The notes below the pieces were generated by a model. The model was not told the DNA's origin. It ran no database searches and was given only the letters and a program-made list of their open reading frames with translations. From assembly GCF_042453785.1 (NCBI RefSeq), contig NC_091661.1:31363501-31427500 (forward strand): DNA of 64,000 bases, given 5' to 3'. Of this stretch, positions 1 through 64,000 are shown piece by piece (positions within the stretch are counted from its first letter, which is position 1; each line of letters starts with the position of its first letter). The DNA comes from Malus domestica (taxonomy: Eukaryota; Streptophyta; Magnoliopsida; Rosales; Rosaceae). Made by a program: the position numbers and the translations under genes.

Positions 1-786
1 AAAGAAAATGAAATCCGTGAGTGATCGCAAAACAAGAACAGTAGTGCTCAGCGTTTTGTCCATTTGAAGGCACTTCTTATCTTGATCAATGATTAAAATG
101 TAAAAGAACAGAGGATCTAGTGTGACGGCAAACACACAGGACATTACAAATATCACGCTCCATCTGAGAAGGAATTTCCCCTGTTCATCACGAATTCGCA
201 TTGTTGGGGCATATCTCGTTGTAGTCCCTGGTTTCCGACTTGAAACGACAAAGAAAAGAACAAATTGCACCCCTCAGAATCATGAAGAAACATAAAAAGA
301 CCCAGTAGGGTGCTGTTTCGAAGACAATTAGAGTTTATATGGAAATACTAATACATAAACCAGTGGATATGCATGTTTTGTTCATGAGGAAAAAATTAGA
401 GAGACAATTAATATGCAGAAAATTAAATGCTCGGCATTTGAAGGTGTAAGGTGAGATTGAAACACAAGTGACTCAAATTGCCCCAACGCAACATATAAAT
501 GAAGGTTGTGCATGAATCTTAATCACAAGTTACAGATATATATCAGTGAAGTATTTTGACCAGCCAAAAAATTTATATTTTGAAAAATTGTCGTACCCAG
601 TGCACAAGGCTCCCGCTTTACGCAGGGTCTGGGAGAGGTGAATGTCGGCTAACCTTACCCCCATTTATGGAGAGGCTGCTCCCAAGTCTTGAAAAATTAC
701 AGACAAAAAATTGCAGTCTTAATGTAAAGAAGTACTAACCCCTCTCCCTGCTTCTCCACATCGAAAGCTTCTCTTCCGTTGGCCAT
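1..786 (-). CDS. CNGC: Cyclic nucleotide-gated ion channel, N-terminal part (partial)
   Basis: The gene runs off the left edge, so only the N-terminus is present. Exon 1 (786-740) encodes MANGREAFDVEKQGEG in 47 nt and ends in phase 2 at a GT donor. Exon 2 starts at 238 after a TTTCAAG acceptor and stays open to base 1, reading on through GRKPGTTTRYAP. The exon 2 segment SCVFAVTLDPLFFYILIID is the first transmembrane helix of plant CNGCs, and the following KCLQMDKTLSTTVLVLRSL matches the family just after S1. The family forms plasma-membrane cation (Ca2+) channels gated by cyclic nucleotides and calmodulin. Pore and nucleotide-binding domains lie outside the window. Intron 1 (239-739) carries a SINE. 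Closest to CNGC1-like members from memory; the subgroup is not certain. Expression of this copy cannot be judged here. Confidence 0.88.
590..689 (-). mobile_element. Au-type SINE, 5'-truncated
   Basis: On the minus strand this is the 3' part of an Au SINE: it ends in GTGCACTGGGTACGAC and contains CCTGCGTAAAGCGGGAGCC. It lies in intron 1 of the CNGC gene. It is flanked by the direct repeat TTGAAAAATT (about 580-589 and 689-698), consistent with a target-site duplication from a 5'-truncated insertion. The tRNA-like head with the B box is absent. Confidence 0.82.
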
Positions 787-866
787 AACTACTCAATTCG
801 TGTTTATGATACACAGTGATGATCAGTATTCCCTGCTAGCCTGGCAGTAAAAATATGTGATCATCA

Positions 867-891
867 GAGAGAGAGAGAGAGAGAGAGAGAG
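867..891. repeat. (GA)n microsatellite
   Basis: Perfect GA dinucleotide run in the upstream region of the CNGC gene, about 80 bp before its start codon. Confidence 0.9.
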
Positions 892-899
892 TTTAGTTA

Positions 900-1765
900 C
901 ATGGAAGCTTATAGCAACGATACCTGGATTGCTAAGTGTAGGTGGCTTTCAGTTTACAAGGTGGATCGAGTAGAGAGAGAGCGCATCCGAGTGGCAGAAA
1001 TCGAAGCCTGCTAGTATTTTCTGCAGCAAACAAAAGATTGTTACCGATCCAGGAAATTCCTTTCCGAAAACAAATCAATGTTCTGCCTATTAATGTGCAG
1101 TTCATCCGGATTAATTAATGTTTCGTTGAGATTAGTTGTTCAAGTTTATTAAAAAAAAATTGACTTAATAAATAAATAAGCATCGACTTCGGCAAAAAAA
1201 AAAAAGAAGCATCGACGAAGGTTCCTAATTTTCTTGCATCGACGAAGGTTCCTAAATTCTTCTCTCCCAATTCTCTGTAATTTACTTCTTGTTTTACCGA
1301 ACCAAATTATGCAAACTTTACAAACCGCGTGGACGGAAGAGTTGGTAAGGGTGAAATCAACAATTCCCATGATCATATTTTAGCACTTCAATCAAACATG
1401 ACCGAGTCGGACTTGCAGATTAAACAGGCATTTGATGTACCCTTTGATTAGCAGAAATACTCACTTCCATACCTATTTGGATTCACACTTAGGAACCACT
1501 ATTTATCCAGCAAGAACATATAGGACCATCAATATACATATGTGGATTTACCTCGTGTTTGCTTACTATAATCCAAGTAGCGAACTTATGATAATTAATC
1601 ATTAACCCGAACACGAACATAACTAATTTATTGTTACTATGAGAAAATGCAAAGTTACAAGAAGGATTAGTTTATGCCGGAATTAATTAAGATTCCGCTG
1701 ATAAAATATTAAAAGTCAAGCCTCGGGTTGGGATTATTTCAATGTTGTCGTTGGTCCTTAGATGG
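900..1765 (-). repeat. CNGC upstream unit, copy 1
   Basis: This stretch lies upstream of the CNGC start codon, so it probably contains the promoter and 5' leader. It recurs at about 5375-6145 (copy 2) and 8090-8778 plus 9816-9925 (copy 3). Shared landmarks include GTTTACAAGGTGGATCGAG, ATTTTCTGCAGCAAAC, the ATTAATTAATG segment and ATTAAAAGTCAA at the far end. Copy 1 differs from the other two more than they differ from each other, so the other pair is the younger duplication. Confidence 0.75.
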
Positions 1766-3070
1766 ATGCCAGTGACAATTTTTTGACATATAGAATGGAC
1801 ACATTGTGTGCAAATCCTTTTAGTTTAAAAAATTATACTAGGGTTTAAGCATTTCAATAATTAAAAAACAATTATTTAATGACTGGAAATCGATATTTGC
1901 ATGTAATCGCGAAAATTATCATAATAAAAGAAGGATAATACTTGGGTACTGACTGTTCACCACCCAAAATTTACTGACCTCCAATAAAATAAAGACATCT
2001 GTCCATGCACAACCAAACACTATAGTCCTGCAAACCAAACATTCTGCTTCTCCTTCTCTCCGCCCACAGTTCACTCCCGACCAGCAAAAACATTGCAAAT
2101 TCTTTCACAAAGGCTATCACCCATCTAACCACTATGGAGATCCAAATTAATTAATGGCAGAAATTGTGGCTTCAGGATCTTTCTCGTCGCCACAAACATC
2201 ACCAGATTGAGATCAAATGGTGAGAGGGACTGTCCTGATTGATGATGACTGGTCGCAATCATCGCCGTCGTCCATAACGGAGGACGACGATCGCAGTCTC
2301 TGTAGAAGAAAGGGATCGGTGGGTCGCAGGAAAGAGGGATTGGGGTCACCGGCGAAGAGAGGAGTTGCGGGTGCGTCGCCGGAGATGAGAGGGGATCCAG
2401 TGTTCGATGAGGGAGAAGAAGAATGTTTGGTTTGCAGATAAGGAATGTCTGGTTGTATTGTTAGAGACTTGAAAATGCACATGTGTCTTCATTTTATTGG
2501 TCTATTAGAAGATTAATGGTTAATTTAATATTTAATTTAACAAAACTTATTGTTTGATTAAAAAAAAATTAGTATCCGAATATTATTCATAAAAAAATTG
2601 ATGATAATAACTATAAATATACGAAGGAATATTTTTTTTTTCTTTTCAATTCCTATGAAGCAATTGGAGTTTATGAAAAAAATTAAATTAGAAAGCCCTT
2701 TGTGGCTTTAGTGGTGACTAAATCAACGCGTTATTACTTTAAGATCGTTATAAAATCGGTTGTGTCCTTCACCCTCTGTCAGTAATAGTATCATGGTTTG
2801 AAAAATAATACTTCCACAAAAATAGTAGTGTATCTAGATCTGATATTGATGACTAATTTATCAGATGTTGATGACTATCGTTGGAAGAGTAGTCTTTCTC
2901 TTTGTATATGCATTTGGCTCTTGTTTATTATATAGTTATCAACATTTGATAAATTAGTCAACCAAGACAATAGAAACAATGTATAGTTTACAATTGGGGT
3001 TGACTCTCTGTTTCATCGCCTTAAAAATAATCAATAATTAAACACTTGCAGTTTTCTTGATTAATTAATT
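1766..3070. other. Intergenic, no recognised gene
   Basis: AT-rich sequence with a GC-richer island at about 2030-2480. Several overlapping open frames of 74-89 codons lie there on both strands; none resembles a known family or has a clear splice context. No RNA gene was seen. Confidence 0.5.
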
Positions 3071-3494
3071 AGGGAGTAAATTATAGCGATGGTCATTCAA
3101 CTAAAAATCAATTATCATTGGTCTCTCAATTCATCAAAACATATAGCTATGATCATTTTTATCAACTCCATCAGAATTTTGTCAAAATAAGTTATGTTGG
3201 AAAAACCATTGCTCCAATTGAGTTAGAGTTGAGGAATCATTTCTCCAGTTGAATTAAAGTTGAGAGACCATTGATACAATTTTTCTTATTTGATTTTTCA
3301 TATTTGCCCCTTGATTCAACCTCACTTACATGACACATGCCTCATTTTGACAGAAGTTCTAATGAAGTTGATGAAAATTATCATAGCTCTACGTTTTGAT
3401 AAGTTGAGGGACCAATGATAATATATTTTTGATTAAATAACCATTGCTCCAATTAAATTAAAATTAAGAAATCATTGCTATAATTTACTCTTAT
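3071..3494. mobile_element. Fold-back MITE-like element, family B copy 1
   Basis: The two ends are inverted complements: GAGTAAATTATAGCGATGG at the left and TTGCTATAATTTACTCTT at the right, with long internal inverted arms built around the motif GACCATTG. No coding capacity. A related copy lies at about 10338-10795. Confidence 0.7.
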
Positions 3495-4269
3495 TTAGAC
3501 TCTCATTTACACGTCCAAGTCATCATATATCAAACAAATTAATCAGTAGACGACAAATATATGTTAATTTAATTCATGTTAAAAATGTACGTTAATTCAA
3601 GTAATCAAAAGTCACAGTCTCTGACCAAGAGACGACAAATATATGTTAATCTAAGTCCGTGTGTAGTTAGCATTCGGAGACCACCGTTGACGAGTCGTTG
3701 GCCATGAGAACATAGGCTTTCACTTTTGTCCGAGTTTTGACGTGCTGGGTGGAGACTGGAACTTTGTATCAAAGCGGGTAGTGAAGCACAATTGAGAATC
3801 TTCACCCAAAAATCTGACCTTTCCCAAGGCGGACGGCGGTTAATATTGCCGGCCGGAGAAGTTGTAGACGAATAGGTCCACACTCAATAATCAAGAGCAT
3901 GCAATCGAGTGGATCTCCTAGCTATTCGAAAATGATAATGCTAGAGAGACGAAATCATTTGATATACAAAATTTAGTTTAATATTTTGATCTTCCTAATA
4001 TTACTCTTATAATATATATATACACACACATATATTATTGAACTAATATATGTTGAAGCATGTCTCACATCGAAAACCTCATAAAGTTAAATCCTTTCAT
4101 ATTAATAGTTCCATTACTAATTGCATAAAGGTCTTTTCAATACAAACCCTGTACCTGTATGTATGTTTATCTTGATGTTAATTAGTAATGTGTAGCCAAC
4201 TGACTCTGAAACTTTTGACTAATTTATCAATGTTGGTAAAGCTGAATACAAGTGTGTTGGAAAAGTTGT
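3495..4269. other. Intergenic, no recognised gene
   Basis: A 92-codon minus-strand open frame at 3605-3883 lies in a GC-richer patch but matches nothing I recognise. The rest is AT-rich with a short TA/CA simple repeat near 4010-4035. Confidence 0.45.
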
Positions 4270-4345
4270 GCCACCATCTGAAGCCAGTGATGTACAAGGA
4301 GAACAGTAGTGCTCAGTGTTTTGTCCATTTGAAGGCACATCTTAT

Positions 4346-4508
4346 CTTGATCAATGATTAAAAGGAAAACTAATTAAAAGTGTTTGAAAACTTTGAGTTT
4401 TAATGATAAGGACAAAATAAATGGTAAAGTGAATAGTACAAATATTGACTTTTTAGTGTAAAAATGTGGTTTTTCGTTAAAATGAACAGTACCGGATGCT
4501 TTTCGTTA
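4346..4508. mobile_element. MULE-type MITE, family M copy 1
   Basis: About 160 bp starting GGAAAACTAATTAAAAG and ending CTTTTCGTTAAAATTCC, which are imperfect terminal inverted repeats. It is flanked by the duplicated target ATGATTAAAA. The undisrupted site, ATGATTAAAATG, is visible in the paralogous exon at about 89-100, so the insertion boundaries are directly seen. A 9-10 bp target duplication is typical of Mutator-like elements. Related copies lie at 16622-16775, 41107-41265 and 60134-60475. Confidence 0.88.
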
Positions 4509-4689
4509 AAATTCCCATGATTAAAATGTAAAAGAAGAGAGGATCTAGTGAGACGGCAAACATACAGGACATTACAAATATCATACTCCATATAGGAAGG
4601 AATTTCCCCTGTTCATCACGAATTCCCTTTATTGGGGCATATAATGCCCTTGTAGTCACTGGGTTCCGAGGTCCTGTAACAGATCTTGG

Positions 4690-4830
4690 GTCGTACCCAG
4701 TGCACAAGGCTCCCGCTTTACGCAGGGTCTGGGAGAGGTGAATGTCGGCTAGCCTTACCCCCATTTATGGAGAGGCTGCTCCCAAGTCTCGAACCCGAGA
4801 CCTACCGCTCATGGGCGAAGACACTTGCCA
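4690..4830 (-). mobile_element. Au-type SINE
   Basis: About 140 bp of Au SINE on the minus strand. The RNA polymerase III B box GGTTCGAGAC follows CGGTAGGTCTCG, then comes the conserved body AGCAGCCTCTCCATAAATG and the 3' end GGGTACGACCC. The first part of the tRNA-like head is missing. It replaces the 3' splice site of intron 1 in the CNGC fragment; no clean target duplication is seen because flanking bases appear lost. Confidence 0.88.
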
Positions 4831-5078
4831 AAGAACAAATTGCACCCATCAAAATCATGAAAAAAACATAAAAAAGATCCAGTAGGATGCTGTTTCAAAG
4901 ACAATTAGAGTTTATAAGGTATATACATAAACAAGTGGGTATGCATACGAGAGTTCATGAGAAGAATTAGACAGACAATTAATATGCAGAAAATTAACTG
5001 CTTGGCATTTGAAAGCGGAAGGTGAGATTGAAACACGAATGACTTAAATTGCTCCAATGCAACATATAAGCCAAGGTT

Positions 5079-5289
5079 TTTTTATTTCTATATATTTTTT
5101 TTTTGTGGGTCAAGGGAAAGATTTTATTAAACAACAAACACACAGTTATAAACAAACAAAGGCCTAAGTTATTTTTATAAACAAACAAAAAAATGGCCTA
5201 AAAACAAAGAAAATACAGAAAGTGAGCCCAACAACAGTGAAGCCCAAACACAACCGAGAAGCAGCCACAGCGCTCTCCATTGCCAATCT
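5079..5289 (-). mobile_element. Possible LINE or SINE 3' end
   Basis: On the minus strand the segment ends in TTTAATAAAATCTTTCCC, a short spacer and a poly(A) tract (rc of about 5090-5105). This is the pattern of a non-LTR retrotransposon 3' terminus. No reverse transcriptase sequence is visible, so the family is uncertain. Confidence 0.4.
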
Positions 5290-6145
5290 GAGGGCTTGGG
5301 ATTTGATAAGCCCCCTAATAGTTTAAATTCATGATTCTGGTGGGTGCAATTTGTTCTTTTTTATGTCGTTTAAGTAGAGAGGGAGAGAGCATTCGAGTGG
5401 CAGAAACCGAAGCCTGCTAGCATTTTCTGCAGCAAACAAATTTTCATGCAAATGATGATGTTATATATCGATCCATGAAAGTCCTTTTCGAAAACAAATC
5501 AAAAGTTCTACCTATTATAATATGCAGTTAATCTGGATTAATTAATGCTTCATTGAGACTAGTTGTTCAAGTTCCTTAATTATATTGACTTAGCCGCAGG
5601 TAAAAACATTGACTTCAAAAAAAAAAAAAAAAAGCATTGACGAATGTTCTTAATTTTCTTCTCTCCCAAGTCGTTTTGTAATGTACTTCTTGTTTTACCA
5701 AGCCAAATTATGTAGACCTCACAAAACGCGAGGAACGGAAGAGTTGGGAATCGGATTAGACAAGACCGAGTCGGGAATCGGATTGAAAATAGCACTAAAC
5801 AACAAACCCTCATGTCCGAAATGCAGATTAAACTGCCATTTGATTAAGACTTCTAGCCTTTGATTGGCAGAAAATATTCACTTCTACTCCTGTTTGGATT
5901 CACACTTAACAACCACCGTACAGCCAGCAAGAACATATAGGACCACACCATCAATGTATATATTATTGGATTCGGCTCGTGTTTGCTTACTATAGTCCAA
6001 GTTGTGAACATATGATAATTAATCACTAATCAGAACACGAAAACAATTAATTTATTGCTACAGTAAGAAAATGCAAGGATTAGTTTAATTAAGATTCCGC
6101 TGAGGAAATATTAAAAGTCAAACTTCACGTCAGTGCTCGGGCTGG
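5290..6145 (-). repeat. CNGC upstream unit, copy 2, joined to inverted intron piece
   Basis: The first about 85 bp (5290-5375) are the end of CNGC intron 1 in plus orientation. They are fused directly to the upstream unit (5375-6145), which has the same orientation as copy 1. In the real gene these two parts point the other way relative to each other, so an inversion or template switch made the junction. The same junction occurs in copy 3, showing that the rearranged block was later duplicated. Confidence 0.7.
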
Positions 6146-7920
6146 ATATCGTCTTGGGCCAAGGCAAGATTAATCTTCAATCTTCAACATAAACATCAAT
6201 TGATATTCCTCCTTGATGACCTTTTTCCTTGTCACCATTTCTTTTAGATCCACCATTAGCACGCTGCTTAAAGTTGCCTTTACTTTTGGTGTAGAGCGAT
6301 TCCTCCTCACCTCTTAATGAGACCTCTGCCATTTGCTTTGCCAAAGCTTCTTGATCTGCAAGCAAATTCTCAAACTCAACAAGTGATGGTTGGATCTGCC
6401 ATCCTTGTACAGCGACGACGATGCCTCGATATTCGGGTCTTAATCCATGGATAATTATTCTTTTTTGCCTAGATTCTGCAATGGTAGCAGTAGGATCTAA
6501 TTCAGAAAGTTCACGGCAAATAGACTTTACCTTGTAGAAATATTCGGCAATCGTCATGTCTCGTTGGGCCACCGAAAACAACTCGTTCTCGAGAAGCTGC
6601 AATCTTGTAACTTTCCTATTTGAAAAGAGTCTGGCGAAGGTGTCCCACGCTTCTTTTGGTGTCTTGGCCTTCCATATGTACTCCAACATGTCATCTTCAA
6701 CTGTGGTTTTTAAGGCAAACATGGCTTTACCTTCTTTGATTTTCCTCTCCCTCGAAATCTGCGTAGGCGGAGTCGGATCCGCAACTGGAGCCGGATCCTC
6801 AACCGGAGCCGGATCCTCAACCGGAGCCGGATCCGCAACCGGAGCCGGATCCGTAACTTCATTACCGCTAACGATATCCCAAAGATCTTGGCCTTGTAGG
6901 TAAGACTCCATACACGTCGCCCATGTGTTGTAATTTTTGTTGTTCAACTTTTTGATTCCTCCAACAACTTGAAGATCTCCCATTGTGTCGGTAGAATAGC
7001 GATAAGCCGAACAAGATTAGTTAACAATCTTGCAAAGTACTAGACTTCTCACGATTCTCGAAAGCTTCACTAGAAACAGTCCCTGATCGTACCGCTCTTA
7101 TACCAATTGTTGAGTAAAAACTAGAGTACATAACTCTAACACAAGTGTTGGAGAGACAACACAAGTAAACAAATTACTTGTATTACACACACAAAATATT
7201 ACAACACACAAACTCTCAAGGACACTCTTTAGAAGTTATGATAGAAGTTATGACACTCACTCTTTCTAGAGACACCCTCTAGACCACTCACACTTTTCAC
7301 AAGACTAGTCACTTACAAGACTTCCTACTTTTTTACTTAGCTCTCTCTTCTTGGCTACTTTCATCTTACTTGATTACATTACTTGAATTACACCATTACA
7401 TATTTATAGGCTTGCTAAACCGACTTACTAAGTCGGTGGAATGGACTTATTTCATCCTAGCCATCATTCTAGACTTTTCTACAAACAGCCCACCGACATG
7501 GACTTTGCATGACAACCTCACAATTGTACAAATATCTAGATCTTTCTAGCTAGTGATCCACCGACATATCCATGCAATAAGTTTCTAGCATTTACATGGA
7601 TCATACTTTCTAGAGACACACTCTAGACCACTCACACTCTTCACAAGACTACTCACTTACAAGACTTCTCACTCTCTTACTTAGCTCTCTCTTCTTGGCT
7701 ACTTTCTTCTTACTTGATTACATCATCCTAGCCATCGTTCTAGACTTTTCTACAAACAGCCCACCGACATGGACTTTGCATGACAACCTCACAATTGTAC
7801 AAATATCTAGATCTTTCTAGCTAGTGATCCACCGACATATCCATGCAAGAAGTTTCTAGCATTTGCATGGATCATACTTTAGCATATCATCTTGGGCCAA
7901 GGTAAGATTACACTTCAACA
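6145..7920 (-). mobile_element. Ty1/Copia LTR retrotransposon fossil, gag only
   Basis: Minus-strand element. Its 5' LTR is 7108-7920, bounded by TGTTGA and TCAACA. A primer-binding site resembling the initiator tRNA-Met type (TGGTATAAGAGC, 7093-7104) follows, then a gag-like region (6983-6177). A short stub similar to the LTR start follows at about 6189-6145. No protease, integrase or reverse transcriptase was seen, so the element is broken and internally reduced. The LTR holds a partial internal duplication of about 340 bp (7263-7606 against 7607-7880). It sits inside the duplicated CNGC upstream region and is therefore younger than that copy. Confidence 0.8.
6177..6983 (-). pseudogene. Copia gag-like region (UBN2 type) within the fossil
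   Basis: Gag-like reading frame of about 268 codons. It begins like plant Copia gag (GIKKLNNKNYNTWATCMESY) and carries the UBN2-type core KEAWDTFARLFSNRK. A degenerate Asp-Pro-Ala repeat (PAPVADPAPVEDPAP) near residues 46-72 is unusual. The rest of the polyprotein is absent, so this is a remnant of a broken element and not a host gene. Confidence 0.8.
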
Positions 7921-8777
7921 CAAACACCAATTGGCTGGTGTTGATATTCAACATATTTTGCTTTTCTCCCTCATCATGAGGGCTTGGGATTTGATAAACC
8001 CCCTAATAGTTTAAATTCATGATTCTTGTGGGTGCAATTTGTTTTTTTTTATGTCGTTTCAAGATCTGTTACAGGACCTCGGAACCCATTCGAGTGGCTA
8101 AGTTTAGGAGGCTTTCAGTTTACAAGGTGGATCGAGTAGAGAGAGAGAGCGCATTCGAGTGGCAGAAACCGAAGCCTGCTAGTATTTTCTGCAGCAAACA
8201 AATTTTCATGCAAATGATGATGTTATATATCGATCCATGAAATTCATTTTCGAAAACAAATCAAAAGTTCTACCGACTATAATATGCAGTTAATCTGGAT
8301 TAATTAATGCTTCATTGAGACTAGTTGTTCAAGTTCCTTAATTATTTTGACTTAGCCGCAGGTAAAAACATTGACTTCAAAAAAAAAAAAGCATTGACGA
8401 AGGTTCTTAATTTTCTTCTCTCCCAAGTCGTTTGTAATGTACTTCTTGTTTTACCAAGCCAAATTATGTAGACCTCACAAAACGCGAGGAACGGAAGAGT
8501 TGGGAATCGGATTAGACAAGACCGAGTCGGGAATCGGATTGAAAATAACACTAAATAACAAACCCTCATGTCCGAAATGCAGATTAAACTGCCATTTGAT
8601 TAAGACTTCTAGCCTTTGATTGGCAGAAAATATTCACTTCTACTCCTGTGTGGATTCACACTTAACAAACACCGTACAGCCAGCAAGAACGTATAGGACC
8701 ACACCATCAATATATATATATATGTATATTATTGGATTCGGCTCGTGTTTGCTTACTATAGTCCAAGTTGTGAACAT

Positions 8778-9815
8778 ACAGTGGCGAAGCTACATAGGGG
8801 CGAGGAGTGACGGTTGCCACTCCGCTCGTCGGAAAACATGCCTAAGACCGAGTCCTAAACCTCTCTGGTTTGGTCGGAAACTGGAAAACACAATGGTGTT
8901 TCTGTTTGTTCATACTGCTGCGCGGCTCCCTATGCGCATGGCTTTTGTTGTTTAATTTTAAAAGTAAGACGGCATCATTTCGCTTGCTATCTGAAAAAAA
9001 AAATTATAATATTGCGGGGGGACCACTGTTCCCCTTTCCCATCTAACCCGTTCCACATTTCCCAAATGACAAATCCCTTCAATTTTCAAAGGGATGTGAT
9101 ATCCACACACCCATTTTTACTTTTTCCATACTTTTTTAGTTTTCGGCTGTCGGATCGGATGAATTGAAGAAAATCAACGAACATAAATTAATAAGGGGTG
9201 TGTGAAAAGTAAAAAGGAGTGTGTGGATAACATATCCATTTTCAAATGTGTGCCCCAATACTAGAAAGCATCAAAACGCCACTCCAGCAGCCCTTTCCCA
9301 AATTTGAGATAAATTTTTTTATTTTCTAAATTTATATTATTTCAAACCTAATTGATTATTTTTATTTAATTAATATACAATTATAGGTACACTAATATCA
9401 TTATTGAGTTGTGATAATCAATATAAATTCTATGAGTATTGATTAATGAAATTGTTGTTTAGGATAAAAATTGAATTCTTGATTATTGATTGATTAATTG
9501 AATTATTGAATAATGAATATGCTTATTCATATTGATTAGTTGAATTAAATTTTTGTTTATTGAATAATTTGTATGATTTTTGGTAATGATTAATTGAATT
9601 GTTAGTTTAATTAGTGATTAGTTATATTAGTATAGTCTGCTTTACGATTAAGAGTTTAAGATTTTTTTTTTCATTATACAGTTACATAATAAAACGATAC
9701 TATATAACTTTAGATATAGACGTCGAATGCTTAATTATTCACCTAATTATCACAAAATAATTCGTAGACACTATCTCCAAAATGACCCTTGCCAACCTAA
9801 ATCCCACATCATGCT
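8778..9815. mobile_element. Insert with hAT-like left end
   Basis: Absent from copy 2 of the surrounding repeat, so it is an insertion. It begins CAGTGGCGAAGCTACATAG, close to the CAGTGGCGGAGC ends of plant hAT transposons. No matching right end or transposase is evident, so it may be truncated. A smaller MITE is nested inside at about 9091-9242. Confidence 0.45.
9091..9242. mobile_element. Short MITE with TATCCACACACC ends
   Basis: Ends are inverted: GGGATGTGATATCCACACAC at the left and AGTGTGTGGATAACATATCC at the right, about 150 bp apart, with no coding capacity. A single related arm, GTGATATCTACACACC, occurs near 30047. Confidence 0.75.
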
Positions 9816-9925
9816 AAGGAACACGAAAACAACTAATTTATTGCTACAGTAAGAAAATGCAAGGATTAGTTTAATTAAGATTCCACTGAGGAAATATTAA
9901 AAGTCAAACTTCGCGTCAGTGTTCG

Positions 9926-10337
9926 AGTTTTCAGTGTTGCCGTTGGTCTCCTGGCTCCCCCGATGGCTGGCGAAAGCGACGGCGGACATAATAGCTTCCC
10001 TGCATGCTCGAACGGGGATGCAACCGCCATATTTGTTGACTTTTGAGCTGCTGTTTGGACTGGACTATGATGAGCACCTGTTTGCTTTCGTCTTCTCAAA
10101 TCATCCCTTTAAGCTCTGCATGTGTTTTTTTGCCCTTTTCTGAGATGGGTTGGGCCTCTTGTTCTCACCAAACAGAGCGGGCCCATTTAATGGGCCTTAA
10201 TATACAAAATCCTAAACATATACCGTTCAATGATGGCCCGAGTTTAAAACGATCAAAAATGACTATAAAAGGCCCCAAGTCTTGCTAAACAACTAGTTCC
10301 CACCCTCAAACCTCCCCCCTTCCTTCCCATAAGAAAA
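9926..10337. other. Intergenic, no recognised gene
   Basis: Open frames of 74-81 codons on both strands overlap here; none matches a family I know. No clear promoter or RNA gene is seen. Confidence 0.4.
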
Positions 10338-10795
10338 AGTTATAGAAATTGTCTCTTAACTTTAACCAAATTGGAACAGTAGTCTTTCAATTAAAAATTC
10401 ATGACCATTGGTCTCTTAACTCATCAAAACGTGCAGTTATAGTCATTTTCATCAACTCCGTTATAACTTCCGTCAAAATGAGTTAGTGTCACGCATTTGA
10501 GGCTAAATCAATGAGCAAATATGGAAAACCAAATGAAAAAAAATTGTAGCAATGATCCCTCAACTTTAACCTAATTAGAGAAATGGTCCCTCAACTTTAA
10601 TCTAATTAGAGCAAAGATCTATCAACTTTAACCTAATTGTAGTAATGGTCCTTCCACCATGAGTCATTTTTACTGAATTTTGACAGAGTTGACAAAAATG
10701 ACCATAGCTGCACTCTTTGATGAGTTAAGGGGCTAATGTTTATGAATTTTTATTTGAGATACCATTACTCTAATTGAGTTAAAGTTAAGGGACTC
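10338..10795. mobile_element. Fold-back MITE-like element, family B copy 2
   Basis: Same architecture and motifs as 3071-3494 (ACCATTGGTCTCTTAACTC, GTCATTTTCATCAACTCCG, then inverted arms). The middle contains three tandem repeats of a unit like CAACTTTAACCTAATTAG at about 10560-10650. Confidence 0.68.
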
Positions 10796-13049
10796 CCCTC
10801 CTCCCCATAAAGGTTAGAAGAATTGAGGATCAGAAATTGAAGACAGAACTTCTGAGTGTAAATATAAATATTCTTAATCGCTTGAGTCACAAACTTATTA
10901 AGCTAAGTGACTAGATCAAAACATGCAATTTTGTGTTGTTTAACTTAAGCTATGTAGAGTCTACATATAAATTAAATGCTAAACACACACAATTTTTGTC
11001 ATTTTACACACATTTGTTCAATCTTGTCCATTGCTTCGTTTGATTTAATTTGATAGCTAAAATTAAAAATGAATGTGCGTGTGAAGCGTTAAAAATGGTA
11101 AGTGAAAATCAGATCCAATGGAGAAATCATTGTTATGGGAAGAAGATCCTCTTTGGATCAACTTTGTGAGAATCCTAAAGATCCCCATATCTTGACCGTT
11201 CGTTGTACATCGTGTGGTCAGTTTTATTCAGATATTATTTATGTTTAATTTTAAATAATAAAAATAAAATGATAGAATGAATGTCTACGGTATATTATAA
11301 CGACCCGATCGCCCAAAATGAATCCAGATAGGATCCAATTCCAGTACTTACGTTGCTTATTCGTCTTGAGATCCTGCATGACCCCACCCAACTCAATTGC
11401 CACCTATCACGCCGTTGATTTATAAAACCTACTGAAGCTAAAATCACGGATTCATTCAATCGAGAACAAAAGAAAAAAGCTGAAATTACAAGTCTACAAC
11501 TCCAAAAGGTTTTGGTTTATGGGTTGAAAAAGAAAAAGAAAAAGAGAAAAGTAGCAAGGATGAACTCAGTAGGATCCACATTAGCTATCTACTCCAAATC
11601 AATCATCACCTTTGATTTCATTTTCAACGGTGGTGGGTAACTCTCGACCTCAAGCAACATAAAGATTTTTCAATGTGCCGAGAACACGAATCATTACGCT
11701 ATATGTTATTATACAAGTGGAGAAAATATATTTTTCTTATTTTTCAAGTATCCCTCTACTTGTTTAAATTTTATTGCATATTACATGATAAGATTTCAAA
11801 CTCGTAAAAAGTAAGAGGAAAGACATTATGCACATTGAATTATTAACCTAACTCACGTCTGCATAGAGTCGGAAGTTGAAAATGTTGTGATGAGGTCTCC
11901 CCTCCTTCTACTTGTCTTCGGTGACTTTGTTTAATGAGGCATGATGAGTGCCTCCAAGGTCACGTATTTCCAACAGCATGCGTGCGTGGGTCATTGATAT
12001 GTGCTTTTCAACACCCACATTTTCCCTCATCCAATCCAATGTGTGTTATATTATATGTGTAGTGGTATAGGCACTAACAACTAATAGCAACTGAGGAGGA
12101 ACTCTTACTGTATACCAGCACCTTTCCTTGCCTTACAAAATCAATTACAAGGGCCTTTGGCGGGCCTAGCAGCCTACCATATCCCCTCCCAATTGAGAAC
12201 AACTTCCCTAAAATCGAGTTCTCTTGGAACGACATTCAAAGTTAATTATGTCTGCTATGTGAAAAAAATATAAAAAGATGTCACAATTCATTTGAAATAT
12301 TACTACAGTGACATTTTCGTAATATCGATAAGAGTACTAGAAAAAGATTAGGTTTTTTTTTTTTAATGGGGAAATTTCTACAAAGACCAAAGTTTTTAAA
12401 GGATTTAAAGTTTCAAACCATTTTATGAGAAGAGGTGGAACCCATGAACCACTTTTCCCATCACCACCACAAGTGGAAGTGGGAAACCCAACAAAAGAAG
12501 TTCATCTCCTCCATATCAAGAACAAGAAGTGGATGAAAAAACAACATAGCAATTTCCCATTTTTTGGGGGTGGTCCACTGTTTGTGCTTTTAAAAAGTGG
12601 ACCCACAATATATCAAAGACCATTTTTTTAGCTCATATTTGTAGATTACAGTTGCTAGTTGAATTTTTTCTTTAAATTATTAAAAATAAATCTAATTTTG
12701 GATCGTCATATCATTTGGTTGACAATGTATGGTCTACGAGATGATTTCCTAGTACTTTCCAAAGATGGAAAATAAAAAAAGGAAAATGTCGTAGACCATA
12801 CGTTGTAGATCAAATAATACGACGATTAATAATTAAGCTCTTTTTAATGATTTAAAGAATAACTCAAATGATTAATCACCACCTCATATGGTATCTAGTG
12901 TACAAGAAATAATCTTAAATTTTAGTATCTCTATCATCACCGGAAAAAACCAACTAATAAAAAGGTAGGACCCACAAAGTGGCTAATGATGTGGGAGAGG
13001 AGTTAATTAGTCCAACAGAGTTCTTACTACCAAAAGGAGACACTTTTGC
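10796..13049. other. Intergenic with MITE remnants
   Basis: Contains a partial family C MITE at about 11140-11290 (GAAGATCCTCTTTGGATC, then the internal ATTATTTATGTTTAATTTTA shared with 18835 and 51845). A separate fold-back element lies at about 12663-12858, whose arms both carry GTATGGTCTACGA. A 68-codon open frame at 12425-12631 lacks any recognised feature. No gene is called. Confidence 0.5.
12663..12858. mobile_element. Fold-back MITE
   Basis: Left arm TTCTTTAAATTATTAAAAA with GACAATGTATGGTCTACGAG; the right arm is its inverted complement (CGTAGACCATACGTTGTAG then TTTTTAATGATTTAAAGAA). About 195 bp, noncoding. Confidence 0.7.
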
Positions 13050-14290
13050 TCCCCTACAAATAAAAACTGCCTCAGATTCCCTGCCCACACAAACGTGTTA
13101 GCCTTGATGGATGTCCCTCCACTCTCTCTCTCCCCTCCCTCCCTCTCTCTGCCTTTTGTAAGTCCTCAACTATTTGAATCTCCAAAACAATAGAGAGAAG
13201 GGAAGCAAAGGAAGCAGAAGAGTTGTCGTTTTCTTTTGGATTGGTCAAATCTTGTACCAAACCAAATTAGCCGCTTTCAAACGAGCTGCCTATTCACGTC
13301 CTTCCTCCTCCTCCTCCTTCTTCCTCAGCATTTAGGTTTCATATACTCCACAAGTTTCAAACTTTGAATTCGACTCAGTCGGTTTCTGGGTTTTTGCCTT
13401 CTTGGGTAGTTTTAATTTCAGCTCCGGAAGAACTTTCACTACAAAAGCTACCAGGTTAGTGTTTACTTTGCCTTGAAAATTTTACCCAATTGGATTTTTT
13501 TGTTACTTTGTTCAAGAGAAAGAAGAAAGGTAAGAACTTTCAGCATAGCTAATGCAACTGCTCAAATGCACTGTAATTTTTCTTTCATTTCCAAAATTAG
13601 ATTCTCCAACAGAGAAAAGGGTCATGAAATTTGACAAATTTGGATGCGTTTTTGGATTGGGATTCACTAACTTTGTGTTCCAGAATTACCCATTTGAATT
13701 TTGAATTTAATTGATAAAAAGACTAAAAACCCAGAATTGTTTAAGAAATTAAAGGGAGGGAGCTGAAATTTGACAGCTTTGAATGTTAGTGAGATTCAGA
13801 CAAAATGAGCTTTAAAGTGTTGTGTTGATTTTCTTGTCTGAAATGGTTGCTGAGATGAGGCAAAGCACTAAGCTTTATGCTGTTGAATTTCTTATTCCCA
13901 TTATATTCTTGTTATCTCTGGAAGGACTATTCTCTAATTAAAATAGTAGATTGGGGTATTGTATTAATTACTTGTTTAAGGAGAGGCTCCTCTCTTTCTT
14001 GCAAAGGCAAAAACCTGGTGTTTTTATTTGAGTTTTAAATTGTTAAAGTTCAATGGAGTTTTCATTGGTGCATTTCCTAACTCTTTCCCCCTCCCTCTTT
14101 CCCTCTCTCTAAGTTTCTTTTTCTCTTTGGAAGGATTTGATTTAGCTTAAATTTCGATATTTCGCTGGTTTTCGGGGGCTCAGTTGTGCATTTGCCACTC
14201 TATAACCTCATATGTTCGTGGTGTTTGTTGTTCCAACTTTAAGTTATTATCTTGATTTCGTTCACTCTCGAAGTGTAGCTCGCAGGAACG
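13050..14290 (+). promoter_or_regulatory. 5' leader of the ABIL gene with leader intron
   Basis: Pyrimidine-rich leader (CT tracts at 13120-13150), followed by a probable 5'UTR intron from 13455 (CCAG|GTTAGT) to 14278 (GTGTAG). The start codon lies 13 bases after the acceptor. The transcription start is not visible; 13050 is approximate. Confidence 0.6.
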
Positions 14291-16380
14291 ATGGCAACAT
14301 CTGCAATGCCGGTCCCTCGGGTAGCATCTAATTTTGATGAGGTTTCTATGCATCAGAGCTTGCTCTTCTCTGATAGTCTCAGGGTACTCCTCTTTTGCTT
14401 AAATATTATTGCTTTAGTTGGTTCTTAGTTTTGCAAATTCAGTGAAGTGAAATAAAAATATCCGAATTCAGGAGACGTTAGCTTGTTCTAGTGCAAAATT
14501 CCCTGCAACTGAAGTTGTGTGATTTTCGTTGTGCATTGCATTACTTTTCAGGATTTAAAGAATTTGAGAACGCAATTGTACTCAGCGGCAGAGTACTTTG
14601 AACTATCGTACACAAATGATGACCAGAAACATATGTGAGTTGTTCCGATTCATGGCAATTGGGGTTTTACTATGCTAATTCTTTGTATCCATATTATTTT
14701 TGCAAAATTAAACAAATATCCTCTTGTTGTGCAGAGTGGTGGAAACATTGAAAGATTATGCCATTAAAGCTCTTGTGAATACGGTGGATCATTTGGGTTC
14801 CGTTACATACAAGGTTAACGATCTCTTCGATGAAAAGGTGGATGAAGTTTCTGGCACAGAATTTCGGGTATCTTGCATTGAACAGGTAAGTTAACTGTGA
14901 AATTAAAGAAATCGTTTATGATCCAGGTCTAACTATAGAAAAAAATCTTGAACAAGCTTGTCCGATATGTGTTTCTGTATAAAATGATTGGCGAAAAATG
15001 CCTTTTTGGGGCCGAGGTATAAGATAGTTAGTCTCGCATGTAAGTTCGTAGCTCATTCTTCAAAAGTTTTGCATGATAATCTTCAGTTAAGAAACCAATG
15101 GGTCATTGCACAACAGTGTGCGACTTATTGCACCGAATTCAATCCTACAATTTGTAGCTATGTATTCAATCACAAGAAACCAATGCTCTTTTATGTTTCT
15201 TTTAGAGGATAAGGACATGTCAAGAATACATCGATCATGAGGGTCTTTCTCAACAGTCATCGGTTATAGATACTCCTAAATACCACAAGCGGTACATCTT
15301 GCCAGGCAAGTACACCACCGTTGTCTCAGTTTACTGTTTTCATACCATAAAACACTCCATTTTATGATTTTTGACCTCGTTTTTTTGGAAATACGGAGAT
15401 AGAAATGAATAAAAATTCTTACAACTCAAAATCATGTTCAGTTGGTGAGACCATGCACAGAGGCAGCAGAACTAAATCCAAATACCAAGGATGCAACCTA
15501 GATGACGAAGATGATTGGCATCAATTTCGGAATGGTAAGATGCTTCATCTCCCATTTTGTTTCAGTGTGTATAATTAATCAAGAGTTTAACATAATCTGG
15601 TTCTTGTTGTAATTTGATTCGATCCTAAAGCTGTTCGCGCTACAATTAGAGAAATCCCACCGTCTACAGTCAGGTAAATATTACTGCGGTATCTTGCTTG
15701 AATCAAGTTGATGACCCAATTTCATATGTCATAAAGGATGGTCATGTTTTGTGCAGCAAAGGGCGTTCTCCGTCTCCTTCTCCACAACCTCCCCAGCGAG
15801 CTGGAGTTTTTTCTTTTACATCTACCATGCCCAAAAAGGAATTAGGTGAGTATGCATCTTGGACATTGCGATATTGACACCGTTATAGTGAGTTGGATAT
15901 TGATAATCTGATTTTTGATGATGTTTTGAATCAGACAAGCGAACAGTTTCGCCTCATCGATTTCCACTTTTACGGTCTGGATCTCTTGCAAGTAGGCCAA
16001 CTACCCCAAACAAAAGTCGGTCAACTACCCCGAACTCAAGTAGGCCTACAACTCCAAATCTTTCTAATCCAAGAAGACGGGTGAGTGTCAAACGCTGATT
16101 ATTTTTTCAATGTTTCTTTTGAAGTTCATTAGATTTTCAACATACTTGGTACGGTTCCCTTCTATTGTGATAGCTGTAAACTGAGAGTTCGGTGTTTATG
16201 TATATTCAGTACCCTTCGGAGCCTCGGAAATCAGCTTCAATGCGATTACCTGCTGAAAGAGATAATGGCAGAGAGGTTGAACAATCCCCCAGCAAAAGTA
16301 AACGGCTCCTCAAGGCCTTGCTTAGCCGGCGCAAGTCAAAGAAAGATGACATGCTATACACTTATTTGGATGAATACTGA
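14291..16380 (+). CDS. ABIL: ABIL family protein (ABI-1-like, SCAR/WAVE complex subunit)
   Basis: Nine coding exons: 14291-14383, 14552-14634, 14735-14885, 15206-15305, 15442-15534, 15631-15673, 15757-15845, 15935-16080 and 16210-16380. They total 969 nt, 322 aa. The conserved N-terminal Abi region contains [16 protein letters not shown] and [19 protein letters not shown] Ser/Pro-rich middle with three TTPN repeats (about residues 230-255) follows, then a basic C-terminus ending [19 protein letters not shown] proteins are subunits of the WAVE/SCAR complex that activates ARP2/3 actin nucleation. Arabidopsis members are about 280-320 aa, so the length fits. Intron 4 (15306-15441) uses a GC donor (CCAG|GCAAGT), required to keep the frame. 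ABIL2 or ABIL3 type; the exact orthologue is not resolved. Confidence 0.92.
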
Positions 16381-16621
16381 GAAATTGAGGGAGGATGTAC
16401 AATGGAAGCAGAAAATTACGGTTTCCACCTTTCCCCTTTTGTTTGATTACCTTTTCGTTTTACATAGCAGTGTAATGTTTTCAAGTTTTATAAACAGTAT
16501 ATATCAATTATTACTTCCCATTTCAGAAGTTTGCTTGGTAAGAGAAATACTTTCGAAGCGATAGCGTTGCGATGATATGCGTTGAAAAATCAGTCCAGAA
16601 CTTCATAATCAATCATACAAT

Positions 16622-16775
16622 GTTAGAAAACTAATGAAAATGACTTGAAAACTTTGAGTTTTAACGATAAAGACAAAATAAAGGGTAAAGTGAATAGTAT
16701 CATAGTTGACTTTTTAATGTAAAAATATGGTTTTTTGTTAAAGTAAATAGTACCGGGAGTTTTTCGTTAAAGTTT
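16622..16775. mobile_element. MULE-type MITE, family M copy 2
   Basis: About 150 bp downstream of ABIL, matching 4346-4508 throughout (GAAAACTTTGAGTTTTAACG and AGTTTTTCGTTAAAGTTTTC). Flanking direct repeat TACAATGT. It falls between the convergent ABIL and Pcc1 genes. Confidence 0.85.
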
Positions 16776-17023
16776 TCTACAATGTAGGGTTTAGGAGCAA
16801 TCTGATCGTTTTGTAGGAGAATGCATTCAATCTAGCTGCGACTGTAAACTGAATTACACATAAAATAGCATTCATACGCTGTGTTGAATATATCGCTGAA
16901 TCTTATAGGTCATAAGCAAAGTAATCAAACTACATTTCATGCTCTGAACAGTTCCACAAATACCAACTTGAATTGTTACACATCATTTCATAGAAAAACT
17001 AGCAAAGCAAAGTAGCTAACTGG

Positions 17024-18615
17024 TCACAATTCTAATCCATTTCCAAATTCTTCGATTGTCTTTGTGGCGAGTGTCAATGCATCTAACAAAGCGCTATATG
17101 ATGCTCGAAGAAATCTCGCCTCAACAGCCTCAAAGTGCCTGTACATAAGATTAAAATCAACCACAGGTTCAGCAGAATTTTTTTTGTAGCAGATTTACTG
17201 AATTTAGCCCACAACTTAGCTTTGAACCCACTTTTTTGTCGATAGTTTGGTCGTTAGGCGATAATATTGTTCCTCCCTCACCCCATATAGCATTTTCTTA
17301 CATCAGAATCAATCCAATGATTCTTCAATAAAAGTTTGGAAAATTAATTTTATCGAACGGAAATGCTTACACTGAAAGCTTGCAGTTGGAAACTGACATC
17401 TGCCTCTTCACCTTGTCTGGTTGCAACTGCAGTAATAGATGGAATCAGATAAGAAAACAATTAAACCAAATGAAGTTAGGAACTGAGCAAAACATAGCTT
17501 TAACATATGAAGCATCACCTCCTTATCAACAGCTAATGTTGCATAGACGATTGAAGCACTTTCCTCGGACTCAAAATCTACCTCCAAGTCACTGCACACA
17601 GACCTCCATTTTCTTAATATCGATGCTCCTACTATGCGGGTTAAAAGAATTCGCAGAGGCAGATAAATTATAAACGATGAAAGTTGAATCAATGATCTCC
17701 GCTTCCAAGAGAAACAACCCTTGTAAAACTTTTACAAGGCCACGCAACTGTACGTCCTCCCGTGGTCCTTGATGCATAGTTTTCACATTCAAGTTTTCAA
17801 GTTTATTAAAAGAACTATCTAGAGTAATCTCAAGATCCATGCACAACATTTTTGAACAGGGTTCGCCTCAGAATATCTTGATCTACCTACCTCACCAAGA
17901 GCTCTAGAACTACTCCCTAACATAGCTGAAAACCCCATCAGCTCCTACGAATCCACGAATTAGCTCAACCAAAATTTTGAAAACCTAACACTGAAGTGAA
18001 ACGTCGAAATATAGCAGCAATTCAACTTTTCCAAGAAAGTTATGTTGTCCTTCACATTGTGAATGATGAACATCGGTTAATGTATGTACAGCAATATTTC
18101 AACGAACGAGATGAGTTTCGTTCAGTTTTAACTTATCACAACAACTATGGGAAGCACAGAGAGAAGTTCAATGGAGTGGAAATACATAAAACTAATCATA
18201 TAAGCTACACATACATAAACCCAGAAGCAAAACTATCGAAAATAAACTCACTAGGAATTCAAAAAACAGATACTATAAACTGCAATTCGTTCAAACAGAT
18301 ACTCAAGAAAGCAAATTCACGAATAATATACATAAAGATAGAACCTTTTACAAATCGAAAACAAACCCATATCCAAAAATCAACTAAGGATCTTTACTTT
18401 TCGGTTCCTGAGGGATTGAAAGAGGAAAATAATCAAAGCCCAGAAAAAAAAATACAGGAGAAACTGCTGACTTTAATTACAAAAGTAAGGAGATTTCAAC
18501 AGAAAAACATACAGAGAAAAATAGATATTGGTATATAAGAGAGGAAGGAGAGAGAGTACCAGCTAAACTCCCACTGGGTTTGGGCATCTGCCATGTCAGA
18601 AGCTGCTGCAGCCAT
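17024..18615 (-). CDS. PCC1: KEOPS complex subunit Pcc1 (CTAG/Pcc1 family)
   Basis: Four exons on the minus strand: 18615-18560, 17591-17519, 17426-17371 and 17138-17024. They total 300 nt, 99 aa. The joined product has FSCDLEVDFESEESASIVY, LAVDKELQPDKVKRQMSV and VHFEAVEARFLRASYSALLD, the recognisable Pcc1/LAGE3 fold with its central basic patch. Pcc1 is the dimerising subunit of KEOPS, which makes the t6A modification at position 37 of ANN-decoding tRNAs. Length matches the family (about 100 aa). All three junctions are GT-AG and phase-consistent; the V of SVHF is split by intron 3. Intron 1 is long (about 970 bp) for such a small gene. It is convergent with ABIL. Confidence 0.93.
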
Positions 18616-18834
18616 GGTTCTCTGGAGCTGAGAAGCTGGAGAAGCTGAGCAGCGCCTCTCACATTATCGGGTTCTAGTCTTATAGACGAACAAAACGCTG
18701 CGTCTCAAAGAACCAAAACGACGTAGTAAAGGAAGGAGTTGTGTGGTATAAGATAATATTTTTAAACTGACGGAAGTACCCTTAGTTCTAGTGGTGTGAA
18801 ATAGGTACGGAAACTGGTTTTCGAGGTTTAATAA

Positions 18835-19065
18835 GCCGAATCCGGATCCTCATCGGATGCTTTTTGTGAGGATTTCGGAAATTCATGAATCGTGTTCTTT
18901 CATCGTACATCATGTAATTAAAATTATTTTAAATATTTTTATTTAAAATTAAACATAAATAGTATTTGACAAAAACTGATCATATAATTTACGATGAACG
19001 AACACATTTCATGAATTTCTGAAATCCCCACGAAAAAAAAATCCGAAGAGGATCCTGTTGGTTAA
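18835..19065. mobile_element. MITE family C, copy 2
   Basis: Inverted ends: GGATCCTCATCGGATGC at the left and CGAAGAGGATCCTG at the right, with inner arms TTTTTGTGAGGATTTCGGAA and the complement of CTGAAATCCCCACG. Related to 51845-52065 and, partly, 11140-11290. Confidence 0.75.
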
Positions 19066-20177
19066 TAGTTAATACGCATAGGCATTTGGGTATATTCCAG
19101 CGTATATCTGCCATCCTTCTCAATAAACTCCCGTTGCTCGAGAGATGGCATCTTATATAGCACAACAAAAGCATCTCTCTCCTCTCTCCCTCTCTCTCTC
19201 TCTCCCTCTCTCTCTCTCTCTCCTCTCAAAACCTACCTTCCTTTCATTCAATTTCGACACCTTCTTCTCATCCAATCAAACAGTACATATTTTTTCGCAG
19301 CCACATGCAAAGGCCAGGTACGTTATTCTTCATATATAACATCATCATTTGGTTTACCGATACTCAGTCTTCAATTTATCATCGATCTTAAATTTTGAAT
19401 TTATGAACCCTATAGTTGTTAATTATAAAGGAGTATTTGTCTTGGGTAAGATGATATGTTTGTTTGAGGTAAACCACCGCTTGGTGCTGCCTGCATGTAT
19501 ATTGTATATCATACTAATATTTGTGCTGTCTTTAGTTAGTACTACTGTACTAGGGTTGGTTGTTCAAACTCCTGGTTTTTCATGTATATTCATCCCTTCG
19601 TTTTCGTTCCTTGATTTTTCTTTGATTCATTTAGTCCCAAAGTATCAAGGTGTTTTCGTTTGTTTTCGGATAAAATAAAAATTCATGAAGAAAATTGGCC
19701 AATTATAAAAATTCAAAGATAATCGGCTAAAATTATAGTTTAGGAAAAAAATTGGCAACTCCTTACAAGTTCGGAGAAAAATCGGCCAATACCTCAAAAT
19801 TTTATACCAAAAATTTATTATGATAACACCAAATAAATAAAAAAAGAAAGACCCTATTTCTTGTTTGCTCTCATTCTGTAAAGCGTACAATCTGTAAAGA
19901 CTTGTTTGTCTCCAGTATAAATGGATAAAATTATGATCTTGATATGTTGCAAGTGAATTGAGGGGTTGGGATCCGCCTAAATATTGGCCCTTGTGATCCT
20001 CTCTCCATTCCTGCCTCCGACTGCAACATGTCTGTATAAAAGGCCTCATATCTTGTTACCAAATCCCGGTTTCCGGGAAGAACACTTGACGCAGCATTCA
20101 CCAGTGCCGATGGAATGAAAAATCGATGAACCCCAGTTGAAAGAAACGCGGGGTGTTCTTTGACGATCAGCAGCAGC
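19066..20177. other. Intergenic and hydrolase 3' region
   Basis: A long (CT)n tract at about 19172-19222 is preceded by a short plus-strand frame. I see no recognised protein there; it could be an unannotated transcript with a CT-rich leader. The stretch next to 20177 is probably the 3'UTR of the minus-strand hydrolase gene. Confidence 0.45.
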
Positions 20178-22855
20178 TTATGTGATGGCATGTCCGACTC
20201 TTGCTGGTTTTATAGTTCTGAGGGCTCTCCTTCCATTCTCCAATGCCAATGAAAAGAGGCCAAAGAGGTATAAGAGGAAAAGATGTAGCTTTTCAGATAT
20301 GCTGGACGTGAATGACACACTTCTCCCTTCTGCGCTGCTTTTTCTGATACGGGAAATTCTTGTAACCATCCACCCTGTAAAAGACAGTATATATTAGCAC
20401 GTAATCACAGATTATATTGACATCAATACAGCAGGCATGCTGCCATTTGGTCCGTGCTCTTATACAGAATAGAGATGGAAGATTTTGTTTAGGTTAAATT
20501 TGCTTACCCGAACTTGTTTCAGGCAAATTTGTCCAATCATGTGGCTCGGTCTTTGCTTCCGTTGCCTTGATCAACTCCATAAGAGCTTTGTTTACCTGAT
20601 ATTCAAAACAAATTAACATAAGATTTCCTTTACACGCCAAGCATCATTGAATTATATAACGGATGATTCCATATAACGGATTTACCTCCTCGGTCCTTTC
20701 ATGACTCACTAGATGCCCTCCAGGAAGATCTACCATTCTAGCAACAGGATGCAGCTTCTCTGCCAGTCTCCTTGCATGATATATTTGAGCAATGACGTCA
20801 TGCCTATCAATTTAATGAATGTCAAGATGGTTGCCAGAAGAATATGTGGTGAACTGTTAATCAAAATTGACAAGTTTCACACAAACACTTGATTTTTGGA
20901 GATAATTTGTTTGAGAGTCGGAAATGTACGTATGAAGCAGTGCCTTTCTGCAGGCATACAAATTCCAGACCACTAACAGTCTTATCTTGACACACAACAT
21001 GGAAAAAAAGGGGACATCTGAGATGCACTGCATTGTATGTATGACCGCACCTGCCATGAATGACTGAAACGAGAAATCCTGCTGAGCGGATCAATTCAAT
21101 CTCCTTTCGTGTCATTTTATGCGTCCAGCATGCATTGATTTGACCCTCGAAACCATGGTTGGACTGCATCCCGGTTGCTGATATACCTTTGACATATTCC
21201 TGGAGATAGGTTCCAATTCAGAACATGGATATTGTACTACAAATTGTATCTAAGCCTCAACCGAAATATCAAAACAATCAATAAGCAGTTCCCTTAGGAT
21301 TTCTTACTTGATATAAAATCGCCCTTCTCGTGTTGGATCCAACATATTCTTCAAGATATCCCTGCACGTTAATACAGCGAATGTGTGAGAGTTTCGTTGT
21401 TTAAAGCATGAGTCATGTCCCTATTAGTCCAGAGTTAACAGACGGAAAAATAATAGAAGCAAGAGCACCGCAGACCTTCGAGTAGTGCGTGTCCAAGTCT
21501 ACAGCCGCCCTTTGCTCGGGAGTCTTTGCCTTAAAAAACCGGACAGCAATGGATAGTGTTTGTCGGTCAAGCTGCAACACATTGAACATATTAATGAGAA
21601 ATCAACTTCACCTCCTGCAAGCAAATTTACGTACTGTTTCTAGTTCATGGGTAAGAAATCACGAACCCTTGGTAAACATTCGAAACCTCCCCCGGTCACA
21701 TTAAGCAAAGCCAACGACAGAATTCTATCGGGCACCATTGCTGCTAATTTGCAAGCTATCATAGCTCCTGTTGTGGTAACAAAATTCACGTCAGACTAAA
21801 GAAATAAATTAACGAAACCAAAGAAAGAAAGAAACCAAGTCCTGCTACGAAGTAAATTCAGCTCACTGTTTGTAATTCAGTCAGTGCCGAAAACATGAAC
21901 TCACCCATCGAATGCCCGAAAACATGGGCTTCTGTCCACCCCAAGTGATCCATCAATGCAATTGCATCCTTTGCCATTGTTCTTGTTCTGCCACAAACAA
22001 AAACAAATCATCATTAATTCAACTTCTGATCCCCATTATCCGTATTTTCGGAAAATTCACGTAACTTTTTACAAATCTTCGATAAAAAATCAAACTTTTC
22101 ACCAAATTTAACACTCAACAGACGATAAATGAGCACTAACAAATACTAAAACACATTTTATTGCCTGTTTAGTGCCACTTCGTAAAAAAGTTTTATTTTT
22201 TGTTAGAGTACATATACTTCCTTATAAGAGCAATCACAAGCCAACAAGCTTCTCGCTTCGCGAGGGTCGAAGAAACGTCTATATCCTACAGTATATAATT
22301 ATATAATTGAATACTATTTTTTTCCGAGCAAGAAAATTTTGACTTTTTCAAATGCGTAATGAAAACTCACGTATATTCGGATTTTTTCGTGGGGATGGAG
22401 CTCCGACCCATGCCTCTGTTGTCGAAGGCACACACCTCGATGTCACCGCCGCTAAAACCAGCCTCATTGTCGCAGCAGGCGGCGGCTGCCACCCTCTCGT
22501 CGTCATTGGGTGCAACGGACACCGTCAGTCCCTGAATCTGTGGGCCCCACGAGTCGTGAGTCCCCGCCAAACCTGTCCATCCATTCCAAAATCCATCAAC
22601 AACACGGAAAATTCAGACCAAACCAAAACCCAGTTCGTATAAATCATTAAAACAGAAAATAAAATAAAATCCGATCAGAAAAAGATAGAAAAAAAAAAGA
22701 AAGAAAAAACTGAATCTTCGAGATAGGCGACCTATGATGAGGAGGACCTTGGTCGGTCCGCTGCCGTACGTTTCGTAGAAGATTTTGATTCCGTCGTTGA
22801 GCTTGGAGTCCGCTGCGGCGGCATTCTGCGGCGACGCAACCTCGCAAAACGGCAT
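20178..22855 (-). CDS. Alpha/beta hydrolase fold protein
   Basis: Ten exons: 22855-22732, 22572-22371, 21987-21905, 21767-21667, 21571-21476, 21361-21308, 21199-21051, 20803-20686, 20595-20508 and 20374-20178. They total 1212 nt, 403 aa. The start gives MPFCEVASPQNAAAADSKLN. The fold is shown by the strand LLIIGLAGTHDSWGPQIQGL, the FDNRGMGRSS motif, the nucleophile elbow GHSMGA (Ser about 135), a likely acid Asp about 272 in RHDVIAQ and the His about 300 in GGHLVSHER. The full triad suggests an active esterase or lipase-like enzyme; the substrate is unknown. A hydrophobic stretch LHLFLLYLFGLFSLAL near residue 365 could be a membrane anchor. All junctions are phase-consistent. Confidence 0.93.
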
Positions 22856-22865
22856 CCTATTCGCG

Positions 22866-22998
22866 ATGAACGAGTGATATCAAATTCTAGAGAGAGAGAG
22901 AGGGAGAGGGAGGCAAACTGCGTTTTGTTCAGACGGGGTGAACGAGTGATATCAAATTCTAGAGAGAGAGGGAGGCAATCTGCGTTTTGTTCAGATTT
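22866..22998. repeat. Tandem duplication in the hydrolase leader
   Basis: The segment AACGAGTGATATCAAATTC plus a GA run plus CTGCGTTTTGTTCAGA occurs twice in tandem (about 22866-22935 and 22940-22998), just upstream of the hydrolase start codon, so it probably lies in the 5'UTR. Confidence 0.8.
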
Positions 22999-23189
22999 CG
23001 GAGAGAAACTGAGGAATTTAGCGTGGTTGGATATGGCCGAGTCCTTATAGGAATATAGGAAGTTGTTGGCGGGAGCGGTTGTTTCGGGGTAGGTGAATAG
23101 GCCGCTGTACCGGATATGGTCAAAGTCAACAAACTCACCCAGTCTGAAGTCAGTAGGAAGCATCTGCATGTAACGTAAAAATTTATGGT

Positions 23190-23655
23190 TTTTAAGATAA
23201 AATTGTTTTTGAGATTGTCATAACTTATTTTTAGTCTCTTTTTATTTTTGACAGTCAATAAGTTTTTGATCTTTTGAGTACTTATTTTTATTTTTATAGT
23301 CCTAGTAGATATTATGTGTTTAATTGTTTAAGTTCTAAAGGGTGTCAAATTCATGTTCGTTTTATCCCAAAATCGATAGAGTTAGTCCCTGATTTTATCT
23401 ATTATCAATAATTTTGATCTTTTGTGAAAATTTTCTATTATATAAGGACTAAATGACAAAATATCCTTAATTTTTGTTAGATTGTTTTGGCCCATTGTTT
23501 ATCAATTGAGTGTATTTTTGTTATTTTGGTCCTTAAATGATTGACAGTGGATAAACTCAGCGACCACTTTTATTGATTCAAATCTCAAGAACTAAAATGA
23601 GAAGCTACATCAATCTCAGAGACTATTTTAGCCAAAATAACAAAATTTAATTAAC
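23190..23655. mobile_element. Fold-back MITE-like element, family A copy 1
   Basis: Right end reads CAATCTCAGAGACTATTTTA then GCCAAAATAAC. The left end is its approximate inverted complement (AAAATTGTTTTTGAGATTG). The interior carries the paired arms around GATTGACAGTGGATAAACTC. Related copies are at 29137-29503 and 30288-30602. Confidence 0.65.
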
Positions 23656-24088
23656 TTAGGGTTAATTAAACATATGCCCTCTAAAACTCAATTTGAGTCT
23701 TATTTAACTCTCTAATACTTGAAACGGGAAGGAATACGTGAGAAACAATTTGAGTATTTAGGAAGTTAGGCGACACATTTTGAGTTTCAAGGACTTAAGT
23801 ATAATTAATCTCGTTATTTAATTGATTAGAATAGCTAATTACATAATTAAATTGTTACTTTATTTGTCAAATACAATTAATTGTTTAAGAACTATTAGTG
23901 GGTCCCTAAATAAGCAAAAAGTTCAACGAGCAAGAGTAATTAGCCAAATTGTCAAATTAAACACTCTCCTTTTGGTCCAATACACATTCTAGAAGTTTGA
24001 CTTTCCTTGATTCTGGTTAGATTACGATTTGGTCACAACGTAGAATTGGCTAAACATTGTATACCCCTCTTTGTACTCACGTTCAAAT
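23656..24088. other. Intergenic, no recognised gene
   Basis: AT-rich sequence between a fold-back element and the tandem-repeat block. No reading frame or RNA gene is supported. Confidence 0.5.
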
Positions 24089-25370
24089 CTCACTATCCGT
24101 CGAATCTATCTTCTTGTCAAGTTCAAATTCCTCTCCCATAGAGCAAAGGAATAGTGTTTGGCTTGTGCTTTCGCTTTGAATGGGTGTCCTCTTTGGATAA
24201 TAAATGGTTGGATAGAAAATCTCACTGTCCGTCGAATCCATCTTCTTGTCAAGTTCAAATTCCTCTCAGCAAAGGAATAGTTTTTGGCTTGTGCTTTCGC
24301 TTTGAATGGGTGTCCTCTTTGGATAATAAGTGGTTGGATAGAAAATCTCACTGTCCGTCGAATCAATCTTCTTGTCTAGTTCAAATTCCTCTCCCGTAGA
24401 GCAAAGGAATAGTGTTTGGCTTGTGCTTTCGCTTTGAATGGGTGTCCTCTTTGGATAATAAATGGTTGGATAGAAAATCTCACTGTCCGTCGAATCCATC
24501 TTCTTGTCAAGTTCAAATTCCTCTCAGCAAAGGAATAGTGTTTGGCTTGTGCTTTCGCTTTGAATGGGTGTCCTCTTTGGATAATAAGTGGTTGGATAGA
24601 AAATCTCACTGTCCGTCGAATCAATCTTCTTGTCTAGTTCAAATTCCTCTCCCGTAGAGCAAAGGAATAGTGTTTGGCTTGTGCTTTCGCTTTGAATGGG
24701 TGTCCTCTTTGGATAATAAGTGGTTGGATAGAAAATCTCATTGTCCGTCGAATCCATCTTCTTGTCAAGTTCAAATTCCTCTCCCGTAGAGCAAAGGAAT
24801 AGTGTTTGGCTTGTGCTTTCCCTTTGAATGGGTGTCCTCTTTGGATAATGAATGGTTGGATAGAAAATCTCACTATCCGTCGAATCAATCTTCTTGTCAA
24901 GTTCAAATTCCTCTCCCGTAGAGCAAAGGAATAGTGTTTGGCTTGTGCTTTCGCAAGCTTTGAATGGGTGTCCTCTTTGGATAATAAATGGTTGGATAGA
25001 AAATCTCAATGTCCGTCGAATCAATCTTCTTATCAAGTTCAAATTCCTCTCGCGTAGAGCAAAGGAATAGTGTTTGACTTGTGCTTTCGCTTTGAATGGG
25101 TGTTCTCTTTGGATAATAAGTGGTTGGATAGAAAATCTCAATGTCCGTCGAATCCATCTTCTTGTCAAGTTCAAATTCCTCTCCCGTAGAGCAAAGGAAT
25201 CATGTTTGGCTTGTGCTTTCGCAAGCTTTGAATGGGTGTCCTCTTTGGATAATAAGTGGTTTATTGTCAAGTTCAAATTCCTCTCCCGTAGAGTAATGGA
25301 ATAGTGTTTGGCTTGTGCTTTTGCTTTGAATGGGTATCCTCTTTGGATAATAAGTGGTTGGATCGAAGGA
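24089..25370. repeat. Tandem repeat array, unit about 132 bp (126/132/136)
   Basis: About ten units. Using CTCACTGTCCGTCGAATC as the marker, units begin near 24089, 24221, 24347, 24479, 24605, 24737, 24869, 25005 and 25137, giving spacings of 132, 126, 132, 126, 132, 132, 136 and 132. The 126-bp version lacks CCGTAG-type bases after CCTCTC, and two units contain an extra AAGC near GCTTTCGCAAGCTTTGAAT. The alternation suggests that a 258-bp dimer was copied. Because 126 and 132 are multiples of three, long open frames appear on both strands (up to 250 codons); I regard them as by-products. Confidence 0.92.
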
Positions 25371-25980
25371 ATAAGACCACTCTGAATCTCTGTGTTTGGA
25401 GTGTGCAGACCGAGAGGTCCAGGCTGTTCAAAGTTTTAGGTTTTTGTGAAGCAGCAAGTGAAATAGGCTAATGAAGATGTAGGTTAAAATTAAGTGGTCT
25501 GAATCTCTCAATCCGCGGCTTCAAAGGCATAGATCTAGAGTGGATCTCAATCCAAATGGAAATTATGGCAGCTAAAAAAAGTAGTTGGTGCATCTTTGGA
25601 TGGACGGTTTGAGAGATGGATGGTAATAAGGTCGGCCTTGGCTTGTGCTTTCGCTTTGAATGGGTGTCCTCTTTGGATAATAAGTGGTTGGATAGAAGGA
25701 ATAAGATCCACTCTGAATCTCTGTGTTTGGAGCGTGCAGACCGAGAGGTCCAGGCTATTCAAAGTTTTAGGTTTTTGTGAAGCGGCAAGTGAAATGGGCT
25801 AATGAAGATGTAGGTTAAAATTAAGTGGTCTGAATCTCTCAATCCACGGCTTCAGAGGCATAGATCTAGAGTGGATCTCAATCCGGATGGAAATTATGGC
25901 AGCTAAAAAAAGTAGTTGGTGCAGCTTTGGATGGACGGTTTGAGAGATGGATGGTGATAAGGTCGGCCTTCTACGTTGAT
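25303..25980. repeat. Two 330-bp tandem units containing part of the 132-bp repeat
   Basis: Two copies, period 330 bp (GGATAATAAGTGGTTGGAT at 25345 and 25675; GGCATAGATCTAGAGTGG in each). Each begins with about 60 bp of the 132-bp satellite unit and continues with unrelated sequence that includes CAGACCGAGAGGTCCAGGC. The composite shows that the satellite core spread by a larger-scale duplication. Confidence 0.88.
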
Positions 25981-26220
25981 CACGTGGAAAGACATATTTG
26001 GTGTTTACTTGTGCTTATATTACATGCTTAAATTCTGCATAATTACATCTCATGTAAAATCAAAAACACTAATTGTTATACCTACAAGTTTTTTGGATAC
26101 GAACGGGACCTCAGATGCAAAGATAAAACGCTCTTAATCAACTGAGTTGTATTTACAAGATTAACAAATCTAAAAACAAGTTGATGCGTACTTGGAGGTA
26201 AGCTAAGCATGAAGAACAGT

Positions 26221-27965
26221 TCAAACCGTTGGAAACAACCATCCCATCGTCCATCCGAGGAGCAAACCTGCCCCGGCAAGACCCAATCCCACCGCGAATG
26301 CAACAACGCCCGTGTTAATTTCGTACCTTGGTCTGCCGCCCCGTTTTCCGGCCCTGCGCTGACCCTTCTTCATGTGCCTGCCTTTGTGAGGGGACCATGG
26401 TTGGTCCTTGTTATTGAGCTGCAGGCAGAATTTCTCGAGCTGCAGCAATTGCAGCCACTGCTTGTAAGCAAAGAGTTGTGAGGCCTGCTTCAAAAACAGA
26501 GTGATTATGTGTTCCTTCTCTGTATGGGCTTGCTTTGCTGCTTTTTCTGCGTTCCTAGCTCGTGTTTGAGAGTGGCACAAAGCTTCCAATAGCTCGGCTT
26601 TGGTTCGATTGTCTTCTGAAATCTTTTGGGTTTCCACCTCATCCTTGCTGAAACAAATTATATTATAAATGAAGGGTATCATGAATGAAATTGATCAAGT
26701 AATCTCCGAGAAGTTTTCAAGCAACAAGATATCTGCTTCATTTAGATACAGGCATCGCAAGCTCGTACAGAAAAGTAAAGAAGCCTGGCATATTACTCTA
26801 ATACTGGGGGAAATAGGCAGACATTTATAATGAGCCAATAATTTCACATACGCACAAAGGAAATTTACGAAAAATACGGTTTACATGATCCTTGAAACAT
26901 ACAAAAACTTCAGAAGAATTGTCCCTTTCATGTAAGAGGGAAGGTAACAGGTTGATCTTCGATTATCATGAAACATAGAACATACGGTTCTATAAATTTT
27001 TTAAATTTGTTCAAATGATCTACGAATACCAGATGATAGTGGTCAACTGCGAAAACAATTGTAAAGCAAAAGATACAAATTTACCTTAAGGGACTGCAAG
27101 ACTCATGTGTTGAGTGACCAGAAGTAAGGCTTCCCCATGTATAAGTGTCCATATTGGAGAAACCCATTTCAGCCATCTGATCCATGGCTGAATTAGGGTC
27201 GAAAGCAGAGGGACCCTTCCTACGATGCTTAACCCGGGGCCGCGGGAGATCACAATTCTCAATATGTTCCAGTGACTTCTGAGCAACCAAGGAAGCCAAC
27301 TCATCTTTACCTGCAGAGCGCCACCACGGTTCAGTTTTCTCAGTTCCCACCCATTGGGATTCTAAACTGGAAGACATTTTCTTGGGTTCCTCAGAGCTCA
27401 AGCAGTTCAAAGAATCCAAGTTCATGAGATGATCATCTGAGTACCAAAACTCGCCCGAGTCCTTTCTCTTAGGAACTTTTGGATCATTCCCAATTCCAGC
27501 ATTGAGCTCTTGCATTCCTTTATTCTGGTCACTTTTTGTACAAGTGACAGAAACCTGGCACGGCTGCTCAACAAAAGAATTAGCACTATTCTTCATATCA
27601 ATTTGAGTACCCAAAACCCCGTTGGACTGGTAATAGTCGCTTATGATCGGAGTTTTATGAACAAATCCAGAATTCAAAGCTTCAAGTTCAGCCCCCAGGA
27701 CTGTTAGCTGTTCATACGTAAACTCCTTCTGCGGTCCACAGTTGGGTTCCAGGTTCAACCACCACTTGGTGTTGGGTGCTAGTTCAGGATTTGGGTTATA
27801 AGGCATGCAATCTGGTTTGAGGTTCTCAGGTGCAATATCAGATTCCGTTTTTGAGGAAGATGATGACGGGCAGGAAGAAAATTTTGGAGCGCTCCACGCA
27901 TCTTCTTGGACAAAACAACAGTTTGCTCTACGCTGCCATGTAGTACGTGCTCCTGCTGCTGCCAT
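26221..27965 (-). CDS. Plant protein of unknown function, coiled coil and C-terminal membrane anchor
   Basis: Two coding exons, 27965-27085 and 26647-26221, joined in phase 2 (AG|C). They total 1308 nt, 435 aa. The N-terminal two thirds is polar, with NTKWWLNLEPNCGPQKEFTY (about 67-86) and a conserved-looking block TEKTEPWWRSAGKDELASL then VAQKSLEHIENCDLPRPR. From about 295 to 350 a charged, Ala-rich stretch (CHSQTRARNAEKAAKQAHTE) looks like coiled coil. A basic cluster (KKGQRRAGKRGGRPR) precedes a Gly-rich hydrophobic helix, VVAFAVGLGLAGAGLLLGWT, ending WLFPTV. This suggests a tail-anchored membrane protein. I recall plant-only homologues without a known function. A leader intron runs from 28693 to 27977. 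Confidence 0.88.
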
Positions 27966-28880
27966 ATCTTGTCTATCTGTAACAGATTTTACAATGAAAA
28001 AACAATATTCAGTTGTACTACACTCAGTGAGGCATCTAATTTGAATGCGTAATTAGGTATTTGAAAGCTTTTAACTTGTCTAATGCCGAAAGAGACTCGA
28101 CCAGTAAATCCTAAGTCTCAACAAAAGAACAAAGATCCGAGATAGGCAGGAGCATCTAAAGACGAAACAAAGAAATTCAGATGATTTCACCAAATTGAAT
28201 CTTTAACTTTGGTTTGCAAAACTAGCAGGAAATCTTAAGCACTCGTGGGCGTAACAACATTGGCTAGAGCCTAGAGGCTATGCACCTAAATTTGAGTCCC
28301 CCTACCGCAATTTAGATTAGTTTAAAGTAGAATATCGATCGTAAAAATGGGAATCTAAAACCAAACCAGATTCTGTAAATTGTACAATCTACGATAATAT
28401 AGTACAAACACTGAAGACCTAAACAAAATTGACAAATACCACGTTAGTTCATGCAATATATATTCTGTAAGTGGAAGTTGGACCCAGATTCATACAGAAA
28501 CGTCAAATTTTAATAAAAAGATGTAAAATTTACACAATTAGAGCAAAACCCAACTCAAATCACTCCATAAAATTGAGAAAAACCAAACGGAAACTAGAAA
28601 ATCCCATTCAAAAAGGTGAAAAACACAGATTGAGCAATAAAGTATTGAACTTTCATCTAAAAATTTTGAAAGAAAAAAAAAGCAAAAAACTACCTTCAAA
28701 AGGAGATGGGAATTCTGGATTTCGCATACGTTTTCTGGGATTCGAAAAAGCAGATGCAGACGACAGAGAGACCTCCTCCTCCTTCTCCTCCTTCTTTCTT
28801 GTCTCCTACTTCACCGTCGCCTGCTTGCTTGCTAAAATAATGCAAGTCGGTAATATCCGTTTTCAATTCAGTGCGTAAAA
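27966..28880 (-). promoter_or_regulatory. 5' leader and leader intron of the tail-anchored protein gene
   Basis: The acceptor CTGTTACAG| lies at 27977, eleven bases before the start codon, and a donor TTTTGAAG|GTAG is at 28694/28693. The first leader exon is about 28694-28880 (upstream end not visible). A 135-codon plus-strand frame here is K/N-rich intron sequence, not a gene. Confidence 0.6.
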
Positions 28881-29039
28881 TATCCAAAAATACCGAAGTC
28901 TCAAAGCTTTGCGACACTTTCTTTCTGTGCTGAATGGAGTGGTACGTTGTGCTGAAGAGGGTTGTACCTCGATGTGGAAAATGACATGGTCCTAATTTTG
29001 GTGGGAAAATACACGTTCGTTGCCCCATTGGTGGGAAAA

Positions 29040-29136
29040 AAGACTTTTAGTTACACCGTTCTCGTCATCGTCATCGTTACGTTCTGTGTCAATTATTTGT
29101 TATGTAATAAAAAGTAACTCTTAATACTATAGGTTT
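29040..29136. mobile_element. Partial small MITE arm
   Basis: ACACCGTTCTCGTCATCG through TTCTGTGTCAATTATT resembles the left half of the element at 29522-29648. The two flank a family A fold-back element (29137-29503), so one may have been split by insertion. Confidence 0.35.
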
Positions 29137-29503
29137 GTTTAGCTAAAATAATTTCTGAGATTGACGTAACTCCTCACTTTGGTTCATGAGATTTGAAATT
29201 GATAGAACTGGTCTTTGACTTTGTCTACAATCAATCATTTTCATTCGTACAAAAAAAAAATCTGTTAAATAAGAACAAAAAATGATAAAAATACTCTCAA
29301 TTTAACAAAGAATGGGATCAAATGATTTGACAAAAATTGAAGGTATTTTGTCATTGTATTCTTGTTTAACGGAAAAAATTTACGAAATGATCAAAATGAT
29401 TAATGGTGGACAAATTTAGATACCAGTTTTATCGATTTTAAATCTCAGAGATCAAAATGAGAAGTTATGTCAATCTCAAACTCATTTTGGCTAAAAAGCT
29501 AAT
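29137..29503. mobile_element. Fold-back MITE-like element, family A copy 2
   Basis: Left arm GTTTAGCTAAAATAATTTCT then GAGATTGACGTAACTCC; right arm GAGAAGTTATGTCAATCTC and CATTTTGGCTAAAAAGC form an inverted complement. Inner arms TTTGTCATTGTATTCTTG and AAATGATAAAAATACTC are also paired. Noncoding. Confidence 0.75.
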
Positions 29504-29521
29504 ATTTTATGATTAATACGA

Positions 29522-29648
29522 GATGTCATGTAGTAGTGTTTACACTAACACCGTCTCATTCTGTGTCAATCACAATTGCTATATAAAAAGAAATTAACAC
29601 TGAACATTACATAATTGACACGAAATGATATGTAATGATGTACCAGTG
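29522..29648. mobile_element. Small MITE
   Basis: Inverted ends around TCATTCTGTGTCAATCAC (left) and AATTGACACGAAATGATA (right), about 125 bp, noncoding. Confidence 0.5.
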
Positions 29649-30287
29649 ACATGTAAGTTTCTATAGTGGTCATATTGCTACAATTGGGGGTGCAATGTGC
29701 ATTATGGCATCCATTCGTTTTGAAGTTCCTATTGGGATATTATTTCTCCTTCCATTTTGATAGGGACATTAACTTGTAAGCTTGAAATTTTGATAAGTGT
29801 TTTACCAAATTGGTAATTTACACATGGGGTCAAGGCCATGCCACCCATTTTCGTTTTCAGAAATTGACATGATAGAAAAGATCACATCACTCACTTCCAA
29901 ACCGTCCTTCGTACGTATTATGGGACGCAAGTTGAACCCACCATTGACCGACCGGACATGTCATATTTTTACATGCAAAGTTAAGTTGGTTGGTCAAGGG
30001 TAGTATTTTTATTACAACACGGTTAGACAAGTTAATTGGTTGGAGTGTGATATCTACACACCTTTTTTTACTTTTCTTACTTACACTTGGGGTCAAATTG
30101 TTCTCTCGTAAATTAAGTACTGTGAGGCCAATCAGTCAACAGTAGTGTGCTCGCTCTTTGTAGCCGAGTTTGAATCTGTATTTTAGAGTATTGTTAAGTC
30201 AGCCGGTCAACGATAACACACCCGCTCCTTGTAGTGAGATTTACCCGCTTCACGTAGCTAAGTTCGAATTCCCTTTTAAAATATCAT
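29649..30287. other. Intergenic; possible tRNA-like SINE remnant
   Basis: About 30115-30285 holds two tandem similar stretches (GTGTGCTCGCTCTTTGTAG then CCGAGTTTGAATC, and ACACCCGCTCCTTGTAG then TAAGTTCGAATTCC). The GTTYGAATY motifs resemble pol III B boxes, so a tRNA-derived SINE is possible but unproven. An arm related to the MITE at 9091 lies near 30047. Confidence 0.35.
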
Positions 30288-30602
30288 GGTTTTTTTAGCC
30301 AAAATAGTCTATGAGTTTTGAAGTCGATAAAAGTGGTCATTGACATTATTTTAGTCATTTTATTAAAAATCTCTACGAAATAAGGATGAAAATGACAAAA
30401 ATATCTCAATTAAATAAACAATGAGCCACAATAATTTGACAAAATTTGAAGTTATTTTTATCATTTTAATCTTATTTAATAGAGATTTTCACGGAAAAAC
30501 TAAAATGATTGATGGTGAACAAACTCAGAGACCAATTTTATCGATTTTAAATCTTAATAACTAAAGTGAAGAGTCATGTCGATTTCAGAAACCAAGAAGC
30601 CA
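30288..30602. mobile_element. Fold-back MITE-like element, family A copy 3
   Basis: TTTTTTAGCCAAAATAGTCT at the left and TCGATTTCAGAAACCAAGAA then GCCAAAT at the right. The inner arms GAAGTCGATAAAAGTGG and CCAATTTTATCGATTTT are inverted complements. Same family as 23190-23655 and 29137-29503. Confidence 0.72.
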
Positions 30603-30891
30603 AATATCATTATTGAAAATATAGATGAACACTCCACATGGCAATCCACCCGCTGTTGTTCACCCTACGTCTTATCTTTTTGCCTTGTAGTGGCGGTGTC
30701 TCCTCCAAACAACCATTCCAAGGTTCCTTGCTGTCGTTAAGTCGTAAATCACAATCAACACCCTAATTATTGTTGTGTGAGTGTGACTTCACCCGCGATG
30801 CCCGCCGGAATCATCGAAACCGGTGCCAAAATTTTAAAATTTAAAGTTTAGGGACCGACTACAATACTTGCATGTATTTAATCACAAGTAA

Positions 30892-33800
30892 TTAATGTTG
30901 AATCCGTTGCTTAAATTTCAATCGAAGTGCAGACAATCTTTTCTGCAAAGGGAAAACGTCGTTTTTCCTCCCTAGTTTCTCCAAGTAGAATACAAGTTTT
31001 TTCAGGGTGATCATTACCTCCTCGCTCTCGGCACCAAACTCCTTCTCTTGGATGCTCAAAACCCTCTTCAGCTGCTCGAGTAACGATTCGTTGTCCTTCG
31101 TTAATCTGGTTTGAATCGACACTAAACAGTCAAGAGCCTCCGCTGCCAAATACATCATCGTAACACATCAGATGAAGACCAAATGTGAAATGACCTAGTA
31201 ATTTATTTGTGCTTAAATAAAATGACAACATACCAACAGGAAGGGAATCGTTTCCAAATGCTTTTTCACGAATGCGCAAAGCCTCCAGGGCAAGCTGTTC
31301 AGCTTCTTCATCCCGTTTCAGATGGTAGAGTGTAACGGCGAGGTGCAGCATTGGGAACGTGATGGATTGATCATCAGGCCCCACTGTCTTTTCCATGATC
31401 TGCAAACTTGTCCTCAGCAAGCGCTCAGCCTCCGCATAATTCTTTGACCGTGAATGCGAAGTTGCAAGATTAATAAGGTGTGTCGCTGAGCTGGGGTCCT
31501 CTTTACCTTTATATCTCTCTGTGATCATCAGACATTCCTCCAGCAGCTCTCGGCCTTCCTTTCCTCTGCAAGCATTCCATCAAATTAATATGCTTAAAGA
31601 GAAAGATCAATTGTAGGTTTTATGACGAAAATTTACAATATCTATCGAGTGTACCTGTCAACATCTAGTCAAGGAATAATAACTAAATAACCGCCACTAT
31701 CATGTAATAACGGCAGAACAATATGCTTTCCGGTTCTTCTGAAATTAGCATTAGATAATTGCAATGTAGAATTAACTCTACCTTCCAACAGCATGAAGTA
31801 ACTCTGCCAAATCTATCCTCATCTTCTCCATTATGCTGTCATCTAAGGCCATATAATTGGAAGACGTGATCACTTCGAGCGCTTTTCTATATAAAGAGAT
31901 GGCTTCATTTGCATTTCCTGTAAAGAATCAGTCGTGAAACTGAGAAGCTATTGAGAGAGAGACAAACACGCGCGCAGAGAGAGAGAGAGAGAGATTGCAC
32001 AATTACCCATGGCACACTTCACATGGGCCAGGGAGCACATAGCCACTCCAACTCGTCCATCATTTTCTCCATATAATTTTTTGTATATGTTCAAAACTCT
32101 GAAAACGACGAGAAACAATGAAAGTGATCAAACTAAACCTGCTAAGAATCAGTCAGTGCACAAGGAACAAAGTAATCCAATCTACAGAAAGGCGGAGAGC
32201 AATTAAACCTTAGAAAAGGAGTTTCTGCCTCGGTAGGCTTTCCTTCTTTGAGCAAAAGATTGCCAAGGCCAAATAAAGGTATGACCAAATCCTCACTTTC
32301 AGCACCTCTGCTTGATTCTAGAAGAGTAATTGCACGGTTGTAGAATTCTACTGCTTTTGAAGTTCTTCCGATGGAGGTGAGAACTTTTGCAATCCCCAAA
32401 ATTGGTGTGATAAGAAAAACACTATTTTTCCCTGAAGAAAAGATGGCAATAACCACTCAAAAACACACACTCATGTAAAATCACATACATCATGACTTCA
32501 TTTTGTGTTAGGTTATGCTAACTAAAGGACTTATGTACAAAATATTATCATAACGTCTTTAAGTTGATTGAGTCACTTAGCCATCTAGTATCATTCACCA
32601 AAGAAGTCATATAACGCCATTCGGCAATAGCCAACTGAGTTACGAGTCGTGAAAAGGCTCCAAATTGACAAGAGAACTTACCATATATGTTCTCCATGTT
32701 ACCAATAGCCCTCCTATATGCAGACATTGATTTCTCAAACTCTCCCAAAGTTGAATACATGCTCCCCATATGCACGAGAACTGAATCCAGAAGCGGTTCA
32801 TCATCCTTTAGACTGCCAACAACTTCATTCAACTGGCCATCCATTAAAATGCACAAACAAAAAAGAAGAGCAATAATCTTACATGGGGCAATGGGGGAGA
32901 AAAATTATACATGCCTTTCCTACAGAAGGAAAAATGAAATTACCATATCCAGTAGGGAACCAACAAATTTCAAGTCGCCAATAGCCATGTATCCTAGAGC
33001 TATGATGTCAATGGTGGCAGCTTCTTCAATGCCTCTAATGCCGGCATCCATCCGTTCCTTCACAGCTTCATAATTGGCCTGAAGTAGGTCTATGGCATCA
33101 TTTTTGTTCCCCATCATAATCATCCTTTTGACTTCATCAAATAACTCTTGCAGTTCTCTTTCAAAACTTTTCATCCCGTCTAATTTATCACTTGATTGCT
33201 TAAAAGAAGTTTTGAACCTGCTAATCGTTAAAACTGGTTTAGGGTCATTGATTCATCATTTGGAGATGAAACTAAGGACTCATTTGGTGCCTAGGATTGG
33301 ATTTGACTGGTTAACTCACCACATTCAAGGCACGTTAACGAAGAAATGAACAAATTTTGTCTAAGTTGAAGGTATAAAATGGATTACTCATGAAATGAAA
33401 TTACCCCTTCCGATCCCCACCAATTGGTGGGATATCAAAACCTTATAACGTATCCCCTCCAATCCCTACACAATGAAAAACCCTTCATTTCTTACTTCAA
33501 GATAGTCTTAGGAGTTACCTAATCCAATCCATTCCTTAGCGCCAAACAGGCCTAATTATGTTCAAAACTGCACTCAGCAAAAATCAATAGAAAGCAAAAC
33601 AAAACTAAAACAAAAGAACTGTACATGTTAAAGTGCTTTTCTAGGCAGCTTTGGGAAGGGAAAAAATTGCACCTCTGAGAGTGCTTTTGTAGGGCTGCCA
33701 GATTTCTATCCAATGAGCCAACAGAAGCAAGGGTTCTGGAGACACAACAGAGGTCAAAGTTTCTTACAGGTACCATGAAAAGCTTGAAGCTGCAATTCGC

Positions 33801-34169
33801 TTTCGGGAGACAAACAGAGAAGAAATTGCTGCCTTTGTGCAAATGGACAGACTGCATCATGCGATGCAAGCACACTTCGCTCTTCCTGAATTGTTCAAAG
33901 CAAAAGCATTAGCGTGTCAGAGCCCAATACTTGTATGAACAACTCAAAAGATCAAAACCCAACACATTCAACTATGTAAAAAACCATTTTTTCAAATATT
34001 TTGGAATTTTTTTTGCTAAAAATCCAACCTTTGGTGAATCAAACGGACAGAATCATAATTTAATACAAATTAAAAACTGAAATTATATGGAAATTCTGGA
34101 GAGAGAGAGAGAGAGAGAGTACCCGTTGTTGTTGTAGAAGGGAGGAGAGAGAAGAAGGGAAGCTGCCAT
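30892..34169 (-). CDS. Kinesin-light-chain-like TPR protein, probably plastid-targeted
   Basis: Nine exons: 34169-34123, 33885-33673, 33217-32944, 32832-32682, 32431-32209, 32098-32007, 31917-31782, 31565-31234 and 31142-30892. They total 1719 nt, 572 aa. The start gives MAASLLLSPPFYNNGKSEV. The first about 80 residues are rich in Ser, Lys and hydrophobics with few acids, as in a chloroplast transit peptide. The rest is TPR arrays of kinesin-light-chain spacing, for example SVLVHMGSMYSTLGEFEKSM, LGIAKVLTSIGRTSKAVEFY and NLATSHSRSKNYAEAERLL. Such repeats bind protein partners; no catalytic motif is seen. The neighbouring RCF3-type gene recalls the Arabidopsis pair At5g53080/At5g53060 (from memory). 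The function of this plant subgroup is not known to me. Confidence 0.9.
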
Positions 34170-35272
34170 TGGTGGTGGTGGAGGAGGAGGAGGAGTTGCA
34201 GAAGAGACTGAAGAGTGAGAGCGGAAAGCTGACCGAGCTGTCAAAAGCGGCAAAAGATAACGAGAACGGTGGACGCTGAAGTGAGTGGGTTAACTCAGCG
34301 AGTTCGGGTTGGGTTGGGTTTGGTGACTCGGCTCGTCAGCCCATCTAGTAAACGGGCTTATGACCATAAGTGCTTACGTTTCCTTTATGCTTTCTTCTAA
34401 AATACCACTCTACTCTAAGGGGAGATATTCAGAACTTTCATGCAAAGAGACAGACGCGTTACACTAACCAACTGGCTTTACTCATTTCTAAGATAAAAAT
34501 GTTTCGTACTTATATCTTATTAGCATTATAGAGGGATTCACTAACCAACTGGCTTTACTCATTTCTATGATAAAAATGTTTCGTACTTATATCTTATTAG
34601 CATTATAGAGGGATTCGAACTTGAGAACGTGAACCCGACATAGGTCCAACAAGAACCAAAGCCAATGGGTACGATGATTGTGTAAACCGATAACAGAGTA
34701 ATAGGGTCTCCAACTTCCTTGACCTTCCGACGCTGGCGTCAGCCCCCATACATGGTCTTACGACTTTGCATACATGGTCTTACGACTTTGCAGAGACCTG
34801 TGTTTTTGGTAGGACCAGTTCACAAGCTGTACTTGGTGTTTGAAGGGGAATGAGAATTGGCCAGTTCACACCACCGGTAGCAAAGATTCATCCCCAAAAG
34901 TGATACACAGCTTAATTTGATTTGCAACACCCGAACATGCAATCATCAATGATTTAATGTAAGATCACGGCAAAAGTACAGCTCCGGTGATCATCGATCA
35001 TCAACGCAAAACATAATACACACGACGAAAAAAAATTGCTTTCCCACGTCCCAGATTCGTGCAGGAAAATCGAAATGTTGAAGAGAACTAGACCTAAAGC
35101 GTTCTTAGAGATTACATTTACAGTGGATACATTCATATAAACCGATGTGTGCCTAAACTAAGGAGCAAAAACTCCCTACCTTACAGGACAATGCATCCAG
35201 AAATGATCTGAATAGCAAAATATCACGGCAGGACCAGCTCAAAATTTTAGTACCGATGTTGCTCCTGCTCGT
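34170..35272. other. Intergenic with two small tandem duplications
   Basis: A 77-bp tandem pair at about 34463-34617 carries CTAACCAACTGGCTTTACTC in each copy, and a 23-bp tandem pair lies at about 34747-34792 (CATACATGGTCTTACGACTT). The right end is probably the 3'UTR of the KH gene. No other gene is seen. Confidence 0.6.
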
Positions 35273-38200
35273 CTAAGGCCCGTCTTCTTGTGCTGATGAA
35301 AAAGGAGGGTTTATGAGTCAACTTATAGGGAGATCATCAGAAATGCAAGAAAGAACGTAGAAGGGCATACAACATACACTTGGAGAGAAAGAGACTTACT
35401 GCTTAAAATAAAGCCCTGAAGCAAGCTCTGAGCTCTCTCAGCCTGCTCTGGAGTTCCTGAAATTCGAATGATCTTTTGTGTTTCCTCCGGTCTATCCTCT
35501 ACCAGGGTCACACTGGCTCCCGATAACTGTTTAGGTTGAAATACAAGTCGCAAAATACAATTAATCATAGCTAAAGTTGGAAGACAAAGAAGGCAAACGA
35601 CTAAAAGAGTTCATCAGGCTGACCTCGCTGATCTGAGCAAGCTTGTTTCTCGATTTCGTTATGAGCTTTGAAACTGCCTGCTCTGGTATCACGACTTCTA
35701 GTATACTCCTAGTGACAAGTGTCACAGGTATTCTAACAGAAAATATTGAGAAAGCGTCAATAAGATGAATAATTCAACATTGATTGGTAGCAAATCGAGA
35801 CACACAAACACACACACAGAGAATGAAATGAGACTATGATTAATAAGAGGCCTTAATAGTTAAACGGATAAGAAATTTGCTACCTATTCAAAGAACTAGG
35901 AACATCTTCACGACGTTCACTTTCGTTTGGCTTTACGGTTTCACTTGCAATCCCTCCAGCATCCTACGCAAAGAAATGAAATTAGGATATACTCAAGTAC
36001 AACCATGTAGTCATTACTGAAGAGAACAAATAAGGAGAAAAAAAATTGTAAGATGGACGTAAATGAGCATTCTTTAATCTAGCCAAGATAGAAAAAGCAA
36101 CCTTTGATGGCTGTGCTATTCCCACGGTTTGCACATTCCGATACATTTTCATCGGAGGATCATTTCCAGCATGAGCTTCACGAATTGGAAATGTGTTATT
36201 CGAAGATGGCTCCATTGCGAAAGCACTGCCCCCAGGGCCTGGTGCAAAAGCAGGTGGTGTTGTATCCTTTCGAAACGACTCTCTATATAAGTAACTCCGT
36301 ATTCTTGACGTCACCTCAACAAGAGCTTCTCGAGCTGCTTTTATCTCCCCTACAATCTGTAGATGACAAGTAGGAGCCATTCAGAATTGTCTAAAGCGTA
36401 ATTGATCTTGTCCACCAAATTGTAGACGCCATATTCAAACACAGAGACATGGGATAGAAGCAAGCGTTCACAAGAAATTCTAGTCAAACAGCATAATTGG
36501 ACGAACAGACCTTTTATCTCTTCCAGTGGATTTTTCATATAGCACAGTCCAAGATCATCCTATATCTTAAATATACAACCCCCACTTAAAAATGAACCAA
36601 CCATGTGATGTTTGAAAAGTTAAGTATTGTTTTTAGTTTTCAAGTCCACTAAGAAGGTATTCGGCCAAACGAACAAAAAAGGTCAGCCAAGAAAGCCTCT
36701 CAAAGAACGAGAAGAAAGGCATGAAACCAATTATGGCATTTCCATGAAATTAGCAGGTAGAAATAGAATGACAAACCTGTATAAGCACATCGTCCCCTGA
36801 TACACATGCGGGAAGATCATCTATGGGAAGAATTTGTATATCTGCACCAGTAAGTCGCCTCATTTCCAATAACAACCCATCTCTTCCCTCTAACCAGCCA
36901 ATATCACTTGTTGGGACAAGTAACCTGGTAGTTATAATGTTCTCTTTGTCTGGACTAAGATCAACAATGCGAGTTTGAATATGCAACAAAGCTTCCTGAG
37001 CTGGAAACAGCTCGTCATCAGGACCCTATGCACACACATTAAATGGTCAAAACCTTTCCACAAAAAGATAGAACAAAGAAGCAGGCGGGGGATGATAAGC
37101 ATGTACAAAAGCCAATCATTGCGATTAACATGTCCAGATTAGCTACCAGTGCCACCCGCAATGAGGGTGCATCATCACTTCAAAGCAGCACACAAACAGA
37201 AGAAAATGCACCCATACAAGTTTACTATATATCGCGATAAACAACAGATAATTATGAAGTACCTCCTCGGAAGAGATTATGATTATCTGTTCATCTTCAC
37301 CCACCACAGGGTTTGTAGCCTTGACATCTACACCAATTTCATTTTGAAGCAATTCCATAATTCCGGCAGAATCTCCAACTATAAGATCAACCTTGTCAAC
37401 TGGACAGAGTATTCGAAACACAAGGTCTTCAGAAAAGGGCTGCACATTATCAGTCATATGAGCAGACCCAGGTTCAATTGGATAACCAGATGAACGGGGG
37501 GCATAGTTGTTGTTTCTGATATTGGGGTTAGATAATCGCGGTCCAAAGGGAGCCCCATCCATGAGTGCCTTCCGTCCTGCATTGTTCATATGAGGAATAT
37601 AATCATCTTCAGGAGGAAAGAACCGTTCGGGTGAATGCATTCGCCCCTGGAAATGACTGCGGTCGCGATGCTGACTCTCCCTCAAGCGTGATGAAATAAT
37701 TGCCACAGCACTCTTTACATTATTCGGATCGCCTACTACCTGCAGCAGAAATGCAACATCTGCTTAGTGGTAGCTTAAAAGAGCAGAGTAAGCCATTCAA
37801 GCCAATCAGTGGTTTACATAAAACTTCAATATAACTAAATATCGAAAGAGATGTTTAAATCCGCTTCTTAACACTCTCCTGTCCAACAAGATGCAACTAA
37901 AATCCACAAATTTCTTCACAAAAAAACTACCAATTAGAACTACAAACACCTCAGCAAACTCCACGGACACGAAAACACTCCTTCAATCAGCCTAATTCAC
38001 TCGCAGTACGGGTCATGTACTAAATCATCGAGCTTCCAACAATCGGTTTTATGTCCGGTCTGATGGTTTTCGCAGTATTTATTAAGCTTAACCGGAAACA
38101 AAAGTTTCCAAACATGGCACCTATTACTAAAAATGGAATGCAGCTGACAAGTTCATCAATATGCGACATGCAACACATGAATCAGAATGCAGGTAAATCT

Positions 38201-38913
38201 GTAAGTGCCGAAACCTGAACAATCTCCTCCGACATCGAAACACAGCGGGGCAGATTTTGATCCCTGGGCAACACCCTAATCTGGGTCTTTGTCTCCATCC
38301 TCATTTGCTCAATTATCTTCCCACCCTTCCCAAGCAAACACCCCACATGCATTCTCGACACGACCAGCCGCGTCGCCACGCGATTCCCACCACCACCGCC
38401 GCCGCCGCCACTTCCTCTAACCCCGCCACCGTACTCATCATCCTCCTCACCGCCAAACCCAGCACCATCACTCTCCAGAATCCTCTCATGGACCAAAAAT
38501 AGCGCCTCCTGGGCCGGCGAGAACGACGGCATTCGCCCCTCCGGGTCCCGCCGCCGCGTATCGGAAATCTCAATAATCCGCTCCTCGTCTCCGGGAATCA
38601 GTTCATGCACGTTGATCCATGCGCCGGTGTGCTGCCGGATCGACTTAATGATGCTACCGGACTTCCCAATCACCCCTCCAGCCTTCATATCGTGACAGAG
38701 AATACGGTACGTCGTAGTTACCGTAACCGACGGGTCCTGCTGAGGCGGCTTATTGGGTCTTCCACCACCGCCGCCACCGCCACCGCCACTTCCGCGGTTG
38801 CGGTGGTTGTTGTTGTTCGCATAGTTGTGGTTGTACCGAGGCCTCGTCCTACCCACAGTCTCCGTATCGTAGTCCTGTTCATAGTAATACCGTTTAGATC
38901 TAGACCTGTCCAT
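35273..38913 (-). CDS. RCF3: KH-domain RNA-binding protein, RCF3/HOS5/SHINY1 type
   Basis: Eight exons: 38913-38215, 37739-37263, 37025-36777, 36356-36102, 35963-35884, 35732-35624, 35526-35400 and 35292-35273. They total 2016 nt, 671 aa (the Arabidopsis protein is about 650). An Arg/Tyr/Asn-rich head and a Gly run (residues about 43-51) precede KH1 (GVIGKSGS at 80-87) and a second Gly run. KH2 follows (GCLLGKGGKI at 191-200), then KH3 about 338-392 with a weaker GDSAG loop, KH4 with GWLEGRDG, and a C-terminal KH5 around VIPEQAVSKLITKSRNKLAQ. RCF3 acts in the nucleus on splicing, capping and miRNA processing with CPL1/FRY2 and represses stress genes. The last exon is only 20 nt (ACAAGAAGACGGGCC then TAG). 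Confidence 0.93.
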
Positions 38914-38947
38914 CTCCCAAAACCGCCTCTCTCAAAAACCTACGATT

Positions 38948-39005
38948 CTCAACTTTCCGGGAAAGCACACAACTTTCCGGTAAAGCACACAACTTTCCGG
39001 GAATC
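38948..39005. repeat. Three 20-bp repeats in the RCF3 leader
   Basis: CAACTTTCCGGGAAAGCACA and two close variants stand in tandem about 35 bp upstream of the RCF3 start codon. TTTCCGG/CCGGRAA gives each unit a small palindrome. Probably within the 5'UTR. Confidence 0.85.
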
Positions 39006-40308
39006 GGAGGTCTAGGGGTTCAGATTGTCTTGGTCCAGCAGTCAAAGAAGTAAAGGGTAAGGGTTACTTCTGAGTTCTGAGCTCGGTCATTTTCCTAGTG
39101 TCCTTTGTCCTCCTCTGTTTTTTCTGTTTTCCATTTTCTTTCTTTCCTGTTTGGTTCGTCGGAAAGCGTGAGAAAATTGTTCAAGTTTGAAAACCCTAGA
39201 AGATTTGCAGAATCTAGAGAGAAAGAGAGAGAGAGAGATAAAGAGAGAGGAGTCCAATTTGCAGAGTCAGTGGAGGCGAGCTGCCAGATTTACCAGTTCA
39301 GTCTGGTTTACTTTACTTGCCCCAACACCCAACTGTGAGGTAATAATAAATAATTACTTTTGTTAATAAATGTTTATTTTTATAGTCTTTTTCACGAGAA
39401 ATTCTTCATTGGGACATGAATACAAATGGTACATTACGTGTTTGTATGTAAGTGGTGATTTTTTTTTTTTAAATTATTAACTTTTTAACACATAAATTTC
39501 ACCATTTGTATATGATACATGATGTACCATATCGTGTGCCGATCATATATTGAAAAATCTCTCCTCAGAAGATGACGGTTCTACGGGTCTTAGGCATAAA
39601 TTTGGGATAACGTACTTTAAAAGTTGTGAGGTAATGGAGAGGACGCGGTCTGCATAGTACACATTGTCGGTTATGTATCCTACTTTGAAATAGTAATCGA
39701 CTCTCGGGCGTAAGAAGACAAACACATTATTTTAATAATTAATAAATATTTTAAATTACTTTAATTTATAGGAAAATAATTCAGACTCGTAAGCAAGTGA
39801 ACAAACCAAAGGTGGAGCTTGGAAAGTTTACAGGTAGAGCTAATTTTCTTTTTATGTTCGAGGAAAGCTTATATTACCAAAAATGGTCGGGCTAGTTATG
39901 AATTGGACAAATTACGCTTATGAAACTACATGATGTTCTTTTGTAAATTCCAAAATTTTCCCTAGGTTACAGCCACGTCAATCTTAAGAAATAGATACTG
40001 TCTTGATCAATTGATTTAATTATTAATGTGTCATATAATGAAATAGAATCTTCTCCGGCTTCCATCTAAATTCTTTAATTGTGTTTGTTCAACTGAAAAT
40101 CGAACGGCCAGGAATTAGTTCCCTGCTCACCTTCACCTATTCATCGTCTTCCATCTTCACCTTCTCTTGCTCATCTTCTTCCATGTTAACTTTCTTTTGT
40201 TCTCTTCTTTCTTCTCATCCATCTCTTACTCTATTCAGCTCCCTAATTGAAGGATATGAAGCATCCATATGGAAGGGATTTGGAGAGAATCATAGTCCTC
40301 ATATAATA
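39006..40308. other. RCF3 upstream region and intergenic
   Basis: A (GA)n run at about 39218-39240 lies in the probable upstream region of RCF3. The rest is AT-rich; short frames (60-77 codons) have no recognisable content. Confidence 0.45.
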
Positions 40309-40438
40309 TGTCACATTCCCGTCCGGGCTCCCATCACATTCCGGGCTCGATTCCGCCGTAGCACGGTATTGTTCGCTTTGGACCCCAACCACGCCCTCAC
40401 GGTTTTGTTTCTGAGAACTCACGCAAGTAAAACATCCC
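40309..40438 (-). mobile_element. Cassandra-type LTR piece, inverted
   Basis: The minus strand reads like the last about 130 bp of the LTR at 40451-40741: GTGAGGGCGTGGTTGGGG, then GTGCTACGGCGGAATCGAGC, ending ATGTGACA. It is a partial fossil lying head to head with the longer LTR. Confidence 0.82.
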
Positions 40439-40450
40439 AGTAGGTCATAT

Positions 40451-40741
40451 TGTAACATCTCACATCACCCAGGGGAGTGGATATTCTATGCCTTAAATGG
40501 ACATGCTCACCTCCTTTAGCACGAGACATTTTGGGAACTCACTGGCTTCAGGTTTCATCGAAACTCCGAAGTTAAGCGAGTTCGGGCGAGAGCAATCCCA
40601 TAATGGGTGACCACTCGGAAGTTCTCGTGTGAGTTCCCATAAACAAAATCGTGAGGGCGTGGTTGAGACCTAAAGCGAATAATATCGTGCTACGGTAGAA
40701 TCGAGCCCAAGATGTGATGGGGGCTCGAACGGGATGTGACA
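40451..40741 (+). mobile_element. Cassandra TRIM retrotransposon LTR (solo)
   Basis: 291 bp, starting TGTAACATCTCACATC and ending GGGATGTGACA. It contains a 5S rRNA-like domain at about 40550-40640 (ACTCCGAAGTTAAGCGAG, then GGGCGAGAGCAATCCC and ATGGGTGACC). This is diagnostic of Cassandra, a terminal-repeat retrotransposon in miniature whose LTR captured a 5S rRNA promoter. No internal domain or second direct LTR is present, so it looks like a solo LTR. No gene is encoded. Confidence 0.93.
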
Positions 40742-41106
40742 TGTAGTCTAAAGACAAACTTGAAAAGATATTTTTTATATATAAATTTGTCTTTGCTTTT
40801 GCTAAAAAGATTCTAGACACCTTGCTTGAAACTTTTGCATTTGATTTTATTTCTCTTTAATGGCAAAGTGAGTTCGAGCCATATCACAGGCATCTTGTTG
40901 CAGTTGTATCCGTATATCAACCAAAAGTGAATCGAAATGTCAAGGAAATGTTCACTGAACCGAATTTATTACAACGAAAGAGATTTTGAACGTCAAATAA
41001 AAATTTTAAATTTCATTTCTATAGCTAATGTGGTAAAATAAAATTTTGTAAACTATCATATTTTTTAACTGAGATGTCAAATTAAAATGCTTTTTAGTTA
41101 TTTATA

Positions 41107-41265
41107 ATAAGGAAAATTAATGAAAAATGCTTGAAAATTTTGAATTTTAACGATAAGAACAAAATAAATGGTCAAATGAATAGTATCAAAATTGATTTTT
41201 TAGTGTGAAAATGTGATTTTTCGTTAAAGTGAATAGTACCGCGTGCTTTTCGTTAAAACTCTCTT
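41107..41265. mobile_element. MULE-type MITE, family M copy 3
   Basis: GGAAAATTAATGAAAAATGC to GTGCTTTTCGTTAAAAC, about 155 bp, flanked by TTTATAATA on both sides (a 9-bp target duplication). Strongly similar to 4346-4508. Confidence 0.88.
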
Positions 41266-43829
41266 TATAATATCAAGTGGCCCAAAATTTAATAATAAAT
41301 TAAACAATAAATAAAGAAATATGTGAGCCCATCATCAAAAAAAAAAAAAACAAAGGGAAAATTTTGACGTTGCCTTCAAATATGACAACAAAGTGGAGAA
41401 TGTCAATATGTATAGGATTTTGGCGTCTCATTTGGAATCAGAAAAACCCTTCTGTTTTTTGTCAAAACAGTCTATGTAGGATTTTTTTACATCTCCTTTG
41501 GATCTTATTTTGATATGTTTTTGTTAGAGTGTTTCTATTAACACCCCTACAATCTTACAAACACAATCTACCTTTAGAATTATTCTTTAAAATTTTAATT
41601 TTTGCCCTTTTTAAAATAGTTAAGAAATGAAAAACTTACAAACACCATCTCTCAGCCGCTCTCACCCTCTCGCCACTTTCATTGTCGACATCGTCGACCC
41701 GTGACAGCCATCCCTTTTCCGTTGTTGTCTCTCTCACTAGACTTCTTACTTCCACAATGTCCTGCGAGACATGGAACACAAAAAAAATTGCATATTTCAA
41801 TGTCGAAATTAGCGTAATCAGTAATACCTATTTTGACGAGCCCAACCTAACAAGGCTCTCGATTTTGCGAAGATAGGAGGAATATCTATCACACGCAGTT
41901 TTACTCCTACTTTGCAAAGAGGTTATTTTCATGTTCAAACCCGCAACCTTTCAGTCATCAAAAGACAACTTTTCCTTTACGACAAAGTTTGCCCTCGCAT
42001 TTTCCTAATTTGTCACGGCATTAAAGTAAAAAACCAACTTTGATGATCGTAAAAAATTTGGAAAAATGCAACTTGCAAAGAAGCAATCATTCTGTAGTCA
42101 ACTAGGAATTGACTTTTTATTAGAATAATAGCTAGGTTAATTGTAAGTCGCCATATGTTTGTGTATATTCAACACTATTTTCTTGCATACTCGAGATCAT
42201 TTTGTTAATGGTGGTGCCATGATGGGTGGCTGCAGAGAAGGAATAAGGCGATGATGGTGGTGCTGGTTTCCAAGAAAAACATGAGAGAAAATACTTCTTG
42301 TACGTACTACTTTCAAATATCAACCAATATTTCCAAGAAAAAATAGTACTAAACTTCAAGGGGTTTCAATACTTTATTTTTTTTTTTTTTGGAAAATTAA
42401 GAAGATGGCACCAATGTCCGCGATTTTTCCTTATAATACCAATGAGCATTCTTATTATTGATCTTGATATAATCACCGTAAAGCAATTCAACATAGTACT
42501 AATGGCATATTTACGTAAAGGTAATAGAAATTAAAGGGCGGAATTGAATTCCGATTATGAGATACTTCAGTGTTTATTGAATATTGAGAATCATAAAGTT
42601 GATGGGATCCACAGGAATTGTGAAATCCAACTTCAGAATTAGAGGAATAGAATTCATGTCTGCTTGTTTGTATTTTGTTTACATCGTATATTTTGAATTG
42701 TTAATAACAGTTCTGACAGTAATTTGAGAAATTTTATATTTAATAACTCTTAAGAATTTTTTGAGCAAAAAGAGAAATGAAAAATAAGTTGACCAATGTT
42801 TGTTTATATCTAAAGAACATGATCAAGTTTCTTTTAATCATAATTTATCATGACCAAGTTGAATTCGAGTAGTTGATCTCCATCCCTGTTGCCATCTAAA
42901 ATCATTTGTTCGATGTTAACTTATGAGAAGATATTATCTGTATAATCTCACTTTTTGATTTGTTCGATGTTACTTATGAGAAGATATTATCTTTATAATC
43001 TTACTTTTTGACATATCATACGTTATTAACACAACAAATTAAAAGTTAAGTGGATAACCAGTTATGCGATCACTCGGCACCTTATCTCATGTATGAATAA
43101 TCAAATATCATTCTCATTCATGAATTTTTTTCATTTCAAGTAACTCAACACGTCTAGTGACAGAGATAAAATTTTAGCTCACGAAAGACCTAAAGTCTCA
43201 CTTGAAAATGCTGTCTTGATATAAGAAAAATAGGGTATGTCATTTGAGTTTGGGGCCTAAATTCTCACCCTTAAAAAAACACTATCTCAAGTTACCAACC
43301 ACCGTCATTTGGGTTTGGTGTATGGTCGTTTTTGTCCTTTTATTCTCAACTCAACCCCCGTGTCCATTATAATGACTCATAATCAAAATAAAAGTCCTTT
43401 TTATATGCGAGCGGATGAACGAAGGAAGAAAAATGAGAGGAATAAAAAAAAAAAAAAAAAGCAAAAGTAAAAGTAATAGTTTTTTTTTAAAGTGAAAAAA
43501 CAAAAAAGTAATAGTATTAAAAGATTTCGAAGAATAAAAAAAATAAACAATAAAAAGCAGAGAAAGAGTAGTACTTTTATAAGACTTCAAGGAATAAAAT
43601 AAAAATATAATAAAAAATAAAGATTAATTATCTTGCTTACTTCCTCTCGTTTTTTTGGATCATCTACTTCCCTCAAAGCAAAACTGATAGTAACGTTAAT
43701 TAAGTGCGTAAGAGTCATTAACCTCAAATCGAATCCAATGAAAGAAATAAGAAAACAATTCTAGTTAAGAACACAATTCTAGTTTTTTTATATTAAAAAA
43801 GATACCAGGCAGGCTGGAATCATTATGGT
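41266..43829. other. Long AT-rich intergenic stretch
   Basis: No recognised gene. Contains several A- or T-rich runs (for example 43446-43460) and a near-direct repeat, GATTTGTTCGATGTTAACTT-like, at about 42904-43015. Short frames here are low complexity. Confidence 0.45.
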
Positions 43830-44215
43830 TAGACCTGACATTTTGGATCCGACCCGTTAACCCGACTCGATCCGATCTGATCCGTTAATATTAGTATTTA
43901 GATGGATGTTTTACGGATCGGGTCACTAACGGGTGAACCCGTTAACAACCCGTTAAATAACGGGTCACTTTGGGTCAACTTGTTAGACTCGTTAGTACCT
44001 GTTAGTTGAGAATGTTTTAGTAATTTCAGTAAAGTCTTAACAACAAAAAATAAACTCTATGCCAAAAAAAAAATAATAATAATTGTTAACGGATGACCCA
44101 TTAACTTAACAGATCGGATTCGGATGACCCGTTAACTTAATGGATCAGATTGAACCTGACTAAAACCCGATAAACCCGATTTGTTTACAGATTTAATTCT
44201 GATACCTTCATGGTT
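43830..44215. mobile_element. MITE-like block rich in ACCCGTTAAC motifs
   Basis: At least seven copies of (G)ACCCGTTAAC or its complement occur in about 350 bp, with GACCTGACATTTTGGATC at the left and an approximately inverted right end (TAAACCCGATTTGTTTACAG). Repeats of this kind are common nonautonomous hAT-like elements in dicots; the boundaries are approximate. Confidence 0.5.
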
Positions 44216-44388
44216 CCGTCCTGAACATGTCATCCGTAGTTTGCTTACGTGGACGATCGCATCAAATGCGATGGCATACATGTAAATTCAAATTAGTGTG
44301 AGGACATTTTTGCCGCGAACAGCTAAAGCATAAACCTAAAGAAGGTGGAAGGCGGAGGAGGGGATAACGCAACGGCCAACGCACAGCG

Positions 44389-44442
44389 ATGGCCTTCTCG
44401 ACACTCCCCGTCTTCACTCTCTCACCTCCTTCCCATGTAATA

Positions 44443-44485
<43 letters not shown>

Positions 44486-46087
44486 AAATAATTTCCTACT
44501 ATTTTTTAAGTTGGTTCTTATTTTTTTTTCACTGCAGAGGATGCAGCTGAGAGTGGAAAGTTCGACGCTTTCGAGCTGTTCCATGAGGCCGAAGGTTAGA
44601 AATCGTTGCCTTTTCTTACTGTATTTTGTTGGGTTTCTTCTCAATTTTGTTTTCTGTGAAATTATTATTTTTCTAAATTGTTGGCGCAAAACCGAGCGCA
44701 GTGGCGTTGTATGATTTACGCAGCTGATGTTACGTGGTGAGATAAAGTTTCGTTGTTGATGCTTTGACGTGAAACATTTTGCAGGTGATTTCCCAGATGC
44801 AGAAAGATGGCAGGGGTCGCAGAGTGTGGCGGCGAAGAAAACTGGTACAAAAGAGAAAACCCAATTAAATTTTCCTTAATTTTCCTTGTTAATGCTTTAA
44901 ATAGTATAGAAATTGTTGGGTTTGATGGTTGGGAATTGTATTTCATTGAGTACTAAAAGAAATGGTGGACAAAAGAAAGAAGAAGATTGTGGGACTCGTT
45001 GATATCGAGGATTGGAATTTGGATCGGATAGTTACTAGATTCGATGTATGTTGAATGAAGAAATGGATGTCAACTTTCAAATTTTGTTGCGTACGTTTTC
45101 TTCGTGACTGATCAATCTTCTAGCTTCGACGTAAGACAAAATTGGGAAGTTGGCATCGATTTATTGCTTAAGCATACGTTGAATGTAGTGAGTTATCCAA
45201 TCCAATCTTATACACCAAACGAGGCCTCATCATTAATGGTTTTTAAAACTTTTAGCAAGCTTTAAGCAATCCAATTTTGGAGGTAGAACTAATTCACGGC
45301 GAAGAATAACCATAAGTTCCGGTGGTACTACGAGGAGCAGGAATTTAGAGTTTTCACGTGTCTAAATTTAAATGTTCATGTAAGTGAATGCTTATCAAAA
45401 GGATATGGCTTGAATTTAGTCTAAACTCATGTTCATGATTCTGTAATTTGGTTTCGGTGTGTATTTAATCCGATAATAAAATGTGTGACGATTCTGCGAT
45501 ATTGTAGAAACAACCCATTACTCATTATCTATTGAGAATTTGAGCTAGCTCCCATGGCGAGTTCTGGTGTATGGAAATGGATCTGGTTGTTTATCTGCAA
45601 ATTTGGCATTTTCCAGCTGATTTTCTATGAGTCGTGTAACAAGATCCGTCGTAGGCATGCAGTCTTTGTGTTGTTTTCGATCCTTATCATTATCCTTTTT
45701 GTTGGTGTTGATTAGTGACGTGAAAGTGTTTGCAAATTTTTCGTTCTTTAGACAAAGAAGGATGACATGCTGGGATACAAGATGGAGAGGGTACCATTCC
45801 TCGAGGAGCAGGTTCGGAAGGTAAAAGACGGAGGACAGCTCTTGGGAATGGACATTGAGAGGCTACTGCTATCGGAAGATAACCGGTTTGATTTTGTCAA
45901 TGACGTAGCGGCCGAGGCCATTGAGTATGTTGAGAACAACAGAGACGAATACGGGGGCAAGAAGAAAGCCATCCTTCAAGTGATAAGCAACCGAGTGAAC
46001 GATGCTGGGTTTTTTAGACCAGAGGCATATGAAGAATCCGACCCTTTCAAGCCAGGGCCTTCTTATTTGAAAGAAGAATTTACTTAA
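44389..46087 (+). CDS. PTAC7: Plastid transcriptionally active chromosome protein 7
   Basis: Four exons: 44389-44436, 44538-44594, 44785-44844 and 45752-46087. They total 501 nt, 166 aa, all in phase 0. The first about 35 residues (MAFSTLPVFTLSPPSH then RMQLRVESSTLSSCSM) are Ser/Thr-rich with almost no acids, fitting a chloroplast transit peptide. The mature part carries VWRRRKLTKKDDMLGYKMER, VPFLEEQVRKV and VAAEAIEYVENNRDEYGGKK, ending near PGPSYLKEEFT, as in PTAC7 (about 160 aa). PTAC7 is an essential component associated with the plastid-encoded RNA polymerase complex. A (CT)n tract of about 40 bp starts just after the exon 1 donor. Intron 3 is 907 bp. Confidence 0.88.
44446..44485. repeat. 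(CT)n microsatellite in PTAC7 intron 1
   Basis: Nearly perfect CT run filling much of the 101-bp first intron, upstream of its acceptor. Confidence 0.92.
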
Positions 46088-47054
46088 AAGTGGATTAGTG
46101 GATTAGATACACCATTAGTTCATGTTGTATTCTAATCTGGAGGCTATTATCTATAATTAAGTTTTTGTTTCTTAATCTATCACTAAATCATTTTTGCTTC
46201 TCCTCCCTGCTATCTAGAAAATTCTATTGACAGCACACTACTGTTTTTCTAGGGTACGAACATGTATCAAGTACGAACGCCTACAAATGACCCACTTGAT
46301 GTGTACGTACGGTTTTTTTAAGGAGGATTCAATTAAACCACCTCTTTCTCCTTCCCTCCCTCCTACTTAGGGTACGAACATGCATCAAGTATGAACACCT
46401 ACAAATGACCCGTTTGATGTGTAATAGACCAATCAGGATGGAGTAAGAGCCAGATATAGGCCAATTGTTAATGTGTTGCTCACTAGATCATGATGACCTA
46501 ACAAGTGCACTGTTTCGATGATGTTTGTATTGAGTACGTGATGCTTAAAGGTGTTCTTTAAAGAAGAGAATGACTTAGATGAATTAAGTACACATGATAG
46601 ATCGTCTCTTGAAGTGGCTCTTTAAAAAGAGATTTTCTCATGTCACTAAACTATCATGTGACTATCGTCTATTGGACAGATAGTGGACTTTCTAAACACA
46701 TTATTGATCATAAACGTATTGAGACTAAAACTTAGTTCCTAGAGCAGCTCTCTACTTATTGACAGTATTGAATCTTAGTCAGCATCTTTAGGACCCCACC
46801 TTAAAGTGGGCCACATATGACGTGGCCTGTGGTGAAAGGTCAAAGTGTCAAATGGTAATGTAAAGGGGTCCCACGTTCCTACCCAATCTGTTAATCCAGT
46901 TAGAGGTGCAGCTTCATTCTCTCTTATCCTTCACAACAACAATTCACCTCCACAACCACCAGCACCACCATATTCCGCCTAATTCTGAACTTGAACTCGT
47001 CCCAACTCACCGATTTAACTCAGTACCAGTAGTACTGCTACTACTGGTGATAAA
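46088..47054. other. PTAC7 3' region, local duplication, TAP38 leader
   Basis: A stretch containing TAGGGTACGAACATGTATCA and CTACAAATGACCC is present twice, at about 46250-46310 and 46368-46425 (spacing about 118 bp). The last about 150 bp are the probable TAP38 leader (CAC-rich, 46930-47054). Confidence 0.6.
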
Positions 47055-49840
47055 ATGGCTTTGATAAGCCCACAGCTGCAGAGGTTCCTCCTAACCAAAC
47101 AGCACGGCGGCTCATTCAAGAGCGCCGCCGAAAAAAGCAGCTTTAACATAAAAGCTAGAAGCAGAAGCTGCTCCGCCATTGCAATAGATGCGCCGGGTTC
47201 CGCCCTGACCGACGTGGGGGGAATCCGATGGGGTTCGACGAGTCTGCAGGGTGCCCGGGAGGAGATGGAAGACGCTGTCGTTGTCCGGTCTGATGGCCTT
47301 GATGGGTTCTCATTTGCCGCCGTTTTTGACGGCCATGCAGGGTTCAACTCGGTCAAGTTCCTCAGGTTTGACATCACTAATTCCAATTCGTTAAAATTTT
47401 AATAAGGGAATTGGACCATGAACATACTAAAATGATACTAAAAAACTAAGCTAAGTCGATGTCTTTGGTTTTGCTTCACTTTATTGAGATTAAAAGAGCG
47501 AGAGATAAAGTGTTTAGACTCGAAGATCATATGTGACATGATATACTAGTCTAAGAAAATTACATACTCGCGCATTTTGCGTTTTGCTAGGTATTGCCAA
47601 TTTTTGTAGTGACGGATTAAAACTGTTTTATGTAACAGGGATGAGCTCTACAAGGAGTGTTGCGCGGCTTTGCAGGGCGGGCTGCTACTGCGTGGAAACG
47701 ACTTCAAGGCCATTAGAGAAGCACTGCAGGAGACGTTTGAAAAAGTTGACTCCAAATTGTTAAAATGGTAAGTTCGTTTGAACTGTTTGGTAGGAAGCAC
47801 TTTTGCTTGTAAGCACTTATGTTAGACGTGTTTTTATTATAAATATGTAGAACTTTTGAGAGAAGCGCTTTTGGTTATCAGAAAACACTTTTAGTTATTC
47901 CAAAAGTCGTACCAAAGAAACTCGTAAATTCATTTTGGTTTACATTGCATCAAATGTGTAAACCATGTAGCCTCAAATATGTTTTGTATACACGTATATA
48001 ATTGGGTTGAAGGTTTAGATGGTGTTTGATTTTGTAAAGGCTCGAAAGCAATGGGGAGGAAGATGAATCTGGTTCGACAGCTACCCTGATGTTCGTTGGA
48101 AACGATACACTGGTCATTTCACATGTTGGTGATTCTTGTGTGGTATGTACCTTGTTTCGGTATTTGTGTTTCGTGCAGAACTTCATTTGTCAAAGGCCAG
48201 AAAATGATACGAGTGTAGGAATGTTAAGGTTGAGTACGATAGGAAAATGATGAAACAATAAAATTAAGGATTGCAACTTGTATGTAATTTGCTGCATTTA
48301 TCAGCTAATTGGCTGATGCAGGTTCAATCTTGTTCTGGAAAGGCGGAGGTGCTTACGCATCCTCATAGACCGTACGGAAGCAACAAGGCCTCTCTTCAAG
48401 AAATCAAAAGAATCAGAGAAGCAGGTGGATGGGTGTGTTTTTCTATTCTTTGTTTACGATTCTCAATTTTCTTCTGTATAATATGAGAGCTTAGAAACTC
48501 CTTTTTAATGACATCGATAATTTATATGTTGAATCTGTTATGACAACTTACGGGGTCTATAGATCAGCAACGGAAGAATTTGTGGTGACATTGCTGTCTC
48601 TCGTGCTTTTGGTGACATGCGGTTCAAGACAAAGAAAAACGAGTTCAGTCTTTTAACTTTCTGTTCATCCTTCCAAAACATACGAATCAATTATTATCAG
48701 ATTTTTTTCGTTGATATATAGATGATCGGAATATGCATATACTGATGGTTTTGTGCATTTGGTAATGGAAAGGATGGTGAAGAAAGGAGTTGAAAAAGGG
48801 AGATGGACAGAAAAATTTGCTTCTCGGTGGGTAATCCTTGTGTTCTTGATGACTAGTTTCATCGATTTGTTTACTTCTTGTAGTTTATGACGCTTTTGAT
48901 CAGTTCATTGCTAGCCAGTATGAAGTAGAACACTTTCATAAGCATTTAGTTTCTGCACTACACTAAACTTTCAAAATAGAGAGTAGCGGAGTAAGTAGCG
49001 TAAATTAGATTGTTCTTTCTCTGTATTTTAGACTTTGATTCAAAGCCCTTTTATGTTATGCCAGAGTACAATTCAGCGGAGACCTTGTTACTGCATCTCC
49101 GGATGTTTTTCAAGTAACTTTCGGGACAGATTCAGAATTTGTTCTGTTAGCATCGGATGGCTTATGGGACTACATAAACAGGTCCGTTGGATTTAACGTA
49201 CTTGGTAGAAAAGCAGATAATTGTCATGTTTTCTCATCAATTTAATCGCTCATGTAAAATTTGGTCACTCGTTCAGCTCAGATGCGGTGACTTTTGTGAG
49301 GAATCAGCTTCGAGAACATGGAGATGTGCAGGTTTAACTACTGCCTTCATTTGAATGCATCAATCTGTTTTAACATTGTAATTCAAATGGTGATCCAATG
49401 CTTAAATGTACCGCCTTTTATTCCGTTCTGTTTTGCAGCTAGCTTGCGATGCGCTTGCTGAAGCTGCTCTGGTAACAAATTACATAGAATATATGTTTCA
49501 CTCTACACATATTAGTCAGATTTTTTACTTGGGTTCTTAGTTCTCTAATGAACTGATATTTTCACACATCGAACAGGATCAACGCTCGCAAGATAACATC
49601 AGCATTGTTATAGCAGATTTAGGGTAAGTACCTATCTGCTCTGCAATCTGGATTTTCACCTTCCTCTTTAATTTTCAAGATTTTCTGATCTAGTTTTTTT
49701 TTTTCATCCGCAGGCGGACAGAATGGCAGGGTTTGCCATTTCAACAACAAAATGTTGTATATGAATTCGGCCAAGCTTTTGCTACGGTTGGGATTGTGTG
49801 GCTCGGAATTTGGATCTCAACATCTATGCTTTTGACATGA
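47055..49840 (+). CDS. TAP38: Thylakoid protein phosphatase 2C TAP38/PPH1
   Basis: Eleven exons: 47055-47365, 47639-47767, 48040-48142, 48322-48432, 48563-48642, 48773-48826, 49065-49181, 49277-49331, 49439-49471, 49577-49623 and 49714-49840. They total 1167 nt, 388 aa, the length I recall for Arabidopsis PPH1. The N-terminus is a likely transit peptide. PP2C motifs are in order: [18 protein letters not shown] (91-96), [31 protein letters not shown] and [15 protein letters not shown]-terminal hydrophobic helix ([16 protein letters not shown]) anchors it in the thylakoid. The enzyme dephosphorylates LHCII antenna proteins and reverses state transitions, opposing kinase STN7. All metal-binding Asp motifs are present, so it should be active. 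Confidence 0.96.
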
Positions 49841-50479
49841 ATCTCCGGATTCCCAAGAATGTATATAACGGAATCATGGAAATCATCAACATAGATTTTC
49901 ACACGTTTCGTTTGTATAATCTTAACTGTACATGCGAGTACATGCCTCGCACCTTGATACTTTCGGATGCCTTGAAAATTCAAAATACATGTACAACACG
50001 CGATTTAGTCACTGTTATTTTAGCATCAAACTAAGGAATTGCCTTTGCCTTATACGTCCATAGGGAAATTTCTTACGGTTTTGACGCTCGAGATGAATAC
50101 AATGTTCTTGTTTTGTTGGTACGGGAATGCAATCAAAACTCCGTCATTTGGAAGCGAATCGACAGAATCGTGAGATTTGCAAGACCAGTGTAGAGTTATT
50201 AATTATTCATTCAGTATCAAAGCAATGGATAAGTACATATTTTACACTGCTCATACATATATGTAGCCACACACACTCACACACTCACACACTCACACAC
50301 TCACACACAAACAAGATTTATGCAACAATATATATATCGACGAAGAAACTCGTTCGGGTTGCTATATTAGGCTTGCTTATACGTGATCGAAACCTCGTAG
50401 GCGCCTTCTGGGGAGAAAGCACTAGTGTTATTAATTCATTAGTTACTTGACTACTAATTAAGCCGAAATTAAGGCAGTC
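49841..50479. other. Convergent 3' region with CA-rich repeat
   Basis: 3' region between TAP38 and the PSY gene. Holds an (ACACACTC)n-type simple repeat at about 50262-50310; no gene is seen. Confidence 0.6.
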
Positions 50480-51020
50480 TCATGGGTTCCTGCCACTGCC
50501 GGGTTTCCTTCTAGGGTCGTGTTTAGGGTTGGGTCCTGCTTCGTCGTAGTCGTGCACTGCTGCATCGAGCCTCCAAAGCTTCCTCGAATATATTCGGACG
50601 CCATTCTTCGTAAACATAATAAAGAATTTGTTAGCAAGAGAAATTAAGCATGATCCGGAAAATTAATCTTAATCGTAACTAATGATGTATTTATGATAAA
50701 AACCCTAGAACAAACAGTAGATATTCTACCTTGTGAAGCAAGTGAATGGGATCAATGTCCTTGAAGCCTTCATTAACAATGCCTACAAAGTGTACTTATG
50801 TCAGCATATTAGGCTACCCAAAAAAGTTACATGCAAATAGAAATGGGATTTAAGGTAAAGCGGACGAGCCATATATGCACTCAAGTTCACATCTCCCTCG
50901 AGATGCATTATATCATGCAGAAGAAGAGTATATGTGCTCACCTGAAGATAAGGGAAGTATGAGAAGTGCTGAGAGGAAAAGCACTTGCAGAAGAAGAAAG
51001 CCATTGATTCTAACAGCCAT
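50480..51020 (-). CDS. PSY: PSY-type tyrosine-sulfated peptide precursor
   Basis: Three small exons on the minus strand: 51020-50942, 50782-50730 and 50605-50480. They total 258 nt, 85 aa. The start MAVRINGFLLLQVLFLSALL, followed by ILPLSSG, is a clear signal peptide with cleavage likely near residue 27. After a spacer (IVNEGFKDIDPIHLLHK) the C-terminus carries VHDYDEAGPNPKHDP. This matches the plant peptide containing sulfated tyrosine (PSY) core, whose type member is DYGDPSANPKHDPGVPPS. The acidic residue before Tyr is what the tyrosylprotein sulfotransferase needs. The mature peptide is a secreted growth signal. The tail after NPKHDP (RRKPGSGRNP) differs from PSY1. It is convergent with TAP38. 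All splice sites are GT-AG and in phase. Confidence 0.85.
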
Positions 51021-51174
51021 GGCTTATTTTCTTCTTCCTTTCCTTGTATGATGAATAGTTCAAATGGTGAAGAATCCTGGATGGTTCTTGCAAGGGGAGG
51101 TGGGGGAAGAGAGGGTGGGCTTTATGCTAACTGGGAATCAGAGTAAGGGAGTGAGTGGAAGCGTATGCACAATG

Positions 51175-51182
51175 TGTGTGTT

Positions 51183-51252
<70 letters not shown>
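51175..51252. repeat. Compound (GT)n(GA)n microsatellite upstream of PSY
   Basis: About 13 GT followed by over 20 GA dinucleotides, 160-230 bp upstream of the PSY start codon on its promoter or leader side. On the gene strand it reads CT then AC. Confidence 0.93.
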
Positions 51253-51253
<1 letters not shown>

Positions 51254-51844
51254 TTGGTGTTTCAATTGTGTGCACTTCTCCACCGTCCAATAGCAACCGA
51301 ATGATCAAATGTTGCCCACAACACTTAAGTTAAATGCACTGTTTCCATTTCCTTTGGTGTCAAGTAAAAGAAAAAGATATATTGACGCATGTGGAAACAA
51401 AAACAACAATATTCCTTGCATGGCTCAAATTCTAGGGGGAGGATTCTCTCCTCTCTTATTTCTAGTTTCTTTAATCTTCTTTTTTGATTTGGATCGTTTA
51501 AAATAAATTTAACGATTTGAAATTGTGTCACATATTTTATAAATCTTATTTTATTTATTTTATTGAATAAAAATAATAAAATAAAACTCATTAAATATAT
51601 AGCATAAATCTAACATCAAATTTCTTTTAAACAGTTCAAATTGAAAGGAGGGGGAGGGGAAGAGACAGAAAGGGGCGAGAGATAATCCAAGTCCCAAATT
51701 CTAGCTATTTTCTGCCTACTTTTTTGGGGTTTTAACTATTTATCACTTTTTAATATGTTAATTTGCTTCCCTTTTTTGTTTTTTCCTGTCTTTCACGATT
51801 TTGTGTCGACATTGATGCATTCCCTAGTAAGATTAGTCGAAGGG

Positions 51845-52065
51845 ACAAGGATCCTCTTCAGATTCTTTTTGTGAGGATTCAAAAATCGATCATTCATATC
51901 CATTTATCGTATATCATACAATAAGTTTTTGTTAGGTACTATTTATATTCAATTTTAAATTATTAAAATTTTAAAATAATTTCTAACCACACAATATACG
52001 ATGAAGGGACACGTTTGATTGATTCTTTGGATCCCCACAAAAAGGATCCTATTCCTAGTCGAAGC
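51845..52065. mobile_element. MITE family C, copy 3
   Basis: Ends ACAAGGATCCTCTTCAGATT and CACAAAAAGGATCCTATTCC are inverted. The interior TTCAATTTTAAATTATTAAA corresponds to that of 18835-19065. Confidence 0.75.
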
Positions 52066-52079
52066 TATTTTATTTAGGG

Positions 52080-52262
52080 AAAAGGATCCTCTCCGGATCC
52101 CTTCCACCAAATCCACCAATCTGAGCCCTTGAAATTTGATCAAACGGCTAAAGTTATTATAATTTTTAAAAGGGCTCCTGTTTTTAGCCATTCGATCAAA
52201 TTTCAAGGGCTCAGATTGATGAATTTAGTGGATTTGATAGAAGAGATCCAGGGGATCCCTTT
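52080..52262. mobile_element. MITE family D, copy 1
   Basis: Ends AAAGGATCCTCTCCGGATCC and CCAGGGGATCCCTTTG, with long inner inverted arms including CCCTTGAAATTTGATC and GATCAAATTTCAAGGG. Second copy at 61155-61372. Confidence 0.85.
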
Positions 52263-55200
52263 GCTTTATTTAGATATGCTCCTCCCATTGTTTCAATGGT
52301 TGACGGATGTACCTTCCAAGTGCCCATTGTTCCAGTAAAAGTTAATAAACTAAGTAGATTTGTTTGGCTCATGGTCTGCAAAGAAATTGTTCGAATCATG
52401 ACGAGATGAATACTACAAAAACCCTAGACTTAAAGTTTCAAGATTGTAAACTTTAGTGTAGGGCATCATGATCACGTGTCTGGTCAACTTAGCTACTTTC
52501 ATAATAATATGAGCCTTCTGTATGTGTGTATCATCTGACTCTAGTTAAATTTAACTCTCTAAATGCATTGGTTTAAAATACAGAAAAGTATTGACATCCT
52601 TTTCTTTGATAATGTCAATTACGTTTTCCTCATCTACAAGTAAATTTCGTAATGGAACTTTGCTTTTTAAATTCCACAATGACACACGACAGCCATCATT
52701 TTCTATAGGAAATTCAAGCGATATTATGCTCTCTCTTTCCCTCATGGACTTCATTTTCCGTGGTACCAAACACCATGAGTGGAAAATGTGGTTTTGGTCC
52801 CCAAATTTCTGCTTTCATCGATCACTTTCTGGCTGGTCAATGGATGAAGACAAGCAAACATAGAGCTAGAGTGGACCACAGAAGAAAATCAAATGGGAAG
52901 AAATGACCCACTAGTTGTAGAGGGAGAGCACTATGATCATGGTGTGAGGGGAGCAAGTCAACATTTTTGAAGTCAGTATTTGTAATTTCTTCGATATTAT
53001 TAATATTTTCATGGAAATATTTGAAAAATCATAGAAAAATATGGGAAGATGAAGTCTAAACTTCACTAAATATAAGAAAAACTCTTAAATTTCAGCTAAA
53101 ATCAACAGATTTAAATGATATTTCCAACATCTTAGTTAATATCAGAGAAACTCTTATATTTCGTCTAAACAAGTGTTTAACATTCCCTAAAGTTTTATTT
53201 TAAATTTTCATTATTTCTATCGAAAGCAGCTGTTATTGAAATCCATATCGATATATCCATCGATATTTCCACAAATTTACATATCGATATTTTCACCAAT
53301 ACCAATATTTTAAACATTGCTTGAAGTACTGTATATACCAACACGAACATGATCCAATACTAGTTGATAATCCAACATTAATTCAAGACTACAAAGAAAA
53401 GTTTCAATAACTAATCATCTCCCAAGAGAGTTTTTGTTGGTAATGATGGTGTTTGCATGTTGAACCACAAATTAAACTCCGTTCTCGGCAAAGGTTCTAG
53501 GTTGTCGGGGAAGCAATACCATATCACAAATGATATTCACCATAAGAAAGACTAATGGGAACTCTCATGGTTATATCATAGGCGGAAGTTAAAACACATG
53601 TTAATTAATTATTAGCACACGATTGATTTTAAATATTTTTGCAGTAACATATGTAAGTAATTTTCTCTCATTTACCAAAAAGGACTTCCTTGCAACATGA
53701 GATTTTAGTCCATACTCCATAGCATGGATGAGAGAGAAGTAGCTAGTGCTCTCTCTACAGGGATTTGGTGTCACCATCTTAAACACAAAGTGGTACATTC
53801 TATTCATTTTGGATTTCTTACTGTCATGATGTCATCCTATCTTTATGGGATTAAGACTCTCTCAGGATTTAACAGTCCGGAGCTTGTGGATCGAGTAATT
53901 CGGACTGTTTAATTTAAATTATGCGGTTTCCATTAGTCAATTTCACTGGCCCACCTCACATACACAACCTCTCCCTCTCTCTCCAACGGCCAGAAATATA
54001 TATCTCTTTCTCTTTCTCTTGAACGGGGTGAATTGCCCTGTCCATGCTCTCCAGAGTGAGATTTGAAGAAGATCTCAATCCCCCTCTATGCTTCTTTTTT
54101 CTTTGGATAAAAAAAACTCATGTCATCTACTCTACCCATGAAGAGGATATTGGAACGCACAAGTTTTCTTCATGCGTAATTCGTGTTCTACCCTCCAGTT
54201 ACACATTAGTTTTCTTCATTTTCCCCTACGTACTTTGAAATTAGAGAGTTATTCATTCCAATCCAATCTTAGTACCAAACTGAGACCTCCATTTAATAAC
54301 ATCAAATCCACTTCTTTTGGTTTTGGTTTCATAAGGACTCAGTCATGACTGACCTCAAATGGTGTGGCGGGGGGATTACCGACTCAGTCATGACTGACCT
54401 CACATGGTGTGGCGGGGGGATTACCAATACCACTACCAAAAACAATGTTGAATATGTAAAAGTGGTTGTATTGTATTGTATTGGTGGCAGTCATATCACA
54501 AAAGCTCACACCACCTTCTTTGAACTTGCCTTCGAAAGTTGGAAACCTACCATCTTCTTGTCCCTTCAGAAGTTTGGATGAATTCATGACACGTTTACTT
54601 ATTTGGAACGAGGAAAAATAAATTTTGGGAAAAGTACAAGAATTGGGAATGGAATCAACGACCAAAGTAGCCCCCCAAGTCAATCAGATTCTTGAATTTT
54701 CGGATGCGTACAGAAAACACAAGAAAACCAAGAATCGTAATAATTCTAATTCTCAATTAAGTAAATATGGTCAAAACTAGGCGATCCTATCTTCTCTTCT
54801 CAGACCAACTGTTTAATCACTTTCTATCCCACTCCTACATTTACCTTCCAATCAGAAAATCCTAGTTCCAAAATTACATAACGACTATTAGCACTCCAAA
54901 ATTACCAAACGATTATTAGCACTCCCAAAAAGTCATAGTGCACTTCCAAAACGTCCGAGCTTAAATAATGCAAAATTCGGACCGAGTCAACGTGTCCATG
55001 GTTTTCCAATGCCAAAATCTTAAAGCCTCAAACAACACGATAATAATTCAACCAAAGTGTATAGCTATGCATAAAATTCTGGAAGATATCCATTTAAAAA
55101 CAACACAAGAACTGAGGCAGATAAACAAATACAATGCCTCTCCCAAACTTCCCAGCAAAATAATCCTAGCTATGCTATCACAATTCGTGACGTTTAATGA

Positions 55201-55400
55201 TAACAAACTTCCATAAGGCGGACATGACCCGAAAAAAAATATGATTACATGTTCCCCAAGCAAAAGAAGAAGAAAAAAGTTCATCTGTCTTTCAAAACGC
55301 GACGTAACAATGATTTTATGAATGCATATGGTATGGGACATATAGCTAACTTGACCTTCTAACAATGACCAATATGAGAATGAATGATGATGCAACGCAG
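52263..55400. other. Long intergenic stretch
   Basis: AT-rich with no recognised gene. About 52975-53320 is rich in GATATTT/AAATATC motifs and may be a decayed repeat. A 43-bp tandem pair at about 54339-54424 contains GACTCAGTCATGACTGACCT. A 64-codon frame at 54044-54238 has no recognisable content. Confidence 0.5.
54339..54424. repeat. 43-bp tandem pair with palindromic core
   Basis: Two nearly identical units each contain CAGTCATGACTG, a perfect 12-bp palindrome, then GGTGTGGCGGGGGGATTACC. Confidence 0.88.
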
Positions 55401-56058
55401 GATCTGCGTTTCCATGACTTCGTGGTGACACTCAAAACTTCAGCGAACTGGAGGCAGTCTGGATTGCTAGGGAAATACTCTGGTATATGCACTGACTAAG
55501 ACAGGCAAAAATACGATGAGATGCAAACAAGATAACAGGAGCGGACGAGATTCAGGAATGAAGACCTGCTATGGAGATTTTCAGGAATACGGCACCTGGG
55601 TTAGTGATAAGATGCCAGCACCCGAACAAAATTAGGCATTATTCGTCCAGTCTGACCCCAATCTCGTTGGAGGAAATCATCAGGGGTGGTGGTATAGGTA
55701 AACAAGATCTTGTTTGGCGTTCAGAGCCAATTTACCTCAGGGACACAGAAATGCGGCCTTCGTGAATGTCACTTACCTTTCCCTTTTTTGTTAGTTTTCA
55801 TTGCAGGCCTTAACCCACATCTGGGACACTCACTACCCGCTCTTCCTCCTTGACAAAACCAGGACCCAAGCCCTCGGGGCTGATGCAATTGTTAGTCACA
55901 ACTTTTGGAGATGATGCAAGTTAGCGACAACTTGAAGACTGACAGTTTCAGTTGTCTGAAAATGGCGATGCTTGACACATGCAATCCTATGACCCAACTC
56001 AACACCCAAATGCATGCAGGGACTCCAAACAAATAGAATATACCGAATGGCAGTAGCT

Positions 56059-58755
56059 TCAAACTGAAATGGCACGACTGATGGCCATCTTGGCCCATTC
56101 TGCAGATTCTTTAATCAAATTGTCTTCGGAAGACAAGCACTCATTTAAAAAGTCTCTGCACGATTGAGATTGCTGTATCAAAGAACCAGCATTATTTCCC
56201 AGTGTATCTGCTAGATCTCCAAGGACACCAATGGCTGTTTTCATCACCACTTCATCCCTACATGCAAGTAAATTAAAAATAAAATGTCAGAAAAACACAA
56301 CAAAAAATTGTAATTTGTAATAACAACGGAACAGTAGATCAACTCACATATCTTTCCTCTTGTATAAGCTATCCAAGAACTGCAGGATGTGTGGAGCATA
56401 AGATATCAAAACCTGGGTTTTCGGGGAGTTCTTGAAACCTTGGAAAATCCCAGAATATGCCTCCAAGATTCCGTTTCTCAGAGAATTGGTGTACTCTGTC
56501 ATTACATCATCAGCACTTGCTGTGTGAGCAGACATCTCTGCAGCACTCTGAATCATTGGCATGGCGTACATCAAGTACTTATCAAAGTTCTCTCCTATTG
56601 CAAGAGCTATATCACCAAAGCAGGAGAATATAGGAGGCTTTACGGAACGGTGCAACTGGTTGCTTGATAAATCCTTGAGAAGCTGGGTCATAATTCCATC
56701 ACAATAAGGCAGAATCTTATCTTCCACTGCTCTACAAATATCTCCTACAACACCAACCGTGACAGCACAGATTTGGTACTCCTCAAAATTTTGAAGCCCC
56801 ATTTCGAGATACTTGTAAAACTCAGGCAAGTATTTTGCAAAATCCGGGCCACTTGTATATGCAAGGGCCCCAATGGCAAGCATGGCTTCCTCATGGACAG
56901 TTGCACTTCTACAAGCAAATACCCTCAAGAAAAGTCCCATTATCTGATCTGCGTATGGCATGAACACATATTTTGTGGGCTCTGATGAACCTAGTTTCTG
57001 AATAATGACCTGTAAACACCCACAAAGAAGTCCTTGTAGTTCACTCTGCCTCTCTTTCTCATCAGATGCAAGCTGCTGGCCCTCAAGAGTCTGATGCAGT
57101 TCAATCATGATAACGGGAATAAGTTGCAACACCATGGGGGCAGTTTCATCAGTCGAACATCTGACGACTTCATTCAACGCTTCATATGCAGCAGTCCTTA
57201 ATCGTGATTCCCCCGCATCTGGTCTGTGGGTAACAGTGAGTAGAGCCTGTACAATTTCCTGGAAAAAAGGAGCAATGGGAGATGACGGGCCAAAATCCTC
57301 ATAACCCTGGGCCAGAAAATAGAGAGCACCGCATGCCTTCTCAGCGACATTTGGAACATCTTTCATGCTCTGAAGAAGAACTGTGATGATCTGTTGGCAG
57401 TTTTCTGGGGTAATTATGGGTGTATCCATAGTTGAACCATGAAGGAATTCAAAAATTCTTCCCAATGTCCAGGCAGTAGTGTCCTTCACATGGTTGTTTG
57501 GGTCCTTTGTTAAAGCACTGAGCATGAACGTCATAGCAACATTGACAATAGATGTTAACTTGTTTGGCGAAGGACCCTCCAAGATGGAACCAAACGCATA
57601 AGTAGCTGCTTCTCTTTGCCTCCAATCTGGTTTTGTTATGTTCTCTTCGATGAAAGGCATAACAAGTGGAACGATATCATCTCCCACTGTCCGAGCAACC
57701 AACCCAAGGCAAGTCCCCCCAGCCATAGCAATATTCCAAGCCCCATCTTCCTCCTGATCATCTTCCTGCTTAAGAAGCGTCTCCAAAAGCATAGGGACAA
57801 GGGCAGGGATTGCCTGCTTGATAAAGTAGAAGCAAGGAATATCAGAGTCCCCACTAAAATCACCCACATAATCATCCAATATATCGATCTCCTCATCACA
57901 AATCGAACTCCAGAATTCAATGGCTTGAAGAGCAACAGGTTCCTGGTCTTCCCTTACAGCTTTTGCTGTGATGCTAAATATGTCCTGAATGTAAGGGGCT
58001 AATTTCTCGTAATAAGATGAAGAAATGGAAACTAAACACTCAAAAGCTGCCTGTCGAATCTTCACTTCAGGGGACAGAGTTGCCTCACAGACAACTCTCA
58101 TAATATAATCACGCTCCATGTCATTGCTAAAATTGGCCTGAGCAAAATTCAAAGCATTGTACAGTGCTCGGGTAGCAGCAAGCCTAACATCATTGTTCCC
58201 TTCAGTTGCGTTCATACCCTGAACTACAGCTGTCAGTATTTTATTCACTTGATCTTGATCCACGACATCAGAAGAGATTTCCTCACACAAATACCCAAGA
58301 GTCTCTAAAGTGGCTTGCTTTACATGAGCTGGTAACCGGTGAATATTTGACAATAGTGATCCAATCAGTTCCGGCCACTGTTTCATGGGCAACTCAATGC
58401 CCGCAACCTTTGCAATAACTTGAGAGGTAGTTGAACGGGCATCAGCTACAGGAGAAGTGAGGATCTGTAACAAGAACATCTTAATCTGCGCTTTCACAGA
58501 AGTTTCCAATGCAAGCCATCTTTGAACAAGCTCCAACTTTCTAGGTTGTTCTTTAGCATCCAGGGCATTCTTAAGTATCAGACCTGCTAATTTTCGGCTT
58601 TCAACAGGTTTTTCTTCATTTGCTAGCTCTCTAGAAAGAGACAACAAGAACGATGAAAGATCTTGCTCCTGAAACTGTTTCAAACTCTCTTCAGCATGAT
58701 TCCGTACCGCTCCATCTATAGATTGAGCATTCAGAAGCACCTGGGTAACTTCCAT
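56059..58755 (-). CDS. KPNB1: Importin subunit beta-1
   Basis: Two coding exons, 58755-56348 and 56257-56059, total 2607 nt, 868 aa (Arabidopsis KPNB1 is 870). The start MEVTQVLLNAQSIDG was chosen because an intron acceptor (CTCGCAG) lies at 58769, 14 bases upstream; the longer open frame upstream is intronic. The whole protein is HEAT repeats: an N-terminal importin-N region (HAEESLKQFQEQDLSSFLLS, SRKLAGLILKNALDAKEQ), and an acidic loop with KQEDDQEEDGAWNIAMAGG, which in the family contacts Ran or cargo. The end is LIKESAEWAKMAISRAISV. It carries importin-alpha and cargo through nuclear pores; the Arabidopsis mutant affects ABA and drought responses. The single last intron splits Met-Asp codons (AT|G). 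Confidence 0.97.
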
Positions 58756-59224
58756 TGATGTATAGTATCTGCGAGTGTAAAATTTTAATTGCTTAGACAT
58801 ATTAGAGAAATACAAGAGGATAGGAGACAAATAAATCATAGCATTTTACAGAGAGCGAAAAACTGTCGAAAATCAGGTTTAGTAAAAATTAACATCATGC
58901 AAGAATAGAAAATTTATTAGGCTAGAAAATCTTTTCCGTTCCACCAATTTAGTTTCCAGAAAGACGTCTAACTGAAACTGCAAACCCCTGAATTTGCCCG
59001 GAAAACCATTCCCCAACGCACTGCAAGGTGTAACAATGCGTATATTTAACAATTGAAATCAGTAGGAACTACACACACAAACCTGGCGGGATACAACATT
59101 TTACCGCAACTCAGTAAATTATCAGGAAACCAAATTTTAACATAAAAGAAATTTACTACCCACACGATATACCTTAAAATTTTCAAATTCAAGCAACAAA
59201 AAACCCTACTCCATCTAATCACCA

Positions 59225-59462
59225 GAACCCTAGTTGTACGGATAACAACAGCAACAACCCAGTCTTATCCCACTACATGGTACATGGGGTCAGCTATATG
59301 AATCCTAGAACATTGAGTGCGCCAAGTCTTCGGTTCTGCGCCTAGTTGTACGGACAACAACAGCAACAACAAATCTTATCCCACTACGTGGTACTTGAGG
59401 TCAGCTATATGAATCCTAGAACGTTGAGTGCGCCAGGCCTTCGGTTTTGCGCCTAGTTGTAC
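59225..59462 (-). mobile_element. RTE-type LINE 3' end, tandemly duplicated
   Basis: Two copies about 115 bp apart. On the minus strand each reads TAGGATTCATATAGCTGACC, then GTAGTGGGATAAG, ending in a TTGTTG-type simple tail. This matches the 3' ends I recall for plant RTE LINEs. No coding part is present. Located in the KPNB1 leader intron. Confidence 0.5.
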
Positions 59463-59484
59463 GGATGCACAAACAAATCCACAA

Positions 59485-59760
59485 CCGAACAAATCCCCCA
59501 CTAAGAAATCCAAACCACAACCAAAGACAAACAATTTCATGGATCGGATGAAATTTCATACAAAATTGCCTACATCTCCAACAAACACCAACAAAAACAA
59601 CTTTAAAAATCACAAAACGCAACCGAACAAATCCCCCACTAAGAAATCCAAACCACAACCAAAGACAAACAATTTCATGGATCGGATGAAATTTCATACA
59701 AAATTGCCTACATCTCCAACAAACACCAACAAAAACAACTTTAAAAATCACAAAACGCAA
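59485..59760. repeat. Perfect 138-bp tandem duplication
   Basis: 59485-59622 and 59623-59760 appear identical by eye across all 138 bp (CCGAACAAATCCCCCACTAA at the start of each). As 138 is a multiple of three, both strands show repeated open frames of about 112 codons, which I do not regard as genes. Lies in the KPNB1 leader intron. Confidence 0.93.
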
Positions 59761-60133
59761 CCCTAGGCCATCAAATTACTCGAAACTTTAACGCATCAAA
59801 TTCCAATTCAGCGAATCGAACCGGAACAATCAGGATCAGACAAACACAGAGATATGCAAAAATCCTAGTTACCACGGGAACAGCATCGACGTTTCGAACA
59901 GGACAGCGATGGAATTACCTGAAAAAGGAACCTTAAAGGGACCGTACGGATGTGGATCGGTACCAGAAAGTCTTCCTCGGAGACAGCGACAGAGACAGAC
60001 GCAGAGGATAGAGAAGCAAATTGCTACGATGGACTCGGATTGCAGAAAGCAATCAACTTTTTCTTTCTTTTCCTTTTTTTTTTTTCAAAAAAATTGGTTG
60101 CGATAATTTTGTTTCGTGGGGCCTATTTATAGT

Positions 60134-60475
60134 CGGGAATTTTAACGAAAAGTTCGGTACTATTTATTTTAATGAAAGATGCATTTTTGCTCATCACCAT
60201 TTAATGTGACGTATGATTATCATTCTATTTAATATCGTTAGATGAATTTGAAATTCGAGATTCGAGTAATGGATAAGCACAAATCTCAAAATTCAAACTC
60301 ATCTAGCGGTGATAAATAGGATGGTGAGCATACACCACATATATGATGGTGAGCAAAAATGCACTCATATTTTTACGTTAAAAGATCAATCCTAGTATTA
60401 TTTATTTACTCTTTATTTTATCTTCCTTATTAAAATTTAAAATTCTCAAATCTTTTTCATTAATATTCTCTTTAT
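60134..60475 (-). mobile_element. MULE-type MITE, family M copy 4, split by a nested MITE
   Basis: The right half of family M is at 60134-60183 (GGAATTTTAACGAAAAG on the plus strand). The other half resumes at about 60372-60475 (TTTTACGTTAAAAGATCAAT through TTTTTCATTAAT). The 185-bp piece between them is absent from the three other copies. Confidence 0.75.
60184..60371. mobile_element. Nested fold-back MITE
   Basis: Inserted in the family M copy. Its ends TTTTTGCTCATCACCAT and ATGGTGAGCAAAAATGC are inverted complements, and inner arms around ATCGTTAGATGAATTTGAA and TTCAAACTCATCTAGCGGT also pair. Confidence 0.75.
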
Positions 60476-61154
60476 TAGTACACCTTTCCCGGCAATTTGA
60501 TTTCGTACGAATTGACTCGGGCCGAAAGTTATGGGCCCATCTTTTGGACCGGAGAGCTTGGGCTTCTTATTTTTTGAATTTTTCTTTTCGGCCAAGTAAC
60601 TGATTTTTAAACTGTTGGTTTCTTGAACCGTATGTAAAAAGGGTATAACTGGTATTTTATAATTCGGTTGATAAATGCTGCTTTTTAGGTCATAGTATAG
60701 ATGGTAAGTTTTCGCTCTTGTTGTTGAAATTTGGAAAGAGTTAACAAAACCCTAACCCCAGGTGCGGATGGAAATAGGGACCAAGGAGATGAGTTCAAAA
60801 AGTATACATATGAAAGTCTTCTGAGGACTTTTCGAATGTTTGGTACGGGTCTCTTTTGTGCCTACTGAATGTTTGATGTGATGCATACTAGGCATATGTC
60901 GACATGTCGTGTCAAGAGCACTCAACGAGTTCTCTCTATATCATAATTGCTTTGGCATATGCCGATGTATTTTTACATGTGCACAACAAACTCACTAAGT
61001 GAATAAACTGATTTGGTATTTAACATTGGGACCTCCAAAGTTCAAATATCCGCCACTACCTAACTTTAACCCTAACCCTAATGCTCTGTTGATTGGTTAT
61101 TCAATTATGCGGATCATAACAGCATTGTCGTTGCTGGGCATGATATTGTTAAGC
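60476..61154. other. Intergenic, no recognised gene
   Basis: No reading frame or RNA gene is supported. Confidence 0.45.
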
Positions 61155-61372
61155 CAATATATGTAACTGGAAAGGGATCCGGAGAGGATCCCTTCCACCA
61201 AATCCACCCAATCACCTAATCCGGGCCCTTGAAATTTGATTTAAAGGCTAAAGTTATTATAACTTTTAAAGGGGTCCCTGTTTGTAGCCGTTGGATCAAA
61301 TTTCAAGGGCCTGGATTGATTGATTGGGTGAATTTGATGGAAGGGATCCCGAGAGGATCCCTTTCCTATGTA
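61155..61372. mobile_element. MITE family D, copy 2
   Basis: AAAGGGATCCGGAGAGGATC at the left and GAGAGGATCCCTTTCC at the right, with the inner arms CCCTTGAAATTTGAT and ATCAAATTTCAAGGG shared with 52080-52262. Confidence 0.88.
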
Positions 61373-61502
61373 ACTGAACATTTTCAAAACAAATCAGTAA
61401 TTTGAAGCTAGCTATAAATTGATTGTGTTTCTTTTTATATATAATTCTCTTCTGTCATCTCGTCTGCCATTCAGATTCAACCATCTAGCGTCTACGAAGA
61501 AA

Positions 61503-62153
61503 ATGGAAGAAGATTTTGAACAGCACAAGAAAGTGGAAGAAACAGCTCCTTATGAACACAGCAGAATCCAAGCGAGTAAATATTGATACCATGCATGCTG
61601 CTTATGCTATTGCATTCTATGATTATTCCCTACTTTCTTAATTTAAATGTTCGAACTCGTAACTGCCATTGTGCAGGCATGTCGTCCATCTGTGCAGGCA
61701 TGTCGCCCATCTCCGTACTCGGGATCTTAAGCCTGAGATTCTTGATGAGGTAATGAAAATGGTGGGCCGCATATCGGATAATTTGTGAGGTACTTTGTTC
61801 TGGAAAGATAAAAACGAAGCGATTCTAATTTGGTATATAGTGGGATTTTTCCAGGAGTCGAAGAATATGGTTATCTATGTATGTAAAATCAAGTGGATAT
61901 ATCTGTTAAGACGCTGCATTCATTCTATATCTTGTCTGTAGTACATGTCGTAATCACTTTGGAATTTTGAGTTTTTTTTTTTTTTTTTTTTTTTGTTGTA
62001 GGCCGCTGGCGGTATAGATGCAGTTACATCCACAAATGAGCAGGTAGTTAAATTAATTCAAGTAATACAGTCGATGATGGACAAGAAGAGGTCGCCCTTT
62101 TGCCGGAGATGCCCTAGTGGGATGATGACGAAGATGAAGAGTGAACAGTGGTG
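61503..62153 (+). CDS. Possible small gene or gene remnant, unrecognised
   Basis: A short exon-like start at 61503 reads MEEDFEQHKKVEETAPYEHS and ends at a GTAAAT donor (about 61577). Downstream, 61678-61750 could encode RHVAHLRTRDLKPEILDE before a GTAATG donor, and 62003-62152 reads GGIDAVTSTNEQVVKLIQ. The obvious splice choices do not keep one frame through all three parts, and a 21-T run precedes the last. A small tandem repeat (GGCATGTCGYCCATCT, twice) sits in the second part. It may be a decayed gene; I do not recognise a family. Confidence 0.25.
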
Positions 62154-62804
62154 AGGAAATGTTTTCGCTAGAGTAATTACAACTTACAAGAGGATGATAT
62201 GCCAGTCTTAAATGCATGTCATGCCATTGCTAGTTTGTACCGAAACAGTTTTTTACTGAAAATTTGCACTATGATGAGGTGTAATACGAGGCAGAACAGG
62301 AGAGGATGAGACAGAAAAGAGTGAGGAGGTTTGGTAGATCTTGTTAGTACAGAAAGCAGTATGATGGAGTTGTACGAAGCGGAACACACAACACAGATGA
62401 TCATGAGACAGGAAAGAGTGAGGAGGTTTAGGACGTTTGGTTCAAATGCAATCAATCAATAAATTTTCAATCTCTTAGGAGAATATAACAGTTGAGCAAT
62501 TTTACAAAAAATGCAGATCAATTCTAAGGGAATACGAAGAGGAAACAACTGAAATTTTCATGTAATTTCTTCTATTTTCTTCCAACAAAAACATTCCTAA
62601 TTATTAAAACAGTTTCACACAACACTATATACCTATCCTAAGTATATACCAGTTACCACTACTTTTTGAGTCAATGCTCAACCTAATGAAAGCAAAGTAT
62701 TTTGTTTTGCTCTTCTATATGTTTCAAATGACAAAATAAATACACAATTAGCATAAGCTCCCGCTAAAAACAATCGAAAAGTGCCTTTCCCGGGTCATCA
62801 CGCT
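62154..62804. other. Intergenic; probable 3' region of the EF-hand gene at right
   Basis: A near-repeat around GAAAGAGTGAGGAGGTTTGG lies at about 62316-62440 (two copies). No gene is recognised. Confidence 0.5.
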
Positions 62805-64000
62805 TCAGAATTCGTCATGCAAATCTTCATCAAGATTTTCGTTGATGCTGCCATCATAGACTGTGTTGTAGAAAACATAATCATGATCGAGCATCTCCTC
62901 GAGCGTTAATTTTCCATCTTTGTTACCATCCGCCTGAATCGAACAATGCCACGCATTTCATTTCAGATTCATTTCAGCATATCTCATTGATAGGAGTACA
63001 CCGATTGAAACATTACTAACCTCCAACATCAGAAAGCTTGCATAATATTTAGCATAGGACAATTCTCCTGGGTGAATGTAATGTAGGATTGGTTTCAATT
63101 CTTCCACTTCCAAGTGTCTGTCAAACATGTTTCGATTTCAAAAGAGATTAGTAAAGTCCTGTAAACTATAATCTTGGCAGCAAAGGAAGAAAATAAAAAA
63201 AATTAGGTCAAAAAATGTGTTAGCTTGAGGTTCAAGGCATGCATGCATACTTGTTCTTGTTCACATCAAGTTCTGTAAATTTCTGTTCTGGCGAGGGTAC
63301 ATTCTTCCCGCCCGTTTCAAATTCTACGTAACTCTTGTAATTATCATAAGCGTTGTGTAAAAACTCCATGAAATTCATTTTCCCATCCTTATCCTTGTCC
63401 ATCCGCCTGTAAATTATGGGCAGACATTCGTTAATCCGTTCCTTAATTTGCAACAAGTTATTCAGGAAAAATATAAGAGGCATTAATATGTTAAGATATG
63501 TGAGAAAATGTACTTCATTTTTTCTCTCAACAGCCATTTGTGAATTTCTTCATTGTTGCTGTCTTCTGGGTGCAACAAACTGCAACAAAAATACAAATTA
63601 AACAAAAATATTTATGTTCAACCAAAATTCTCAGAAATAAAATGTTGGCCATAGTAAATATGAAATGAAGAGAATTATTTACTCTTTCAATTCATTGAAG
63701 TTTAGTAATCCATTCTTATCAGCATCTGCATTCTCAAATTGTTGCTTCCACCATCCAGCTTCTCCGTGCTCCATTTTGTTTTTCGCTGTTTCACCAAAGT
63801 TGAAAACCAAAGTTGAAGAAACTAGAAGTTTTTTTTTTAATGCATCCCGTCCCTCTTACAGACAGACAGTACGTCCTGCACAGAGAATTTCTGCATATAT
63901 ATTCACAAACATATAAAGCAATAAGTATAGGTAGTTAAATACCTAGATCCTTAGTGGAAAACTTGGGCAGATACTCCGCGAAAGAAATTGTTCCATCACC
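62805..64000 (-). CDS. EF-hand protein of the reticulocalbin/calumenin type (partial, C-terminal part)
   Basis: The gene continues past the right edge. Exons on the minus strand: >64000-63943, 63785-63683, 63579-63514, 63406-63251, 63117-63021 and 62933-62805, all phase-consistent. EF-hand loops in order are a partial GDGTISFAEYL, DADKNGLLNFNEL, DKDKDGKMNFMEF, the weaker DVNKNKHLEVEEL, and EADGNKDGKLTLEEM. The conserved block LLHPEDSNNEEIHKWLLREK lies between hands two and three. The C-terminus is EDLHDEF, close to the HDEL retention signal, which suggests residence in the ER or secretory pathway; the signal peptide would be outside the window. From memory this resembles At4g27790, which in Arabidopsis sits beside TAP38 (At4g27800). 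Confidence 0.9.

Follow-up and report, generated by a model that had tools for sequence, protein, structure and literature searches.

A gene for a predicted PSY5-type peptide precursor in three small exons of the apple genome

The minus strand of the window analysed here – 64,000 nucleotides of Malus domestica (NCBI RefSeq assembly GCF_042453785.1, contig NC_091661.1), or C1:31363501-31427500 – carries a candidate PSY peptide gene that poses three questions: whether a gene in such small pieces is real, to which Arabidopsis PSY it corresponds, and whether its C-terminal tail implies a new mode of processing or perception. A sequence-only reading had proposed an 85-codon gene in three exons of no more than 126 nt (79, 53 and 126), which ordinary ORF scanning misses. 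The exons, their coordinates and sizes, and the peptide all proved correct, with GT-AG introns and a single open frame, and the exons are indeed small enough to be missed. The features, in window coordinates, are as follows.

51020-50480, minus strand: PSY5-type gene, three exons spliced through two GT-AG introns.
50942..51020, minus strand: exon 1, 79 nt, ending in phase 1; start codon and signal peptide MAVRINGFLLLQVLFLSALLILPLSS.
50783..50941, minus strand: intron 1, 159 nt, GTGAGC...TTGTAG; its position and phase are the same in both copies on contig C7.
50730..50782, minus strand: exon 2, 53 nt, ending in phase 0; propeptide spacer.
50606..50729, minus strand: intron 2, 124 nt, GTAGAA...ACGAAG.
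50480..50605, minus strand: exon 3, 126 nt including the TGA; remainder of the spacer with RKLW, the PSY core, and the tail RRKPGSGRNP.
50513..50551, minus strand: PSY core DYDEAGPNPKHDP, residues 63-75, in which the predicted sulfated Tyr is residue 64.

The spliced exons amount to 258 nt, or 85 codons and a stop, and the precursor runs from a hydrophobic signal (MAVRINGFLLLQVLFLSALLILPLSS) through a spacer ending ...RKLWRLDAAVH to the core DYDEAGPNPKHDP and the ten-residue tail RRKPGSGRNP. Mean hydropathy of the signal segment peaks at 2.27 over residues 7-25, preceded by an Arg at residue 4, and the core agrees at every position with DYXXXX[AP]NXXHXP, given as the family motif in the available text of PMC7913133, including the DY pair for the predicted Tyr sulfation. 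The proposal of a signal peptide followed by a PSY core with an acidic residue before the Tyr is thus borne out by hydropathy, motif fit and the DY pair. ACGAAG makes a weak-looking acceptor for intron 2; of nine possible starts for exon 3, from -4 to +4, three keep the PSY frame, and of those three just one is preceded by AG. Judged on these features, the PSY5-type gene at 51020-50480 is real and correctly delimited, with its splicing predicted. TG and GA dinucleotide repeats at window positions 51173-51251 precede the start codon by about 150-230 bases; they are likely to be length-variable and possibly lie in the promoter or 5′ UTR.

The subtype was assigned by comparison with the mature peptides of the nine Arabidopsis PSYs. 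A table in PMC11534595, seen in excerpt, lists mature Arabidopsis PSY5 as DYDDAGPNPKHDPRRRPGGKG; the window peptide is identical to it at 12/13 core positions, an E for D being the sole change, and at 16/21 over the listed mature peptide, and both peptides have a tail beginning RR[RK]PG. The runner-up cores are those of PSY9 and PSY7 (10/13), so that both core and tail are nearest AtPSY5 among the nine. The two genes (AtPSY5 is AT5G53486) differ in the continuation of the tail, SGRNP in the window and GKG in AtPSY5, and in precursor length, 85 residues here versus 104 in the PMC11534595 listing; the same Arabidopsis gene has four splice variants according to the portion of PMC7913133 available. 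Arabidopsis PSY1 (AT5G58650) likewise has a small precursor and a DY...NPKHDP core, but that core matches at only 8/13 positions, which rules out a PSY1-like identity, and is followed by GVPPS rather than RRKPG. The alignment with PSY precursors that the sequence-only reading had called for, carried out with the mature peptides, therefore confirms membership of the family and replaces PSY1 as the reference with PSY5. By its predicted peptide the window gene is a clear counterpart of Arabidopsis PSY5 and adds one more ordinary member to an established family. This fixes gene model and subtype for a small peptide hormone of a kind that ORF scanning overlooks, and would be of use to work on the balance of growth and stress responses in fruit trees, for which the right Arabidopsis counterpart is PSY5 and not PSY1.

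Very probably the locus encodes a PSY5-type precursor that acts by an Arabidopsis-like route, homology being the ground on which its expression, sulfation, processing, receptor and role are predicted. The signal peptide would direct the precursor to the secretory pathway, where, in the Golgi, TPST would sulfate the DY tyrosine, and subtilases, perhaps including SBT6.1 at RKLW (residues 52-55), would cut off the pro-region. RKLW conforms to the RXLX version of the SBT6.1 site described for PSY1-5 in the available text of PMC7913133, although so short a motif is not strong evidence; at the corresponding place both C7 copies read RKLR. The secreted peptide would begin DYDEAGPNPKHDP, probably extending into the RRKPG tail, and would act on LRR receptor kinases of the PSYR type, binding them and holding their stress signalling off, which would allow cell growth. 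In Arabidopsis this route moves the balance from stress response toward growth, as described in the available parts of PMC7913133 and PMC10519359; the latter, a commentary, adds that mass spectrometry identified the mature, secreted forms of PSY5, PSY6 and PSY8, and names PSY5 and PSY6 as interaction partners of PSYR1-3. The window gene raises no new mechanism.

The gene is one of three PSY5-type copies. A protein search of the genome to which the window belongs (19 contigs, 651 Mb; E up to 1) gave seven exon matches, three to the window gene itself and four to two tandem genes on C7, about 4 kb apart and on the same strand: C7a at C7:35760383-35759830 (exons of 79, 56 and 126 nt) and C7b (L008) at C7:35756139-35755586 (79, 56 and 123 nt). 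Both keep the three exons, the splice positions and the intron phases, and their proteins are 73% (C7a) and 75% (C7b) identical to that of the window gene. Exon 2 is one codon longer in both and exon 3 one codon shorter in C7b. The core of C7a, DYDDTGSNPRHDP, is closest to PSY5 (10/13), and that of C7b, DYDDARYNHRHDP, in which Tyr replaces the [AP] before Asn and His replaces the Pro after it, is tied between PSY5 and PSY2 at 9/13 each; over the longer peptide C7b scores 61 against PSY5 and 52 against PSY2 (BLOSUM62), with alike proportions of identical residues (12/21 and 10/17). Upstream of and adjoining the window gene is an importin-beta-like gene (56344-58839), a single large frame of 831 aa, whose best non-self match lies at C7:35768201-35769136, with its order and strand relative to C7a kept. 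Since this neighbour too has a copy at the corresponding spot, C1 and C7 have a duplicated block in common. In the C7 counterpart of the importin-beta-like gene, a single TAA falls in frame within the match.

How far selection has held the window gene can be read from comparison of the copies. Between C1 and the C7 genes exon identity is 83-92% (exon 1, 91-92%; exon 2, 91% to both) and intron identity 59-76%, and differences are rarer at coding than at intron positions (Fisher p 1.1e-7 for C1-C7a and 3.1e-5 for C1-C7b), as they also are between C7a and C7b (8.4e-4). Coding exon lengths vary by single codons only, whereas intron indels include 29, 31, 1 and 2; whole-codon gaps are a product of a coding alignment built on protein, and the independent fact is the exon lengths themselves (53/56/56 and 126/126/123). 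The exons are thus constrained relative to the introns, but the codon-level measures do not support selection on the C1 protein. Over 83-84 codons (last codon dropped), a span in which a short precursor gives noisy estimates, dN and dS between C1 and C7a are 0.141 and 0.153 by NG86 and 0.148 and 0.136 by YN00, and between C1 and C7b 0.143 and 0.154 (NG86) and 0.152 and 0.129 (YN00). The resulting ratios for C1 against either copy are about 0.9 (NG86) and 1.1-1.2 (YN00), and that between C7a and C7b is 0.42 (0.064/0.153, NG86). Differences at codon positions 1, 2 and 3 number 13, 9 and 11 (C1-C7a) and 11, 11 and 11 (C1-C7b), with no third-position excess in C1 against either C7 copy. Together these two measures leave codon-level purifying selection on C1 unsupported.

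These ratios and flat position counts, and the existence of three copies, could mean that the window gene is a duplicate under relaxed constraint, perhaps becoming a pseudogene while the C7 copies cover its role. We think this unlikely: frame, start, stop and splice sites are all intact, the exons are more conserved than the introns, and it is the C1 core that stands nearest AtPSY5 (12/13, as opposed to 10/13 and 9/13). If any copy is decaying, C7b is likelier to be the one than C1. Slightly less probable again is a split of roles after duplication of the PSY5 gene, in which C1 has the core nearest AtPSY5 and C7b (DYDDARYNHRHDP) could act on the same receptors as a weak or competing ligand.

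The tail had been singled out as differing from PSY1 and as possibly altering processing or receptor choice. The difference from PSY1 is real, but the tail is not unusual, being that of PSY5, and the proposed consequences are unsupported, since the RR[RK]PG start is already found in mature AtPSY5; for the same reason there is no hint of novelty in either receptor or processing. A PSY precursor whose tail confers either is accordingly very unlikely, even though the terminal GxGRNP is common to all three copies (C1, C7a and C7b) and the tail is unlike that of PSY1. Set against it, besides that RR[RK]PG start, is the account in the available text of PMC10629525 that PSYR1-3 serve as receptors for all nine Arabidopsis PSYs. 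According to the same source, nematode peptides trimmed to the conserved domain retain their promoting effect on root growth, which is weaker in one of the three.

Resemblance to PSY by chance was assessed by scanning all six frames of the window, with 60 dinucleotide shuffles of the window as control. The AtPSY5 21-mer scores 98 (BLOSUM62) at the PSY5-type gene and 25 once the gene is masked, with a shuffle maximum of 32. For the nine Arabidopsis cores the window's best score is 77, again at the gene, and 42 with the gene masked; the latter exceeds the shuffle maximum of 39 and traces to a PEPDP repeat of low complexity near 6.8 kb. The 85-residue protein found no family in a Pfam search and no match below E 0.17 among PDB sequences, where six matches appeared, one to PvuII and the other five to ankyrin-repeat or DARPin proteins. 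A genome search with the 18-residue AtPSY1 peptide gave no match, although with so short a query absence means little. A CIF or RGF peptide was set aside on motif grounds, since NPKHDP is the block of PSY peptides. That the gene is a chance open frame, as its small exons and the empty Pfam search might suggest, is extremely unlikely, as the score of 98 far exceeds the best of the shuffles (32) and three conserved copies exist.

Literature on PSY in Malus, Rosaceae, apple and pear yielded no title on apple PSY peptides among the matches listed, which does not imply that the window gene is unannotated. An apple paper on 'PSY', PMC4517366, concerns phytoene synthase, and the pear Pyrus x bretschneideri is among the taxa of PMC13074997 (for TPST, in the part available), so that PSY genes of this close relative may already be counted there.

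The PSY5-type gene belongs to a wider set in this genome. At least seven PSY loci are present – three PSY5-type, two PSY6-type, and two with DYPGTGANNHHDP for which core exons only are counted – a tally drawn from five short patterns and the protein search, so that others may have been missed. Pattern matches lacking DY at the right spacing were excluded. NP[KR]HDP with AAR/AGR codons occurs at eight places genome-wide and its reversed control pattern at nine; six of the eight were excluded, leaving the window gene and C7a. The PSY6-type pattern lost none of its two matches (reversed control 0) and the pattern yielding the DYPGTGANNHHDP loci one of three (reversed control 0), while two further patterns lost both of their two matches each, with reversed controls of 8 and 1. 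The PSY6-type genes, with core DYPGSGANNRHTP, lie on C6 and C14 (L023 and L024), and the DYPGTGANNHHDP core exons on C12 and C14 (L028 and L029). The pairings C1-C7, C6-C14 and C12-C14 fit apple chromosomes.

The best three-exon models of the PSY6-type genes have exons of 82 and 59 nt and then a core exon of 111 or 135 nt; their introns are in phases 1 and 0. They share the exon layout of the window gene and are unlike it in core, spacer and tail, the agreement in layout being partly built in, as the models were restricted to three exons with sizes ranged from the window gene. A simple splice score ranked 42 candidates for L023 and 98 for L024; at L024 a score of 6.1 was shared by two models, of which the one matching the L023 model was taken. 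As far as the available text of PMC11641228 and PMC12153210 goes, some wheat PSY genes have two exons and the rest 'three introns', and those of tobacco two or three introns. Three small exons are therefore unremarkable, the layout being one that two PSY6-type genes fit and the wheat and tobacco genes also having exons that are few and small. At L028 and L029, where the core exon alone was viewed, the sequence reads DYPGTGANNHHDPRTP[VG]KA and then a stop, which marks another PSY type, apparently a duplicated pair.
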